This document shows, piece after piece, positions 1 through 64,000 of a stretch of DNA of 64,000 nt. How positions within the stretch are numbered: position 1 is the stretch's first letter; the number at the start of each line of letters is the position of its first letter. The notes under the pieces are model-generated. The model made no database searches, had not been told where the DNA came from, and saw only the letters and a list, made by a program, of their open reading frames with translations. Location of the stretch: contig NZ_CP010835.1 of the NCBI RefSeq assembly GCF_001577775.1, positions 62,001 through 126,000 of the forward strand. Direction: 5' to 3'. The stretch comes from Pyrococcus kukulkanii. GTDB lineage: Archaea > Methanobacteriota_B > Thermococci > Thermococcales > Thermococcaceae. The position numbers were made by a program, and so were the translations under genes.

Positions 1-296
1 TCGAGATCGATGTTTAGGGAGTCCCGAAAGGCATCAATAATACTCCTAATGTTAATGATCTTATACTCTATGCCGAGGGACTTGGCAACTAGTTTTGCAT
101 CCTCAACGTCTTGATTTTCATAGTATGGCATTATTAGGCCTAGGACTTTGTCTTTTCCTAATGCCTTTACGGCAAGATATGCGGTTGTTGCACTGTCAAC
201 TCCTCCGCTTATTCCTATAACTACCCCTGAACTAGTTTTCTCCCTGATGAACTGAACTATTCTATCTATCGCGGCATTATAGTTTAGTGCCCTCAT
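1..296 (-). CDS. nadE: NAD+ synthetase, N-terminal part (cut by window edge)
   Basis: Makes NAD+ from deamido-NAD+, ATP and ammonia (or glutamine) in the cytoplasm. The reverse strand starts [14 protein letters not shown] and continues to the PP-loop motif [11 protein letters not shown], the ATP pyrophosphatase signature of this family; about 98 residues are inside the window and the rest lies beyond base 1. The ATG at 296-294 overlaps the stop of the upstream TPR gene as ATGA, so the two are translationally coupled. The family call is firm; whether ammonia or glutamine is the nitrogen donor cannot be judged from this fragment. Confidence 0.93.
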
Positions 297-1243
297 AGCT
301 CAGCTTCCCCCAGGAATTCAAGAATGGAGACAAGTCTCTCATCCTTCACCTTGGTTATTATCTCACTTACCTCTTCCCTTCCCACTTTTCCATCCTTGTA
401 CAAGGCTATCCTCCTAACTCCTTCAAAGAAGTCTTCAAACTCGGGAATTGCGGCCTTGAACATTGGCATTGAGTTGTATATCTCCTCGAAGTCATCCTCC
501 AGCATGAGTTGCCAGATTAAGTCTATAAGGCCGTCGAAGGCGACCTCAAAGAAGTCCGTTCCCTTGGCCTCTAAAAGGGCATATAAGCACTCCTGCATTG
601 CAGCTTCATAGTTTTCTTCGTCCTCAAATATTTCCTCAAAAGCTAGATGAACTTGGGACTTTAATTCTCCCTCTGGTACTTCTGGTAATAATTTTGCCAA
701 TTTTTCTTTAGCTTTAACCTTGTCTCCCGCTTCAAAGGTTAAATAACCCTCGTAGATTTTAGCTCTAAGTAGCTTTTCCCTGTTGCTGGATTTCTCAAGG
801 CTTTCTATGGCCTTTTTGATAACCTCTAGGGCCTTATTGTATTCTTGAAGTTCCTCATGGATCGTTGCAATACCAAAGTAGGCCTCTCCAAGTTTTTCTG
901 GGTCTGTTTCTTTCTCGAGGATCTCCCTGTAAATCTCCAGGGCTTTTTCTGGAAAACCTAACAGGCTGTAAAGGTCAGCAAGCTCCATTAACCCCTCAAA
1001 TTCTTTCCTTCTTGCGAGCTCTTCGAATTCTGCAAGCTTATCAATACCGAAGAATTCTGCATAGTAATATACAACGATTTTGTACAATTCTAAGTCTTCG
1101 TATTCTTTGGCCTTTTTTTCGGCGATTTCTAACACTTCTTTTAATTCTTCATCACTTAACATGTCAACTTCTTTGGCCATTAAGGTCTTTGCCTCATCTA
1201 TTTTTCCTTCTTCTAAGGCCTTCAGAATTCTCTCTACTTCCAT
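293..1243 (-). CDS. TPR-repeat protein, function unknown
   Basis: A 316-residue, very acidic, all-helical protein. Helical pairs with TPR character are visible, for example around [26 protein letters not shown] and then [13 protein letters not shown], so it is probably a protein-protein interaction scaffold. No enzyme motif, signal peptide or membrane segment is seen. The start was placed at ATG 1243 because GGGGAGG precedes it; a TTG four codons upstream would lie inside that ribosome binding site. It overlaps nadE by the ATGA junction, but a functional link to NAD synthesis is only inferred from that coupling. Confidence 0.85.
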
Positions 1244-1296
1244 TATCCTCCCCAAACAATTTTTAAAATGGGAGACTTAAATATGTTGGGATAGAC

Positions 1297-1749
1297 ATGG
1301 TTGGAAAAATTGAATTATTCAAGAAACCTGGGGATTTTAACTTAGAAGAGGCAGTAGATTTGGTATCTTCTCCAGAAAGTGGTGGAATCGTGATCTTTTT
1401 GGGTAAAGTAAGGAACGAAAACTACGGTAGAAAAGTAAAGAGACTTATATATGAAGCATATGATGAGATGGCAATTAAGGAGATGGTGCGAATTAGAGAA
1501 GAGGCTCTAAAAAAGTTCCCTATATCCGATGCCCTCATTTGGCATAGAGTGGGCGACTTTGAAGTTGGGGAGAATACCATATTAATTGTAGTGGCTGCTA
1601 AGCATAGGGAAGAGGCTTTTGAGGCTTGTATGTGGATTATTGACGAGGTCAAAAAGAGGGTTCCAATATGGAAAAGGGAGGTTACAGAGGAAGGTGAGTT
1701 TTGGATTGAGGGAGACAAGCTTATTCCCGCGGATAAAAATACTGACTGA
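1297..1749 (+). CDS. moaE: molybdopterin synthase catalytic subunit
   Basis: MoaE converts precursor Z (cPMP) to molybdopterin together with the thiocarboxylated small subunit MoaD, in the molybdenum/tungsten cofactor pathway; Pyrococcus uses tungsten enzymes. The 150-residue length is normal. Family landmarks are the N-terminal SGGIVIFLGKVRNENYGRKV stretch, the central HRVGDFEVGE and the C-terminal catalytic-lysine block KKRVPIWKREV. A TATA-like cttaaatatg lies about 20 bases before the ATG with little room for a leader, so the transcript is probably leaderless. No other moa gene is adjacent. Confidence 0.95.
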   Translation: MVGKIELFKKPGDFNLEEAVDLVSSPESGGIVIFLGKVRNENYGRKVKRLIYEAYDEMAIKEMVRIREEALKKFPISDALIWHRVGDFEVGENTILIVVAAKHREEAFEACMWIIDEVKKRVPIWKREVTEEGEFWIEGDKLIPADKNTD

Positions 1750-1843
1750 TATCACTTTTTTACATACTATTGTCAGTTGTATGCAAAATCCGTATAGAAA
1801 AAGTTAATATAAATGCTGTGTATTCTTATTTTTGGTGGATCCC

Positions 1844-2755
1844 ATGGAGAAAGCGAAAGTTCTTACTTACGAAATTCCTATAGGTGATGCGAGAATAACA
1901 ACAGTCTCAAAACCCCCATGGGTAGCCAGTCCCCATAAGGGCGCGCTAGAGAGGATGATCCTTATGATAGGCCAGGGAAAGGGAGTGTTCTCAGAACCAT
2001 CATTCATTCCAAGAAGTCTTGGATGTATCGGTAATAATAGATTGGTTCTTTACAGGGATCCAATTCCACTAAAGAAGTTCAAAAGAGTTATTGACGAGTT
2101 TAGGAGTATAACAAAGAGTGGAGAGATTTACATAACAAATTATGATGACATTGAAGATGCTATAGAACTTGCAGAGTATGCAGCCTTTAAGGGAATTGAA
2201 ACCTATGTGACCATTGCTGTGGAGGATTGGGATAGGGTTCCTGAAGAGAGGAAGTTTAAAGTTATAGGTGAGGTGTTATTTAACGAATTAAGTAATGTTA
2301 GGAATCCCAATGTGGATATTTTATTGATAATGGCAACGTATCCTCAGTATAAAGAGCTCTTGAATAAAAAGTTGGACTTCCGGGGAGAAGTGTGGGTTGA
2401 CATTCTATATCCTGGATCACTTAGACTCATGGACTTTAATCCATTAGAGCTCAGAAAGATCATTAACCCAACCTCGATAGTATATAATAATTGTATGGCT
2501 GGACTTATTGCGATAACTCCTGAGGGTTTCGTTATTCCATGTCCTTTGCTTAGGAAGTTCATTGTTGGGGATATAACCCGAGAAAATCTAAGGAGCATCT
2601 TAAGAAAGCAAAGGCTGAAGAAGTTTTGGAAGTTAACTAAGGATGCAATATCTCCGTGTAAGACATGCTCGTTGAGGTATATTTGCCATGACTGTAGAGC
2701 TTTGGAGTATCAGGCAACTGGAGATATTTTGGGAATTGAATTTTGTCCTTTGTAA
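1844..2755 (+). CDS. SPASM-domain protein lacking the radical SAM CxxxCxxC motif
   Basis: A 303-residue protein whose C-terminal third has a SPASM-type iron-sulfur layout: Cys in NNCMAGL, a glycine and Cys in PEGFVIPC, then CKTCSLRYICHDC, then a last Cys in EFCPL. SPASM domains normally follow a radical SAM barrel, but no CxxxCxxC is present; the N-terminal part has only one Cys (SLGCIGNN). The middle (YITNYDDIEDAIELAEYA) has the alternating pattern of a partial TIM barrel. It is therefore probably a degenerate radical SAM relative that keeps auxiliary clusters. Start ATG 1844 has GGTGG five bases upstream; a TTG at 1832 is less likely. Substrate unknown. Confidence 0.75.
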   Translation: MEKAKVLTYEIPIGDARITTVSKPPWVASPHKGALERMILMIGQGKGVFSEPSFIPRSLGCIGNNRLVLYRDPIPLKKFKRVIDEFRSITKSGEIYITNYDDIEDAIELAEYAAFKGIETYVTIAVEDWDRVPEERKFKVIGEVLFNELSNVRNPNVDILLIMATYPQYKELLNKKLDFRGEVWVDILYPGSLRLMDFNPLELRKIINPTSIVYNNCMAGLIAITPEGFVIPCPLLRKFIVGDITRENLRSILRKQRLKKFWKLTKDAISPCKTCSLRYICHDCRALEYQATGDILGIEFCPL

Positions 2756-2821
2756 TTTAATTAATCTTTTCTTGATTTTGCTAAGGTTACTTTGATTATT
2801 TTAGCTCGTTATGGCAAAACC

Positions 2822-2830
2822 TTTATATTT
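2822..2830 (+). promoter_or_regulatory. TATA box of the KaiC-like pair
   Basis: TTTATATTT lies 50 bases before ATG 2880, which predicts a transcript starting near 2850 with a short leader carrying GGGGTG. An open frame runs back through it to 2811, so the box argues against the longer start. Confidence 0.6.
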
Positions 2831-2879
2831 TTACGTCCAAGAACTATCGAATAAGTCAGGATTATCTGGGGTGATGATA

Positions 2880-3626
2880 ATGGGTTATCAACCTATCCGG
2901 AGAGTTAAAAGCGGTATACCTGGCTTTGATGAACTCATCGAGGGGGGGTTCCCAGAGGGTACTACTGTTCTCCTCACTGGTGGTACTGGTACTGGTAAAA
3001 CTACATTTGCAGCACAGTTTATATACAAAGGGGCTGAAGAATACGGCGAACCGGGAGTTTTCGTGACGTTAGAGGAGAGGGCCAAGGATCTTAGAAGGGA
3101 GATGGCAGCTTTTGGTTGGGATTTTGAGAAGTATGAAAAAGAGGGAATGATTGCTATAGTGGATGGTGTTAGCGCTACCGCAGGTTTGCCAAGTGAGGAG
3201 AGGTTTGTACTAGAAGATAGGTTCAATATCGATAACTTTCTGAGGTATATATATAGGGTTGTTAAGGCGATAAATGCTAAGAGGCTTGTAATTGATTCGA
3301 TACCCTCAATTGCCCTTAGATTAGAAGAGGAGAGAAAAATAAGAGAGGTATTGTTAAAATTGAACACCATTTTGTTAGAAATGGGTGTTACTACGATACT
3401 AACTACTGAGGCTCCTGATCCTCAACACGGTAAGATAAGTAGGTATGGAATCGAGGAATTCATTGCAAGGGGAGTTATAGTGCTTGACCTTCAGGAGAGG
3501 AATATAGAGTTGAAGAGATATATCCTCATTAGGAAGATGCGTGAAACTAGGCACTCAATGAAGAAGTATCCATTTGAAATCGGCCCCAATGGAGTCGTGG
3601 TTTACCCAAGCGGAGAAATATACTGA
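2880..3626 (+). CDS. KaiC-like RecA-fold ATPase (first of a pair)
   Basis: A single-domain, 248-residue KaiC/RadA-superfamily ATPase. It begins MGYQPIRRVKSGIPGFDELI, followed by Walker A GGTGTGKTT, a KaiC-like EERAKDLRREMAAFGW segment, Walker B region KRLVIDSI and a C-terminal basic stretch LIRKMRETRHSMKKYPFEI typical of archaeal KaiC homologues. Known archaeal relatives are thought to be signalling or regulatory ATPases, but the role here is unknown. ATG 2880 was chosen because a TATA box at 2822-2830 and GGGGTG just before it fit this start. It is followed 13 bases later by a second, diverged copy. Confidence 0.85.
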   Translation: MGYQPIRRVKSGIPGFDELIEGGFPEGTTVLLTGGTGTGKTTFAAQFIYKGAEEYGEPGVFVTLEERAKDLRREMAAFGWDFEKYEKEGMIAIVDGVSATAGLPSEERFVLEDRFNIDNFLRYIYRVVKAINAKRLVIDSIPSIALRLEEERKIREVLLKLNTILLEMGVTTILTTEAPDPQHGKISRYGIEEFIARGVIVLDLQERNIELKRYILIRKMRETRHSMKKYPFEIGPNGVVVYPSGEIY

Positions 3627-3639
3627 GCGGGGGAGCCCA

Positions 3640-4395
3640 ATGTTTGAAAACAGTGAGGAGAAAATAGAAAAGGTAGTTGAGAGAGTCCCAACTGGAATAA
3701 TAGACGACCTTATAAGTGGAGGTATACCTAGAGGGAGTGTTGTTCTCTTAATAGGTGATCCTAAGGCAGGTAAAAGCACGTTCTTAACTCAATTTGCCTT
3801 TAATCAGCTCAAGTCGGGAGTACCAGTAATTGGAGTTTTAATTGATGTATCGAAATATGAATTTATAAGCAACGCTCTTGATTTTGGTTGGGAATTTATG
3901 CCGTTTCTTGATGAAAAGATAATACTCCTTGATGCGTATAGCCAGAGGCTAAGAAAAGCTCCTAAGTTTTCTTTTGATGAAACGGTAATAGCTGATTTAG
4001 GTGACACTACGAGGTTGCTTGATGCAATTAAGGATACAACGCTGAAGATCCTCTCGACAACCCATGCAGATAAAATAGTGGGCTTTATATCTTCCATGAC
4101 TCCTATATTCTTTGAAACTTCAAGAAAGGAGATTTACAAATTCTTAGAGGAGTTAAGAGAATTTGCTCATAGAAATAGACAAGTCTGGGTTCTTGAAATG
4201 AACTCTGGAATTGAAGAACCATATGTTGAAATGATGGTCAAGGCTATAGTTGATGGAATAATAGAGCTAAGGTTAATGGAAGAAGGTAAGACCTTAAGGA
4301 GGTACCTTAGAATATATGGTATGAGAAGGACGGCTCATAGGCTTGATTGGATTAAATATGATATAACTTCTGAGGGTATTAAACTACTCATTTGA
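3640..4395 (+). CDS. KaiC-like ATPase, diverged second copy
   Basis: A 251-residue protein with the same fold as its upstream neighbour: GIIDDLISGGIPRGSVV, Walker A GDPKAGKST, the DFGWEF block matching AFGWDF of the first copy, and a C-terminal RRYLRIYGMRRTAHRLDW that parallels the partner's RHSMKKYPF region. Sequence identity between the two looks low, so they have probably specialised and may form hetero-oligomers (inference). ATG 3640 follows GGGGGAG just after the upstream stop; an earlier ATG at 3574 would overlap the upstream gene by about 50 bases. The pair forms one operon. Confidence 0.82.
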   Translation: MFENSEEKIEKVVERVPTGIIDDLISGGIPRGSVVLLIGDPKAGKSTFLTQFAFNQLKSGVPVIGVLIDVSKYEFISNALDFGWEFMPFLDEKIILLDAYSQRLRKAPKFSFDETVIADLGDTTRLLDAIKDTTLKILSTTHADKIVGFISSMTPIFFETSRKEIYKFLEELREFAHRNRQVWVLEMNSGIEEPYVEMMVKAIVDGIIELRLMEEGKTLRRYLRIYGMRRTAHRLDWIKYDITSEGIKLLI

Positions 4396-4434
4396 GGTAA
4401 AAGTATTTAAAGCGAAAATCACAAAGAGTAAAAT

Positions 4435-5586
4435 ATGAGACTGGTTGACATTGCATTAATATTATTGAGCTTAGTGTTTTTAGCTCTTGCCTATGTAACA
4501 TCAAATGTAGAACCCGTTAGTATAGGGGAAGCAGAAGATGGCAAATTAGTTGAGTTTACGGGAGTTTGCGTCTACTCATCTGATGGATTTAGTATATTAA
4601 CTGATGGGAAGTTTTCTGTTCCTGTATTTTCTGATCTTAAACTCAGAAAGGTGTATAAGGTCATTGGAGTATACAGGAGAAATGGAATAAAGCCCAGGAA
4701 AATCGAAGATGGCAAGATAGAGCTTGAAGAATATGAGGGAGCGTACTGGGTTGACTATTATCCTTCACTCCTGACCCCAAAGAAAATTAAGCTTAAGTTT
4801 GGGCTTTCTGGAGTGGAAGAGGGTGAACTTGTTAGGGTTAGGGGTATTTTCTTTGGAAGCAAGCTCGTTCCCGTTGAATACTATGTGGTTGGGAATTTAA
4901 CGTCACCGAAGGATGGTTATCCCTTCAAGTTTAGAGGTGTTGTTCTGTATGGAGGCAATCCTGGGATAATATTCTGGAAAAATCGAAGTGTAAAAGTGTA
5001 CCTAAAGGACAATCAGACCTTAATCCCGGGGAGAGTCGTTGAAGTTTTTGGAATAACTAGGATTACCGGTAAGATCATTGTGTACACCTCTCGTCTCAGG
5101 TATCTTGGAAGTGCTAATGTCTCAGAAAAGCCCAATGTAGGGGAAATTGCGGAGGGTGAATGTAGGATAGTCCAGAAACTGGAAAATAGAGTTAAGTTAG
5201 AGTGTCTAGATTTACCGCTTTCTAACGTTACAGGGAGAGTGGGGGATAAAATAAAGTTTAGGGCCCTGAAGAGGTTCTCTGACTATCTATGCTTGAATTG
5301 TACTCTGTACCCCAGGGAAAACCTTGGCAACATGATATGTAATCCTGAAGCTGGGAAAGCCGGAAAGGTCTCAGGAGTCGTTGAGAATGTAAAAGAAGTT
5401 AGGGGTAGGATCATCGCCCAAGTTAGGAATGGGAACTGTAGAATACTTCTTAAAATAAAGCCAGACATTAGGATTGAGATTGGGGATGAAGTTGAGGCGT
5501 TTGGCGTGTTCTCTACGTATTACAAAAAGCCAATACTTATTGTTGAGGGGGAGGAGGATATATGTTTGAACTCTTGCTGCAGATGA
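4435..5586 (+). CDS. membrane-anchored protein with repeated OB-like beta domains
   Basis: A 383-residue protein with one N-terminal membrane anchor (IALILLSLVFLALAYVTS) and then beta-rich repeats of the kind GKLVEFTGVCVYSSDG, GELVRVRGIFFG, PFKFRGVVLYGG, GKAGKVSGVVENV and GDEVEAFGVFS. The V.V.G pattern resembles OB-fold strands, so several small barrels probably sit outside the membrane. It ends with cysteines (DICLNSCCR). Its last 25 bases overlap the start of the TctA-like gene, which indicates coupled translation and perhaps a joint envelope function. No enzyme motif seen. Confidence 0.75.
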   Translation: MRLVDIALILLSLVFLALAYVTSNVEPVSIGEAEDGKLVEFTGVCVYSSDGFSILTDGKFSVPVFSDLKLRKVYKVIGVYRRNGIKPRKIEDGKIELEEYEGAYWVDYYPSLLTPKKIKLKFGLSGVEEGELVRVRGIFFGSKLVPVEYYVVGNLTSPKDGYPFKFRGVVLYGGNPGIIFWKNRSVKVYLKDNQTLIPGRVVEVFGITRITGKIIVYTSRLRYLGSANVSEKPNVGEIAEGECRIVQKLENRVKLECLDLPLSNVTGRVGDKIKFRALKRFSDYLCLNCTLYPRENLGNMICNPEAGKAGKVSGVVENVKEVRGRIIAQVRNGNCRILLKIKPDIRIEIGDEVEAFGVFSTYYKKPILIVEGEEDICLNSCCR

Positions 5587-6686
5587 TAAAGGGAGTCGCA
5601 TTTGGAACTCTCACTGGGTTAACACCTGGGCTACATGTGAATTCCTTAAGCAGGCTATCCTTTCCAACCCCCACGCTGTTTGTGATGGGTTTAGTCCATA
5701 CATTTCTCGATTCTATACCTTCTGCACTATTCGGTGTTCCGGATAGTGATGATACAGTTCCTTCCCTTTTACCTTCCCATAGAATAGTGCTCCAGGGAAG
5801 GTTTGGAGAACTGGTTAGATTATCCGTTACCGCAAGCACAATAGCCCTAATACTTGCGGTTTTGGTGTATCCTATCTACTCGCTCGTCGCTCCCCTCTAC
5901 AGGTTTGAGGTTGGATTGACCTTCATAGTGTTCCTTTCTCTCTTCCTAATCCTTTCCCAGAAGAATAAGATTGGTGCTCTTCTGATATTTCTCCTCTCAG
6001 GGTTTCTAGGTTATTGTGCATTCAACATACCCATTAGGGATCCTTTTTATCCTCTCTTTACTGGACTTTTCGCACTTCCTCTCTTAATCGAGTCCTACCT
6101 AAATCCTCCAAAGGAGGTAAGAGTAGAAGATTCTAAATTAAGCGTTGGAATTTTGAGAGTGTTGAAATTTAGTGCCCTTGGAACGTTTTTCGGGTCTCTC
6201 GCTTCGCTCTTGCCCACGCTAACTGCCGGTCAAGCCTCGCTCCTGGGATCGAAGCTGACAAAGGATGACCTTGACTACCTCACGATAATATACTCCACGA
6301 ATACCGCAGCTTATGCCTTCTCACTTGCTAATCTCGCCCTCACAGGCAAGACCAGGAATGGTGTTATGGTTGCGATTGGTGAAGTTTCTACTTCGGAGCT
6401 CCTCTACCTGTACCTCCTTGGGATCTCAGCGGCCCTATTAGTTATGGTATTTGCCCCCAGGATTGCAATTCTTTTGGGAAAAGTAGCGTTTAGGTTTTAT
6501 AGGAAGGCTATCATGGCCATAATTCTGTTCTTGTTTGCCTTGGGCTATCTCTACAATGGGCTTCCTGGGGTGTTCCTAATGCTTTCGGCAATGCTCCTGG
6601 GATTCCTCGCCCCAAGGTGGCAGGTTTTTAGGGTGACCTATATGGGGGTTCTAATGCTCCCCGTGCTCGTGGAAAGTGTTATTTAG
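5562..6686 (+). CDS. TctA-like (DUF112) integral membrane protein
   Basis: A 374-residue polytopic membrane protein of the tripartite tricarboxylate transporter TctA type. The N-terminal glycine-rich signature FGTLTGLTPGLHVNSL and a second, internal copy FGSLASLLPTLTAGQA mark the two-fold repeat typical of the family. About ten hydrophobic segments are visible. Bacterial TctA works with TctB and a periplasmic TctC; neither is present here, and archaeal single-gene members have unknown substrates. Start ATG 5562 is preceded by GGAGGAT and lies inside the upstream gene, so the two are co-translated. Confidence 0.82.
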   Translation: MFELLLQMIKGVAFGTLTGLTPGLHVNSLSRLSFPTPTLFVMGLVHTFLDSIPSALFGVPDSDDTVPSLLPSHRIVLQGRFGELVRLSVTASTIALILAVLVYPIYSLVAPLYRFEVGLTFIVFLSLFLILSQKNKIGALLIFLLSGFLGYCAFNIPIRDPFYPLFTGLFALPLLIESYLNPPKEVRVEDSKLSVGILRVLKFSALGTFFGSLASLLPTLTAGQASLLGSKLTKDDLDYLTIIYSTNTAAYAFSLANLALTGKTRNGVMVAIGEVSTSELLYLYLLGISAALLVMVFAPRIAILLGKVAFRFYRKAIMAIILFLFALGYLYNGLPGVFLMLSAMLLGFLAPRWQVFRVTYMGVLMLPVLVESVI

Positions 6687-6718
6687 GCCTTTAGAGTAGC
6701 TCGATAAAGGGGAAGGAA

Positions 6719-7303
6719 ATGGACGTCTACGAGCCGATAATGGGGGCTTTTCCAATAGCCAAGAAGCTTTGGAGAACCATAGTTGAGAACAAAGGCCTCC
6801 CATCTCCTGATGCTGTAGCCAAGATGCTGGAGAGTATGGGGTTAGAGAAGCTGTTTCTCGGGAAAGGATTGGGAGTTTTCAGGAACAACTTCGTCATAGC
6901 TCTCTTAATTCCTAGGGAAAATATGATAGTTGTTGACTTCATATCCGCCACGGGGGACTTAAGCGATGCCCTCGAGCTAATAGCATATTATGATCGAGAG
7001 ATAGATTGTTACGTGGTTGAGATAATCCCCGCAAATGAGCTCGAGTACGAAGAAAACCTAGGAGTTGAACCCGTTATAATTGATGCGAAAACCTTCGAGC
7101 TTAAGAGTTATCCGGTGCTTGGAGAGTTTAAGCAAGGGAAGAAGACCATAATCTTAAAGGTCGACAACGAAACTTACAAACTCTGGAAGGAGAGTGGAAA
7201 GCTTAACGTTTGTCCCGTGTGCGGTGGGGAGCTCAGGTGGAGGGGGAGAAGAGCGGTTTGCACAGACTGCGGGGTAGAGGTGGTTATTGATGAGGAACGT
7301 TAA
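6719..7303 (+). CDS. zinc-ribbon protein of unknown function
   Basis: A 194-residue cytoplasmic protein. Residues 1 to about 150 form an unrecognised alpha/beta domain (GLGVFRNNFVIALLIPRENMIVVDF), and the C terminus is a zinc ribbon, CPVCGGELRWRGRRAVCTDCG, with two CxxC knuckles. This arrangement suggests nucleic acid or protein binding. It overlaps the following aldolase gene by 14 bases, so they share an operon, but no biochemical link is evident. Confidence 0.75.
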   Translation: MDVYEPIMGAFPIAKKLWRTIVENKGLPSPDAVAKMLESMGLEKLFLGKGLGVFRNNFVIALLIPRENMIVVDFISATGDLSDALELIAYYDREIDCYVVEIIPANELEYEENLGVEPVIIDAKTFELKSYPVLGEFKQGKKTIILKVDNETYKLWKESGKLNVCPVCGGELRWRGRRAVCTDCGVEVVIDEER

Positions 7304-7853
7304 GGCTAAGCTCGTCTACTACTCAAGGCTTGCCCACAAGAAGGGGTTGACTGGCTCTTTTGGAGGGAATATAAGCGTTAGGGTTAGGGATTATATTTTC
7401 ATCAAGGCAACTGGTTCTGTGATGGAGGAGATGAACTATTCTCAAGTTGCGGTAATGAAAATTGATGGTTCCATTGTTTCGGCTATAAGACCATCATCCG
7501 AGTACAGGCTCCACCTTGGTGTCTACAGGAACAGGGAAGACGTGAGGGCCGTCGTTCACCTTCATCCCCCTTACTCTATTACCCTCTCTATGTTCGAGAG
7601 GGAAGTTCCTATGCTGACTCCGGAGGCCCAGCTTTACCTTTCAAAGGTTCCAGTTTTGCCTTTCAAACCTGCAGGTAGTGAAGACCTTGCTAGGCAGGTA
7701 AGTGAGGCCATGAAGAATCATGATGCTGTAGTTCTTGAAAGGCATGGAGTAGTTACCGTGGGTAGAACTCTGAGGGAAGCCTTTTACAAGGCGGAGCTCG
7801 TCGAGGAAGTTTCAAGGCTATGGTACCAAAAGTTTATAGCCTCTAGAGAGTAA
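7290..7853 (+). CDS. fucA: class II aldolase, L-fuculose-phosphate aldolase-like
   Basis: A 187-residue member of the zinc-dependent class II aldolase/adducin family. It shows GLTGSFGGNISVR near the N terminus, zinc ligands in VVHLHPPYS, the acidic TPEAQLY region and the later histidine in ERHGVVTVG. Relatives cleave sugar phosphates such as fuculose 1-phosphate or make the reverse aldol product; the true archaeal substrate may differ. ATG 7290 has GAGGTGG upstream and overlaps the zinc-ribbon gene. Its last codons contain the probable TATA box of the RNase P RNA gene. Confidence 0.85.
   Translation: MRNVKAKLVYYSRLAHKKGLTGSFGGNISVRVRDYIFIKATGSVMEEMNYSQVAVMKIDGSIVSAIRPSSEYRLHLGVYRNREDVRAVVHLHPPYSITLSMFEREVPMLTPEAQLYLSKVPVLPFKPAGSEDLARQVSEAMKNHDAVVLERHGVVTVGRTLREAFYKAELVEEVSRLWYQKFIASRE
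7833..7839 (+). promoter_or_regulatory. probable TATA box of rnpB inside the aldolase gene
   Basis: TTTATAG, preceded by purine-rich ccaaaag that fits a BRE, lies about 25 bases before the expected 5' end of RNase P RNA, within the last codons of the aldolase. Confidence 0.55.
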
Positions 7854-7859
7854 TGAGGA

Positions 7860-8191
7860 GTAGGCGAGGGGGCTGGGGGCTGTCGGGCTCGTACCCGAGG
7901 AAGTTCCGCCCACCGCACCGGGGCCGCGGTGCCGCAAGGCACCTCCCGAGAGGGAGGGCAACGGCACAGAAACGACACGTCCCTCGGGAGATGTGGATGA
8001 AAGCGGCGAAGGCTCCCGGCGACGGGAGCCGAGTTAACCCGCAGACAATCCCGAGGGGAGCGGTGAAACGGCCGTCCCGCGGGGTGCAAGGCCGAGAAAG
8101 GGCCGATGAGTTCCCGGTGTGAGGCCCGTGGTAGGCCGCTTAGTCGAATGCCCCCGGAGGTACAGAAGGCGGGCTATAGCCCCCTCGCCAC
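7860..8191 (+). ncRNA. rnpB: RNase P RNA (archaeal type A)
   Basis: Catalytic RNA that removes 5' leaders from tRNA precursors. Conserved region I appears as GAGGAAGTTCCGCCCACC and conserved region V as ACAGAAGGCGGGC near the 3' end, with ACAGAAACGACACGTCC in between. The terminal P1 helix is visible: 7863-7874 (GGCGAGGGGGCT) pairs perfectly with 8178-8189. Ends are estimated from that helix, giving about 330 nt, normal for Thermococcales. GC content is far above the neighbouring genes, as expected for structured RNA in a hyperthermophile. Its 3' end runs antisense into the last codons of priS. Confidence 0.95.
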
Positions 8192-9226
8192 ATCTAACTC
8201 CTCCCACCACTTCTTGTAAGCTTCCCTTACTTCTTTCTTCCTGAATTTTGGGACGGCATGTCTAAAAGGATTGAACTTCATGACTTCTCTTTCCGTGGTT
8301 CCCACGTACTTCGCAACTAATCCCACTTTGGAGTGCAGAGTTGAGGGTAGCCTTAGTATCCTCTTTATATCCACCGTAACTCTCCCATCGAAGTACGCTT
8401 TTGAAAATCTCGTTGAGAGCGCGAAGAGCTTTGCCAGGGTTTCAACTCCCACGCCCTGGGGGAATGAAGCTAGAATAGCGTTTCGGACAAATCCCTTGTA
8501 GATTTCCTCTTTTGAATTAATTATCCTCTCAGCAATGTCCCTTCTAATCCCTATGTTCCTGAGGTGGGGAAATTTCACCCTTAAGATAAAGTATCCGAAC
8601 CTGAGCCTGAAAACCCTGGGATAGGAATGGTTTAGAACGAACCACCCCCTTTTCTCAATCAAAAGTTTTCTGAATTCAGATGTATCCTCAATTTCGCTGG
8701 CAGAAACGAAGGCCAATATTCTCTCTCTTGCCTTTGAGTCAAGTTTCATCGCCCACTCATCGAGAACCCTTACGTGATATCCTCTCCCAGAGTATACAAC
8801 GTGGACGTTTTCAAATCCTAATTCTTCCCTGAGTACAATTAGGGTATCCTTGGCGAGCTCTTTTGCGTCGTTAAGGCATATAGGACAGACAGTTCCAGGT
8901 TCATGGTCACACCTTTTCAGGGGCAGGTCTTTTGCGTCTATATCGAACACAACTTCCGCCCCAAGCCATCCCTCCATGTCTTCGGGTTTTTCATAGAGGG
9001 CTACGCTGGAGTAGACGGCATAGGGTGCTGTTGCTCTGATGTAGTCCTCTAAGTCCCTCAAATCAGCATAGCGATTCTTTCTATCGCTGGGGCCCTCTCC
9101 AGTGTGGTCAAATCCAAACTCCCTATATTCCAGGGTATCCACGATGAAATCGGGAATATCTTTGGCGTTCCACTCCTCCCTATAGAATCTACTTCTTTCC
9201 TCCTTTGTTACCTCCCTTAGGAGCAT
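8174..9226 (-). CDS. priS: DNA primase small (catalytic) subunit
   Basis: Catalytic subunit of the archaeo-eukaryotic primase, which synthesises primers for replication. The 350-residue protein carries the metal-binding Asp motif VFDIDAKD, the zinc-knuckle region [12 protein letters not shown], and the SGRGYHVRV motif of the active site. It closely resembles the Pyrococcus p41 subunit. The start [15 protein letters not shown] (ATG 9226) agrees with known Pyrococcus proteins; an open frame extends 32 codons upstream inside priL. It overlaps priL by 38 bases, and its 3' end overlaps the RNase P RNA 3' end on the opposite strand. Confidence 0.97.
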
Positions 9227-10358
9227 TCTTCTTACCCTCCATGTAAAGTCTTCTGAGGTAGTAAGTAAGGGGGTTCCTGATGTATTTGCAGTGTCTGTCT
9301 GGAGTGCAGAGTTGTGGGGCATTTGCCCTTATCTTTTCACAGTTTGGGGGAAAGTACCAAGTTGAATTCCCGCTGTCTTCAAGTGTTGGGTTCGCCGTAT
9401 ATCCGAATCCTAAGTGGTACCATATGTTCTTGATTTCATTAGGTTGATCCTCAAACAATGGAGGAGAGCAACGGTTCGCCGCTTCGATTATCATGGGAAG
9501 TATCTCATCCTTTATTACCTTTAGATCGTCTATGCAGTCCCTAACCCTTACGTTCCTCTTAGGGGGGTTGGGGCATATCCTTGCATAGCTCAAGAAACTC
9601 GTGAGCAGAACTGTAATAGCGTAGTTCCTGAGCCCCTGAGGTACCCCTTTGAGGGCGTTCTTCACACAGGGTGGGAAGAATTCAGGCTTTAAGATGCCTG
9701 ACTTGACGTCTTTGAATCTGGCCTTGAACTCTTCTTCTGCAAAGCTTCTTATCTCTCCCAACAGTTTAGTATAGAATTCTGGGAGGTCATCCCTGATTTC
9801 ATAGAGTAGGTTAACTGCCTTTTCGGTGTTCCTCTCAAATGCCATCTCCCAGATCTTCATGAGGTCCTCCTTTTTTAAGTACACAAGCCCCCTATAGATG
9901 TAGTAGTTGGAGAGCTTTTCCCCAGGTAAGAGCTCCAAGAACTCTGAAATTTTAATAGTGTACTCTGGTAATCCTCTAAAAACCCTCTCAAGGGCTTTAA
10001 TGTCCTCAATTGGAAACTCTACTGCCAGCTGAATTGGAAGGCTTATCTCTTCGGGTCTAATTTTCTCGGCCCTTCTAATTCTCTTTGAGTATATTATCAA
10101 ATTAGCTTTCTTTACGAGCTCTAACTCTAAACCATAGGGGGAGAACGCCAGTGCACCAAGTAAGGCATAGAACTGGGCAAGATCCCTTATATCTTGAACA
10201 TCCATAAAGTTGTTAGCGTTTTCCCTGTACTTGACAACCTTTAGCCTTTCGATTACTTCTTCAATGGTAACTATGTTGGGTATAGCGTTCATAAATTCAT
10301 TTATGGATCCGAATTCTTTTAGTAGGTCTTTCGCCCTCTCACTGAACGGGTCAAGCAT
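9189..10358 (-). CDS. priL: DNA primase large subunit (iron-sulfur)
   Basis: Regulatory subunit that binds PriS and carries the C-terminal 4Fe-4S domain needed for primer initiation. The 389-residue protein is alpha-helical in its first half. Candidate cluster ligands are the cysteines in [26 protein letters not shown] and [10 protein letters not shown]. It ends in a basic tail, [15 protein letters not shown], whose codons overlap the start of priS, so the two subunits are co-translated. It is divergent from clp1, with short promoters between them. Confidence 0.96.
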
Positions 10359-10404
10359 GCTGATAGATAATACCTCCGCGATAAAATATTAACGGGTGGT
10401 ATGA

Positions 10405-11463
10405 ATGGAGGTCAATAAGGCGTCTTTTACGAGGGAAGTTCCAGAGGACAGGCAGAATGCTTTAACAAAGATACTATTACTGCGAAAACCTGCCAAGGTA
10501 ATGATAATCGGGGACATTGATACGGGAAAGACGACATTGGCTGTTTATTTGGCAAATGAGCTAATCTCTAATGGTTTAAGAGTGGCAATAATTGATGCTG
10601 ACATTGGGCAGAAAGGTATACTGCCTCCCGGAACGATAAGCCTAGCTTTGGTTGATTCTCACTTTTCATCTATGGAGGAACTCGAGCCTTATGCTCATTA
10701 CTTTGTTGGTAGCATAACTCCAACTCAGTTTTTTGGGGAGATGGTTGTTGGGGTAAGCAAGTTAAGTGAAGTTGCTAAGAGGCTTGCGGATGTAGTTCTT
10801 ATAGACACAACGGGCATGATTTACGGTTCTGGAGTTGACTTGAAAAGGATGAAGATTGAGGCTGTTAAGCCAGATTTAATTTTGGCGTTAGAGAGGGAGG
10901 ACGAACTTGAACCAATTCTAAGGGGTTATGAAGAGGTAACGATGAAGCTTCAAGTTAGCGAGCAGGCAAGGGACTTCTCAAGAGCGGAAAGGCGGGCGAT
11001 AAGGAGGGAAAAGTGGAGAAAGTACTTTGAGAATGCAAAGTTGAGGGTGTTTGAGCTTTCAAACGTTGCTGTTACAGGAACATCACTATTCCAAGGCAAA
11101 CCAATAAGCGAGAGGGAGAAATCCCTACTAGAGAGACTTTTTAAATGGGTAGTTATTCATGGTAGGAGAATTGGGGATAAGTACTTCATAGTTAAGGCTG
11201 ACGTAGTTGAAGGTCCCAGGAATATTGACAAAAATGTCTTGAGGTTTCTTGACTTTACAAAGCTAAGCAATATTCTCGTTGGACTAATCAATAAGGAAGG
11301 ATTTTGCTTGGGAGTTGGGATATTGAAGGGAATAAACTTCGCTGAAGGGAAAATTGAGCTTCTAACTCCTGTTGAAGAGCCCGTGGCTGAGCTTAGGTTT
11401 GGGAGAATTAGGGTTAGAGAGGATGGTGAAGAGCTCGGAATACTTGACAGAGATGCCCTTTAG
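10405..11463 (+). CDS. clp1: Clp1-type polynucleotide 5'-kinase
   Basis: Phosphorylates 5'-OH ends of RNA (and DNA). The 352-residue protein has Walker A GDIDTGKTTLA, the DADIGQKG lid/Walker A' region, VLIDTTGM as Walker B and a C-terminal beta domain. I recall that the P. horikoshii orthologue PH0197 was characterised as a thermostable kinase homologous to human Clp1. The likely role is to prepare ends after tRNA-intron or rRNA processing, which fits the bulge-helix-bulge stems in this window. ATG 10405 follows GGGTGGT. Confidence 0.93.
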   Translation: MEVNKASFTREVPEDRQNALTKILLLRKPAKVMIIGDIDTGKTTLAVYLANELISNGLRVAIIDADIGQKGILPPGTISLALVDSHFSSMEELEPYAHYFVGSITPTQFFGEMVVGVSKLSEVAKRLADVVLIDTTGMIYGSGVDLKRMKIEAVKPDLILALEREDELEPILRGYEEVTMKLQVSEQARDFSRAERRAIRREKWRKYFENAKLRVFELSNVAVTGTSLFQGKPISEREKSLLERLFKWVVIHGRRIGDKYFIVKADVVEGPRNIDKNVLRFLDFTKLSNILVGLINKEGFCLGVGILKGINFAEGKIELLTPVEEPVAELRFGRIRVREDGEELGILDRDAL

Positions 11464-11526
11464 CCAAAAAATTTATGAAACCAGTAAAGGAGTTAAGTTT
11501 GTAAAGTTCAAGGATGGTGTAGCTCT

Positions 11527-11994
11527 ATGACAAGGGAAAAGGTCGAGCTCACCAATAGACAGGTTGAACTTTTAAGGAAGCTATACAGAGAGGGAAAAAC
11601 GATAGAGGTTCACACGGTTGAAAAGACCCAAGATGAGCTTGCTGAAGAACTTGGAATTACAAGGCAGGCACTAAGCAATCACTTAAAAGTTCTAAAGGAG
11701 CTAGGATACATTAGGACAGGTAGAGGTTTCATTGATTTGACGGAGAAGGCACTTGAACTCCTGGGTGAGAAGAGAGGAGATGTGTTTATATTTGTCAAAA
11801 TAGAGCCCACGAAGAGGAAGCATGTTTATGATGCAATAAAGAAGCTTAGAGTAAAGAAGATTTACCGTGTAACGGGAGATATAGATCTAATAATAGAGGC
11901 GGATAAAAGTAGGCTTGATGAGATATTGGAGGAAATAGCTGCTTTGGATGGTGTTAAAGAAACTGTTACTCACGTTGTTCTTGGCGTTCTTTAG
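11527..11994 (+). CDS. HTH transcriptional regulator with Lrp-like effector domain
   Basis: A 155-residue DNA-binding protein. The N-terminal winged helix-turn-helix is clear (TQDELAEELGITRQALSNHL, then LKELGYIRTGRGFI), and residues about 80-155 form an Lrp/RAM-like alpha/beta domain (VFIFVKIEPTKRKHVYDAI, VTGDIDLIIEADKS). Such domains usually bind small molecules and mediate oligomerisation. The target is unknown; clp1 ends 63 bases upstream and may be in the same unit. The 3' end overlaps engB by 29 bases tail to tail. Confidence 0.85.
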   Translation: MTREKVELTNRQVELLRKLYREGKTIEVHTVEKTQDELAEELGITRQALSNHLKVLKELGYIRTGRGFIDLTEKALELLGEKRGDVFIFVKIEPTKRKHVYDAIKKLRVKKIYRVTGDIDLIIEADKSRLDEILEEIAALDGVKETVTHVVLGVL

Positions 11995-12544
11995 ATCTTA
12001 GCTTCTCGTTAATTTTCCTCTTTAACAAATCGATATTGTCCCCAAACTTCGCTGAAATTGGGACGAAAACATCATCAATCTTACCCCAGGGAACTCCAAA
12101 CTTCTCTGCAAGGAAGTACAGGGTTCTTTGAACGTTCTTTATCTTGTCCAGCTTGTTCACCGCGACTATTGTTGGTATATTGAGCTCAGTAAGGAACTGA
12201 TAAAATTCGACGTCAATTGGTATCTCCCCCCTCTTTTCCCATCGCTCAATTATCTCGGGAGCGGCCTTACCATCAACAACGAGAATGGCTAAGTCTATTT
12301 TATCTGCGTTGTCCTCTATGAAGTGCACAATTTTATCCTTTATCCTTTCCTGGGCTTCCTTTGGTAATCCTGCCATGAACCCGAATCCTGGCATGTCTAT
12401 AATCTTATGCCCCTTCCACTCTATCTCAATTATCTTCCTTGTTACCCCGGGTCTTTTTCCTCGCCTAACCCTTTTACCCGTAAGCTGATATATTAGGGTG
12501 CTCTTGCCGACGTTTGACCTTCCTACAAATATTATCGTCGCCAT
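11966..12544 (-). CDS. engB: EngB/YihA-family GTPase
   Basis: A 192-residue TRAFAC GTPase. G1 is GRSNVGKST, G3 is DMPGFGF, G4 is NKLD and G5 is PISAKFG, with RPGVT in the switch I/G2 region; this pattern is diagnostic for EngB. Bacterial EngB assists large ribosomal subunit assembly, and archaeal homologues are presumed similar. ATG 12544 (MATIIFVGRSN) places the P-loop close to the N terminus as usual in archaeal members; a longer start is four codons upstream. Confidence 0.93.
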   Translation of the reverse strand: MATIIFVGRSNVGKSTLIYQLTGKRVRRGKRPGVTRKIIEIEWKGHKIIDMPGFGFMAGLPKEAQERIKDKIVHFIEDNADKIDLAILVVDGKAAPEIIERWEKRGEIPIDVEFYQFLTELNIPTIVAVNKLDKIKNVQRTLYFLAEKFGVPWGKIDDVFVPISAKFGDNIDLLKRKINEKLRSKERQEQRE

Positions 12545-12596
12545 CACAACATCCACATCCGCTATTCTTATAAATTCAACTGTATTCTGCGGGATG

Positions 12597-13641
12597 ATGT
12601 CGTACAGGTATCATAAAGATGCATACCTCATGGTTATCTATTATTTCATAGCTTGGTTAGGGGCACTATAGCCTGGTTTGTTCAACCCTTCTATTTCCAG
12701 TCCCTTGGGTATAGCTATGAGGATCTTGGGGTTATATTTTCGGTAATATTCGTGACTCAAGCCTTTGCCTTAATCTTTACCGGTCCTTTTACCGCGAAGT
12801 TTGGGTACAGGAAGAGTACATTCCTAGCAGTGCTGTTCTTTATGATAACGAGGGCAATTCACGTTCTCTTTCCTGTATATCCTCTCCTTATCCTTGCCTC
12901 GGTAAGCTTCGGTATTGGAATGCCCCTTGAGTATCCAGCTTTAATGAGTCTCCTCTCTGAGAGCGTTGAGGAGGAGATGTCCTCCCTTTTAGGTATAGGA
13001 TTACCCTCGCGATAGCTTCACTCTTCGTCCCGCTTCAGGGTCTGATAATGGTTCTAGTTACCCCCGTTAGGGAGAGGGTTGAGGAGGATATTCACTTAGA
13101 GCGTTCGATTTTAGTAAAGATAACCAAGCTTTCCATCCCCATAGCCGTCATTGGGGTTGCAGGTGGGATAACGATGAACTATATGGGGCCGTGGTTTAGG
13201 GATTACTTCGGCATAAACGTTGAGAAAATTGGGTGGATATTCACATTTTTCATGATATTTACGGGCCTTGGAACATTGCTCTCCACATACCTAGCTGAAA
13301 AATTCTCCAACTACTGGATAATCCTTATATTCACGCCCTTAAGTGGCCTTTCAATCTTCCTGCTTCCCTTTGATGGGCTGTTTTTAGCTATAGCTCTGCA
13401 TACTTTTAGGATGCTCCTGATAAACATGGAAACTCCAATATGGGATTCCCTGTATGTTAGCTACTTTACGAAAAACGATAGATCAACGGCGCTTGCCCTG
13501 AAAAGCTTTGCTTGGACCGTTTCCTATGGCGTGAGTCAGTACATTGGGGGCTGGCTCTTTAATAAGCCCCTAACTTGGCCCTTTTACGTAAGTGGCGTGA
13601 TTTACGTGCTTTCAGCTTTACTTTTTGCGGAAATATTATGA
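12597..13641 (+). pseudogene. MFS transporter, frameshifted and internally deleted
   Basis: Three pieces of one major-facilitator protein lie in different frames. The first, MSYRYHKDAYLMVIYYFIAW from 12597, hits a stop at 12669; reading continues in another frame as VRGTIAWFVQPFYFQSLGY to a stop at 13013-13015; the remainder, YRITLAIASLFVPLQG onwards from 12994, is in the first frame and ends at 13641. Comparison with the intact paralogue at 43361-44518 (NYSALLSEK ... AYRIILSLALIQFAIVLP) shows that about 40 residues are missing at the second junction near 12990. The gene is therefore decayed, not just mis-sequenced at one base. Confidence 0.85.
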
Positions 13642-13650
13642 GAAGAGGAA

Positions 13651-14841
13651 TCAGCCGTAAATAACTTCATGCGACAATATCTGCTGGATTAACTTCCTCT
13701 CATTTCCTAGAACCTTGTCTATTGCCTTGAGGAAGTCTTCCTGGGTTACGTACGTCCTCCTATCTCTAATTGCAAACATTCCTGCCTCTGTTGCTATTGC
13801 CTTTAGATCGGCTCCACTTGCTCCCTCTGTCATCTCGGCGATAATTCTCAAGTCAACACCTCTAAGTTTCATTCTTCTCGTGTGAACCTTCAAAATCTCA
13901 AGTCTGCCCTCAAAGTCTGGTAAAGGTACTTCAATTAGTCTATCGAATCTCCCCGGCCTAAGCAGTGCTGGATCAAGTATATCTGGCCTGTTCGTTGCTG
14001 CTATAACTTTCACGTTACCTCTCGGATCAAACCCATCCATCTCAGCTAATAACTGCATCAAAGTTCTGTTGACTTCTCTCTCACCACCAGTTGTTTCGTC
14101 CATTCTCTTTGCACCTATCGCATCAATCTCGTCAATGAAGATTATAGTTGGGGCTTTTTCTTTTGCCAGCTCGAACAGCTCATGAACGAGTCTTGCTCCT
14201 TCGCCGATGTACTTTCTCACGAGTTCACTTCCAACAACCCTGATGAACGTTGCATTGACTTCATGTGCTAGGGCCTTGGCCATTAGGGTTTTACCACATC
14301 CTGGGGGCCCGTACAAAAGGACACCTTTTGGTGGGTCTATACCAACTTCTTCAAATAGTTCTGGATGCTTAAGCGGTAGCTCTATAGCCTCCCTCAACTC
14401 TTGTAACTGCCTTTTTAGACCTCCAATATCATTGTATGTTACATTTGGCCTTTCTATCACCTCAAACCCAAGAACTGCTGGATCTTTCGAGCTTGGAAGT
14501 ATCTCGACAACCGCCATTGTTCTCTGGTCTAGAGCGACTCTTGCTCCTGGCCTTAGTTTGCTCCTGTCGATCCATGGGGCTATCCTTACGACAAATCTTG
14601 GTCCGTTGTAGTTCTGCACTATTGCCCTATCATCGTCTAGGACTTCTATTACAGTGCCTGCAAATGCTGGTGGTTGCCTGAGCCTTGACATCTCGCTCCT
14701 TAATCTAGAGAGCTCTCTCTCGAGTCTCTCTTTATCGGCTTCGAGCATTCTCACTTGAAGTTCAAGTTGCCTAATCCTTCTTTTAAGGTAAGTTATGTAA
14801 TCATCGTAATTTCCTTGAAATTGAACTTCATCTCCGCTCAT
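13651..14841 (-). CDS. pan: proteasome-activating nucleotidase (PAN)
   Basis: Hexameric AAA+ ATPase that unfolds proteins and feeds them into the 20S proteasome. The 396-residue protein has an N-terminal coiled coil ([20 protein letters not shown]), an OB domain, Walker A GPPGCGKT, Walker [12 protein letters not shown], the second region of homology [19 protein letters not shown], and a C-terminal hydrophobic-Tyr-X gate-opening motif (IYG). ATG 14841 has GAGAGGTGGAA upstream. Part of the proteasome beta subunit gene lies at the far end of this window. Confidence 0.97.
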
Positions 14842-14932
14842 AATTTCCACCTCTCGCTTAATTATCACTCTAAATGAAGCTAACCCTTACTCCTTTATAA
14901 AGGTTTGTCCAAAAATGAAAGAAATTTTAGCC

Positions 14933-16021
14933 TTATTCGGCCAAAAACTCCAGGGCCTTTTCGGTTTTCTTATCAAAAAGAACGAGAAGCTCTTCCTTGA
15001 CTTTAATGGTTACCTTTTCTCCGAAGTTGAAGTGCTCTCCTTCCGGTGCGAATACCTTAACTATTGAGTCATTGACGGAGATAGTTACTATCTGCTCTCT
15101 TCCGAGGGGTTCAAATGAATAAACCTCTCCAATTATTCCCTGGGATACCCCCTTTTCAACTTCAGCATCATGAGGCCTAAATCCAATTAAGACTTCTTTG
15201 ACCCCTGTTTTCTCTACTATACCCCTGTACTGCTTTGGAATTGGTATTGAATTACCCTCGCTTATGACTAACTTTCCATCTTCGACTCTCGCTTCTAAGA
15301 AGTTCATTGGAGGGTTACCCAGGAATCCCCCTACAAACTTGTACTTGGGCTTGTAATAAACCTCATCTGGCGTTCCAACTTGGAGTATCTTGCCCTCCCT
15401 GATTACAGCAATTCTATCTGCCATTGCTAGTGCTTCAGCCTGGTCATGGGTAACGTAAACGGCCGTAATCCCTAGTTCCTTCTGTAATCTCTTCAATTCG
15501 GCCCTAACCTCGAGCCTTAGGAGGGCATCCAAATTGCTTAGAGGTTCATCCAGGAGGAGAACATCAGGTTCTTTCACAAGAGCCCTTGCTATCGCAACCC
15601 TCTGTTGTTGTCCTCCGCTGAGTTGCCATGGATACCTATCGAGGAGCTTGTCAATGTGGAGCATCTTGGCTACTTCCTTAACTTTCTTATCTATCTCCTC
15701 TCTGGGAGCTTTTCTAAGCTCCAGTGGAAACGCTATGTTCCTGTACACAGTCATGTGTGGATAAAGGGCCCAGTTCTGGAATACAAGACCTACATTTCTG
15801 TCTTTAGGTGGTAACTCGGTGACATCCCTATCATCAAAGTATACCCTCCCGGAGGTTGGTTTGTATATTCCTGCTATGGTGTACAGGAGCGTTGATTTTC
15901 CGCTTCCAGAAGGTCCCAGGAGTGCCATAAACTCCCTATCTTTTACCTCAAGGTTAACGTTATCTAGGGCCGTGAAATTCCCAAACCTCTTAACTATGTT
16001 CTCCAACCTCACGCTGACCAT
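14933..16021 (-). CDS. sugar ABC transporter ATP-binding protein (MalK type)
   Basis: ATPase of a CUT1-type carbohydrate importer, 362 residues. Walker A is LLGPSGSGKST, signature LSGGQQQRVAIARAL, Walker B VLLLDEPLSNLDA, switch His in VTHDQ, followed by the C-terminal TOBE/regulatory domain (about residues 235-362) typical of MalK. It is the last gene of a four-gene operon after the binding protein and two permeases; 12 bases separate it from the upstream permease. Confidence 0.93.
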   Translation of the reverse strand: MVSVRLENIVKRFGNFTALDNVNLEVKDREFMALLGPSGSGKSTLLYTIAGIYKPTSGRVYFDDRDVTELPPKDRNVGLVFQNWALYPHMTVYRNIAFPLELRKAPREEIDKKVKEVAKMLHIDKLLDRYPWQLSGGQQQRVAIARALVKEPDVLLLDEPLSNLDALLRLEVRAELKRLQKELGITAVYVTHDQAEALAMADRIAVIREGKILQVGTPDEVYYKPKYKFVGGFLGNPPMNFLEARVEDGKLVISEGNSIPIPKQYRGIVEKTGVKEVLIGFRPHDAEVEKGVSQGIIGEVYSFEPLGREQIVTISVNDSIVKVFAPEGEHFNFGEKVTIKVKEELLVLFDKKTEKALEFLAE

Positions 16022-16033
16022 GTTATCACCTCT

Positions 16034-16903
16034 TCAGCCCTTAATTCCTCCTGAATACCCTCTCAGCAGGATTTGCTGGGCCGTGAGGAAGAATATTATC
16101 GTTGGAAGTAAATAAAGGGTTCCAGCTGCGGCAATTAGGGGCATGTGCGTGTACTCTGCCTCTATATTTGCCTCAATGAAGGTTGCAAGGGTTTGATCTA
16201 TCAAGAAAGTTCTCACGTAGATTATGTCCTGCCATCCAGCTAGGAATGAAAATAGTGCAACTGCAAGTATTCCAGGCTTTATCAAGGGTAACATGATTTT
16301 TCTCCATACTGTTATCCTTGATGCTCCATCGATTATACCGCTCCACTCAAATTCCCAAGGAATTGTATCGAAGAACCCCTTCATCAGCCAGACAGACATA
16401 GGGACTTCTAGTGCAGCTCTTGCGAATATTACATAAATGAAGGAATACACTCTAACCCAGTCCTGGCCTTGGGGGAACGATATTCTGTAAAGTAGGTAAA
16501 CTCCAACGATTAAAGCTACTCCAGGAAAGGCGTGTAGTAGCATAAGCGAAACTATCACCCACTTCCTTCCCCTAAAATCCATTCTTGAGAGGGCATAACC
16601 CGACATCACGCTGACAAGGGTTACTAATCCAGAAACTCCCAGGGCGACTATTAGGGTGTTTAGGACTATTTTAGCCATATTTACTTTAACTCCACCAGTA
16701 ATCGCTAATTTTCCCCTAAACACGTTAATCCAGTTTTCTATTGTTAGATGGAAGCTCTTAAAGTCAAAGTTAGTCACCATGTCTTTGCTGAAGCTTGAAA
16801 TAATTAATAGGGAGAATCCTATAATTAGGGGCAACGTGGCCAAGAATATTGCTAAGATAAGTACCCCCTCGTACTTCTTTGGTCTTGTTTCGACGTCCTT
16901 CAT
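16034..16903 (-). CDS. sugar ABC transporter permease (MalG type)
   Basis: A 289-residue inner membrane permease with six predicted membrane segments and the EAA cytoplasmic loop, seen as EWSGIIDGASRITVWRKIML, which docks on the ATPase. Start ATG 16903 shares one base with the stop of the upstream permease (TGATG) and has GAGGTGA before it. Partner of the next permease in a heterodimeric translocation channel. Confidence 0.92.
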   Translation of the reverse strand: MKDVETRPKKYEGVLILAIFLATLPLIIGFSLLIISSFSKDMVTNFDFKSFHLTIENWINVFRGKLAITGGVKVNMAKIVLNTLIVALGVSGLVTLVSVMSGYALSRMDFRGRKWVIVSLMLLHAFPGVALIVGVYLLYRISFPQGQDWVRVYSFIYVIFARAALEVPMSVWLMKGFFDTIPWEFEWSGIIDGASRITVWRKIMLPLIKPGILAVALFSFLAGWQDIIYVRTFLIDQTLATFIEANIEAEYTHMPLIAAAGTLYLLPTIIFFLTAQQILLRGYSGGIKG

Positions 16904-17841
16904 CAAAGGTCACCTCTTGGCTTTTTGATCATCTTCTCAAACTGAAGCACCTTTAACGTTACGAAACCGCCAATAATTCCCAGAATTGAAAGGATGACTG
17001 CAGCCGCTGCCGCCAATCCCTGATCCTGCTCTCCTCTACCAAAGGCTGTGTTAAAAACGTATAATGCTAACGTAGTTCCATAATCCCTGTCCACTAAGTC
17101 CCACTCAACTAATAGGAAGAGGTGTGGATAAGTAGTTAGCAAGCTCAAGAACTGCCAAGTTAGTACATAGAGGAAATGCCACTTCATTAGGGGGAGAAGA
17201 ATTCTCCTTGAGATCTCCCATGCGGAGGCTCCGTCAACTCTCGCAGCTATAACGAGCTCCTTTGGTATCTGGTTTAACGCGGAAGTGAAAACTATCATTC
17301 CAAAACTGACTCCAACTAATCCGTTAACAAATATTATAACGCTCCAGGCTCCCCATGGAACTATTTGACCCCACGGAATTGGTTGATTAATCACCCCAAG
17401 TTTCATCAAGACAGAGTTTAGCGTTCCAATTGAGCTACCATGGAAGAAATAGTACCAAACTAAGCTGTAAACTGCAATAGGGGACATCCTGGGGAGAAGC
17501 CAAAGAAGTCTAAACGCTGAGGCTGGCTTCTCACTCATGAAAAAAGTCCCAAGTGCCAATCCCAACCCACCAAAGACATTAATTATGAGCGTTATCAACA
17601 CGAACACGATAGTCGTTAATATCACAGCCTTGAATGTTGGATCATACTTAAACATGTGTATAAGTCTCTCATAATTATAGAGGCCAACAACTTGGTGAAG
17701 ATACTTATCTACGTTCCAATTTCTCATTCCGGTAAAGCTTATGTAAACGGTCAAAACTAGGGGGATTAGGTAGAATAACACGACCATAAATACCATGGGA
17801 AAAAGAAAGAAGGAAAGGTCTCTAAGCTTTTCATTCTTCAT
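16903..17841 (-). CDS. sugar ABC transporter permease (MalF type)
   Basis: A 312-residue polytopic permease. The EAA loop reads VIAARVDGASAWEISRRILL. The N-terminal membrane segment FFLFPMVFMVVLFYLIPLVL and a PxxSPxAVYS-like stretch (LLPRMSPIAVYSLVW) fit the MalF/UgpA group. ATG 17841 immediately follows the TAA of the binding-protein gene, with GGGGTGA upstream inside that gene. Confidence 0.92.
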   Translation of the reverse strand: MKNEKLRDLSFFLFPMVFMVVLFYLIPLVLTVYISFTGMRNWNVDKYLHQVVGLYNYERLIHMFKYDPTFKAVILTTIVFVLITLIINVFGGLGLALGTFFMSEKPASAFRLLWLLPRMSPIAVYSLVWYYFFHGSSIGTLNSVLMKLGVINQPIPWGQIVPWGAWSVIIFVNGLVGVSFGMIVFTSALNQIPKELVIAARVDGASAWEISRRILLPLMKWHFLYVLTWQFLSLLTTYPHLFLLVEWDLVDRDYGTTLALYVFNTAFGRGEQDQGLAAAAAVILSILGIIGGFVTLKVLQFEKMIKKPRGDL

Positions 17842-19467
17842 TTAATCACCCCTGGGGAACTCCCACTCCTTTGGAATTTCTCCCTTGATTTCAACGTTAT
17901 CTGCGAGCTCCTTGTCGGCCTTAATCTTGTCTTCTATGAACTTAACTGCTTCCTCTGGGGTCATCTCTCCTCTTAATACCTTGTCAACGGCCTCCTTGAA
18001 TATATCGGCAAGAGCTGGGTACTTTGGATGTGCTGGAGCTAAATGGGTGTATTCTAGCATGTAACTAACGTCTGCTAAGAACTTGGCGTTAATTGGGTTA
18101 ACGGTCTTTTCAACTATGTCCTTTATGTTATCTTTGACTTCTGGAGCTAAGTCCAAGTCAAGATTCTTAAGCTTGTTAAGCCAGTTCTCGTCCTTAATTA
18201 ACTTAGCTGCCTCTTTTCTAACTGGTAAGTGGGCTGAGATAACGCTGTGAATAGCGTTAATCTCCGAATCGCTGGCCTTGACTATCATGAGAAATGCCAA
18301 TGCGTGGTAAACGTCCTTTAACTCTTCATACTTTGGATTGAGCTGACCCGCCTTGGAGTTTATCATCCAAATGAAGGGCTGGCTAAGCGTTACTGGCTTG
18401 TCCCCCTTCTCTCCAGCTGGGAAGAGTGTGTAAGCGAACCACTCTTTTACTTCCTCTGGCTTGAGACCTCTTCCGTGGTAATACTGCTTGGTTTGCCACT
18501 CTGTCCAGTACCAGGTACCACCGATATCGAAGAGTGTTCTTCCCTCAACTATCGTGGGGTGAATTTGTTTTGCCCAGTCCCAGCTCATGATGTCCTTTGG
18601 CAGTAGTCCGTCTTGAGCAAACTTCCATTCGACGTAGAGCCACTTGTATACTGCTGGAACGTCAAGAACAAGTTTTCCTGTGCTGGGATCGTAAAGCTTG
18701 CCGTTAAATGCGAAGATGAACTGAATTAAGTCTGGATGTGCTGAGCCCTTCCTGTGAATTAGACCCCACTCTGCGCAACCTTTCTCTTTGGCTTTCTTGG
18801 CCCAGTAGTAGACATCACTCCATGTAAACTCTCCACTCTTGACGTCCTCTGGAAGCGTTGTTACATCAAGTCCTGCACACTTTGCAACGTCCTTCCTTAC
18901 ATATAGTGGCCTGGCTTCGGTATCCTGGGGTAAGCCGTAAAGCTTGCCTTTGTATTTTGCTGCCTCAAGCAAGTTTGGATAGAAATCGTCTATCACGTTC
19001 TGGTAAGCTTTTGCGTATTCAGTTATGTCAAGGATATATCCCTCTTCCGCTAGTGTTGGAAGGAATGCGTAGCTGTTCACGAAGAAATCACCAGCTTGCC
19101 CGAGAGGTTGCTTGCTTAAGAACTCTTGGTACTGATCCTTAAAGCTCTGATCATACTTGGTTGTAACCGTTATCTTTACCTTAATTCCGTTTTGCTCCCA
19201 GATTTTGTTTATTTTATATGCTGCATCCACTATCCCGTAGACTCTCATGACACTGTTTGGATCTCCTGAGCCCCATGCGGCAAATTTTACCTCATTAATT
19301 CCGTTTTGTTGGAGAATCTTTCCGATCTCTATGACGTCCTTGGTGAAATCGCCGGTAAGTGTAACCTTTGATGTTTCCGTCTTAGTTTCCTGGGTACTTC
19401 CTATACATCCACTTGCAATGACGGCAAAAACGAGAATCGCCATTAATAGGGTAGCCTTCCACTTCAT
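17842..19467 (-). CDS. sugar ABC transporter substrate-binding lipoprotein
   Basis: A 541-residue extracellular solute-binding protein, first gene of the operon. The N terminus is a lipoprotein-type signal, KATLLMAILVFAVIASGCIG, with the Cys as anchor, followed by a Thr/Ser/Gln-rich linker. The body has the family 1 carbohydrate-binding pattern (YKGKLYGLPQDTEARPLYVR, TLFDIGGTWYWTEW). The exact sugar cannot be read from the sequence; maltodextrins, trehalose or other oligosaccharides are possible. A TrmBL1-type regulator lies 3 kb away, but I found no full TATCAC-N5-GTGATA site in front of the operon. Confidence 0.92.
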   Translation of the reverse strand: MKWKATLLMAILVFAVIASGCIGSTQETKTETSKVTLTGDFTKDVIEIGKILQQNGINEVKFAAWGSGDPNSVMRVYGIVDAAYKINKIWEQNGIKVKITVTTKYDQSFKDQYQEFLSKQPLGQAGDFFVNSYAFLPTLAEEGYILDITEYAKAYQNVIDDFYPNLLEAAKYKGKLYGLPQDTEARPLYVRKDVAKCAGLDVTTLPEDVKSGEFTWSDVYYWAKKAKEKGCAEWGLIHRKGSAHPDLIQFIFAFNGKLYDPSTGKLVLDVPAVYKWLYVEWKFAQDGLLPKDIMSWDWAKQIHPTIVEGRTLFDIGGTWYWTEWQTKQYYHGRGLKPEEVKEWFAYTLFPAGEKGDKPVTLSQPFIWMINSKAGQLNPKYEELKDVYHALAFLMIVKASDSEINAIHSVISAHLPVRKEAAKLIKDENWLNKLKNLDLDLAPEVKDNIKDIVEKTVNPINAKFLADVSYMLEYTHLAPAHPKYPALADIFKEAVDKVLRGEMTPEEAVKFIEDKIKADKELADNVEIKGEIPKEWEFPRGD

Positions 19468-19560
19468 GGTATATCACCTCTGGAAGCTTTAAAGGGGGTA
19501 AAAACAAACGAGAGTATTCTGGGGTTAAATTCAATTACATCACTAAAAAGAGTTTCGGTT

Positions 19561-19582
19561 GCATAAAATATGCATAAAATAT
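19561..19582. repeat. tandem 11-bp repeat upstream of the ABC operon
   Basis: GCATAAAATAT occurs twice head to tail in the intergenic region between the transporter operon and the aminotransferase gene. A related GCATAAAA is in the leader of the aminotransferase. It may be an operator, or only AT-rich promoter sequence. Confidence 0.45.
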
Positions 19583-19596
19583 TTTAGAAGAAGGGA

Positions 19597-20844
19597 TCAA
19601 CTTAACAGTTCTTCCTTTATCGTTTCTGCGAGCCTCTTAACACCTTCCCTAATCTTATCTTCGTCAACGTACGTGAAGTTGAGCCTCATTGTATTCTTAA
19701 CATCCCTATATGCATAAAATGCCTCACCTGGAACGTAGGCAACCCCTCTCTTCACTGCCTTCTCGAGCATAAGCTTTGTATCTATCTTTTCGGGCAACGT
19801 AACCCAGACGAACATTCCTCCATCTGGCTTGGTCCACTTCACTCCTTCTGGCATGTACTCCTCTAAGGCTTCAAGCATCGCATCCCTTCTAGGCTTGTAG
19901 AACTCAATGATTTTCGGAATGTGGTCTTCTAGGTAGCCTCCTTCGAGGTACTTCCATGCAACTACCTGGCCAAAGGCATTTGTACAGAGATCAACGCTTT
20001 GCTTGGCTATCTCCAGCTTCCTTATGAAGTGTGGCTCTCCAGCAATCCATCCAAGCCTGAATCCTGGGGCGAGTATCTTTGAGAATGTTCCCAAGTAGAG
20101 TACTCTGCCCTCTGTATCTAGGGCCTTTATCTTTGGGACTGGTTTTCCAGAGTACCTGAGCTCTCCATAGGGATCGTCTTCCACTATTATAAAGTCATAT
20201 TCGCTCGCAAGCTCAAGTAAGTGCTTCCTTCTGTCCTCGCTCATCGTAACTCCCGCAGGGTTTTGGAATGTCGGAACGGTGTAGACGAGCTTAACTTTCT
20301 TCCCCTCTGCCTTGAGCTTCCTTAACTTTTCCTCCAGCAAGTCAGTCCTCATGCCCTCGTCGTCAAGGGGTATCTGGATGTAGTTCGGCTCATAGAAGCT
20401 GAACGCTTGAAGTGCTGCAAGGTACGTTGGGGCTTCAACAACCACGAAGTCTCCGGGATTTATGAAAACTCTACCTATTAAGTCAAGAGCCTGCTGGGAA
20501 CCGCTCGTCACCATTATGTCTACCTTTGATATTGGAATATCGTACCTCTTCCTCAGCCATTCAGCAATTGCCAACCTTAAGGGTGTGAATCCCTTCGTTG
20601 TTCCGTATTGCAAGGCTTTATCAGCGTGCTCCTTAATAACTTCGTCTAGGATTTTATCAATAATGTCGATGGGGAATGTCTTAGGATTTGGTAATCCTCC
20701 GGCGAGGCTTATAACATCACTAGCCTCAACAAGCTTGAGTAACTCTCTGATCTCAGATGCCTTCATCTTCAAGGCTTTCTCCGAAAAATAAGCTTCAAAG
20801 TTAAGTGGTCCTTTCTCAAATTTTTTCTTGAGGGCTTCCTCCAT
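19597..20844 (-). CDS. PLP aminotransferase, alpha-aminoadipate/kynurenine type
   Basis: A 415-residue fold-type I aminotransferase. The PLP lysine is in LGTFSKILAPGFRLGW; other landmarks are SLAGGLPNPKTFP, TSGSQQALDLIG, FQNPAGVTMS and VEDDPYGELRY, and the substrate-carboxylate Arg lies in TMRLNFTYV. This MocR-like subgroup includes LysN and kynurenine aminotransferase II homologues; I recall P. horikoshii PH0207 as the orthologue. Likely roles are transamination of 2-aminoadipate, aromatic or branched amino acids. GGAGGTG precedes ATG 20844. Confidence 0.92.
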   Translation of the reverse strand: MEEALKKKFEKGPLNFEAYFSEKALKMKASEIRELLKLVEASDVISLAGGLPNPKTFPIDIIDKILDEVIKEHADKALQYGTTKGFTPLRLAIAEWLRKRYDIPISKVDIMVTSGSQQALDLIGRVFINPGDFVVVEAPTYLAALQAFSFYEPNYIQIPLDDEGMRTDLLEEKLRKLKAEGKKVKLVYTVPTFQNPAGVTMSEDRRKHLLELASEYDFIIVEDDPYGELRYSGKPVPKIKALDTEGRVLYLGTFSKILAPGFRLGWIAGEPHFIRKLEIAKQSVDLCTNAFGQVVAWKYLEGGYLEDHIPKIIEFYKPRRDAMLEALEEYMPEGVKWTKPDGGMFVWVTLPEKIDTKLMLEKAVKRGVAYVPGEAFYAYRDVKNTMRLNFTYVDEDKIREGVKRLAETIKEELLS

Positions 20845-20879
20845 TCCTCACACCTCCAAATGAACAAATATGACCGTTT

Positions 20880-20949
20880 GAACATTTTTATGCATTAGAT
20901 GTTTTCAGCCCATTAAATATAAAGCTTTCGGCATTGGACGAAAATGTTC
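20880..20949. promoter_or_regulatory. inverted GAACATTTT / AAAATGTTC pair around the aminotransferase promoter
   Basis: GAACATTTT at 20880-20888 and its exact reverse complement at 20941-20949 flank the reverse-strand TATA sequence CTTTATATTTAAT near 20912-20924. The two arms are almost symmetrical about the TATA box, which suits an Lrp/LysM-type regulator that wraps DNA (inference). Confidence 0.5.
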
Positions 20950-21045
20950 TTTACGTTTGTAAATATAATGCATTGATTTTTACCATAACTTATCAAGTTA
21001 GCATACAATGAACTTAAATGTCTTCTGGAAATCATGATGGGACAA

Positions 21046-21122
21046 TAGTGTTAGAAAAGCGGGGGTATAACCCGCCCAAGTTCATCGACTCCGCCTTCGG
21101 CGGTGCTCCCCGGGCTATTATA
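21046..21122. ncRNA. GC-rich structured RNA candidate
   Basis: An isolated GC-rich island in a very AT-rich intergenic region of about 300 bases. Two hairpins are visible on the forward strand: GCGGG/CCCGC at 21059-21075 and a longer element closed by GCCC/GGGC with an inner CCGCC-TTC-GGCGG stem. In Pyrococcus such islands usually encode small RNAs. No tRNA shape, complete C/D boxes or clear ACA box was found and the strand is undecided. The rest of 20845-21144 holds the aminotransferase promoter and nothing else I recognise. Confidence 0.45.
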
Positions 21123-21144
21123 AAATTTGGGGAAGAGGTATATA

Positions 21145-22502
<1,358 letters not shown>

Positions 22503-22620
22503 GATTATCACGTACATGTTTATTGTTGGGGTTTATCACTTTAGTAGTTCACATCGCTAAAACCTTTTATAATCATACAACCCCACATATCACTAAGGAT
22601 GAAACCTAGGAGGTAGCGAG

Positions 22621-23646
22621 ATGATAAAGGAGGAGATAATACAAAAGCTTCAGAAGTTTGGCCTAACTAAGTATGAGAGTTTGGCGTATATCACTCTCCT
22701 TAAGCTGGGGCCAAGTAAGGCTACGGACGTGACAAGGGAGAGTGGAATACCTCATACGAGAATTTACGATGTGTTAAGTTCACTTTCAAAGAAGGGATTT
22801 GTTGATGTAATGCATGGAACACCAAGACTATATGCTCCTGTGAATCCAGAGTTAGTCTTGGAGAGACTTAAAAAGGAACTTATAGAAGATATTGAAAATT
22901 TAAAACGAGCTTTTGAAGATCTCTACAAGGAGACACACGGTGAAGAATTGCCAGAAATTTGGACAATCCATGGTTTTGAGAACACTGTTGAGAGGGCTGA
23001 ATATATAATAAGGGCTGCAAAGCATGAAGTCTTGATTAACACACCTTTTGAATTCCTCACACAGCTAAGGGATGCCATAGAGAGAAGAGACGACGTTCTA
23101 ATGATAATCATAAGTAATTTTGAAAATGCTCCCAAATGGCTTAGTGAAAAAGGAAATGTAATATTGGCAAAAAGTGGGGAAGCTCCTTGGCTTATGGGTA
23201 CCTGGGTAATTGGGGATGTAAACTATGCTCTTTTCTTCGGAACTTTACCAGAAAATAAGGGGAAAGAAAGATTCTATTCCTTCTGGGCAAAGTCTGCAAA
23301 GTTAATTCAGAATTATGTTCACTGGTTCTATACAATGTACTTTGACAATAGCAGAAAAATTAAGGAACTCGACTACGACAAGCTTGGTAAACCCGTTGTA
23401 CTGACCCACATAAGGACTATAATAACTGTACTTAAGAGCGTTGGTACCAATAGGAAGATAGAGGTTATTGGAAGATCCCTTAAAGATAAAACCCAAGTTA
23501 AGGTAGTAGGAAGGGTTATAAACTTCGAATATACGCCTTTAACAGCAAATATAACGATTGAAACTGAGAAAGGAGAGAAACTAAGGGTAGGAGGGCTTGG
23601 AAGTTATTTAGAAGATATTGAGGGAGAAGTTTTTCTCCTCTACTGA
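22621..23646 (+). CDS. trmBL1: TrmB-family sugar-responsive regulator (TrmBL1 type)
   Basis: A 341-residue regulator. The N-terminal winged helix is YESLAYITLLKLGPSKATDV with recognition region GIPHTRIYDVLSSLSKKGFV; a coiled linker follows, then the TrmB effector domain (about 110-341) that binds sugars. In P. furiosus TrmBL1 (PF0124) switches glycolytic and gluconeogenic genes and sugar transporters through a TATCAC-N5-GTGATA motif. Half-sites TATCAC occur at about 22540 and 22588 in its own upstream region, but no complete motif. TATA-like CTTTTATAATC lies near 22564; GGAGGT precedes the ATG. Confidence 0.9.
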   Translation: MIKEEIIQKLQKFGLTKYESLAYITLLKLGPSKATDVTRESGIPHTRIYDVLSSLSKKGFVDVMHGTPRLYAPVNPELVLERLKKELIEDIENLKRAFEDLYKETHGEELPEIWTIHGFENTVERAEYIIRAAKHEVLINTPFEFLTQLRDAIERRDDVLMIIISNFENAPKWLSEKGNVILAKSGEAPWLMGTWVIGDVNYALFFGTLPENKGKERFYSFWAKSAKLIQNYVHWFYTMYFDNSRKIKELDYDKLGKPVVLTHIRTIITVLKSVGTNRKIEVIGRSLKDKTQVKVVGRVINFEYTPLTANITIETEKGEKLRVGGLGSYLEDIEGEVFLLY

Positions 23647-23858
23647 TCTTTTTTATTAGCCGCCTCTACTAGGATTATATCCCCAACGGCTGTGACCCTT
23701 TCATATGGCACCCCAACCCTTTCTCCTGGTAATGCTAAGATTAGAACTTTCCCATATTTTTCTCCAATGTCAATTATTACTTCGTCCACTTCTCCAACAT
23801 ATTTACCCTTCGTGTTGTATATTTTCTTCTTGTAAAGCTTGGATAACTTCATGACCAT
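23640..23858 (-). CDS. PRC-barrel domain protein
   Basis: A 72-residue protein made of one PRC barrel: KLYKKKIYNTKGKYVGEVDEV, then GKVLILALPGERVGVPYERV. Small archaeal PRC-barrel proteins are implicated in RNA metabolism or cell division (CdpB-type), but this one has no assigned role. ATG 23858 follows AGAGGTGACGAAA. It ends tail to tail with trmBL1, overlapping by 7 bases. Confidence 0.85.
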   Translation of the reverse strand: MVMKLSKLYKKKIYNTKGKYVGEVDEVIIDIGEKYGKVLILALPGERVGVPYERVTAVGDIILVEAANKKDQ

Positions 23859-23880
23859 TTTCGTCACCTCTTGAGAATTT

Positions 23881-23917
23881 TTGGGCATTGCGCTTTAAAA
23901 ATGTTGGTTATGCCCAA
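23881..23917. promoter_or_regulatory. inverted repeat between PRC-barrel and XPB genes
   Basis: TTGGGCAT (23881-23888) and ATGCCCAA (23910-23917) are exact reverse complements separated by 21 bases. They lie between the divergent TATA boxes (TTTTTAAAG reverse, TTTTTATAAAA forward near 23924-23934), so a regulator bound here could affect both genes. Confidence 0.5.
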
Positions 23918-23970
23918 TGCAAATTTTTATAAAAGCCGATTTTCAAACATCCCCTTCGTAGTGGTGAGAT

Positions 23971-25305
23971 ATGGTAGTGTTTAGGATTCCAAGAGGGAGT
24001 GCGAAAGTTAAAGTGGAGAGGGCTGACCCTAGGGTTTACTTCCAAATCTATAATTTACTATCATTTAGGAAGGATTTTGGTAAGTGGGACAAAGCGGAGA
24101 GCTTATATGATCCGTATACGAATACCTTTCCCGTTGGATTGCTTCCTAGAGTGAAGAAGTTCTTAAATTCCAAGGGATATAGGGTTAGGATAAAGGACGA
24201 GAGGGTGGTTGAAGGAGAGCCCCTGAACTCTGAATGGAATAAAAATTATGAGTTAAGGAGATATCAAAAGAAAGCTGTTAAGCTTGCAATAAAAGAGAAA
24301 ATGGGTGTTTTGGCATTACCTGTCGGAAGTGGAAAAACAATCGTTGGTCTTAGGATAATCCACGAAATAGATAAGTCTGCCTTGATAATAGTCCACACGA
24401 AAGAACTGCTCTATCAATGGGCTGAGAAAGTTGAGGAAGTTTTAGGAATAAAGGCTGGAGTAGTTGGAGACAATAAATGGCAGGAAGGGCTTATTACTGT
24501 TGCAATGATTCAGACCCTTCTCTCAAGAGGGGTTGAGAAGTTGCAAAATAGATATGCTGTAGTTCTTTTTGACGAGTGTCATAGAACGTCCGCTGCAGAG
24601 AAATTTTATCAAGTGGGAATAAGCCTCCCTCAAGTTTACAGGTTTGGTCTTTCTGCAACTCCCTGGAGGAGATTAAGGGGTGAAGAAATGAAAATAGAGG
24701 GCGTTGTTGGTCCAATAATTTACGAAGTAAAGGCTGAAGATCTTATAAAAGAGGGATTCCTTGCGAAGCCAAAGTTTGAAGTTATAGAATATGAATCGAA
24801 CATGCCTGCACTTGCCGATAAGTATAAGGAGTTATATGAAGAAGCCATAATGGAAAATGAAGATAGAAATAGGGCAATAGTGGAAAAAGCAGTCGAACTT
24901 GCCAAGCAGGGACATAGAGTGTTAATTGATGTAAAAAGAATAGATCATGGCGAAATACTCGTTAAGATGCTTCGTGAAAAAGGGATAAATGCCGAGTTTT
25001 TAAGCTCTCAGAGTCCAAATAGATGGGAGATCTTGGAAAAGTTTAAGACTGGAGAAATACCCGTCCTAGTTTCAACACTTTTGAAGGAGGGGGTCGATAT
25101 ACCGGAGATATCTGCAATAATACTTGCCGGCGGTGGAAAGAGCGATGTAATGACGATCCAAACAATTGGAAGAGCATTAAGGCCAAAGGCTGGGGGAGAG
25201 GCCGTTATAGTTGACGTTAAAGATACGGATCCATTATTATTCACACACTTCCTTGAAAGACAAAAGGCGTTAAAGCAGTATTATGGGAAATATTATAACC
25301 TTTGA
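23971..25305 (+). CDS. xpb: XPB/Rad25-like DNA helicase
   Basis: A 444-residue superfamily 2 helicase of the archaeal XPB group. After an N-terminal damage-recognition-like domain (1-90) come Walker [13 protein letters not shown], motif [10 protein letters not shown], motif [12 protein letters not shown], and in the second RecA domain [14 protein letters not shown] and motif [12 protein letters not shown]. The RED-like loop and thumb are compact. XPB opens DNA in repair and, in eukaryotes, transcription. The frequently associated nuclease gene bax1 is not adjacent; instead speE follows tail to tail with a 13-base overlap. Confidence 0.92.
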
Positions 25306-26135
25306 AGTTCCTCTCTGATGTACTTTGGCATCTGAAATAACGTTTCATGGTTTTTTGGATCATAGTACTCAAGTTTTAGCTGCTCGGCTCTCTTAACATC
25401 TATTTTCTTAAAGTCCAGTTCCCCCTTTACCCCCACTAAGAACGCCCAAGGAGATGCATATCCTATCACTGGGAAGCTATAGTAATAGACCCTGTCAAAA
25501 ACTTTCTTCATTCTCTTATACGCTCCAGTAAGTTCGTCAGTAAATAGGTATACGCTCCCTGCTTGGGTAACGTAAATTCCTGGGTTCTTAAGTGCCTCGT
25601 ATGCATCTCTGTAAAACTCTTCGCTGAAGAGCATTTCTGCTGGTCCTACGGGATCTGTGGAGTCTACAATTATCACGTCAAATCCTTTATTCTCCTTAAG
25701 GAATTTAACCCCATCTCCTATTATCAACTTCGCCCTTTTACACTCATTCTTTAGCATTTTCCTTAGTAGGCCCTCATCAATACCTATGAACTCTGATGCT
25801 ATCTCTATCACCATCTTGTCAATTTCTACCATTATCGCTTCCTTGACCTTTTTATGTCTGAGGACTTCCCTAATTGTCCCACCGTCACCTCCACCGATCA
25901 CAAGCACCTTTTCTGGATTTGGATGGGCTAGCAGGGCTGGATGAACAAGGGGTTCATGATAGCTTTTTTCTCCCTTCGTTACTAACTGAACGGTTCCATC
26001 TATGGCTAGAAGTCTTCCAAATCCCTCAGTTTCATAAATTTCAATTTTTTGATATTCTGACCTCTTCTCAAGGATTTTTCTCTTAACTTTAAATGCTACT
26101 CCATACCCTTTTGGGTACCACTCAATGAACTCCAT
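25293..26135 (-). CDS. speE: spermidine synthase / polyamine aminopropyltransferase
   Basis: Transfers aminopropyl groups from decarboxylated SAM to agmatine or putrescine; long and branched polyamines matter in hyperthermophiles. The 280-residue protein has the N-terminal [30 protein letters not shown], the [12 protein letters not shown] cofactor loop, the Asp-containing [15 protein letters not shown] catalytic region and QAGSVYLF. This is almost the textbook Pyrococcus SpeE pattern. ATG 26135 follows CAGGTGACACTC. Confidence 0.96.
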
Positions 26136-26206
26136 GAGTGTCACCTGGGCCGAAGTTAGTATAAAGTTTTATAAGAATGCCGCAATATCTGATTGGAGGG
26201 ACAACA

Positions 26207-27394
26207 ATGGAAGGCGCGCTTCGCATTTACGCTTCTCCTTCCTACGAGGTTTACGGTCTTTCGAAGAATCCATTTATAGAGTTGGCGAGCGAGGGGATAG
26301 AGGATATAGAATCGATTCATGTTTACCAGGAAGTTGATATGAAAATTTCTTCCCTAATATCTGATGTCATAGGAAATAGGAGCTCGATAACGTTCTCTAT
26401 TGTTGGTCCTTTGGGCATGGGGAAAACCCAGAGGTTGAAGAGCGTTGCAAGGGCTATAGAAGAGAGAGGAGGGAAGGTTATATACGTTAAGGTGGACACT
26501 ACGGACATATTGAAGATTACAAGGGATATATTCAGTGCCTTAAAACCTCCAAAAAATAGGACAAACATATTCCTCGAAAATCTATCCAAAAAGCTTGGAT
26601 TTATAAACAGGCTTGAAAAGATGCTATCTTCAGTAGACGAATATAAGAGTAGGGACATTGCTGAGATGCTTACCCAGGAACTTTCTAAATATCAGTACTC
26701 TGCATTGCTACTTGATGAACTTGAGAATATGCAGGGAGCGAATGAGAAGGAAAAGATACTATTCTTTGAAATGCTTAGGCACTTCATTAGTAACATGCCC
26801 CCAGGAAGTATTTTCGCCTTTGCGTGTATTCCCGAAGCGTATGAGGAGTACTCAAAATTATTCCCTGCATTCTTTATGAGACTTCACTATGAGTTCAAGC
26901 TTAGGCCAATGAGTTATGAGGAAGTCGTTGAGTTAGTTAAGAAAAGGCTCGCAAAGGTTAGGATTAGGGATACGGCAGATCCGATTTACCCCTTCACTGA
27001 GGACGCAATAAAATTAATCCACGAACTTGGGAAGGGAAATCCCAGACAGATACTTAGATTGCTTAATTACGTTTTAAGTGAGGCCGTTAAACACAAGTTC
27101 GATCCAATAAATGAGTATGTTGTCACGACGATACTTGAGGAGCCAAAATCATTGGATGAATACCTCACAAGGATACCAACAGAGTTCAAGCCTCTTGTTG
27201 ATGTTATAGTCAACAAATTCAAGGGTGGGCCGGTGAGCTATATTGAAGTTGCTAAGGAGCTTAAAATGCCAGGTACAGAGGTCTATGAAAAATTAGAGCA
27301 TCTAGTTAGCTTAGGGTTCTTGGTTGGGGATCCAAGAGGTAATTATAAAGTGCCGGACTACGTTAGGAAGTTCATGGAGGAGGAAAAAGCATGA
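26207..27394 (+). CDS. AAA ATPase with C-terminal winged helix (ORC/Cdc6-like)
   Basis: A 395-residue STAND/ORC-like ATPase: SKNPFIELASEG at the N terminus, Walker A GPLGMGKTQR, Walker B LLLDELENM, a sensor-like FAFACIPEAYEEYS, lid helices with GKGNPRQILRLLNYV, and a winged helix (about 310-395) including GPVSYIEVAKELKMPGTEVY. It is diverged from the true origin-binding Orc1/Cdc6 and its role is unknown. ATG 26207 follows GGAGGGACAACA. The next gene overlaps by ATGA and encodes a membrane protein. Confidence 0.8.
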   Translation: MEGALRIYASPSYEVYGLSKNPFIELASEGIEDIESIHVYQEVDMKISSLISDVIGNRSSITFSIVGPLGMGKTQRLKSVARAIEERGGKVIYVKVDTTDILKITRDIFSALKPPKNRTNIFLENLSKKLGFINRLEKMLSSVDEYKSRDIAEMLTQELSKYQYSALLLDELENMQGANEKEKILFFEMLRHFISNMPPGSIFAFACIPEAYEEYSKLFPAFFMRLHYEFKLRPMSYEEVVELVKKRLAKVRIRDTADPIYPFTEDAIKLIHELGKGNPRQILRLLNYVLSEAVKHKFDPINEYVVTTILEEPKSLDEYLTRIPTEFKPLVDVIVNKFKGGPVSYIEVAKELKMPGTEVYEKLEHLVSLGFLVGDPRGNYKVPDYVRKFMEEEKA

Positions 27395-27906
27395 ACTATG
27401 AGGAACATGTGTTAGCAGGATTGATAACTTATCCCCTTTTTGTTGTATTAGCCTATTTCCTAAGAGATATCCTTAATTTGAAGTTAACTTTTCTTTCCTT
27501 AGCCTTAGGTTACGCTTTCTACGTTTTGGGAAGTGATCTTCCCGATATAGATCACCCAGATTCACTAATCCATAGGGGGGTTAAACCAATATTCTCGGTG
27601 ATCTTGGGAAGTGTTGTTGCTTATAGGATTCAGGCCTACATTCCGACTCATTACTCCCTTATATACGCTTGGGGTATTGGAGGAATATTTGCCGTTATTG
27701 GGTGGTACATCTTCACACTTCTAATGCCTCGCCATCGTGGGGTAGTGCACTCCCTTACATTTGCAGCTCTCTATGGCTTGCTGGCATTCTTGGGGGTTAG
27801 GTATGGAATTTCGTTAGCTCCTGGAGAGGCTTACCTAATAGGTCTTGCAGCTTTCTTTGGCTACTTACTACATTTGATCCTTGATAAGAGTATTAAGCTC
27901 CTTTAA
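27391..27906 (+). CDS. YdjM-like membrane-bound metal-dependent hydrolase family
   Basis: A 171-residue membrane protein with four or five hydrophobic segments. The family (DUF457/YdjM) is marked by [10 protein letters not shown] near the start, the acidic metal-binding motif [12 protein letters not shown], and [19 protein letters not shown]. Members resemble phospholipase-C-like membrane hydrolases, but no substrate is established. ATG 27391 overlaps the AAA ATPase stop, so the two may work together. Confidence 0.85.
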
Positions 27907-28501
27907 GGATCCCCACAAGTATGCCCCCCGCTCCTGCTATCATCATTTGTGCTCCTATTGCCATAATGAATAATCCTATTATCCTTATCGTGACACTGAG
28001 TACTGTTTTGTTCACGTTTTTCATAGCGTAAAGGGCTATCATCATTAGGACTGCCGTTATTGCAATTGCAATTGTAGTTGCGATGATAGAGATGTGAATA
28101 CCGTATTCTGCCGTTAATGTTATTGCCGCTGTAATTGCCGCTGGTCCTGCTATGAGTGGTGTCGCTACTGGAACGGCAGCAAGGGCTAGTATATTTTTCT
28201 CCTTCTTTATCGTTACCATTCCTCCCCCTTCTAGGGCCTCAAGTCCGATCTTAAATAGGACAAACCCTCCCGCAACCCTCAGTGCGTCAAGCTCTATGTG
28301 AAATATGTCTTGAAGTATAACCTTACCGGCTATGGCAAAAATCAGGAGAAGCGCCCATCCAATTAAGTTTGCCCTTATTATCAAACTCTTTACATCCTCT
28401 ATATGGAAATCCTCCCTTAATAAGCTAACTAACAATATCTTGTCGCTTGGATCTATCATTATAAGCATTAGTAACGCTGAACTAAAAATTTCTTCGAGCA
28501 T
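27893..28501 (-). CDS. MarC-family membrane protein, possible small amino acid transporter
   Basis: A 202-residue integral membrane protein with six segments. [15 protein letters not shown] near the start and [19 protein letters not shown] in the middle form the two-fold MarC signature. A Thermococcus MarC homologue (SnatA) was reported to carry glycine and neutral amino acids, so transport is plausible. It overlaps the YdjM-like gene by 14 bases tail to tail. Confidence 0.88.
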
Positions 28502-28562
28502 AGTTTGAATGCTCCCACTAACCTATAAATACCTTAGTGTTGAGTAGAAAGTGGTGGGGGAT

Positions 28563-29456
28563 ATGGGAAAAGTTGGGGCTATAATAGCGGTGGTATTTTT
28601 GGTTTGGTTGATATACGCTGGCTACTTTGCACTGAACTTTCATCCAAGGGTTTCCGCTAACTGGGGTGCCATAGAGGGGGATAACATAGATGTTGAATTC
28701 AGGATGGATTTAGGAAATCCTTCTCCTCTCCCTCTAAGTGTTGAGAATGTTACCCTAAAACTTGCTGATGTCCCAGTTGCGACGATAAATAAAATCAAAG
28801 TGGGGTTTCTGGCCCAAAAGGTAACGATAACGTCGACGATTAACTTAGATAAGGTTGTTGATGGTTTTATAGCTCACATCAAAAACAAAGAAGATAGTAC
28901 TGTTGAGATTAGTGGGACTGCGAAGATACTTAACGTGATTCCTTATCAATTCACTCACTCAACGCAATTAAAAACGAACATCTTGTCCTATCTCCAGGAG
29001 TTAAAACAGGAACCTAAGACGTATACAATCGGTGGTTTACTCCCCGTCAAGACCCCTGGGATTGAGGGTATATATGCAAAGTGGGGTGACGTCTCTAGGG
29101 AGGGGATAGAGATCATTGGAGATATAAAATTGTACAACCAAAATAATTTTCCATTGCCAATAACGAACTTGAAGGCTGAGCTCTATATGAATGATATTAA
29201 GGTTGGTAAAGGGGAGATAATAAAAGGAGCTATAATCCCCGCTGGGGGTTACGGGACTGTAAAGGTAAGAGTTGTGCTGTTCCCAGATCCATTCAAAGAG
29301 GCAGTTAAGAAACATATAATGAATGGAGAGGTTAGTAGGGTTAGAGTCAACATAGAGTTCTATGCAAAGATTGCTGGGGAGGAAGTTGTTATCCCAGTTA
29401 AGGATATTGAAACTACTATTGAGACAAACTTGTTAGGGTCCTTAAGTTTTAGCTGA
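28563..29456 (+). CDS. membrane-anchored protein with two WHy/LEA14-like domains
   Basis: A 297-residue protein with an N-terminal anchor (VGAIIAVVFLVWLIYAGYFAL) followed by two related beta domains. The first contains EFRMDLGNPSPLPLSVENVT and the second GDIKLYNQNNFPLPITNLKA; both show the N-P/F-PLP-ITN pattern of WHy (water stress/hypersensitive response) domains, with ELYMNDIKVGKGEI and AIIPAGGYGTVKV after the second. Probably faces outside. Function unknown. ATG 28563 follows GTGGGGGAT. Confidence 0.8.
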   Translation: MGKVGAIIAVVFLVWLIYAGYFALNFHPRVSANWGAIEGDNIDVEFRMDLGNPSPLPLSVENVTLKLADVPVATINKIKVGFLAQKVTITSTINLDKVVDGFIAHIKNKEDSTVEISGTAKILNVIPYQFTHSTQLKTNILSYLQELKQEPKTYTIGGLLPVKTPGIEGIYAKWGDVSREGIEIIGDIKLYNQNNFPLPITNLKAELYMNDIKVGKGEIIKGAIIPAGGYGTVKVRVVLFPDPFKEAVKKHIMNGEVSRVRVNIEFYAKIAGEEVVIPVKDIETTIETNLLGSLSFS

Positions 29457-29804
29457 TTTTTGCTTATTTGTTGTTTATAGATTTTTATTTTTGTCATATT
29501 TCTGATAATTAGTTTCATTGTGCAAAAATTTTTCATTATAGGGGTTCGGAGCTATTGGGTGGAGCCCCCGAATAAGGGGGCGAAAACCCAGGGGTCAAGA
29601 CGGCGGCGTCGGGGGGATTGGGGGCAAAGCCCCCGGCATGAACCCCGCCCTCCTCCCCTGGGTATAGCAAGATGCGCTCCCGAGGAAAACCCCCGAGATG
29701 GGGGGACCCCTCGGGGGCAAGGCAGGCCCGGCACCCCGGTCAAACCCCCGGACGGGGAATTGGTACTCCCCCGCGTGGGGAGTTCCACCGGCCGTACTCC
29801 CTTA
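29457..29804 (+). other. rRNA operon promoter region and 16S leader
   Basis: About 80 AT-rich bases (29457-29540), which must contain the rRNA promoter although I cannot fix a single TATA box, pass abruptly into a GC-rich leader from 29541. The leader holds several strong hairpins (for example GCCCCC/GGGGGC at about 29564-29581) and the 5' half of the 16S processing stem. No coding or small-RNA gene is recognised in it. Confidence 0.7.
29719..29757 (+). other. 16S processing stem, 5' arm
   Basis: 29719-29737 pairs perfectly with 31332-31350 (19 bp), and 29745-29757 pairs perfectly with 31313-31325 (13 bp). Between them GGTC-AAA faces ACT-AAA, a bulge-helix-bulge-like junction for the archaeal splicing endonuclease that would excise pre-16S. 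Confidence 0.85.
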
Positions 29805-31301
<1,497 letters not shown>

Positions 31302-31312
31302 ATCGCCGGGAA

Positions 31313-31350
31313 CCCCGTCCGGGGGACTAAAGGGGTGCCGGGCCTGCCTT
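31313..31350 (+). other. 16S processing stem, 3' arm
   Basis: Partner of 29719-29757: 13-bp inner helix at 31313-31325 and 19-bp outer helix at 31332-31350, separated by ACTAAA. Lies in the 16S-tRNA spacer. Confidence 0.85.
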
Positions 31351-31358
31351 TTTCTGGT

Positions 31359-31436
<78 letters not shown>

Positions 31437-31507
31437 CGAAGAGATGCACGTCCCGAGCAAATGCTCGGGGCGGAAGGGCCCAAGGCCCCCTAATAGGGGG
31501 CGACGAT

Positions 31508-31553
31508 GAGGGCCGCGCATAGGCGGGTGGCCCAAGAAGTGTCTGGCCCCTCC
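31508..31553 (+). other. 23S processing stem with bulge-helix-bulge, 5' arm
   Basis: 31508-31532 pairs perfectly with 34634-34658 (25 bp). Then CAAG (31533-31536) pairs with CTTG (34627-34630) as the 4-bp central helix; AAG (31537-31539) and ACA (34631-34633) are the two 3-nt bulges; 31540-31553 pairs with 34613-34626 with one wobble. This is a canonical bulge-helix-bulge. Confidence 0.93.
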
Positions 31554-31557
31554 GGTA

Positions 31558-34609
<3,052 letters not shown>

Positions 34610-34612
34610 GAA

Positions 34613-34658
34613 GGAGGGGCCAGGCACTTGACAGGCCACCCGCCTATGCGCGGCCCTC
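34613..34658 (+). other. 23S processing stem with bulge-helix-bulge, 3' arm
   Basis: Complement of 31508-31553. The outer 25-bp helix, 4-bp central helix CTTG and ACA bulge are described with the 5' arm. It ends 41 bases before the next protein gene. Confidence 0.93.
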
Positions 34659-34699
34659 AAGTTCTTAAGCAACTATTCTGATACACTTTTGGTGATAAC

Positions 34700-36172
34700 A
34701 TGATTCTCGAAAAACTTGAAAGGTACCCACCAAGATATGGTCCAGAGTGGGGAAGTGGGGGAATTTTTGGCTTAAGGTACCACAACGACACCCTGTATTT
34801 TACGCTGGCTTTTGAAGGGGAAGCTCACTTTATAACTAGTGATTCCCACAAGGTTTACGAGTTTGAGCTTGTTGGTCCAAGGCCTACTTCTGGAGGAGAT
34901 ACTTATAATGCCGTGGAAGTTATTGATGAATTCATATACTTTGGCGGCTGGGTTCACGCTCCCGCAAAGTTCAGGGGGAAGGCCCAGGGAAATGCCACCA
35001 TAGACTTCTCTCATAAGCACTCCCACGTTCACGAGTACGACACTTCCAACGGAAGGGTAAGGCTGGTGTGGAAGGAGAGCCTCCATCATCCAGAGAGATG
35101 GGTGGGGGAGGTTAGCGAGATCCTCTACAATCCCTACACTGACGAGCTTTTATTATGCAGAGAAGATGGCCACGAAAATCTTGGTGTTTATTCTTTAGAC
35201 AGACATAATGGAAAAATAAGGAGGCTAAATGATAGACCAAGCCCTAAGGCAACCCAGGTTCACGATGTTGCTTTCTTTGGCATCGGTAAAAACTACACAA
35301 GAGGGCTAGAGGAGGTTCATGCTTTAGACATGGTTACCGAGAAGTGGGAGAGATTTTCCCTGGGGAGCAGTGTAGACGGTGGAAATTACTTGGAACCACA
35401 TCTCGGTGCAATGGCCTCGATAAACAACAGGGCCTTTGCATTCGTGAGGGGGGGCGTTTTTGTGGGTAATCCCTTCAACGAGGAAGAGTTCAGGTTCGTA
35501 AGGCTGTTCGACTTCTATACATTCTACGCTCCCTTCAGGGTCAACGCACTTCCCTTTGGTGGCGGAGTTTTGATAGGCTTCAACGCCCACCACGATGCAT
35601 ACTACAGGCCTAGGAGCGAGGAGGAGTTGAGGTACTACACGTTCACGAATACTATAGTCGGGCCAAGCGTTCTGGTCTACGTAATTCCTCCAATGGTTAA
35701 GATTGTCGGGATCTTCGGGGCGAGAATTACATCACTTGAGAAGGTTGGAGATAAGATAATCGTCGCTACGAGCAACACGCCAAACACTGGGGCATTAGAT
35801 GCTACGCCCTTCGACACGGGTCATAGGGATTTCATAATCCTTGATCACGCTGTTATAAAGGAATCTCCTCCAGTTAGATTTACCGTTCCATTAAGGTTTC
35901 CCTCTGAGGCAATGAAGCTTGATGCTGGAACTTTTGGTGGGATTCCTCTAGATGGCTACAGGAGCCCGAGGCTCATCATAAATGCTAGTAAGAATAACAA
36001 GCTTAGAATATATGAGTATGATCTTGCCTTGCCCTTAAGCGATGCTACCTATGACGAGTTTGATATTAAGAAGGGCAGGAACGTTATAGACTTGAGCTCC
36101 TTCTCTGGAATAGTATCCTTCAAGCTCGAGAAGGAAGACTTCAAGGGCTTAGCTAAGATAGAGCTGAGGTGA
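34700..36172 (+). CDS. DUF2139-family protein, predicted beta-propeller
   Basis: A 490-residue soluble protein without signal peptide. Blade-like repeats are suggested by GLRYHNDTLYFTLAFEG, VIDEFIYFGGWVHAP, NPYTDELLLCREDGHENLGVYSLD, INNRAFAFVRGGVFVG, PFGGGVLIGFNAHHDA and SLEKVGDKIIVATSN. Many His residues are conserved-looking (DFSHKHSHVHEYD), possibly a metal site. The family is archaeal and uncharacterised; the DUF number is from memory. GGTGATAAC precedes the ATG, and the gene begins right after the rRNA operon. DUF366 follows in the same unit. Confidence 0.75.
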   Translation: MILEKLERYPPRYGPEWGSGGIFGLRYHNDTLYFTLAFEGEAHFITSDSHKVYEFELVGPRPTSGGDTYNAVEVIDEFIYFGGWVHAPAKFRGKAQGNATIDFSHKHSHVHEYDTSNGRVRLVWKESLHHPERWVGEVSEILYNPYTDELLLCREDGHENLGVYSLDRHNGKIRRLNDRPSPKATQVHDVAFFGIGKNYTRGLEEVHALDMVTEKWERFSLGSSVDGGNYLEPHLGAMASINNRAFAFVRGGVFVGNPFNEEEFRFVRLFDFYTFYAPFRVNALPFGGGVLIGFNAHHDAYYRPRSEEELRYYTFTNTIVGPSVLVYVIPPMVKIVGIFGARITSLEKVGDKIIVATSNTPNTGALDATPFDTGHRDFIILDHAVIKESPPVRFTVPLRFPSEAMKLDAGTFGGIPLDGYRSPRLIINASKNNKLRIYEYDLALPLSDATYDEFDIKKGRNVIDLSSFSGIVSFKLEKEDFKGLAKIELR

Positions 36173-36176
36173 TTGC

Positions 36177-36740
36177 ATGGAGCTCCTCGTAATTAAGGAC
36201 AGGAAAATTAACTATGATGGCTCGGCAATAAGGAGTCACTGGGCCTACAGGAACTTCGGTGTTCTTGGAGATTCTTTGGTGGTATTTAGGGGAAGGTGCG
36301 AGGTTAAGGTCGAGGAGATGGTTGACATCGAGGATTTGAGGCAGAGGAAAGAGATAAAGAGTGATGACATGGTTCACTATATAGTTGAGGTCTTCTGGCA
36401 TCCCGACGTTTTACTTGCCTCGGCGTTGCAGAAGCTGTTCATAGCTAGGCTCTGCGAGTTGCTATCAGAGAGGGGGGTTAAGGTGGAGAGAAAGGGAGAC
36501 GACATATACGTTGGTGATAGGAAGCTGAGCATATCGATAGCAACGATATCTCCTGTGAGCATTAAGATTCACATTGGGATAAATGTAACATCTAGAGGAG
36601 TTCCCCAGGATGTTAAGGCTATTGGCCTTCAAGAGCTGGGCATAGATCCTGAGGAGTTCATGGAGGAAAGTGGGAGGGTTCTAGTTGAGGAGTTCCTTAA
36701 GGTGAGGAAGGATTCTATGAAGGTGCGGTGGGTTTCCTAG
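36177..36740 (+). CDS. DUF366-family protein
   Basis: A 187-residue archaeal protein. SAIRSHWAYRNFGVLGDSLVVFRG at the start and SISIATISPVSIKIHIGIN in the middle are typical; the fold is related to the class II aminoacyl-tRNA synthetase/biotin ligase superfamily as I recall from the P. horikoshii PH0223 structure. Activity is unknown. The start lies 4 bases after the DUF2139 stop, with GAGGTGATTGC spanning the junction, so both are one operon. Confidence 0.8.
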   Translation: MELLVIKDRKINYDGSAIRSHWAYRNFGVLGDSLVVFRGRCEVKVEEMVDIEDLRQRKEIKSDDMVHYIVEVFWHPDVLLASALQKLFIARLCELLSERGVKVERKGDDIYVGDRKLSISIATISPVSIKIHIGINVTSRGVPQDVKAIGLQELGIDPEEFMEESGRVLVEEFLKVRKDSMKVRWVS

Positions 36741-36754
36741 TCTTTTCTTTTTAG

Positions 36755-37357
36755 CTACAGGAATAAACTTAAGATTCCCCCTGCCAGTGGTACTGCTAGG
36801 TTGTCATCTAGCCACGGCTGATACTCTGCCAGTGTGAGTATTAGTGCCCATGCTATTCTAACTAGTGTAGTGGCATTTAAAAATACCAGGGCTATTACCA
36901 GGGAAGTTAAGAAGAAGCCTAAGCTGCCAGTCCAGTGCTTTTTAAGCTTAACATCAATACCCTTCTTTCTGAAGTAGAAGAACCTTATTACTCCGGTTAC
37001 TCCATCACTTACAGCCATGACCGATAGGAGTGCTGTGGCATATTTTGGGTTGAAGAGCAGGGATATTACACCTGCTGAAAGGGCAAAGAAAACTTCTCCG
37101 TAATTTCCTGGGATTTGAAACCACTCGAGTTCTCTCTTTAATACGTGAGAAGAGAGCTGGCTAATTGCAAATGCAAAGGCAAATGCTGAGAAAATCTTTG
37201 CCTCTATAAGGCCGAGGTACATCATGAGTATTGCGGGGACTATCGAGAAGTGGATTATCTTTCTGTTCACCCAGGCATACCTCTCTCCAAGCTCTTTTGT
37301 GATTGCTATTGCAACTAATATGGATGCCAAGGCTATTCCAACGTGAACCCAGGACAT
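36755..37357 (-). CDS. polyprenol/dolichol kinase-like membrane protein
   Basis: A 200-residue integral membrane protein with about seven segments. Family landmarks of the Sec59/DGK1/VTE5 kinases are present: NRKIIHFSIVP, then MAVSDGVTGVIRFFYF, KHWTGSLGFFLTSL and the final LTLAEYQPWLDDNLAVPL. Such enzymes phosphorylate isoprenoid alcohols with CTP; in an archaeon this could supply or recycle dolichyl phosphate for AglB-type glycosylation (inference). Convergent with DUF366 and divergent from lysS. Confidence 0.75.
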   Translation of the reverse strand: MSWVHVGIALASILVAIAITKELGERYAWVNRKIIHFSIVPAILMMYLGLIEAKIFSAFAFAFAISQLSSHVLKRELEWFQIPGNYGEVFFALSAGVISLLFNPKYATALLSVMAVSDGVTGVIRFFYFRKKGIDVKLKKHWTGSLGFFLTSLVIALVFLNATTLVRIAWALILTLAEYQPWLDDNLAVPLAGGILSLFL

Positions 37358-37417
37358 GATCTTAACTTTCCCACAAACCCTTAAAAGCTAACCTCCCATT
37401 CACGGAGGGTGGTGTAA

Positions 37418-38989
37418 ATGGTTCACTGGGCCGATCACATGGCTGAGAAGATAATCAGGGAGAGGGGAGAGAAGGAGCTTTACGTTGTTGAGAGTGGAAT
37501 AACGCCGAGCGGTTACGTTCACATAGGGAACTTCAGGGAACTCTTTACTGCTTACATAGTTGGCCACGCCCTGAGGGATAAAGGCTATGAAGTTAGGCAC
37601 ATCCATATGTGGGATGATTACGATAGATTCAGGAAAGTTCCAAAGAATGTCCCCCAAGAATGGAGGGAGTACTTGGGAATGCCCGTTAGGGAGGTTCCTG
37701 ACCCCTGGGGCTGTCATGACAGTTACGCTGAGCACTTCATGGATTTGTTTGAAAATGAAGTGGAAAAGCTCGGTATGGAGGTCGACTTCCTCTATGCGAG
37801 CGAGCTCTACAAGAGGGGTGAGTATTCGGAGGAAATTAGAAAGGCTTTCGAGAACAGGGATAAGATCATGGCCATCCTGAACAAGTACAGAGAGATAGCT
37901 AAGCAACCTTCCCTGCCAGAGAACTGGTGGCCGGCCATGGTTTATTGCCCAAAGCACAGGAGGGAGAGTGAAATCTTAGAATGGGATGGAGAGTGGAAGG
38001 TTAAGTTCAGGTGCCCAGAGGGTCACGAGGGCTGGACTGATATAAGGGATGGGAACGTTAAGCTGAGGTGGAGGGTTGACTGGCCAATGCGCTGGGCCCA
38101 CTTTGGAGTTGACTTTGAACCAGCTGGGAAGGATCACTTGGCTGCGGGTTCAAGTTACGATACTGGTAAGGATATAATAAAGGAAGTGTATGGAAAGAAT
38201 GCTCCTCTAACCCTGATGTACGAGTTCGTTGGTATTAAGGGTCAGAAGGGCAAGATGAGTGGGAGTAAGGGTAACGTCATTCTCCTGAGTGATTTATACG
38301 AGGTTCTTGAGCCAGGACTCGTTAGGTTCATCTACGCGAGGCACAGGCCAAATAAGGAGATCAAGATTGATCTTGGCCTTGGCCTGCTTAACCTCTATGA
38401 CGAATTTGATAAAGTTGAGAGGATATACTTTGGAGTCGAGGAAGGGAAAGGAGACGTTGAGGAGCTTAAGAGGACTTACGAGCTTTCAATGCCGAAGAAG
38501 CCTGAAAGGCTAATAGCTCAAGCTCCCTTCAGGTTCTTAGCTGTTCTTGTTCAGCTACCTCACATGACGGAGGAAAGGATAATATCAACTTTAATCTCCC
38601 AGGGACACGTTCCTAAGGCTCTGGATTACGATGACTTGGAGAGGATTAAGCTTAGGATAAAGCTGGCCAAGAATTGGGTGGAGAAGTACGCGCCCGATGA
38701 TGTCAAGTTTGTAATACTTGACAAGCCTCCCGAGATTGAAATCCCAGAAGAGATAATAGAGGCAATGTTTGAGGTTGCTCAGTGGTTGGAGAGCCATGAA
38801 TCGTTTACTGTCGATGAGCTGAACAACGTCCTATACGATGCTGCGAAGAAGAGAGGGATACCGAGCAAGAGTTGGTTCTCGACCCTCTACAAAGTGTTCA
38901 TTGGAAGGGAGAGGGGTCCAAGGCTCGCCAGCTTCTTAGCATCACTTGACAGGGAGTTCGTGATAAGGAGGCTCAGGTTGGAGGCTTAA
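37418..38989 (+). CDS. lysS: lysyl-tRNA synthetase, class I
   Basis: Charges tRNA-Lys. This is the class I type found in most euryarchaea rather than the class II bacterial enzyme. The 523-residue protein has the HIGH-like [10 protein letters not shown], a zinc-binding-like [14 protein letters not shown] ... [10 protein letters not shown] insert, and the KMSKS motif [10 protein letters not shown], followed by an alpha-helical anticodon-binding cage. GGAGGGTGGTG precedes ATG 37418. Confidence 0.97.
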
Positions 38990-39020
38990 CTTTTTATTTC
39001 TCTTTATCAACTTAACCACA

Positions 39021-39923
39021 ATGATAGGAGTTGCCGGAATAAATGTTAAATTTGAAGGGGAGCTTGATGATGGCTTTGAAAGGGGATTCATGACTTCCTT
39101 TGCTAGAAGGTACCTTCCTGATGTTTTTCCGACTAAAGGTAATCCACATGTAGTTGTCAAGAGGGTTAAGGGCGGAGGATTTAGGGTTTTGAATTACCTT
39201 TATGACTATAATGGAATTGATGAGTACCTTGTGGAATCTCAAGCTCCAGAGGCGTACGAGAATGAGGCTCCCGTTTTCTTCCTCCTTCAAGCTGTTGCAA
39301 GAGCTGGGGCCAAGATTGGTAAGATATTCATTACAGACTCGGTGGCAGTTTCGGATGGGAGGAGGGGAGTTCTTTTCGTTGGCTATCCGCACACGGGGAA
39401 GAGCACAATTTCTGCCCTCTCCCTCTCCCATGGACTTACGGTGTTAAGTACCGAAAATACGGTTGTTGATGCAAAAAGCCTGAGGATAGTTGGAGGAACT
39501 ACAGTTTTGATATACGATCCCAGGATAGAGGACCTATACAACGTAAGATTGCCCTACGATTCCCTCACGAGAAGTGGTTACAGGGTCAAGGAGATAGAGT
39601 CTGAGAAGAGGCAGAAAATCCTAGGAAAGGTTAAGGTTAATGCCATAGTTATTCTTCACTCTGCTTTTAACTGTAAAGGGGCGAGCTTTTCACCTGTCAA
39701 AGGAAGGAAGATCAAGAAGAGCCTGTGGTACTTTTCAACAGCTTTAATAAAGGGGGTGGATTACTATGAGCCTCAGCCGTTAAACATGCCTGTAAATGAA
39801 GTCATGATGAAGAACCTTGAGGAGTTCCTTGAGAGGGCATCAAAGGTTAAGATGTACGAGGCCTTTGGTAACCATCTTGATGTATTCAAGAGATCACTTG
39901 AGCTGATAGACTATGAGGTATGA
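39021..39923 (+). CDS. HPr-kinase-like P-loop protein
   Basis: A 300-residue protein with a P-loop VGYPHTGKSTISAL at about residue 118, preceded by an unrelated N-terminal domain and followed by VLSTENTVVDAKSLRIVGG, the pattern of HprK/PEP-carboxykinase-like kinases that use a phosphorylatable small substrate. Archaea lack the HPr system, so the substrate is unknown. The ATG has no obvious ribosome binding site, so the message may be leaderless. It ends tail to tail with a methyltransferase gene, overlapping by 30 bases. Confidence 0.72.
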   Translation: MIGVAGINVKFEGELDDGFERGFMTSFARRYLPDVFPTKGNPHVVVKRVKGGGFRVLNYLYDYNGIDEYLVESQAPEAYENEAPVFFLLQAVARAGAKIGKIFITDSVAVSDGRRGVLFVGYPHTGKSTISALSLSHGLTVLSTENTVVDAKSLRIVGGTTVLIYDPRIEDLYNVRLPYDSLTRSGYRVKEIESEKRQKILGKVKVNAIVILHSAFNCKGASFSPVKGRKIKKSLWYFSTALIKGVDYYEPQPLNMPVNEVMMKNLEEFLERASKVKMYEAFGNHLDVFKRSLELIDYEV

Positions 39924-40577
39924 GTAGTCGTTTATCTTTTCCTGGGCTTCCTTCCTGAAGTACAGCTTGCCAAGTAGTTCTACTGCGGTTTTGCCCCAAA
40001 CGTTAAACCTCACCCTAAAGGAGTCATTCTCGCTCTGGAATTCTATTACAACGGTTTTTTCTTCTTGATCTGGGATTATCTTGCTTATCCAGTACTCTTG
40101 TCCGACTACGAGGCTTTCTTTTAATCTTGGGAGGAGTTCCCTCAAGTCAGTGAACTGAATTATGAACTTCCCATCAGGCCTGAGGACTCTCCTAACTTCC
40201 TTGAACACCTGATTGAGTTCAAGAGGCGTAAAGTGGACTAGGCTGTCTATAAATATGACGTAGTCAAACTCTCTATCATTGAAGGGCAAGTTTTTGGCAT
40301 CCCCAAGGATGAATTCAACTTTGGACTCTCGCTCTTGGGCGTACCTTTTGGCTCTCGCTATCATGTCCTCGCTTATGTCAATACCTATTACCTCAAATCC
40401 ATGATCTTCAAGGAGAAATGAAAACCCTCCGACGCCGCAGGCTAAGTCTAGAACTCTTCCCCTCCTTTTCATGTGTTTAAGAAGTAGGGGTTCAAGATCA
40501 TCCAGTCTCTTCTTGTATTCTTGCGACCTTAAATCGGTATACGTTGGGAATGCCCTGTAGTATTCTGTAAATCCCAT
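39894..40577 (-). CDS. class I SAM-dependent methyltransferase
   Basis: A 227-residue cytoplasmic methyltransferase. Motif I is VLDLACGVGGFSF, acidic post-I residue EVIGIDISEDM, motif II region FILGDAKNLPF, motif IV/V FDYVIFIDSLVHF and VLRPDGKFIIQF. I recall the P. horikoshii orthologue PH0226 as a solved structure of unknown substrate. ATG 40577 (MGFTEYY) matches that protein; a GTG seven codons upstream is possible. Confidence 0.88.
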   Translation of the reverse strand: MGFTEYYRAFPTYTDLRSQEYKKRLDDLEPLLLKHMKRRGRVLDLACGVGGFSFLLEDHGFEVIGIDISEDMIARAKRYAQERESKVEFILGDAKNLPFNDREFDYVIFIDSLVHFTPLELNQVFKEVRRVLRPDGKFIIQFTDLRELLPRLKESLVVGQEYWISKIIPDQEEKTVVIEFQSENDSFRVRFNVWGKTAVELLGKLYFRKEAQEKINDYSYLIVYQLK

Positions 40578-40659
40578 GGGTGAATGTTTGATTTTCACTT
40601 GTATTAATCTTTCGCTATAACCTTTAAATTACCGTGTGTAACGTGGGTGGGGATGTTTA

Positions 40660-41613
40660 ATGGTGATAAAAGTTAGGGCCCCTGCTCACCTTCACACGGG
40701 AAATCCCGATTTAAGCGGCGACATGGGAAGACTATTTGGGACACTTGGCTTTGCTATAGAGTACCCTTACCTGGAAATAGAAGTCAGTGAGGCAGGGAAG
40801 GATAAAGCGAACGATAGAGACGCTTTGAAGTTCCTTGAGAGGTTGAGGGAGAGACATGAGTTTCCTCCAGTTGAAATAGAGGTTAGGCATTACATTCCAA
40901 AGTGGGTCGGGGTAGGCTTTCACACAACCTTGGCCTTAAGCTTGGGAAAGGCCGTCAGCGAGCTCTTCGGTCTAAACTTATCCTGGGAGGATATCGCGCT
41001 AACGGTGAGGAGAGGTTTGATAACTGCCCTCGGCCTTTACGCTGTAAAGGTTGGTGGATTTATAGTTGAAGGGGGTTTTCCAGTTGATAAGAGAGAGAAG
41101 GTAGTTCCTCCCCTGATATTTAGGGGAGAAGTCCCTGAGGACTGGCTCTTTGTCGTTGCTATCCCCAAAACCCCACGAAAAGCTCTGGCAGAGGTAAGAA
41201 AGAGGGAGGATGAGATACTTGAAAACTTAAAGAAGATGCCTCCGGAACTAGCTGACAGGCTTTCAAGAATAGTTCTGATGAAGATCCTCCCGGCGTTCGT
41301 TGAGAAGGACATCAGAACTTTTGGAGAGGGCCTCTACCAGTTCAACCACCTCTTAGGTGAGTTTTGGAGTGATTATCAGGAGAACGTTTACTGCTGCGAC
41401 CTCGTTAACGAGGGGATAAAGATAATGCTTGAAGACCTTTATTGTGCTTGTCAAACCAGCTGGGGTCCAACATTTTACGGGCTAACGGATAGTAGGGAGA
41501 AGGCCGAGGAATGCGTGGGTAAGTTGAATGCATTTTTGGAGGAGAATGGGGACGGCGGTGAAGTTTTCATAACCAAAGCGGATAATGGTGGTGCAAGGTG
41601 GTTAAGGCTGTAG
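40660..41613 (+). CDS. beta-ribofuranosylaminobenzene 5'-phosphate synthase-like (GHMP fold)
   Basis: A 317-residue protein with the RFAP-synthase N terminus KVRAPAHLHTGNPDLSGDMG and the glycine-rich PKWVGVGFHTTLALSLGKAV of GHMP-fold enzymes, then SWGPTFYGLTD at the C terminus. In methanogens the family condenses PRPP with p-aminobenzoate or 4-hydroxybenzoate for methanopterin. Pyrococcus does not make classical methanopterin, so it may act on a modified folate or another PRPP acceptor. The next gene overlaps it by 16 bases. Confidence 0.83.
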   Translation: MVIKVRAPAHLHTGNPDLSGDMGRLFGTLGFAIEYPYLEIEVSEAGKDKANDRDALKFLERLRERHEFPPVEIEVRHYIPKWVGVGFHTTLALSLGKAVSELFGLNLSWEDIALTVRRGLITALGLYAVKVGGFIVEGGFPVDKREKVVPPLIFRGEVPEDWLFVVAIPKTPRKALAEVRKREDEILENLKKMPPELADRLSRIVLMKILPAFVEKDIRTFGEGLYQFNHLLGEFWSDYQENVYCCDLVNEGIKIMLEDLYCACQTSWGPTFYGLTDSREKAEECVGKLNAFLEENGDGGEVFITKADNGGARWLRL

Positions 41614-42749
41614 GTATAGATTCTGGAACCAAGAGCATGGACATATTCGGGTTCGATGATGAAACGAACGAGGTTATAGTTGATGTTGCCGTGGACAGGA
41701 ACGAGGTAACGAAGAACCCCAGGATAATAATTGACATACTCAGGCAGGTTCAGGAGGAGCATGGAAAGATAGATGCTATCGTTGGTCCCTGCGGTTATGG
41801 AATCCCTCTAAAGCCTGCAAGGGAGGTAACAGATGAAGAGATAGCCTTGGCGACGTTCATAACGAGGGCCGACGTTGAGAGAAGGCTCAAGATCGTCGGC
41901 TTAAGGGAGCTAATGGTTCTCATGAGAGAGGCTAAGGACTTAAACATATACTTCACTCCTGGGGTCATTCATCTCCCTACGGTTCCAGAGTGGAGGAAGG
42001 CTAACAGAATCGACCTCGGAACTGCAGATAAGGTTTTCACCGTGGCGCTTTCAATAGTCAGGCACTCCGAGAAGGAAGGGGTTCCCTACAATAGGGTTAA
42101 CCTGATAGCAGTAGAGATAGGCTTCGCTTATACATCAGCAATGGCCGTTAAGAACGGGCAGATAGTTGATGCAATGGCCGGAACCGCTGGCTTTCCAGGC
42201 TACTTGGGCATGGGCTTCATGGACTCTGAGCTTGCCTATGCCTTGGCAAATGCCTTGGATGACTTTGGCAAGCTAATACTGTTTGAGGGAGGCTCGGCGT
42301 ACATAGCCGGCGTCGATCCCTTCACAGTAACTCCAGAAGAGTTTGTTAAGCTGGCAAAAAGCGATGAAAGGGTGGCTAAAGGCTACAATGCAATGGTAGA
42401 GGCCATAGTTAAGGATGTCTTCACTTTGCTTCCTTCAGTAAAACCGGAGGCAATATACCTGAGCGGTAGATTCTCGAGAATTCCGGAGTTCTTCAAGGAC
42501 GTTAAGGATGCATTAGAAGATGCATTCTCCAAGTACGGCTTTAGTGTTGAGGTGAGGAAGCTAGAGAGCAGGGCTAAGGCCAAGGAAGCCGCAGAGGGTA
42601 GTGCAATAATAGCGAACGGCATTGCCGGAGGAATGTACAAAGAGCTAGTTGATGTCCTGAAGCTTAGGGAGAGCTCTGGAAGTATCTTCGACTGGGTTTA
42701 CTTAAAGGAGAGGGAGAAGCTTAGGGTCTTTGAGGAGCTTGAGCTTTAA
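41598..42749 (+). CDS. DUF1464-family ASKHA-fold kinase-like protein
   Basis: A 383-residue protein with the actin-like ATPase phosphate-1 loop AVGIDSGTKSMDIFGFDD, a second phosphate region VEIGFAYTSAMAVKNGQIVDAM and an adenosine motif AIYLSGRFSRIPEF. The group (DUF1464) is related to butyrate/acetate kinases and lacks a proven substrate. GTG 41598 is the start, preceded by GGTGGTG inside the upstream gene. The overlap suggests that the GHMP-fold enzyme and this kinase act on one small molecule (inference). Confidence 0.8.
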   Translation: MVKAVGIDSGTKSMDIFGFDDETNEVIVDVAVDRNEVTKNPRIIIDILRQVQEEHGKIDAIVGPCGYGIPLKPAREVTDEEIALATFITRADVERRLKIVGLRELMVLMREAKDLNIYFTPGVIHLPTVPEWRKANRIDLGTADKVFTVALSIVRHSEKEGVPYNRVNLIAVEIGFAYTSAMAVKNGQIVDAMAGTAGFPGYLGMGFMDSELAYALANALDDFGKLILFEGGSAYIAGVDPFTVTPEEFVKLAKSDERVAKGYNAMVEAIVKDVFTLLPSVKPEAIYLSGRFSRIPEFFKDVKDALEDAFSKYGFSVEVRKLESRAKAKEAAEGSAIIANGIAGGMYKELVDVLKLRESSGSIFDWVYLKEREKLRVFEELEL

Positions 42750-42789
42750 CTTTATATTTTACATATGCCAAGTATTCTTGGTGAGTGAA

Positions 42790-43380
42790 ATGGAGTTCAA
42801 CTTGATTATAGCTGGAGTTGGCGGTCAAGGAGGTTTGACGCTCTCGAGGATAATAGGGAACGCGGCGATGGTCGAGGGCTACAGGGTTAGAATTGGTGAA
42901 ACCCTGGGGATGAGCCAGCGTTATGGTAGCGTTCTCAGCTATCTAAGATTTGGTGACAATGTTTATTCCCCCCTGATAGAGGAGGGGAAAGCTAACTTAA
43001 TGCTTGCCCTTGAGCCCGTAGAAGCTTTAAGAAACGCAAGGTTCCTGGGTAAAGATAGCTATGCTATAATAAATGCCTACCCAATCCACACGGCAACTAC
43101 CCTAGTTGGGAAGGAGAAGTATCCTGAGCTCGATGAAATTAAGAGTGCAATCGCGAAGATATGTAAGGTTGACATGATGAACTTTCAGGCCGAAGCGGAT
43201 AAGATAAACCCCAGAACCCTTGGAGTACTCATGCTTGGCTACGCCTATGGCAAGGGCTTGTTACCTTTAAAGGAGGAAAGCTTGGTTGAGGGCATAAAAC
43301 TTACGCTGAGGGAGAAGCTCTGGGAGATCAACTTCAAGGCTTTGGAGAGGGGAATTGAGCTCAGTCGTTATGCCGAATGA
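42790..43380 (+). CDS. iorB: 2-oxoacid:ferredoxin oxidoreductase gamma-type subunit (IorB-like)
   Basis: A 196-residue protein with VGGQGGLTLSRIIGNAAM near the N terminus and RIGETLGMSQRYGSVLSYLR, both diagnostic of the gamma domain / IorB subunit of indolepyruvate:ferredoxin oxidoreductase. The catalytic TPP- and cluster-bearing IorA is absent from the window, so this is an orphan or a paralogue paired elsewhere. ATG 42790 was chosen because TGGTGAGTGAA lies before it; the open frame runs 20 codons further up. Tail to tail with an MFS gene (20-base overlap). Confidence 0.85.
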   Translation: MEFNLIIAGVGGQGGLTLSRIIGNAAMVEGYRVRIGETLGMSQRYGSVLSYLRFGDNVYSPLIEEGKANLMLALEPVEALRNARFLGKDSYAIINAYPIHTATTLVGKEKYPELDEIKSAIAKICKVDMMNFQAEADKINPRTLGVLMLGYAYGKGLLPLKEESLVEGIKLTLREKLWEINFKALERGIELSRYAE

Positions 43381-44518
43381 AGAATGCGTAGAACATAGCC
43401 GTTGCGAGGATGTACAGAATTGCAGTTGCATAGAAGGGGTAAGCTAAGGACACAGCAAACAGGACGCCACCGGTGTAGTTACCTAGGGCTCTCATAAATG
43501 TTGAAAATGCTCTCCTTATCCCTGCCGCTGTTGCTTTTTCTTCCGTTGAGAAGAATCCCATCATGAATGAGTCGTTTACCGGCCACACTATATTCATCAA
43601 TATTGAACGAACCACGTAAACGATCGCTGCCAGGAGGAACGTTGGTAAGGAGGGGAAGATAAGGAAGAGCAATGCTGCGCTCCACTGGAAGTACGTGATG
43701 ACCTTAACGGGGCCTATTTTATTGACGAGCTTTGGAAGGAGGAATGAGCCGAGTCCCATGACGAGCTGTTGGCCAAAGAACACCCAGCTTATGTCCCTAA
43801 TGTTTCTCCCAAAGCGCATGTTGAAGTAGATGCTCATGAACGGTATCGTTATCCCCGCCCCAAGGCCTATTATGGCACTTGGCAGTGAGAACTTGAGGAT
43901 CTTAGCTACTAAATCTTTTCTCCACTTGATCTTTTGCTCTCTTACGGGAACGTCCTTTATTATGGCCAGGGCGGGAAGGACGATTGCGAACTGGATCAAG
44001 GCTAGGGATAGTATAATCCTATATGCGATCTCTTTGGGCATGCCGTTGCCCATTAGGTATCCCGGCAAGTATCCTGCAACGAGAACTCCAAGGGCATTTG
44101 CAAGGGTTCCGAGGCCGAATGAATATGAGAACAACTTGTGTCTCTCCTCTTCACTTGAAACCTTCTCACTTAAAAGGGCTGAATAATTTGGATCCCTTAA
44201 TCCCATGTTTATGCCTACTAAAAAGAATCCCGCGATGAGTGTGAGGAAGTTGAATGCTAGGATTTGAAGTACTCTTCCAAGCGCCCCCAGGATGGCTGCT
44301 ATTATCAACGTTTTCTTGTACCCAATCTTTAATGATATCTGGCCTGCGAGGAGAAAGAAAACTCCACCCGTTAGGGTTTGGATTGAGAAGAGGATACCCA
44401 TTTTATCCATTCCATAACCCAAGGCTTTAAGGTAGAAGGGCATTATGAACCAAGAAAACTGCAGGAAGAGCTGACCTACGGCAGTTGCTATGACAAGCAC
44501 TGGAACGTCCTTCTCCAT
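43361..44518 (-). CDS. MFS transporter
   Basis: A 385-residue major-facilitator protein with 12 hydrophobic segments. The loop 2-3 signature is LAGQISLKIGYKKTLI; the mid region carries the basic linker REQKIKWRKDL. The substrate is unknown. It is the intact relative of the decayed gene at 12.6 kb. A TATA box (TTTATAA at 44541-44547) lies only 5 bases before the first ATG (44536) but 25 before ATG 44518, so translation probably begins at 44518 on a leaderless transcript. Confidence 0.87.
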   Translation of the reverse strand: MEKDVPVLVIATAVGQLFLQFSWFIMPFYLKALGYGMDKMGILFSIQTLTGGVFFLLAGQISLKIGYKKTLIIAAILGALGRVLQILAFNFLTLIAGFFLVGINMGLRDPNYSALLSEKVSSEEERHKLFSYSFGLGTLANALGVLVAGYLPGYLMGNGMPKEIAYRIILSLALIQFAIVLPALAIIKDVPVREQKIKWRKDLVAKILKFSLPSAIIGLGAGITIPFMSIYFNMRFGRNIRDISWVFFGQQLVMGLGSFLLPKLVNKIGPVKVITYFQWSAALLFLIFPSLPTFLLAAIVYVVRSILMNIVWPVNDSFMMGFFSTEEKATAAGIRRAFSTFMRALGNYTGGVLFAVSLAYPFYATAILYILATAMFYAFFIRHND

Positions 44519-44540
44519 GTTTGTAACGAATGTCATAGCG

Positions 44541-44547
44541 TTTATAA
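44541..44547 (-). promoter_or_regulatory. TATA box deciding the MFS start
   Basis: Reverse-strand TTATAAA about 25 bases before ATG 44518; the alternative ATG at 44536 would be upstream of any transcript from this box. Confidence 0.5.
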
Positions 44548-44604
44548 GATTATCGAAGTGAGCTATTTATTGCCAATGTTGTCTAAATATCAATGGTGGA
44601 ATCT

Positions 44605-45519
44605 ATGGAGTTTAGGAAGATACAATTCACTGGCAGGAGCTCATATATAGTTTCTCTTCCAAAGTCGTGGGTTAAGGAGCACGGATTAAAGCAGGGGGAT
44701 ATAGTTTCTCTCACGGTGAACCCCGATGGCAGTATAACGATTTTCCCTGGGAAACCTAGGGATCACGGGCTTAAGAAGACCTTGAGGATATGCAAGAAGT
44801 TCTCCCCTGATATGGCCGTTAGGCTGGTTATTTCAGCATACATTCAGGGGTACGATACTATAGAGATACTTCTCGAAGATGAGATGCCCCTGTATAAAGT
44901 TGCAGTTAGGAAGACGTTGCAGAGCCTTCCTGGGGTGGAGATAATACTTGATGAGCCCCAGAAAATAGTTGCTAAAAGTTTGTTGGATGAAGAGGAGATA
45001 AACCTTGCCGAGTTGCTCGGGAGAATGGAGTCCATAGTTAAGTCAATGTTTGGGGATCTTGAGTTAATTCTTCAAGATCCGAAGAATAAGGAGTTGCTCA
45101 GGGATATAAATGATCTAGAAAACGAGCTTGACAGGTTCTACTTCCTCATAATCAGGGCCGTAAACAGGTTATTATCCAAGAGGGGAGTCAGCGAGGAAAG
45201 TGGTATAATAGGGAGGACTTTTGATTTGATAGGCGTTCTCCTGATAGCAAGGAACATTGAGAGGATCGGGGATCACATAATGAGGATAGCCGAAAACCCA
45301 AGCGAGATCAACGTCCCCTATCTCATAGAAAAATTTACCGAGATCCTGTCTCAAGTGGAAACGAGGGACTTGGAGAAAGTTGATAAATTAATGCTCGAGC
45401 TTAGTGAAGAGGCCAAGAAAATAGACTACAGGGCTTCTATAGCAATGGACAGCTACAGAAGGATCCTAGAGTACCTAGAGAACATAGGTGAAACGATAAT
45501 TAATATGGCAATAAGCTAA
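44605..45519 (+). CDS. AbrB-like plus PhoU-domain regulator
   Basis: A 304-residue protein. Residues 1-45 form an AbrB/SpoVT swapped-hairpin domain (QFTGRSSYIVSLPKSWVKEH, GDIVSLTVNPDGSITIF). Two PhoU helical bundles follow, visible in ELLGRMESIVKSMFGDLE and LLIARNIERIGDHIMRIAEN, the latter being the metal-binding PhoU signature. Such archaeal fusions are thought to regulate phosphate uptake. No pst genes are nearby. ATG 44605 follows GGTGG; the ATG at 44593 would be upstream of that site. Confidence 0.88.
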   Translation: MEFRKIQFTGRSSYIVSLPKSWVKEHGLKQGDIVSLTVNPDGSITIFPGKPRDHGLKKTLRICKKFSPDMAVRLVISAYIQGYDTIEILLEDEMPLYKVAVRKTLQSLPGVEIILDEPQKIVAKSLLDEEEINLAELLGRMESIVKSMFGDLELILQDPKNKELLRDINDLENELDRFYFLIIRAVNRLLSKRGVSEESGIIGRTFDLIGVLLIARNIERIGDHIMRIAENPSEINVPYLIEKFTEILSQVETRDLEKVDKLMLELSEEAKKIDYRASIAMDSYRRILEYLENIGETIINMAIS

Positions 45520-45570
45520 CGTTTCCATAATTCTTTTAACCTTTCGACCTCGTTAAATATGGGGATAAAG

Positions 45571-46488
45571 ATGGTTGCTATAATCGTTCACGGGGGAGCG
45601 GGTACTATAAGAAAGGAAGACAGAATACCAAAAGTTATAGAGGGGGTTAAGGAGGCTGTTTTAGCAGGATGGAGGGAATTAAAGAAGGGCTCTGCCTTGG
45701 ATGCCGTTGAAGAGGCCGTGAAGGTTCTCGAAGATAATCCTCTGTTTAACGCAGGAACGGGGAGTGTTCTCACAATAGATGGAAAAGTTGAGATGGATGC
45801 TGCGATAATGCGCGGTAAGACGCTTGAGGCTGGAGCGGTTGCCGGCATATGGGGGGTTAAGAATCCAATAAGCGTGGCAAGGAAGGTCATGGAGAAGACC
45901 GATCACGTTCTCTTGGTTGGTGAGGGGGCAGTTAAGTTCGCGAGGTTGATGGGCTTTCCTGAATACGATCCGGTAACGGAGGAAAGAAAGAAGCAATGGG
46001 CCGAGCTTAAAGAAAAACTTCTAAAAGGTGAAGTCAGGCACTGGAAGAAGCTTGGGGAGCTCATAAAGGAGTACCCAGAAGTGTTGAGGAGCACAGTTGG
46101 AGCTGTAGCTTTCGACGGCGAGGAAGTTGTGGCAGGAACTTCCACGGGGGGAGTATTCCTGAAGATGTTTGGAAGGGTTGGGGATACACCAATAATCGGC
46201 GCTGGAACATATGCAAATGAAGTTGCCGGAGCTTCATGCACAGGACTTGGGGAGGTTGCGATAAGGCTAGTTCTAGCCAAGACGGCCACCGACTTTGTAC
46301 GCTTGGGGATGGACGCCCAGGCTGCGAGTGATGCCGCGATAAGCCTTGCAACCAAGTACTTCGGCAAGGATACGATGGGGATAATAATGGTGGACTCCCA
46401 GGGGAATGTAGGTTTTGCCAAGAACACTAAGCATATGAGCTACGCCTACATGAAGGAGGGTATGGAAGAGCCGGAGGCTGGTGTTTAG
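45571..46488 (+). CDS. plant-type asparaginase / isoaspartyl peptidase
   Basis: An Ntn hydrolase of 305 residues that cleaves itself before a Thr to become active. N-terminal IIVHGGAGTIRKEDR, the GTGSVLTIDGKVEMDAAIM block, the autocleavage site RSTVGAVAFD (Thr as nucleophile, about residue 180) and GAGTYANEVAGASCTGLGE are all present. It may deamidate asparagine or remove isoaspartate from damaged proteins, which accumulates at high temperature. ATG 45571 follows GGGGATAAAG. The next gene begins within its stop codon (TAGTG). Confidence 0.93.
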   Translation: MVAIIVHGGAGTIRKEDRIPKVIEGVKEAVLAGWRELKKGSALDAVEEAVKVLEDNPLFNAGTGSVLTIDGKVEMDAAIMRGKTLEAGAVAGIWGVKNPISVARKVMEKTDHVLLVGEGAVKFARLMGFPEYDPVTEERKKQWAELKEKLLKGEVRHWKKLGELIKEYPEVLRSTVGAVAFDGEEVVAGTSTGGVFLKMFGRVGDTPIIGAGTYANEVAGASCTGLGEVAIRLVLAKTATDFVRLGMDAQAASDAAISLATKYFGKDTMGIIMVDSQGNVGFAKNTKHMSYAYMKEGMEEPEAGV

Positions 46489-47657
46489 TGGGAGGTTTTA
46501 AGCATCTTTGGTTTCTCAACCTCTCAACGTTCTTCTTTTTCCTGGGGATAAGCCTCCTTAACCCTCTAATCTCTCCTTATGCGATAACCTTAGGGGCTCA
46601 GCCCTTCCTCGTTGGATTAGTTGCGGGAGTTGCGAGCGGTGTCTCCCTCATCTCAAAGCTGTTTGGTGGCTATGTGGGAGATAGGGGATACAGGTTTCAT
46701 GCGATGTTTCTGGGCAACGTTCTCGGCGTAGTGTCTGGACTTCTGTACATATTCTCAGGCCTTTCTGGTAGTATAGCGGTTTTTGCCTTGGGAAGGGCAA
46801 TTCATGGCTTTGCCATGGGCATTTTCTTTCCCTCTTCACTATCCTCTGCTGTAGATCTGGCACCTGAGGGTAGGGTTGGTGAGGCCCTTGGGTGGAGGGG
46901 CATGATGTTCTCCCTGGGGAACATCGTGGGGCCTGCAATCGGAGGCTTTATATCGGACAAATTTGGCTTTACCTTCGCCTTCGCTTTAACCATCGCATTC
47001 TCCATACTTGGTGCACTCTTCGTGCTCTCCGTGTGGAGGGAGACAGGTGAGATTAAAGCAGGAAAACATGAAGAGCACGCGAGCTATGGGGAGCTCCTAA
47101 AGCCCTTCTTTGTTTCGGCCTCCCTTGCACTTTTCTTCATTTCAATGGCTTACTCTGGCGTAGTCACTTTCTTACCGGCTTTATACAAGGTTTCAGGTTT
47201 AGGCCAGGGCGTGTTTGGTATCTACATGATGCTGATGGGCTTCTCTTCATTTCTCACGAGGTTAGTGGGAGGTAAGAGCGCTGATAGAATGGGGCCAATC
47301 CCCGTTGCGAGGTTTGGGATCTTCATGATCTTCCTGGGGTATCTCTCCCTGCTCAAGTTTAAGTTTCCTCCCTATTCCTATGTTCCCGCGGTTGTGTCTG
47401 GACTAGGCTTCGGGCTTTCGCTTCCAGCCCTTCAGTTCATGGCTTTGGCTAAGTTACCCCAAAAGATAAGGACAATGGGGTCGAGCATATACACGATGTT
47501 CTTTGATTTAGGAATGCTCTCGGGTCAAGTCGTATTAGGCTATATCGCCCAGCTTAAGGGGTACAACGGCGTGTTTCCCCTTGTAGCTTTCCTTCCAGTT
47601 GTCTCCATAATCTTGGTAAATGCTCCCCTTTTGTGGAGGGATAGGAATGAAAGTTAG
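46488..47657 (+). CDS. MFS transporter in the asparaginase operon
   Basis: A 389-residue major-facilitator protein with 12 hydrophobic segments and loop motif KLFGGYVGDRGYRFHAM. It starts with GTG 46488, which uses the last base of the asparaginase TAG, with GGCTGGTG upstream. Its 3' end overlaps the radical SAM gene by 11 bases, so the three genes form a tight operon. Export or uptake of an amino acid or peptide is possible but not shown. Confidence 0.87.
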   Translation: MGGFKHLWFLNLSTFFFFLGISLLNPLISPYAITLGAQPFLVGLVAGVASGVSLISKLFGGYVGDRGYRFHAMFLGNVLGVVSGLLYIFSGLSGSIAVFALGRAIHGFAMGIFFPSSLSSAVDLAPEGRVGEALGWRGMMFSLGNIVGPAIGGFISDKFGFTFAFALTIAFSILGALFVLSVWRETGEIKAGKHEEHASYGELLKPFFVSASLALFFISMAYSGVVTFLPALYKVSGLGQGVFGIYMMLMGFSSFLTRLVGGKSADRMGPIPVARFGIFMIFLGYLSLLKFKFPPYSYVPAVVSGLGFGLSLPALQFMALAKLPQKIRTMGSSIYTMFFDLGMLSGQVVLGYIAQLKGYNGVFPLVAFLPVVSIILVNAPLLWRDRNES

Positions 47658-48573
47658 AGTATCTTACGGGACTGCAATTGCAATGGGACTGGTAAAGGCA
47701 AAACTCCTCGCGAGGCCAACCACCGCCTATTTGATGACGTACTATGAGGGCAAGTGCTTGAACGACTGCAAGTTCTGCCCCCAGGCAAGGTCGAGTAGAG
47801 CAAGTGCCGATAAGCTCTCGAGGGTCACATGGCCGGCATTTGATCTATCCCAAGTCGTTGAGAAGTTTCCCCAGGGAGGGTTCAGGAGGATATGCCTCCA
47901 GACGATAGACTACCCTGGCTTGATTGATGACGTTTTTACCATCCTCAGGGCGTTTCGTAGGTACAACACCCCAATTTCGGTATCAATAACTCCAGTTGAA
48001 AGGTGTGTCCTTGAGGAGTTTAAAAAGCTGAACGTCGACTACATCGGGATAGGCTTGGATGTTGCGAGTGAGTGGTTGTACAATGAAATTAAGGTTTCAA
48101 GACATTCCTGGGAGGACATGTGGAGCTTCTTTGATGATGTTATTGAAGTGTTCGGAAAAGGCAGGGCCGTGGTTCACATAATAGTAGGGCTTGGTGAGAC
48201 TGATTATGAGCTTCTAAGGACTATAGCTGAAGTGTACGAGAGGGGGGGTATTGTGTCTCTCTTCGCGTTCACGCCAATCAAGGGGACTCCACTTGAGAAC
48301 TACAAACCTCCCTCCGTAAAGAGGTACCGCCGGATTCAATGGGCCCACTACCTTATAAAGACAGGAAAAGCAACTTTGAGGGATTTTGAGTTCGATGAAG
48401 ATGGTAACTTGGTGGGATTCCCCAGGGATGGTGTCAATCCCATAGCCTTCGTAACCCAGGGATGTCCTTGGTGCAACAGACCCTATTACAACGAGAGACC
48501 TGGCAAAGAACCTTACAACTTCCCAACTTCTGAGATGGTTGAGATTGAAAATATTAAGAAGGAGTTATTCTAG
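47647..48573 (+). CDS. radical SAM protein, biotin/lipoate-synthase-like
   Basis: A 308-residue radical SAM enzyme. The cluster motif is CLNDCKFC, with a preceding YYEGK typical of BioB-like proteins; IGLGETDYELLRTI is the ribose/glycine-rich segment, and the C terminus has CPWCNRPYYNERP, a possible second cluster site. Archaeal LipS-type lipoate synthases have similar layout, so sulfur insertion is conceivable, but the assignment is tentative. ATG 47647 follows GGAGGGATAGGA within the upstream MFS gene. Confidence 0.8.
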   Translation: MKVRVSYGTAIAMGLVKAKLLARPTTAYLMTYYEGKCLNDCKFCPQARSSRASADKLSRVTWPAFDLSQVVEKFPQGGFRRICLQTIDYPGLIDDVFTILRAFRRYNTPISVSITPVERCVLEEFKKLNVDYIGIGLDVASEWLYNEIKVSRHSWEDMWSFFDDVIEVFGKGRAVVHIIVGLGETDYELLRTIAEVYERGGIVSLFAFTPIKGTPLENYKPPSVKRYRRIQWAHYLIKTGKATLRDFEFDEDGNLVGFPRDGVNPIAFVTQGCPWCNRPYYNERPGKEPYNFPTSEMVEIENIKKELF

Positions 48574-49152
48574 CTCCTCTTCCTCTTCCGCCTTTTCATT
48601 TGAAAGCTCTCTCAGCTTGTCTATTCCAGCTCCAACAGCTATTAGCACGTCTCCCTCTTTTATTGTTTCATCGCTTGAGGGGTTGTATATGTACCTGTTC
48701 CCCCTCTTGATGGCTATTAGCCTTACTCCAATCTTTGAGGGTAGCTTTAGTTGTTTTAGGGTTTGTCCGATTAGTATCGAGCCTGAGTGAACCTTAACCC
48801 TACCTATCTCCTCCTCGACATCGTGCATTATCTTCCTTATTATCGGATGGGGCTCGACGTCTCTCAGCACTATATCTGCAATTTCATACGCTGAATCGCT
48901 TATCTGCTCGTTTATCGTGGCCATTTCTATAACGCTTAGCATGCTTTCAGGATCATCCAAATTCTTTGCTGCCCTTAGTGCTAACTTTTTCACCTTTAGC
49001 GTTAGCTCGTCAATCTTTTCCTCTAGAATATAGACCTCCTCCGCTATTTCCTCGCTGTTGTACATGACTGAGGAGAGTGCTAAGTCAACCATCAAGGAGG
49101 AGAGGTTCTTCATTTCAATAAGGCAATCTTTAATCTCCTCTAACTCTTTCAT
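48565..49152 (-). CDS. PhoU - TrkA_C protein (second of a pair)
   Basis: A 195-residue protein: PhoU-like helical bundle (LSSLMVDLALSSVMYNSEEIAEEVYILEE) followed by an RCK/TrkA C-terminal domain (SILIGQTLKQLKLPSKIGVRLIAIKRG, then IKEGDVLIAVGAGIDKL). Proteins of this design are believed to regulate potassium or other ion channels through bound nucleotides. Its start overlaps the upstream paralogue by 23 bases; no channel gene is adjacent. Confidence 0.88.
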   Translation of the reverse strand: MKELEEIKDCLIEMKNLSSLMVDLALSSVMYNSEEIAEEVYILEEKIDELTLKVKKLALRAAKNLDDPESMLSVIEMATINEQISDSAYEIADIVLRDVEPHPIIRKIMHDVEEEIGRVKVHSGSILIGQTLKQLKLPSKIGVRLIAIKRGNRYIYNPSSDETIKEGDVLIAVGAGIDKLRELSNEKAEEEEELE

Positions 49153-49756
49153 TTCCTATCACCCTGATTACTCCCCTAGCGATTTCCTTCAGCTGATCTA
49201 TTGACGTTCTAGTCCCCCTGCCTATGAGTATATCTCCCGCTCTTATCCTGAATTCCTTATCTGGTCCGAATATCCACCTCTTTCCTCTCCTAACGGCTAT
49301 TATCCATACTCCCGTGTTGCTTGCCAGCTCAAGCTCTCCCAGCGTCCTTCCGACGAGTACGGAATCTGGGGAAACGACTATTCTTCCGATTATTTCTTCT
49401 CCCTCTAAAATGGTTTCCTTTATTATTGGGTGTAGCTCCACCCCCTCAAGAACCATCTTTGCTAGGTCACCCGCGGCATTTGATATGTCCTCTATCGCAT
49501 TTGCCATTTGGAGTATGGTAGTTGCCTGTTCAGCCTCTTTAACGTTCCTTGCTGCGAGAACTGTATGAGTCATTAGCTGGTAGTTGAGGAGATCCATTCT
49601 CTCTTCGAGGTCAAGAACTTCCTCTGCTATCTCTTTGTCTCCGAAGAGAATTGATGCATATGCGAGATCAATCATGAGCTCAACGGTGTTCTTCATCTCT
49701 ATGAATATTTCTTTCACGCTCTTAGGTTCGTACTTAAACTCCTCGATATCTTCCAT
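49130..49756 (-). CDS. PhoU - TrkA_C protein (first of a pair)
   Basis: A 208-residue paralogue of the following gene: PhoU bundle (TVELMIDLAYASILFGDKEIAEEVLDLEE) and TrkA_C (VSPDSVLVGRTLGELELASNTGVWIIAVRRG, RIRAGDILIGRG). I recall the P. horikoshii orthologue PH0236 as a solved structure. The two overlap and probably form a heteromer. ATG 49756 follows AAGGAGAA; the upstream ATG at 49792 lacks a site. Confidence 0.88.
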   Translation of the reverse strand: MEDIEEFKYEPKSVKEIFIEMKNTVELMIDLAYASILFGDKEIAEEVLDLEERMDLLNYQLMTHTVLAARNVKEAEQATTILQMANAIEDISNAAGDLAKMVLEGVELHPIIKETILEGEEIIGRIVVSPDSVLVGRTLGELELASNTGVWIIAVRRGKRWIFGPDKEFRIRAGDILIGRGTRTSIDQLKEIARGVIRVIGNERVRGD

Positions 49757-49808
49757 TTCTCCTTGACCCCTCCGGAATATGTAAGTTAACAAAGAATTAA
49801 AAGTTAAC

Positions 49809-50600
49809 TCAGAACACCGAGTTTAACCTTCCACCATCAACGGGTATCATTGCACCGTTTATGTAAGATCCAAGATCGCTCGCTAGAAACGCCACGAGGT
49901 AACCTATTTCCTCGGGCTTTCCTAGTCTTCCAAGTGGAATTGGGCTTGCATAGTCTTTTAGAGCTTCCTCGAGAGTTTTACCTTCCCTCTCGGCTTTGTC
50001 CTTTGCGAGCTGTATCACTCTGCCTGTTTCTATTATCCCAGGCATTATCCCGTTAACCGTTATCCCCTTAGGCCCAAGTTCCTTTGCCAGCGTCCTCACG
50101 AGACCTGCCAGTGAAATTCTCACAACATTGCTTAATGCTATGTTCGGGATCGGCTCCTTAATTGCAACGCTCGTTAAGTAGATTATTCTGCCAAACTTCT
50201 TCCTTTCCATCCCTGGGACGAGCTCTTTCGTTATGTAAACCGCTGGATATAGGAGAAGGTCAACCGCCTTCTCCCAATCCTCCATGGTCATCTCCATGAA
50301 GTAGCCTGGCTTTGGCCCCCCAGTAGAATAGAAGAAGATATCTGGATCGCCAATGTCCTTGACCTCCCTAACCGCCCTTGCGAGATCCTCCCTCTTGGTT
50401 AAATCGGCCACTATGTATGAAACGTTAACGTCTGCGACCTCTTTAATTTTCTCTTTGGCCTTCTCTAAGTTATCCTTATTTCTCGAGAGAAGTATCACGT
50501 CAGCTCCTGCAATTGCCAGAACTTTTGCCACTCCAAACCCTATTCCCTTGCTTGATGCCGTTGTAAATGCAAGCCTTCCACTGAGGTCTATCTTTATCAT
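49809..50600 (-). CDS. short-chain dehydrogenase-like protein without the usual Tyr-Lys pair
   Basis: A 263-residue SDR fold: cofactor motif TASSKGIGFGVAKVL, VADLTKRED, FFYSTGGPKPG in place of NNAG, and GITVNGIMPGIIETGR. The Ser of the active site is present (LTSVAIKEPIP), but where YxxxK is expected the protein reads SNVVR, so Tyr is Ser and Lys is Arg by my alignment. A group of atypical SDRs has this feature; activity may differ from ordinary reductases. ATG 50600 follows GGTGGTCTAGG. Confidence 0.85.
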   Translation of the reverse strand: MIKIDLSGRLAFTTASSKGIGFGVAKVLAIAGADVILLSRNKDNLEKAKEKIKEVADVNVSYIVADLTKREDLARAVREVKDIGDPDIFFYSTGGPKPGYFMEMTMEDWEKAVDLLLYPAVYITKELVPGMERKKFGRIIYLTSVAIKEPIPNIALSNVVRISLAGLVRTLAKELGPKGITVNGIMPGIIETGRVIQLAKDKAEREGKTLEEALKDYASPIPLGRLGKPEEIGYLVAFLASDLGSYINGAMIPVDGGRLNSVF

Positions 50601-50661
50601 CCTAGACCACCATTCCAAGTTGCGCGGTAATGTTTAATATCACCTTCGCTAATGTAAGTTG

Positions 50662-51279
50662 ATGGTAATTAAGGAACTTGAGATTGAGGCTAAAAAGTTC
50701 GAAGAGAGGGCAAAAGTTTTGGAGGATGTGCTTGAGAGGCAGGCATCTTCCCTTTCCTCGAAGTATGGATCTAGACTTAGCAGGAATAAAGAGGGCTACA
50801 TTTACATTCTTTTCATCGCCATGCTTGTCCTAGAGATTCTCGTGTTAGCATTCTTCAGAGCTCGCTTTAAGGTGCTCGATATAAATATTGAGAGCATCAT
50901 GTACCTTCTCTTAGCATTCTTGGCCCTCTTGATACTCATGCTCTTCTTTGGAAGGAGAAAGAGCGAGGAAGGAACTGGAGATATTAGAGAGAAAATCGAT
51001 GAATACAGGAAAGTCAGCAAGTTCTACTCCAGACTTAAAGAAGCCATAGAGAGAGGAGGTAGGGAGGATATAACTAAGCTTGCAGATGAAATCCTTGAGG
51101 ATCCCCTGTTATCTAAGGCACTAAAAAACTCTGGCGTTGGCGATCCTAAGGTTATAGCTTACTCCCTCTATCTCTATGCTAACAGGGATAAGGTTGATAA
51201 CTCCGAAGTGGAGGAAGTTAAGGGAATGCTTGGGTATCCTCTGAGAAAACTGTTTGAAGGTGAAGCTGATGAGAATTGA
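50662..51279 (+). CDS. membrane protein with two segments and cytoplasmic helices
   Basis: A 205-residue protein: a coiled-coil-like N terminus (LEIEAKKFEERAKVLEDVLE), two membrane segments (IYILFIAMLVLEILVLAFF and MYLLLAFLALLILMLFF), then helical cytoplasmic part. No family recognised. The following gene begins inside its last codons, so they are likely a functional pair. Confidence 0.7.
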   Translation: MVIKELEIEAKKFEERAKVLEDVLERQASSLSSKYGSRLSRNKEGYIYILFIAMLVLEILVLAFFRARFKVLDINIESIMYLLLAFLALLILMLFFGRRKSEEGTGDIREKIDEYRKVSKFYSRLKEAIERGGREDITKLADEILEDPLLSKALKNSGVGDPKVIAYSLYLYANRDKVDNSEVEEVKGMLGYPLRKLFEGEADEN

Positions 51280-52069
51280 AGTTCCATCGAGAGAGTACAT
51301 GAGCGAGCTTTCAAGGGTGTTGAGCAAGGCCGGGATAATGAACAAGACGAAGGAAGAGCTGGCTTGGGAGATATCTCACGTAGTTAGCATAAAAAAGAAG
51401 TTCTCCGAATTCGGTGGAATAAGCGTTGAGGAGGTTAGAACTAGGCTTGAAGAAATTGAAAGTGTCTTTAATTCACTCATGGAGAAACTTAAGGAGCGCG
51501 AACTTTCTTTTGAGGAGCTGATAGATGACCCAACTGTTGTTGAGGTTCTGGAGGCGCTTGAGAAAGCTGGGGCAATAGAGGTTATCGAGGATGAGAAAAT
51601 AAAACTGGTGAAGGAAGTCCCTTTGGAGGAACTTGAAATTGAAGTTGATCTGCCGATAGAAGAGGTGTGGGACAAAATAGAGGAGCTCGAAGAGGCTGGG
51701 GGTAAATTGGTTACGGAAGTAAAGCTCGTAAAGCGGTACTATGTGGAGATAATGGAAGTCGAGCTTGAGGCCATTCAAAAAGCTTTGGAGATAGCCGAGG
51801 AGTACACCGATGAAGAATCCCTCCTTGAGTCCACTATTTCAGGAGTTGCCAAGAGTGCACTGGCCCAGGTAATACTTGCCTTTGTGAAGGAAATAAGGAG
51901 AAAGGACGAGCTTTTAGATATCCTCCTGTCTATGGAGCCAATCAACTTTGAGGGGGACAAGGCAACTATGAGAATATACTTCGACGAGGATGCCGTTGAA
52001 GATTTACTCAAGGAGTTGCAGACATTGGGCTATCTAAAGGTAAAGGGGAATAGGATATGGTTTTATTAA
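51269..52069 (+). CDS. helical/winged-helix-like protein of unknown function
   Basis: A 266-residue, very acidic soluble protein. Several segments look like degenerate winged helices, for example TVVEVLEALEKAGAIEVIEDEKI and AVEDLLKELQTLGYLKVKGNRIWFY at the C terminus. No DNA-binding basic patch is obvious. ATG 51269 follows GAAGGTGA and overlaps the membrane-protein gene by 11 bases. Tail to tail with AIM24 (4 bases). Confidence 0.7.
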   Translation: MRIEVPSREYMSELSRVLSKAGIMNKTKEELAWEISHVVSIKKKFSEFGGISVEEVRTRLEEIESVFNSLMEKLKERELSFEELIDDPTVVEVLEALEKAGAIEVIEDEKIKLVKEVPLEELEIEVDLPIEEVWDKIEELEEAGGKLVTEVKLVKRYYVEIMEVELEAIQKALEIAEEYTDEESLLESTISGVAKSALAQVILAFVKEIRRKDELLDILLSMEPINFEGDKATMRIYFDEDAVEDLLKELQTLGYLKVKGNRIWFY

Positions 52070-52722
52070 GATTTCGGAAGGTGTGGCAGTATCCAGCTTA
52101 AGAACCCATCTAGGCTCCTGGTCTGTATATAGACATCACCAGTGCCTCTGAATTCAAACACTAGGCCTTCGCCGCTGAAGAGGGTGCTCTTAAGCCCTCC
52201 CATCCTTTTTATCGTAAAGTCTATCCCTTCGGTAAATGCAACCATGTGTCCTGTGTCTACGATAAGGCTTTCTCCATTGAGCGATATCTTTTGAATAGCT
52301 CCGTAGCTCGAGAGGAACACCATCCCTTTCCCCCTCATCTCCAAGAGAAATACTCCTTCCCTTCCAATGAAGGTCGTGGCTCCACCGAACTTAACGTCTA
52401 TATCTATGTTCTCTGAAGCAGCTATGAAGGCTCCGCTCTGTGCGTACAGCTTTCCATCTATCTCGAGCCCTATTATGTCCCCAGGATATCCTGGGGCAAA
52501 TCCAACTTTTCCTGGGCCTCTGAAAACGTTGACAAAGAAGCTCTCCCCGCCTAGAATTGATCTTTTAAGTGCTCCAAATATTCCTCCTCTTGCCTTAGTT
52601 TCTAGGGAAACTGTTGGATCCATATAAACCATCGCTCCAGCTTCAGCCTGAACGGCCTCTCCAGGGCCGAGTTGAATCTCTAGAAGAGAAAAACTTGGCC
52701 TGTGCTCTATCTTGTACTCCAT
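52066..52722 (-). CDS. AIM24-family protein
   Basis: A 218-residue beta-rich protein of the AIM24/TIGR00266 family. EAGAMVYMDPTVSLETKARGG, FFVNVFRGPGKVGFAPGYPGDI, QSGAFIAASENIDID and GEGLVFEFRGTGDVYIQTR give the repeated trefoil-like pattern. Homologues occur in bacteria, archaea and yeast mitochondria with unclear function. Its promoter and start (GGTGATACC before ATG) are ordinary. Confidence 0.9.
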   Translation of the reverse strand: MEYKIEHRPSFSLLEIQLGPGEAVQAEAGAMVYMDPTVSLETKARGGIFGALKRSILGGESFFVNVFRGPGKVGFAPGYPGDIIGLEIDGKLYAQSGAFIAASENIDIDVKFGGATTFIGREGVFLLEMRGKGMVFLSSYGAIQKISLNGESLIVDTGHMVAFTEGIDFTIKRMGGLKSTLFSGEGLVFEFRGTGDVYIQTRSLDGFLSWILPHLPKS

Positions 52723-52764
52723 GGTATCACCGAAATTAATTGGGAAAGGGGGTAATAAACTTTC

Positions 52765-53472
52765 TTAGAAAGTTGGTGCCTCCTCACCTGTGAGCCTCTT
52801 GTAGAGTTCCCTGTACGCCTCGATTAGGTCTCCCTTATCGAACCTGAACACGTCCTTGTCTAGACTCCTCTTAGTTTTGGCGTCCCAGAATCTGCACGTG
52901 TCTGGGCTTATCTCATCAGCCAACACTATCTCACCTTTCTTGTTCTTCCCAAACTCAAGCTTGAAGTCCACGAGTATTATTCCCCTCTCCGCGAAGTACC
53001 TTTTCAATATTTCATTAACCTTAAGGGCGATCCTCTCCATTTCCTTAATCTCTTCTTCGCTGACGCCTAGAATCTTTGCGTGGTGGTAATTTATCATGGG
53101 ATCGTGAAGCTCATCGCTCTTATAATACAGCTCGACTATGGGTTCCGGCAACTCGTAACCTTCCGGAAGTGGGAGCCTTTTCTTTAAGCTTCCTGCGACA
53201 ACATTTCTCACTACAACTTCAATTGGATACATCTTGAGTCTCTCAACTATCAGCCTGTTATCTCCAGCAACGCCTATGAAATGCGTCTTTATACCGTGCT
53301 CCTCAAGGAGTTTAAACAATCTCGCGGAAATTTGGGCGTTCAGCCATCCCTTTCCTTTAAATTTGGCTTTTTTAACTCCATCAAAGGCCGTTGCGTCATC
53401 CTTAAACTCCATAATGAATTTGTCCTCGTCAATTGGTATCATCTTCTTTGCCTTTCCCTCGTATATGTCCAT
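52765..53472 (-). CDS. purC: SAICAR synthetase
   Basis: Phosphoribosylaminoimidazole-succinocarboxamide synthase, purine biosynthesis step joining CAIR and aspartate. The 235-residue protein opens MDIYEGKAKKMIPIDEDKF and carries EVVVRNVVAGSL, LVDFKLEFGK and LADEISPDTCRFWDA, all PurC signatures. ATG 53472 follows GGTGAAAAAT. It is divergent from purF with 85 bases between, where two TTTTTAAA-like TATA elements can be seen. Confidence 0.96.
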   Translation of the reverse strand: MDIYEGKAKKMIPIDEDKFIMEFKDDATAFDGVKKAKFKGKGWLNAQISARLFKLLEEHGIKTHFIGVAGDNRLIVERLKMYPIEVVVRNVVAGSLKKRLPLPEGYELPEPIVELYYKSDELHDPMINYHHAKILGVSEEEIKEMERIALKVNEILKRYFAERGIILVDFKLEFGKNKKGEIVLADEISPDTCRFWDAKTKRSLDKDVFRFDKGDLIEAYRELYKRLTGEEAPTF

Positions 53473-53557
53473 ATTTTTCACCATGTTCATGTAAAAATCA
53501 TAATCCTTTTAAGAGTTTTTAAACATATAACTGGCAAAAACGGGGAGAGGTGAAATA

Positions 53558-54886
53558 ATGAGAGAAAAGTGCGGGATATTTGGGGCGTTAACCCAGGAAG
53601 CCCCTAAAAAGGCATATTTCGCTCTCATCGCACTTCAGCATAGGGGTCAGGAGGGTGCGGGGATCAGCTTTTGGGATGGTAGGATTAAGACCGTTAAGGG
53701 TCATGGGTTAGTTTCTGAAGTCTTCAAGGAGAACTCCCTAAATGGTGCTAAGTCCAGGCTTGCAATAGGCCACGTGAGGTACTCAACATCTGGATCGCTG
53801 AGCGAGGTTCAGCCCCTTGAGGTTGAGTGTTGCGGTTATAGACTTGCAATAGCTCACAACGGTACCCTGACTAATTTCCTCCCCGTGAGGAGAAGGTATG
53901 AGGAGGAGGGCTTTAGGTTTAGATCTTCCGTTGATACCGAGCTCATAGGTGTCTCTTTTCTGAGGCACTACAGTGAGCTTAAGGATGAGTTCGGGGCAAT
54001 GAGAGAGGTTTTCAATGAAGTTAGAGGGGCTTACTCCATCGTCATGCTCTTTAATGGGAAACTTGTGGTTGCAAGAGATCCCGTTGGTTTTAGACCTTTA
54101 AGCTATGGCATTGGTGATGGTCATTATTTTGCCTCTGAGGATTCCGCCCTTAAGATGTTCGGGCTCGAAACAAGGGACGTTGAGCCTGGGGAAGTTTTCG
54201 TGGTTGAGGAGGATGAAGTTTACAGCAAAGTTCTGGTTAAAGCCGAAAGAAGGCACTGTGTCTTTGAGTACATATACTTTGCAAGGCCCGACAGCATTAT
54301 TGATGGGATAAGCGTTTACTGTGCCCGCTACAGGATGGGGGTTGAGCTCGCCAGGGAGAGTCCTGCTGACGGTGACGTCGTTATTGCCGTCCCCGACTCG
54401 GGGAGAACTGCTGCTTTAGGCTTTGCTCATGAGAGCGGAATTCCATACATGGAGGGATTGATAAAGAACCGTTACATTGGAAGGACTTTCATAATGCCTG
54501 CGGGTAGAGGATTAAAGGTTAAGCTAAAGCTTTCGCCAGTTAAGGAAGTTGTAGATGGGAGGAGGGTAGTGCTTGTTGACGATTCCATAGTTAGGGGCAC
54601 AACCATGATGAGAATAGTGAAAATGCTGAGGGATGCTGGCGCTAAAGAGGTGCACGTTAGGATAGCCTCTCCGCCAATAAGGTATCCCTGTTACATGGGA
54701 ATCGATATTCCAACGAGGCATGAGCTTATTGCAGCGTGGAGGAGCGTTGAGAATATAAGAAAGGAGATAGGGGCTGATTCTCTTGCTTATTTAAGTATTG
54801 AGGGATTAAAGAGGGCTGTTGGTACTGACAAGCTCTGCATGGCATGTTTAACTGGAGAGTATCCAAAATGGGCTTTTGACTTCTAA
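53558..54886 (+). CDS. purF: amidophosphoribosyltransferase
   Basis: First committed enzyme of purine synthesis, making phosphoribosylamine from PRPP and glutamine. The 442-residue protein starts [10 protein letters not shown]; the Cys at position 5 is the glutaminase nucleophile after removal of a short propeptide. GHVRYSTSG and AHNGTLTNF are glutaminase motifs, and [13 protein letters not shown] is the PRPP-binding loop. GGAGAGGTGA precedes the ATG. Shares the divergent promoter region with purC. Confidence 0.96.
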
Positions 54887-54927
54887 ACGTTTATATCCAT
54901 GGAATTTGAATGTTACCTGGTGGGACT

Positions 54928-55359
54928 ATGAAGTTGCCTTCAGACGTTGACAATATTTTAAAGGGTAGTTCGTGAATTCTGATTTATGAAAATTGGAAAA
55001 TTGGAAAGACTTTGCAGGTAATTGGGGTCATTGTGGGGGTTTTGTTCTTCGTGCTGGCTTATCTAAAAGTTGGTGGATGGGTTTATTTCCTAGCTCTGGC
55101 TTCAATTGGGCTGATATACTTTGGGACTGTTTTAGACGCCTTTGAGAACTACAGCGGAAACGTTAGAAAGTTCAGGATGCTTGAAGTCACGATGATTCTT
55201 CTCTGTGCGCTCTCCTTTGCGTTTGTGAGTGACTACACTCACTCAACGGCCCTTGGAATCGCTGTGAGTGCTCCTTTTTTAGTTCTAGCAGGTTACTTCG
55301 GAAATAAAGTTAGGGAGAAGAAAACCTTTGAGGTCACAGTTCTCATGGGTAAATTCTAG
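54928..55359 (+). pseudogene. small membrane protein gene interrupted by an in-frame TGA
   Basis: ATG 54928 has a good ribosome site (GGTGGGACT) and a TATA box (CGTTTATATCC near 54889). Fifteen codons, MKLPSDVDNILKGSS, are followed by TGA at 54973-54975; the same frame then stays open to 55359 (ILIYENWKIGKTLQV, then four membrane segments such as VIGVIVGVLFFVLAYL). The part after the stop has only a TTG (55012) as start and no ribosome site. A nonsense mutation, recoding or sequencing error could explain this. Family not recognised. Overlaps asnS tail to tail by 17 bases. Confidence 0.65.
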
Positions 55360-56647
55360 CCGGAGTCCTTGGGAAGAGGGTGGCCCACCTTATGTGGTCA
55401 AGCTTCAGAACCCATGCAACCAGCCTCTCAACGCCTAAACCAAAGCCGCTGTGCGGCACTGAGCCGTACTTCCTCAGGTCAAGGTACCACTCGTAATCTT
55501 TGGGGTCCATTCCTTCCTCTATTATCCTCTGAACAAGCTTATCGTAGTTGTCTTCTCTCTCCGATCCTCCGATTATCTCTCCGTAGCCTTCCGGAGCTAG
55601 CATGTCTGCAGCTAACACTTTCCTGGGATCCTGGGGATCTTCCTTCATGTAGAAGGCCTTAATGTGCTTTGGATAGCCGTAGACGAAGAATGGTCTGTCG
55701 AACTCCTCCGTGAGAACTCTTTCTTCATCTGCTCCCATGTCATCCCCCCACTCAATCTTCACGCCCTTGCTCTGAAGGATCTCTATGGCCTCATCGTAGC
55801 TTATTCTTGGGAACGGTGGCTCTGTATTCTTCAGCGTTGTTAAATCGTCCCTAAACATCTCTATCTCATTTTTCCTTAACTCAAGCGTTCTCTGAACCAT
55901 GTAGCTTACTAATTCCTCTTCGACTTTCATTATGTCCCAGAGGTCCATCCAGGCCCCCTCAAGTTCGAGGTGCCAGAACTCTGTTAGGTGCCTTCTAGTC
56001 CTGCTCTTCTCTGCCCTAAAGCTTGGGGTTAGTGACCATACCTTCTCGAGGCCGAAGATTGCAGCCTCTAAATACAACTGGGCAGATTGGCTCAGATAGG
56101 CGTACTTGTCGAAGTACTTGAGCTTGAACAGGGTTGCTCCCCCTTCTACAGCTCCTGTTACGAGTATTGGGGGGAATACTTCGTGCCATCCGTTCTTCAG
56201 GAGCCACTCCCTCGCTGCCATAATGAGTGTTTCCTTGACCTTCATTATGGCAGAGACTTTGGGAGTTCTTATATGGAGGTGCCTGTAGTCGAGCAACAAC
56301 TCAGGACTTGCTTGCTCTGGGTTCTCTGGAATTGGGAACTCGCTTACGGCCTGTATTACTTCAAGTTTTTCGACGTGAACTTCTGCCCCTCCTGGGGCCC
56401 TCTCATCAGCTTTAACTATTCCCTCCACTATAACACTCGACTCTCTTCCGAGCTTCTTTGCCTTCTCAAAAACCTCCTCTCCAACCACATTTTTGGCAAT
56501 TACAGTCTGAACTATTCCAGTTGAGTCCCTAATCCACAGGAATATCTTCTTGCCTACCCTCATGTTGCTGTATACCCATCCCGCGAGCTTGACTCTTTGG
56601 CCGTCGAGTTCCGGTTTTACCTCTTCACAGTACGTCTTCTCAATCAT
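55343..56647 (-). CDS. asnS: asparaginyl-tRNA synthetase
   Basis: Class IIb synthetase of 434 residues: N-terminal OB anticodon-binding domain (VKLAGWVYSNMRVGKKIFLW), motif 2 FRAEKSRTRRHLTEFWHLE, and motif 3 GFGLGVERLVAWVL. It resembles Pyrococcus AsnRS (P. horikoshii PH0241 as I recall) more than the archaeal AspRS. ATG 56647 follows GGTGATGCTC. Upstream on the same strand lie two small RNA genes. Confidence 0.9.
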   Translation of the reverse strand: MIEKTYCEEVKPELDGQRVKLAGWVYSNMRVGKKIFLWIRDSTGIVQTVIAKNVVGEEVFEKAKKLGRESSVIVEGIVKADERAPGGAEVHVEKLEVIQAVSEFPIPENPEQASPELLLDYRHLHIRTPKVSAIMKVKETLIMAAREWLLKNGWHEVFPPILVTGAVEGGATLFKLKYFDKYAYLSQSAQLYLEAAIFGLEKVWSLTPSFRAEKSRTRRHLTEFWHLELEGAWMDLWDIMKVEEELVSYMVQRTLELRKNEIEMFRDDLTTLKNTEPPFPRISYDEAIEILQSKGVKIEWGDDMGADEERVLTEEFDRPFFVYGYPKHIKAFYMKEDPQDPRKVLAADMLAPEGYGEIIGGSEREDNYDKLVQRIIEEGMDPKDYEWYLDLRKYGSVPHSGFGLGVERLVAWVLKLDHIRWATLFPRTPARIYP

Positions 56648-56739
56648 GAGCATCACCTTAACTGGGCCTTCTTCTTGACCCTTCTATATAAGCCCTTCGG
56701 TTATTTGTTCAAAATTTTTCAAAATATTTGTCAAAAAGC

Positions 56740-56796
56740 AGGTCAGCGAAGGGCGTGGTCATCATCTCCTCAGCAAAGCAAAAGCTCTTCATCCCC
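56740..56796 (-). ncRNA. C/D box guide RNA targeting 23S domain I
   Basis: On the reverse strand: box C ATGAAGA (56792-56786), guide 56785-56774, box D' CTGA (56773-56770), box C' ATGATGA (56765-56759), guide 56758-56747, box D CTGA (56746-56743). The D guide matches 23S 31610-31621 in all 12 positions and predicts 2'-O-methylation of G31614 (D+5 rule). The D' guide matches 31771-31781 over 11 positions and predicts G31774. Ends are estimated. It follows an H/ACA-like hairpin on the same strand by a few bases. Confidence 0.9.
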
Positions 56797-56857
56797 TGTA
56801 GGCCCGGCCGGAACCCCCGGTTCACGATTCCCCGGAGAGGGCGGGAGCCGGGCCCTA
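56794..56857 (-). ncRNA. probable H/ACA-like guide RNA
   Basis: A very GC-rich hairpin on the reverse strand: 56855-56847 (GGGCCCGGC) pairs with 56808-56800 over 9 bp, an internal loop separates it from a short CCGG/CCGG upper stem capped by GGAATCGTGAA, which contains GA/UGA elements that could form a K-loop. ACA follows the stem one base later (56799-56797). A reverse-strand TATA box lies 25 bases before its 5' end. I could not find a convincing pseudouridine target, so the class is probable only. Confidence 0.5.
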
Positions 56858-56877
56858 TGCTTAGCTTTACCTTTGGA

Positions 56878-56886
56878 AATATAAAA
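56878..56886 (-). promoter_or_regulatory. TATA box for the tandem small RNAs
   Basis: Reverse-strand TTTTATATT, about 25 bases upstream of the start of the H/ACA-like hairpin. No second promoter is visible before the C/D RNA, which suggests one precursor. Confidence 0.55.
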
Positions 56887-56963
56887 CTTTGCGAAATCTG
56901 TATAAACTTCAAATGCTTAGAAATTTTTAAGGCTCCTCTTCTGGGGCCTTGGAGGTGTTAAGG

Positions 56964-57965
56964 TTGAGAAAATTCGTTGTATTGTTGGCCCTTGCAGTCG
57001 CTGTTCTAATGATCAGCGGCTGTATTGGGGGTAGCGTTCCCACTAAGATACCAATGGAGTCAGAAGTTCAGGAGACAACGACTCAGGAAGAGAATACGCA
57101 GCCAGAAACCCAGGAAGATTATGGGTCCTGGGCTTCTCCTTGGGATGTTTCTAAGCCCGTAGAAATTGATGGCAAGAAGTACTACATAACTTCCCTGAAG
57201 TACGAGTACAGGATTAGGTACCCTGGATCTGAGGAAGTTAAGGAGTACACGGTAATAAAGGAGAGGAAAAAGACGAAAATAGAAGTTTATGGCTCTAACT
57301 TTAACTCTGAAAGTGGAGAAATCGAGAAAGTTAAGATTGGGGAGTACGAGGTCTACGAATACTACACGAAACTTATCCCCAAGAATGGGGATGTGCTTGA
57401 GGTCTACGTTTGGACTAATGGTGAGTCCGACGTTATGGACATGTACTTTACATTCCCGGTTCCTGCTACTATGATATTTGCCGGCCAGAACTTCGTTGCT
57501 ATCAAGCTCATTAGCGGTGACAGGACATATGAGATGTACAATCCAGCCGGTGTTGGGAACTATAATTACATGCCTTACGAAAATGGAGATCTCGGCTGGT
57601 TCACTAATTCGGAGGAAGTAGAGAACCTCTATGGAAGCTTTTTTGCAGTATATCAGTTTCCATTTTGGTCAGCCTTAGAGGAGGAGAACCTCTATACACC
57701 TGCTGAAGAGTCGTTCTCTTACATGGGCATATCTTACAACTACAGGATAACTCCCCAGAGCACTGTTGTAGTTGCCGGTCATAAATTCAGGACTTCAAAA
57801 GTTGAGTGGACGTACTCCTTTACTGGCCAGGGTAGTGCAAAGGGTTATGCTGTCCTTACCTCATCCCTTCCGGTTCCATTGCAGCTTGAGGGAGTATTTG
57901 CCGTTCAAGGTCAAGCTTGGTACGCTTACATGAAGCTCCTTGATATTGGCCTTAAAGAGGCCTAA
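56964..57965 (+). CDS. lipoprotein of unknown function
   Basis: A 333-residue secreted lipoprotein: signal RKFVVLLALAVAVLMISGCIG with the lipobox Cys, a Thr/Glu/Gln-rich linker, then a beta-rich domain with many Tyr residues (YYITSLKYEYRIRYPG, EYEVYEYYTKL, SYMGISYNYRITPQS). No family recognised. TTG 56964 is the chosen start because GGAGGTG (56950-56956) is correctly spaced in front of it; the longer frame from TTG 56949 would include that site. A C/D box RNA begins about 30 bases after its stop. Confidence 0.78.
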   Translation: MRKFVVLLALAVAVLMISGCIGGSVPTKIPMESEVQETTTQEENTQPETQEDYGSWASPWDVSKPVEIDGKKYYITSLKYEYRIRYPGSEEVKEYTVIKERKKTKIEVYGSNFNSESGEIEKVKIGEYEVYEYYTKLIPKNGDVLEVYVWTNGESDVMDMYFTFPVPATMIFAGQNFVAIKLISGDRTYEMYNPAGVGNYNYMPYENGDLGWFTNSEEVENLYGSFFAVYQFPFWSALEEENLYTPAEESFSYMGISYNYRITPQSTVVVAGHKFRTSKVEWTYSFTGQGSAKGYAVLTSSLPVPLQLEGVFAVQGQAWYAYMKLLDIGLKEA

Positions 57966-57996
57966 ATATTTTAAAATTTTTAAAAGAGAAAGGAAA

Positions 57997-58055
57997 AGGG
58001 ATGATGAATTTTTCCCTCACTCTGAACTGTGATGAGGAGCCGATGCTCTGACCTC
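57997..58055 (+). ncRNA. C/D box guide RNA targeting 23S, antisense to the aglB 3' end
   Basis: Box C ATGATGA (58001-58007), box D' CTGA (58022-58025), box C' GTGATGA (58029-58035), box D CTGA (58048-58051). The D guide (58036-58047) matches 23S 32011-32021 over 11 positions and predicts methylation of U32014. The D' guide pairs 58011-58020 with 32063-32072 over 10 positions and predicts A32066. AT-rich TATA-like sequence lies at about 57966-57986. From 58017 on it is antisense to the last codons and stop of aglB. Confidence 0.93.
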
Positions 58056-60935
58056 CATTAATGTATACTCTTTCTCTGCTATGAACACTGGTTCTACTCT
58101 TATTCCCCTAATTATTAGTCTGTCCTCATATTTCTCCTCTAGCTCCTTCTTATAGTTGGAGATAACTCCTTCAGGCATTTTGGCTTCTGCAACAACTACA
58201 TTGTCATCTCCCTTGTGGAGCTCCACTCCAGACTTAACTTTCGTTGCAAAGAATACATCCATATGGGGTTCAAATGCAGCATCGTAATCACCATTGCTTT
58301 TGCCTCCTTTCCTTGTTAAATATATGAAGGTGACCCGCAAGTATAGGTCTGCCTTGTAATCCTTGTCCACTCCCACTTTTAGTTCAAGTTTGCCAGACTG
58401 TCCCTCTTTTAGTACCTTTATTGGGCTAACTATCTTTCCATTGACTTTTGGTGGTCCAGTTAGGACACCAACAGGGCCTTTTTGAACTAGAGTAAACCTA
58501 TACTTCTCGGCCTGGGGTAGTGTTACATTAACGATTAGGGGAGTCTCGTTTATGTGGCTCATGTACTTAATTTCTCCTATTTTTATCCTTCTAACTTCAG
58601 TTCCATTTATCGCCTCAACGTAGAGTGTGGCGTTTTTAATGTCCCTTCCAAACGCCGAAATGTATAGTTTCAGTGTGTGCTCCCCAGGGAATAAAGTTGT
58701 GATGGTCTTCCAAGTTCCGTTTATTAATTCTTGGAGCTTATAGATGGCAAAGGGCGTAAACTTGTACACGACGACGTTTCCGTATTGGTACACTGGATCA
58801 AAGTTTGAGAATAACTTATCTGTAAACCCTGGCTCTGTTGACGATGGAATTCCATAAGCTAGCTTTACGAAATTGCTACTTGCAACTTTGTAGTATGTAA
58901 CGACGGCAATGCTTGGAAGGAGGTACACAACGTAAGGAAATCTTCCTCCATTATCACATGTTCCCGTTCCTTGAATCTTTCTGTTCCCTGGTATAAATAC
59001 TCCGAGAATGGGGCTACATTCAGTTGACCCAATTTTTACCTTAACTTGGGAGTTGTTTTGGATCTCAATGGAAACCCCCATATATGGATTAATATAATTC
59101 TCTCCAAATCTTGGAACTAAGAATATTGTTGATACTTGCCCTTTTCCTTCTTCATCTCCCTGATATTCCCTTCTTGTTATGGCACCTCCTAAATAGCTAA
59201 TTGCATTGAACTTGGCCCAGTCGTTAAGATACACAATGAAATAATTAAGTTCCCAACTTTCAAAGTCTACCTCGCTAATATTTCCGTCTCTTGCTAGGAA
59301 TAAAGCCAAGATATGATCTCTATCCCTTGCATGCCCACCATCCGCACTAGCCCTTCTGTTCCCCAGTAAGCTTGACTCTATCCAGTACCCATAGTCCCAC
59401 CAAGAAGTGGCAGTTGCATATTCTGAAGTGTTTTCCCTCAACCACTTTAATACCTGTTCCCATCCACTCGTCTCAATTTCCGTCTTGCTCATAGCTTTTG
59501 CCGCTCTCGCTAATATTGGGCCGTGAGTTATTGGAATTAGAAGGATCATTATTGATATAACAATTGCCAGCGCTGCTTTTATTCCTATTCCTTCCTTCAT
59601 TTTTTCGACGATATCCATTGCATATCCTACTGATATTCCAGCGAAGAGCGCTATCGCATAACTCGCTAGGAATAGGAATCTAACAGCTAGGGAGAGTAAG
59701 TAGAGGGACATTAAGTAAAATACAATACCCAGGAGTTCTTTATGTCGACTTTTTCCACTCTTTAGGAGGCCATGAAAGTACGAAGCTATCATAACTAAGA
59801 ACCCTGGGATACTGAGGAAGAATATTAAACCATTAGGCTTCTCTACTCCGTAATATGCCTTTATATCTGCCATCGTTGTCTTTGCGAGCTCTTGGACTGT
59901 TTGATAGACCTGAGTAGATTGATAGGCCCCTCCCATTAATCTAAACAACTTGGGACCAACGTATGCGTATGCCCCCGCAAAGCCTATGAGAACAACGACC
60001 ATAACCACTGCAAATCTATGTTTCTTATCAGAATAGTTTAGGTACTTCCCTCCGTACAGCATTATCACTACTAGCAGGATTAGGCCTAAAAAGACCTCAA
60101 ATGCAAATTTGATAAATCCCTGTATCTTGGATATTCCCGGTATTGTAAGTAGATAAGCTAAGATTAAAATTGCTAGGTAGGCTGGATAGAACTCTTTTAC
60201 AAACCTCTTTACTTCCTCAATTTTACCAAATATAAAGAGTGCTATGGTTTGTAATGATGCAAAACCTAAGAGCACCATCAGTCCAAAGGGCGATCCATTC
60301 CATGCCATTGTTGAAAGACCTGCTGAGGATACGAAAATTATCCCCCAAATTGCTTTTCTCTTAGCGTTGTCTTCGTGAAGGTAATAAAGCAACGAGAGCA
60401 GGGAGAACATAAAAATCATCATAAATGGCCCATCACCTCTTGCGTTTCCAGAGAACGTCCTAGAGAAATTAGCTGTAGATATTGCTAAAATTGCCGCAGC
60501 CCATAACCCTGCCCAGTCATTTAGGAGCTTTCTTCCTAAGAGATATACTCCAACAACACTTAGAAATCCAACAAATGGGGGCCAAAGTAAAAACGCTTGG
60601 AATTCGTTGTAACCAAAAGCTGAAATGATCTTATAAAATATTGCGGGTAAAATGTAGAGCCCTAAAGGTTCGCCAATTAAACTACCAAAGGGAGCCTCTG
60701 CCATTGGATAATATTTTGGCAATCCTTCTTGTAGTACAAGCTTATAAATCTCGAAGTGATAGAAAGTATCTGGATCTGGGAAGTATTTTCCGGCCGTTAG
60801 ATGTCTTATATGAAACCCGTACCATGCAAAAATCAATGTGAGCATAAATGTGATTATAATCCTTATTGCGGGATATTTAGTTGCAAATATTGTCTTTCTT
60901 TCCTTTTCGTTGTCTTTTCCTTTAATGTTGACCAC
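58017..60935 (-). CDS. aglB: oligosaccharyltransferase AglB (STT3 type)
   Basis: Membrane enzyme that moves the lipid-linked glycan onto Asn in N-x-S/T sequons outside the cell. The 972-residue protein has about 13 membrane segments, the first external loop acidic motif FPDPDTFYHFEIYK (metal/catalysis), the hallmark TSWWDYGYW, and a long C-terminal beta-rich extracellular part, as in Pyrococcus long AglB. GTG 60935 follows GGAGGTGA. It lies 12 bases behind glmS, so both are co-transcribed. Its C-terminal codons overlap a guide RNA on the other strand. Confidence 0.95.
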   Translation of the reverse strand: MVNIKGKDNEKERKTIFATKYPAIRIIITFMLTLIFAWYGFHIRHLTAGKYFPDPDTFYHFEIYKLVLQEGLPKYYPMAEAPFGSLIGEPLGLYILPAIFYKIISAFGYNEFQAFLLWPPFVGFLSVVGVYLLGRKLLNDWAGLWAAAILAISTANFSRTFSGNARGDGPFMMIFMFSLLSLLYYLHEDNAKRKAIWGIIFVSSAGLSTMAWNGSPFGLMVLLGFASLQTIALFIFGKIEEVKRFVKEFYPAYLAILILAYLLTIPGISKIQGFIKFAFEVFLGLILLVVIMLYGGKYLNYSDKKHRFAVVMVVVLIGFAGAYAYVGPKLFRLMGGAYQSTQVYQTVQELAKTTMADIKAYYGVEKPNGLIFFLSIPGFLVMIASYFHGLLKSGKSRHKELLGIVFYLMSLYLLSLAVRFLFLASYAIALFAGISVGYAMDIVEKMKEGIGIKAALAIVISIMILLIPITHGPILARAAKAMSKTEIETSGWEQVLKWLRENTSEYATATSWWDYGYWIESSLLGNRRASADGGHARDRDHILALFLARDGNISEVDFESWELNYFIVYLNDWAKFNAISYLGGAITRREYQGDEEGKGQVSTIFLVPRFGENYINPYMGVSIEIQNNSQVKVKIGSTECSPILGVFIPGNRKIQGTGTCDNGGRFPYVVYLLPSIAVVTYYKVASSNFVKLAYGIPSSTEPGFTDKLFSNFDPVYQYGNVVVYKFTPFAIYKLQELINGTWKTITTLFPGEHTLKLYISAFGRDIKNATLYVEAINGTEVRRIKIGEIKYMSHINETPLIVNVTLPQAEKYRFTLVQKGPVGVLTGPPKVNGKIVSPIKVLKEGQSGKLELKVGVDKDYKADLYLRVTFIYLTRKGGKSNGDYDAAFEPHMDVFFATKVKSGVELHKGDDNVVVAEAKMPEGVISNYKKELEEKYEDRLIIRGIRVEPVFIAEKEYTLMEVRASAPHHSSE

Positions 60936-60947
60936 ACTCTCACCTCC

Positions 60948-62744
60948 TTATTCGACGGTTACAGACTTTGCTAAGTTCCTGGGCCTATCAGGGTTATGGC
61001 CCTTTAGGACAGATAAGTGATATGCTAATAACTGTAACGGAACTATGTAGACTATAGGTGATATTTCTTCTGGAACTCTTGGCATCCTTAAGAAAACATT
61101 GCTGACATCTTGGAGTCTAATATCATCACCGAGGGATATTATTAGTCCTCCTCTTGCTCTTGCCTCCTCAATATTTGAGAGCATTTTTTCGAAAGTTTTC
61201 CCTGTTGGAGCTATTGCAACAACAGGAACTCCTTCTTCTATTAAGGCAAGGGGTCCGTGCTTTAGCTCTCCCGCTGAGAGTCCTTCGGCATGGACATAAG
61301 CAATTTCCTTTATCTTGAGTGCCCCTTCAAGGGCCGTTGGATAGCTTATTCCCCTACCGATGTAGAAGTAGTCCCTTTTATCTTCAAGCCTTTTAGCTAA
61401 CTCTTTAATTTTTTCATTGTACTTCAATACGGAATCTACAAGATCTGGTAACCTGGGAATCGTCCTCTCTACTTCTCCTATATCAACCCCTTGGAGCTTT
61501 CCTAGAGAAATACCAAGTAGCGTAAGAACGGTTAATTGGGTTGTATACGTTTTTGTTGCTGCTACTCCTATTTCTGGGCCGGCGTGCGTGTATAATGTTG
61601 TTTCGGCTATCCTTGTTGCTAGACTGCCTACTACGTTTACTATTCCTATTACCCTTGCTCCAGCCTTTTTAGCAAGCTTCATTGCAGCTACAGTATCTGC
61701 AGTTTCTCCGCTTTGAGTTATCGCGATGACGAGGGAGTTCTTGTCGAGCAAGTTCTCATATTCGTATCTAAACTCGCTCGCCTCTTCAACGATGATGGGT
61801 ATTTTTCCAAATCTTTGGATGAGATATTTGCCAACAAGAGCCGCATGATAAGACGTTCCCATTCCTACTATGATAACATCCTCTGCATTCAATATCCGTT
61901 CTGCCACGCCATCTATAATTTCAATATTACCATAAACGGCATCTTTGATAGCTCTTGGTTGCTCGAAGATCTCTTTTAGCATGAAGTGTTCGTAACCTCC
62001 TTTTTCCGCCATTTCAAGGGTCCATTTTATTTCATGAACATGTTTGACTTTGATAGAGTCTGTGATTATATCTCTTATGGAAAATCCATCCTTTGACACT
62101 ATCCCATACTCTCCATCATCTAGGAATACTGCTTTCCTTGTATAAGCTAAAAATGCCGGGATATCACTTGCTATGAAACTTTCTCCTTTCCCAATTCCGA
62201 TAATTAGGGGACTATCCTTTCTGGCCACATATAGCCTTTCTGGATCATCTGCGAATAAAACTACTAAAGCATATGATCCTCTTAACCTTAAAAGAGTCAT
62301 TCGAAAAGCATCTTCAAAGTTTTTCACTATTCTAAGATTTTCTTCTATCAAATGAGCGATTACTTCGGTGTCAGTATCACTCTTAAAAACGTGGCCTTTT
62401 TTTACTAACTCCTCTTTTATCTCTTGAAAGTTTTCAATAATCCCATTATGAACAACGGCTATCTTTCCGGTGCAGTCAAGATGGGGGTGAGCATTTATAT
62501 CATTTGGAACTCCATGGGTTGCCCATCTTGTGTGTCCTATACCGATGTTTCCTGGAAGTTCTGTGAATTTTAGCCTTCTGAGTAACTCGTCTATTTTCCC
62601 TGCTCCTTTCCTGAGAAATATTTTACCTTCATAACAAGTTGCTATCCCTGCTGAGTCATATCCTCTATACTCAAGCCTTTTAAGGCCGTCAACTATAATA
62701 GCGGATGCCTTCCTTGGACCAATATAACCTATTATACCACACAC
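60948..62744 (-). CDS. glmS: glutamine--fructose-6-phosphate aminotransferase (isomerizing)
   Basis: Makes glucosamine 6-phosphate, the first step to UDP-GlcNAc. The 598-residue protein begins with GTG 62744 directly followed by Cys ([13 protein letters not shown]), the glutaminase nucleophile; the GTG three codons earlier would bury it. GHTRWATHG and VHNGIIENF are glutaminase motifs; two SIS sugar-isomerase domains follow ([28 protein letters not shown]) and the end is [20 protein letters not shown] precedes the start. The operon with aglB links aminosugar supply to glycosylation. No glmS ribozyme is expected or seen. Confidence 0.96.
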
Positions 62745-62785
62745 GATTTCCACCTTGAGGTAGAATATTTTAATGAGCTTAAAAG

Positions 62786-62842
62786 TGTGATGATGAGCTG
62801 GATCCGAGCTGATCTATGATGAGGGAGGTTTAACCTGAGCTA
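62786..62842 (+). ncRNA. C/D box guide RNA, target uncertain
   Basis: Box C ATGATGA (62790-62796), guide 62797-62808, box D' CTGA (62809-62812), box C' ATGATGA (62816-62822), guide 62823-62834, box D CTGA (62835-62838); spacing is textbook. Neither guide has a convincing rRNA match here: the D' guide finds only a 7-bp core at 23S 32952-32958 and the D guide an 8-bp core (AAACCTCC) in 16S near 30165. tRNAs or other RNAs outside the window are possible targets. It is divergent from glmS and antisense to the 3' end of the protease gene from 62814. Confidence 0.88.
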
Positions 62843-63863
62843 TCATATCGACGGTTGTATTTGTCCTTTTTATTATATATTTGCCAAATTTTTGACGATA
62901 GGATAGAGTTTTAAGCGCGCTTTCGAACATCTCCGCCGATGTTTCATTATTAAACTCTACTCTCCATATTACGGTTCCGTCTTCTGTTAGTACTATTTTG
63001 TCTCCCACCCAGGACTTTGCTATCTTCATTGCAGTATTCCAATCGTAAACTTCCCAAGTTATTAGGAATACATAGTAGGCCCCAAGCGTATCCTCTAAGA
63101 CTCCCGTAGCGTTAACTGTGACTCTCTTTGGTTTCCATCCTTCTAGGTATAAGTTGGGGAACATAACTGCCTTAGTTGAAGCAGGCGGGTTTTTGTACAC
63201 GGCATTTACAAGTTCCCATCCTCCTTTTTCATAGAGATATCTCACAAATCTATCGCCAAAGACATAAGGGAATACATTCAGGCTCCAGTATAGATGCTTC
63301 TTACTTATGTTTGTTATCTTAACTATAGGGATATTGTTTTCCTTGCAAAATATGTCTGCCACTAAGTCTGCATCTCCTTCAACTAAGGCTCTTATTGCGA
63401 GGGTTTCATCGAGTGTTTTTCCACTGTAAGTTGCGTTAAAATTCCTCTGCAATATGTGAGTGAGTTCATGTGCCGTGGCCCTTAATGCTATGGCTCCTGA
63501 GGATAGGAAATTTTCCCTTATTATGTATATCCTCTCACCAATAGTTGCTGCTATCCAATTAGCTGTATCCTCCTTCTCTTTTTTGAGAAGGCTGGCCTCT
63601 GGAGGTAGGATAAATGTTGCTTTATAAATGATTTCCCTGAGTTTCATTTCTTTGGTGGGCTTTGGAGGGGAGAATAATATCTTAGCATCCTGGCGAGTTA
63701 TAATTATCACCTTAGGTTGCTCTTGGAATTTTAGCCCCCTTATTTTTTCAACTTCGTTCTCAATGAATTGTATTTTCCTTAAAACAATATCATGGGGGGA
63801 TATCGAGGATAGGGCTTGAAATACAATTATGAAGGTAAGAAATATCGAGAAGAGTCTTTTCAT
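62814..63863 (-). CDS. secreted HExxH zinc metallopeptidase-like protein
   Basis: A 349-residue protein with an N-terminal signal (RLFSIFLTFIIVFQALSS) and a gluzincin-type active site ATAHELTHILQRNF, with the probable third zinc ligand in ALVEGDADLVADIF 36 residues later. Asn-x-Thr/Ser sites (NATYSG, NATG, NETS, NTT) make it a likely AglB substrate. The family is not known to me. It lies between psmB and the glmS operon on the same strand, and its stop region overlaps a C/D guide RNA. Confidence 0.82.
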   Translation of the reverse strand: MKRLFSIFLTFIIVFQALSSISPHDIVLRKIQFIENEVEKIRGLKFQEQPKVIIITRQDAKILFSPPKPTKEMKLREIIYKATFILPPEASLLKKEKEDTANWIAATIGERIYIIRENFLSSGAIALRATAHELTHILQRNFNATYSGKTLDETLAIRALVEGDADLVADIFCKENNIPIVKITNISKKHLYWSLNVFPYVFGDRFVRYLYEKGGWELVNAVYKNPPASTKAVMFPNLYLEGWKPKRVTVNATGVLEDTLGAYYVFLITWEVYDWNTAMKIAKSWVGDKIVLTEDGTVIWRVEFNNETSAEMFESALKTLSYRQKFGKYIIKRTNTTVDMIAQVKPPSS

Positions 63864-63877
63864 AAATTTCAGGCTCC

Positions 63878-64000
63878 CTATGTAGTCACGAATTCTTCTT
63901 TCATGCCCTCCTTAGTTATGGTTACAACTTGAATCTTCTTGCTTCCTGTATAGACATCTCTCCTACCTGCAGCTTTTACAGCTTTAACTGCTAAATCCTT
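63878..64000 (-). CDS. psmB: proteasome beta subunit, C-terminal part (cut by window edge)
   Basis: The last 40 residues of a 20S proteasome beta subunit are visible: [20 protein letters not shown], then [16 protein letters not shown] and the stop at 63880-63878. The RRDVYTG segment is the usual archaeal beta-subunit tail. The catalytic Thr lies outside the window. It would form the core particle that PAN, 49 kb away, feeds. Confidence 0.85.

What the first reader, a model, noticed from the sequence alone, without database searches (positions are those of the whole stretch)
56740..56796. C/D box sRNA guiding two 23S positions about 160 nt apart
The D guide has 12 of 12 and the D' guide 11 of 12 matches to 23S, predicting 2'-O-methyl G31614 and G31774. 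The match of both guides to one rRNA domain makes chance very unlikely.
Basis: partly seen in the sequence, partly recalled or inferred. Interest (0 to 1): 0.65.

Follow-up and report, generated by a model that had tools for sequence, protein, structure and literature searches.

The report
Known two-part rRNA-modification guide RNA

Summary
On the minus strand, 56739-56796 is a canonical archaeal C/D box sRNA. Its D guide matches 23S 12/12 and its D' guide 11/12, predicting 2'-O-methylation of G31614 and G31774. Of 365 CTGA sites in the window, only four have 10/10 upstream rRNA complementarity: these two, and the two of a second C/D sRNA at 57997-58054. The description is incomplete. The C/D RNA is the 3' half of Rfam snoR9 (RF00065, 147 bits, 56730-56855 minus). 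Its 5' half is the H/ACA guide Pab21, published as the same transcript in P. abyssi (PMC4652768, PMC2241582). I predict 16S U30683 as its target. The family is known, so novelty is low. The new part is comparative: the H/ACA half was lost in place at least three times, with the C/D half kept and no relocated copy found. Methylation and transcription were not tested in this organism.

The parts
56730..56855 (-). composite guide RNA Pab21/sR9 (Rfam snoR9, RF00065)
   Evidence: cmscan 147.2 bits, gathering 90, full length 1-128
56880..56885 (-). TATA-like box TTTATA, starts 30 nt upstream of the RNA 5' end
   Evidence: all 62 fused relatives tested have a box of at least 5/6 match, median distance 29 nt
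56797..56855 (-). H/ACA half (Pab21): lower stem 56847-56855 with 56800-56808; upper stem and K-loop 56814-56838; ACA box 56797-56799
   Evidence: model R1 84.5 bits; 8 pairs with two-sided changes, covariation score 0.297 against 0.168 shuffled; fits the published 10/5/9 fold
56839..56846 (-). 5' guide strand of the pseudouridylation pocket (TCCCGCCC)
   Evidence: pairs with GGCGGG of 16S downstream of U30683, the last C left unpaired
56809..56813 (-). 3' guide strand of the pocket (TTCCG)
   Evidence: TTCC pairs with GGAA of 16S upstream of U30683
56786..56792 (-). box C (ATGAAGA)
56774..56785 (-). D' guide (GCTTTTGCTTTG); ten conserved nt 56775-56784
   Evidence: 11/12 to 23S 31770-31781; CTTTTGCTTT in all 83 genomes
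56770..56773 (-). box D' (CTGA)
56759..56765 (-). box C' (ATGATGA)
56747..56758 (-). D guide (CCACGCCCTTCG); ten conserved nt 56748-56757
   Evidence: 12/12 to 23S 31610-31621; one C-to-T change in 83 genomes
56743..56746 (-). box D (CTGA)
31611..31620 (+). 23S target of the D guide; predicted 2'-O-methyl G31614
   Evidence: invariant in all 23S genes compared
31771..31780 (+). 23S target of the D' guide; predicted 2'-O-methyl G31774
   Evidence: invariant in all 23S genes compared
30679..30690 (+). 16S target of the H/ACA half, GGAA-UU-GGCGGG; predicted pseudouridine U30683 (16S position 879), U30684 as alternative
   Evidence: 25/2000 shuffles as good

Best explanation
The element is the gene for a composite guide RNA, the ortholog of P. 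abyssi Pab21/sR9. It has its own promoter and is transcribed on the minus strand. The 5' hairpin binds the archaeal H/ACA proteins (Cbf5, Nop10, Gar1, L7Ae) and guides a pseudouridine, most likely 16S U30683. The 3' half binds L7Ae, Nop5 and fibrillarin and guides 2'-O-methylation of 23S G31614 (D guide) and G31774 (D' guide). Shown here: the boxes, guides, targets, covarying hairpin, promoter-like box and conservation. Inferred from the families: protein binding and catalysis. Taken from the literature on P. abyssi: one transcript, and Pab21 activity in vitro.
For: Full-length Rfam match of 147 bits. Guide matches and nulls. Guide cores and 23S targets invariant across Thermococcales while the rest drifts. 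Hairpin covariation. TATA box at the right distance. Ortholog in G004 at exactly the published P. abyssi transcript coordinates 230,449-575(-). sR9 described as containing C/D and H/ACA regions (PMC2241582). Pab21 RNP active in vitro, lower-stem strand GGGCCCGGC identical here, substrate with a U after the target U as in 16S UU (PMC3726423).
Against: Targets are invariant, so no guide-target covariation can be shown. The box C/D external stem pairs in most genomes but barely covaries (0.841 paired against 0.815 shuffled). The 16S target rests on 10 pairs with a 1.2% chance level, and I could not read the published Pab21 target table. No RNA data for this organism.
Confidence: 0.93

Rival explanations
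1. Two independent guide RNAs that merely share a promoter: the precursor is cut at the ACA box and the halves work separately. (This is a rival on processing only; the guides and targets are the same.)
For: The C/D half persists alone in many genomes, so it does not need the H/ACA half. Pab21 alone is active in vitro (PMC3726423).
Against: RNA-seq in P. abyssi shows one transcript (PMC4652768). The ACA box abuts the box C stem directly, leaving no spacer for a processing signal.
Confidence: 0.4
2. The C/D half acts mainly as a folding chaperone that holds two 23S domain I segments together, and methylation is secondary.
For: Both guides target one domain 160 nt apart. Dennis et al. (PMC4644070) propose chaperoning for double guides, including targets over 100 nt apart.
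Against: Both predicted target nucleotides are Watson-Crick paired at N+5 and all boxes are intact, as needed for catalysis. At least one complete relative (G034) shows no sR9 by exact or 3-mismatch search, yet keeps the targets.
Confidence: 0.15
3. Chance sequence resemblance or a pseudogene.
For: None found beyond one box C mismatch.
Against: Rfam score, nulls and conservation in 83 genomes.
Confidence: 0.01

Closest known systems
Rfam RF00065 snoR9 = Pyrococcus abyssi Pab21/sR9
   Same: Full-length match, same order of halves, same lower-stem sequence, same guides, same single-transcript layout
   Different: Only small sequence differences outside the guides; the member in this genome is not described in the papers read
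[quoted passage not shown]
   Same: Boxes, guide lengths, N+5 rule, two guides in one rRNA domain
   Different: Joined to an H/ACA hairpin; targets 160 nt apart, beyond the 100 nt used to define double guides in PMC4644070
Archaeal H/ACA guides HgcF/Pab35, HgcG/Pab40, HgcE/Pab105, Pab91
   Same: Single-hairpin H/ACA unit with K-loop and ACA box
   Different: Different guide pockets; weak hits of the Pab21 model in other genomes are these families

Membership tests
Rfam RF00065 snoR9 | covariance model score above the gathering score, full length | tested here: met
   147.2 against 90 bits, positions 1-128
Archaeal C/D box sRNA | boxes C, D', C', D in order with 10-12 nt guides | tested here: met
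   box C has one mismatch
Archaeal C/D box sRNA | guide complementary to rRNA with a Watson-Crick pair at N+5 | tested here: met
   both guides
Archaeal C/D box sRNA | external stem between the ends | tested here: inconclusive
   the three inner pairs form in most of 83 genomes, little covariation
Archaeal C/D box sRNA | binds L7Ae, Nop5 and fibrillarin and directs methylation | not testable with these tools
   needs RNP pull-down and RiboMeth-seq
Archaeal H/ACA guide (Pab21) | hairpin with internal pocket, K-turn or K-loop, and ACA 14-15 nt from the upper stem | tested here: met
   10/5/9 arrangement, 14 nt to ACA
Archaeal H/ACA guide (Pab21) | pocket complementary to rRNA around a U | tested here: met
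   16S GGAA-UU-GGCGGG, 25/2000 shuffles as good
Archaeal H/ACA guide (Pab21) | directs pseudouridylation | not testable with these tools
   shown in vitro for P. abyssi Pab21 (PMC3726423), not for this organism

The most novel reading that the evidence does not exclude
The composite works as one particle that couples a 16S pseudouridine to two 23S methylations, and the lineages that dropped the H/ACA half have uncoupled them. If so, the species with only the C/D half lack the pseudouridine at 16S U879 and form a natural experiment on what that mark does.
Probability: 0.12. Interest if true: 0.5.

Novelty: already known. Interest (0 to 1): 0.2.

Why it matters
It confirms by computation that raw-sequence reading can find a true guide RNA and its exact targets. 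It also shows that a known composite guide RNA loses its H/ACA half repeatedly and never, in this sample, its C/D half alone. That makes a simple prediction: 16S U879 unmodified in the species that lost it, both 23S sites methylated in all that keep the C/D half. Mapping modifications in two or three species could test it.

Tried and rejected
A relocated stand-alone Pab21 in genomes that lack the H/ACA half: the weak hits checked are HgcF, HgcG, HgcE or Pab91, not Pab21. First pocket register for the H/ACA target was wrong in orientation or spacing and gave only weak 23S candidates; replaced. Guide-target covariation: impossible, targets invariant. Occurrence outside Thermococcales: 0 of the 21 other genomes of the phylum match the guide pattern or RF00065; only a sub-threshold hit in the M. 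jannaschii control. Published Pab21 target: the table is not readable in the library copy. Published methylation map for P. furiosus: announced but not found.

Full report
Observation. The minus strand of 56739-56798 reads CAGGGG-ATGAAGA-GCTTTTGCTTTG-CTGA-GGAG-ATGATGA-CCACGCCCTTCG-CTGA-CCTG (the first two letters belong to the ACA box of the upstream half). It has the four boxes of an archaeal C/D sRNA and two 12-nt guides. The D guide is complementary 12/12 to 23S 31610-31621 and the D' guide 11/12 to 31770-31781.

Chance. Shuffled guides do as well in 4/2000 and 6/2000 cases. A stronger control is the window itself: of 365 CTGA sites outside the rRNA region, four have a perfect 10-nt upstream rRNA match, and these are the two boxes here and the two of another C/D sRNA at 57997-58054.

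What it is. Rfam places a full-length snoR9 (RF00065) at 56730-56855 on the minus strand, 147 bits against a gathering score of 90. This family is composite. In P. [quoted passage not shown] The ortholog in G004, whose hit coordinates fit P. abyssi, lies at exactly those positions. PMC2241582 likewise says that sR9 contains both a C/D and an H/ACA region. In the window the H/ACA half is 56797-56855; its lower-stem strand GGGCCCGGC is the one printed for Pab21 in PMC3726423.

H/ACA half. Over 21 distinct sequences, 94% of the cells of the 16 pairs form a standard pair, 8 pairs change on both sides, and the covariation score is 0.297 against 0.168 in shuffles and at most 0.098 when slid. By free energy alone the hairpin is not exceptional (z -1.5). 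The pocket matches 16S GGAA-UU-GGCGGG, target U30683; 25/2000 shuffled pockets do as well. PMC3726423 says that the substrate of Pab21 has a U right after the target U, which fits. It also suggests two pairing modes, which would fit U30683 and U30684. I could not read the published target list, so this target is a prediction.

Conservation. 83 of 94 Thermococcales genomes match RF00065. In the 83 genomes with a readable C/D half the D' core CTTTTGCTTT is invariant and the D core CACGCCCTTC has one change, to a G-U pair. Position 1 next to each box and the outer guide positions drift although the 23S targets do not. The functional duplexes are therefore most likely 10 bp each. No match was found in the 21 other genomes of the phylum. 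No guide-target covariation can be expected with invariant targets.

Loss of one half. In genus g4, in g2 and g6, and in several g3 and g5 genomes, the H/ACA half is gone or a remnant, while the C/D half is intact. In G091 and G092 a piece of the hairpin is left. A model of the H/ACA half finds no relocated copy; the weak hits checked are HgcF, HgcG, HgcE and Pab91. On a 23S tree of 60 rows the label needs 4 changes, also when only well-supported branches are used. Three of them (G092; G054; G041 with G067) lie inside fused clades and so are losses; the direction for g4 and G002 is open because the root is not known. No genome was seen that kept the H/ACA half and lost the C/D half. In genomes with the C/D half alone, a TATA-like box usually lies 26-59 nt upstream of the C/D RNA, against a median of 29 nt upstream of the fused RNA; G041, G067 and G092 have none clear.

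Mechanism. Most likely each half recruits its own enzyme, Cbf5 for the pseudouridine and fibrillarin for the two methylations, with L7Ae on both. The two 23S sites are 160 nt apart in domain I. Dennis et al. (PMC4644070) call guides with targets within 100 nt double guides and propose folding roles for wider pairs; that remains possible here. Steps shown here are sequence features; binding, catalysis and processing are inferred.

Verdict. The RNA is an ortholog of a catalogued family, so it is ordinary in kind. The repeated loss of the H/ACA half is a modest comparative observation that I did not see in the papers read.

Noticed in passing
57997-58054 (+): A second C/D sRNA (snoPyro_CD); both guides, TTTCCCTCAC and GAGCCGATGC, match rRNA 10/10. 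It is antisense to the 3' end of the oligosaccharyltransferase-like gene 58017-60935.
   Followed up: partly
62786-62840 (+): Rfam sR49 C/D sRNA, 67 bits.
   Followed up: no
29564-29666 (+): Pab19 H/ACA RNA just upstream of the 16S gene, probably in the rRNA leader.
   Followed up: no
L053, L054, L057, L058, L061-L063, L171 and G064:C192: In some genus-g3 genomes the D'/C' spacer of sR9, about 2-5 nt elsewhere, has grown to about 14-21 nt, often hairpin-like, perhaps turning a K-loop into a K-turn; guides unchanged.
   Followed up: partly
G034 (complete genome, 1.52 Mb): No sR9 found by RF00065, by the exact guide pattern or by a 3-mismatch pattern, although its 23S keeps both target sites.
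   Followed up: partly
L064 (G056): The H/ACA half has lost the CCGCC guide strand: decayed or retargeted.
   Followed up: no
L031 (G059): Box D reads CAGA and the D guide carries the only core change: the C/D half may be decaying.
   Followed up: no
55343-56656 (-): asnS-like gene starts 86 nt downstream of box D on the same strand; co-transcription with the guide RNA is possible.
   Followed up: partly

Follow-up and report, generated by a model that had tools for sequence, protein, structure and literature searches.

A C/D box sRNA gene and the protein tails encoded on its opposite strand in Thermococcaceae

The aglB gene of Pyrococcus kukulkanii ends inside a C/D box sRNA gene of the opposite strand, and the antisense of this dual 23S rRNA guide is read as a lineage-specific C-terminal tail of AglB. 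An unrelated membrane protein in Thermococcus has a tail of the same kind and frame. The sRNA is very probably a housekeeping guide, with the AglB tail as a by-product of an RNA sequence held by the RNA's own function. Positions below are those of the window, the whole stretch of 64,000 nucleotides that was analysed (contig NZ_CP010835.1, positions 62,001 to 126,000). The sRNA gene and its boxes are the following:

57997 to 58054, plus strand: C/D box sRNA gene, RF00095 snoPyro_CD, detected with cmscan, with homologs in 51/94 Thermococcaceae genomes
58001 to 58007, plus strand: box C, ATGATGA, read from the sequence and conserved in homologs
58022 to 58025, plus strand: box D′, CTGA, read from the sequence; its position 2 covaries with position 5 of box C′ across homologs
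58029 to 58035, plus strand: box C′, GTGATGA, from the sequence and homolog comparison
58048 to 58051, plus strand: box D, CTGA, read from the sequence

Judged by its sequence, this stretch is recognisable as an archaeal C/D box methylation-guide RNA. The RF00095 match covers the full model with 53.9 bits (E 1.7e-8), above the gathering score, the curated Rfam cut-off, of 45 bits. Box order, size, and K-turn elements are those of the family; nothing in the RNA itself differs, and it is the location over aglB that sets it apart. All four boxes are canonical, as the initial annotation had already described them. RF00095 is a broad family, with 32 matches in the whole genome (single contig, 1,977,126 bp). 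Only one of these, the match over aglB, reaches deeply (38 nt) into the 3′ end of a long ORF on the antisense strand; two others reach over antisense ORF 3′ ends by 10 nt and several by 2–3 nt, the ORFs in this count being mechanical calls of which the small ones may not be genes. A published sR number for the aglB-overlapping sRNA was not found in the literature search. The flank upstream of the sRNA showed no conservation across eight Pyrococcus genomes. According to a passage of PMC7994747, archaeal C/D sRNAs mostly mature from longer transcripts, and therefore the sRNA could dispense with a promoter of its own. The plus-strand neighbour was considered as the source of a conserved leader and rejected, since this lipoprotein-like gene adjoins the sRNA in four of those genomes only.

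Two guides and their 23S rRNA targets were identified:

58036 to 58047, plus strand: D guide, 12 nt pairing with 23S 32010–32021; 4/1000 shuffles as good
58008 to 58021, plus strand: D′ guide, of which 58010–58020 pairs with 23S 32063–32073; support for the core is comparative
32010 to 32021, plus strand: 23S target of the D guide, predicted methylation at U32014
32063 to 32073, plus strand: 23S target of the D′ guide, predicted methylation at A32066

The D guide pairs by 11 Watson-Crick pairs and one G-U pair, with its nucleotide N5 on U32014 (23S position 455). The 11-nt pairing of the D′ guide includes 10 Watson-Crick pairs and one G-U pair, and sets N5 on A32066 (23S position 507), 52 nt from the first target nucleotide. 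Two guides with these coordinates and target nucleotides had been proposed in the initial annotation; they are correct, and both are in register. Shuffling of the D guide gave an equally good or better in-register match to rRNA in 4 of 1000 cases. For the D′ guide, which is pyrimidine-rich, the figure was 101 of 1000, so that its match by itself is not significant and the D′ guide rests on comparison. Genomes picked by the D half alone nearly all carry the same D′ core, TTTCCCTCAC, and the reverse search behaved likewise.

Archaeal C/D RNPs contain L7Ae, Nop5, and fibrillarin; the sRNA is presumably expressed and assembled with these proteins, and would then direct 2′-O-methylation of U32014 and A32066 in 23S rRNA. 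Methylation in such RNPs falls opposite the fifth guide nucleotide (passage in PMC4644070). From this knowledge of C/D RNPs, taken together with the guide register, Um and Am are predicted for the two sites in 23S rRNA. The sRNA may also aid the folding of the 23S region around both targets. Most dual guides that target rRNA hit sites less than 100 nt apart (Lui 2018, as cited in a passage of PMC7994747), a pattern that the 52-nt spacing fits. RiboMeth-seq data of P. furiosus are deposited as GSE153501, as stated in an excerpt of PMC7758197.

On the other strand, the overlapping gene has the following features:

58017 to 60935, minus strand: aglB, oligosaccharyltransferase catalytic subunit, 972 aa, with Pfam STT3, OST_IS, OST_P1, and OST_P2 and a close match to solved Pyrococcus AglB domains
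58017 to 58019, minus strand: aglB stop codon TGA, inside the D′ guide, its A opposite guide N5 (58017)
58020 to 58052, minus strand: Pyrococcus-specific AglB tail VRASAPHHSSE, antisense of the sRNA, absent from AglB in 42 genomes of five other genera

The sRNA lies antisense over the last 39 nt of aglB and is fully complementary to the aglB mRNA there. It crosses the aglB stop codon, as had been noted from the sequence, with the TGA falling within the D′ guide. Eight Pyrococcus genomes have a complete, checkable aglB locus (P. furiosus is outside this set), and each of them has the sRNA over the end of aglB. Boxes and guides are conserved among them, which contradicts the opposite pattern envisaged in the initial annotation, AglB residues kept and boxes not. 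The tail consensus of the eight proteins, V[RS]ASAPHH[SG]SE, is what the strand opposite the sRNA encodes, from box D through to box D′.

Conservation in these eight genomes is much stronger in the overlap than before it. Invariant sites amount to 34/39 in the overlap versus 52/126 in the preceding 42 codons (Fisher p 3e-7), and variable fourfold sites to 0/6 versus 6/6 upstream. Among codons whose residue does not vary, the codon itself is invariant in 10 of 11 inside the overlap and in none of 21 outside. Three of the five variable overlap sites lie in the D′–C′ spacer, and the others are the C′ purine and guide position N1; two of the changes alter AglB (R to S, and S to G). Because all five are sites of a kind that the sRNA tolerates, selection on the RNA dominates, with the RNA as the constrained party. 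The overlap had been expected to constrain the evolution of RNA and protein alike. Constraint there is, but it is asymmetrical: the RNA dictates the tail, and the tail changes only where the RNA can.

The converse, selection for the AglB tail with the guide-like sequence as its consequence, is highly improbable. The tail is nearly invariant in Pyrococcus, and a corresponding tail outlives the sRNA boxes in two Thermococcus genomes, both of which would suit such selection. However, the frozen synonymous sites of the overlap and the occurrence of the sRNA without any overlapping protein largely contradict it. In addition, a PDB construct that we take to be P. furiosus AglB ends in SASAPHH, which would mean a shorter tail there, its stop being expected in the D′–C′ spacer. 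We infer that the AglB tail itself is of little consequence.

Homologs of the sRNA were searched with a covariance model built from 22 sRNAs chosen by motif-containing patterns; invariance within this alignment is partly due to that selection, and the model matches are the fairer sample. The 51 homolog-bearing genomes belong to four of six genera, and the sRNA mostly lies far from aglB. Outside Pyrococcus no sRNA was found over aglB in these genomes; elsewhere it either covers a different gene or covers no gene at all. In a set of 43 distinct sequences, the pair of C′ position 5 and D′ position 2 is U-U in 25, C-C in 11, G-C in five, A-U in one, and U-C in one, a decayed copy. The sheared G-A and A-G pairs and the G-C pair of the C′/D′ motif are kept with one exception. 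This covariation speaks for an RNA that functions. The boxes and guide matches might in principle be coincidental within the coding sequence, since the C/D boxes are short and the D′ match to 23S, taken by itself, could be a chance one. Such a coincidence is barely credible given the Rfam match above the cut-off, the homologs at unrelated loci, the frozen synonymous sites, and the box covariation.

The distribution of the sRNA also bears on its possible action on aglB. The initial annotation suggested that the RNA could pair with aglB mRNA. The underlying overlap holds across Pyrococcus, but the sRNA is distributed more widely than its link to aglB. Pairing is inevitable when the two sequences are considered, and it possibly occurs or matters in the cell. 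A role of the sRNA as mainly, or also, a cis-antisense regulator, which would pair with the aglB mRNA 3′ end and alter termination, stability, or processing, is unlikely. Full complementarity over 39 nt, conserved in eight of eight Pyrococcus genomes, is what such a regulator would show, and antisense snoRNAs over gene 3′ ends are reported for T. kodakarensis in a passage of PMC4247193. Nonetheless, sRNAs with the same guides are conserved at loci away from aglB, and the association with aglB is not kept wherever the sRNA occurs. Boxes and guides also account for the conservation, the free sites being those free in a guide RNA.

The reading of the sRNA as a housekeeping guide is consistent with how AglB ends in other genera. 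In the 42 genomes from five other genera, AglB stops close to the point where the sRNA starts in Pyrococcus, and the RNA-derived tail was absent from all of them and present only in Pyrococcus. Four of these genera contribute 21 loci in which the aglB stop is reached, and AglB there ends in EKEYVIYEG or a close variant. In 21 genomes of Thermococcus (g3), AglB ends in WEG or a similar sequence, extended by no more than one residue. By this comparison, the sRNA appears to add about eleven amino acids to AglB in Pyrococcus.

A membrane protein of about 168 aa, which is unrelated to AglB and has neither a Pfam match nor a match in Pyrococcus, has the end of its gene covered in antisense by the sRNA in 21 Thermococcus genomes. 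The tail of this protein uses the same frame as the AglB tail and has the same kind of sequence. It reads VRASAP[HRP]HxSE followed by a stop in the 19 Thermococcus genomes with an intact sRNA. Where the sRNA is absent, homologs of the membrane protein stop after RRGYKKRK or a similar sequence. Genomes G040 and G028 have a TAG immediately before the sRNA, in the frame of the tail. These two look like a pre-capture intermediate, in which loss of the TAG would yield the extended protein. A single inherited context for the tail was considered and rejected, as AglB of Thermococcus lacks the tail and the membrane protein has no counterpart in Pyrococcus.

The sRNA copies with damaged boxes at L173:3006-3057 (G041) and L132:1473-1529 (G056) keep their tails, VRISAPRHWSE and VRVSAPPHHPE, respectively. 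Tails that outlive a damaged sRNA in these two Thermococcus genomes could have some value, or the decay could be recent. G020 has a second sRNA copy (L050:1472-1530), over a tail-bearing membrane-protein gene copy truncated to 77 aa, which looks like a joint duplication of sRNA and gene end. The sRNA in genus g5 overlaps a membrane-protein homolog at its end by 4 nt. No sRNA copy was found in the 13 genomes of genus g4, most of which possess membrane-protein homologs whose matches stop before the tail.

From these neighbourhoods, the sRNA probably adjoined the membrane-protein gene ancestrally and arrived at aglB, through its own movement or a rearrangement, in the Pyrococcus lineage. There it would have come against the aglB 3′ end in opposite orientation, and the old aglB stop would have been lost. 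The aglB reading frame now runs through box D, the D guide, C′, and D′ in antisense and stops at the TGA in the D′ guide. The frame used by both proteins meets this TGA after eleven codons, and the other two antisense frames, as read in the sRNA of the window, are open to or through box C. Since a short tail is the mildest outcome of a lost stop, use of the same frame twice need not imply a function of the peptide.

The end of the aglB mRNA (AGCAUCGGCUCC and GUGAGGGAAA) copies both 23S target sites. The sRNP might thus also 2′-O-methylate the aglB mRNA, with the D′ guide placing a methyl group on the A of the UGA stop, although we consider this very unlikely. The stop codon enters the idea only because N5 of the D′ guide (58017) faces the A of UGA. 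If true, methylation of the stop codon would be a possible handle on termination of aglB, and the same would hold for the mRNA of the Thermococcus membrane protein. The locus offers a natural setting for testing if a guide RNP can modify mRNAs bearing copies of its targets.

The sRNA and its antisense arrangement over a gene 3′ end are of a known kind. In T. kodakarensis, 16 of 17 antisense snoRNAs cover gene 3′ ends (passage in PMC4247193), the same arrangement as that of the sRNA over aglB. However, a protein end created by an sRNA, and the same tail on two unrelated proteins, are not described in that passage. C/D sRNA genes that overlap ORF ends are common, and 25% of those in the survey of Tripp et al. 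2017 overlap a 3′ end, according to an excerpt of PMC7994747. Similar to the genes described in that excerpt, the sRNA carries the stop codon of a neighbouring gene; theirs is the stop of the upstream gene, whereas here a convergent gene of the opposite strand is overlapped and lengthened. No report of repeated sRNA capture as a protein tail was found in the texts of open-access papers. The two proteins would be a clean natural case of an RNA gene turned coding on its opposite strand, with the same tail on both, and would show how strongly constrained RNA genes can lengthen proteins. They also warn that C-terminal conservation of the structurally studied Pyrococcus AglB reflects the RNA and not protein function.

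Other RNAs were detected in the window. The H/ACA sRNA Pab19 (RF02794) lies at 29564–29666 on the plus strand, about 140 bp upstream of the 16S rRNA. Tko-19 occupies the same place and is probably cotranscribed with the rRNA operon, as given in a passage of PMC4247193. The C/D-type RNA snoR9 (RF00065) lies at 56730–56855 on the minus strand, 1.2 kb from the aglB-overlapping sRNA and on the other strand from it; a part of snoR9, 56740–56796, also matches RF00095. The C/D sRNA sR49 (RF01303) was found at 62786–62840 on the plus strand, with 67 bits.
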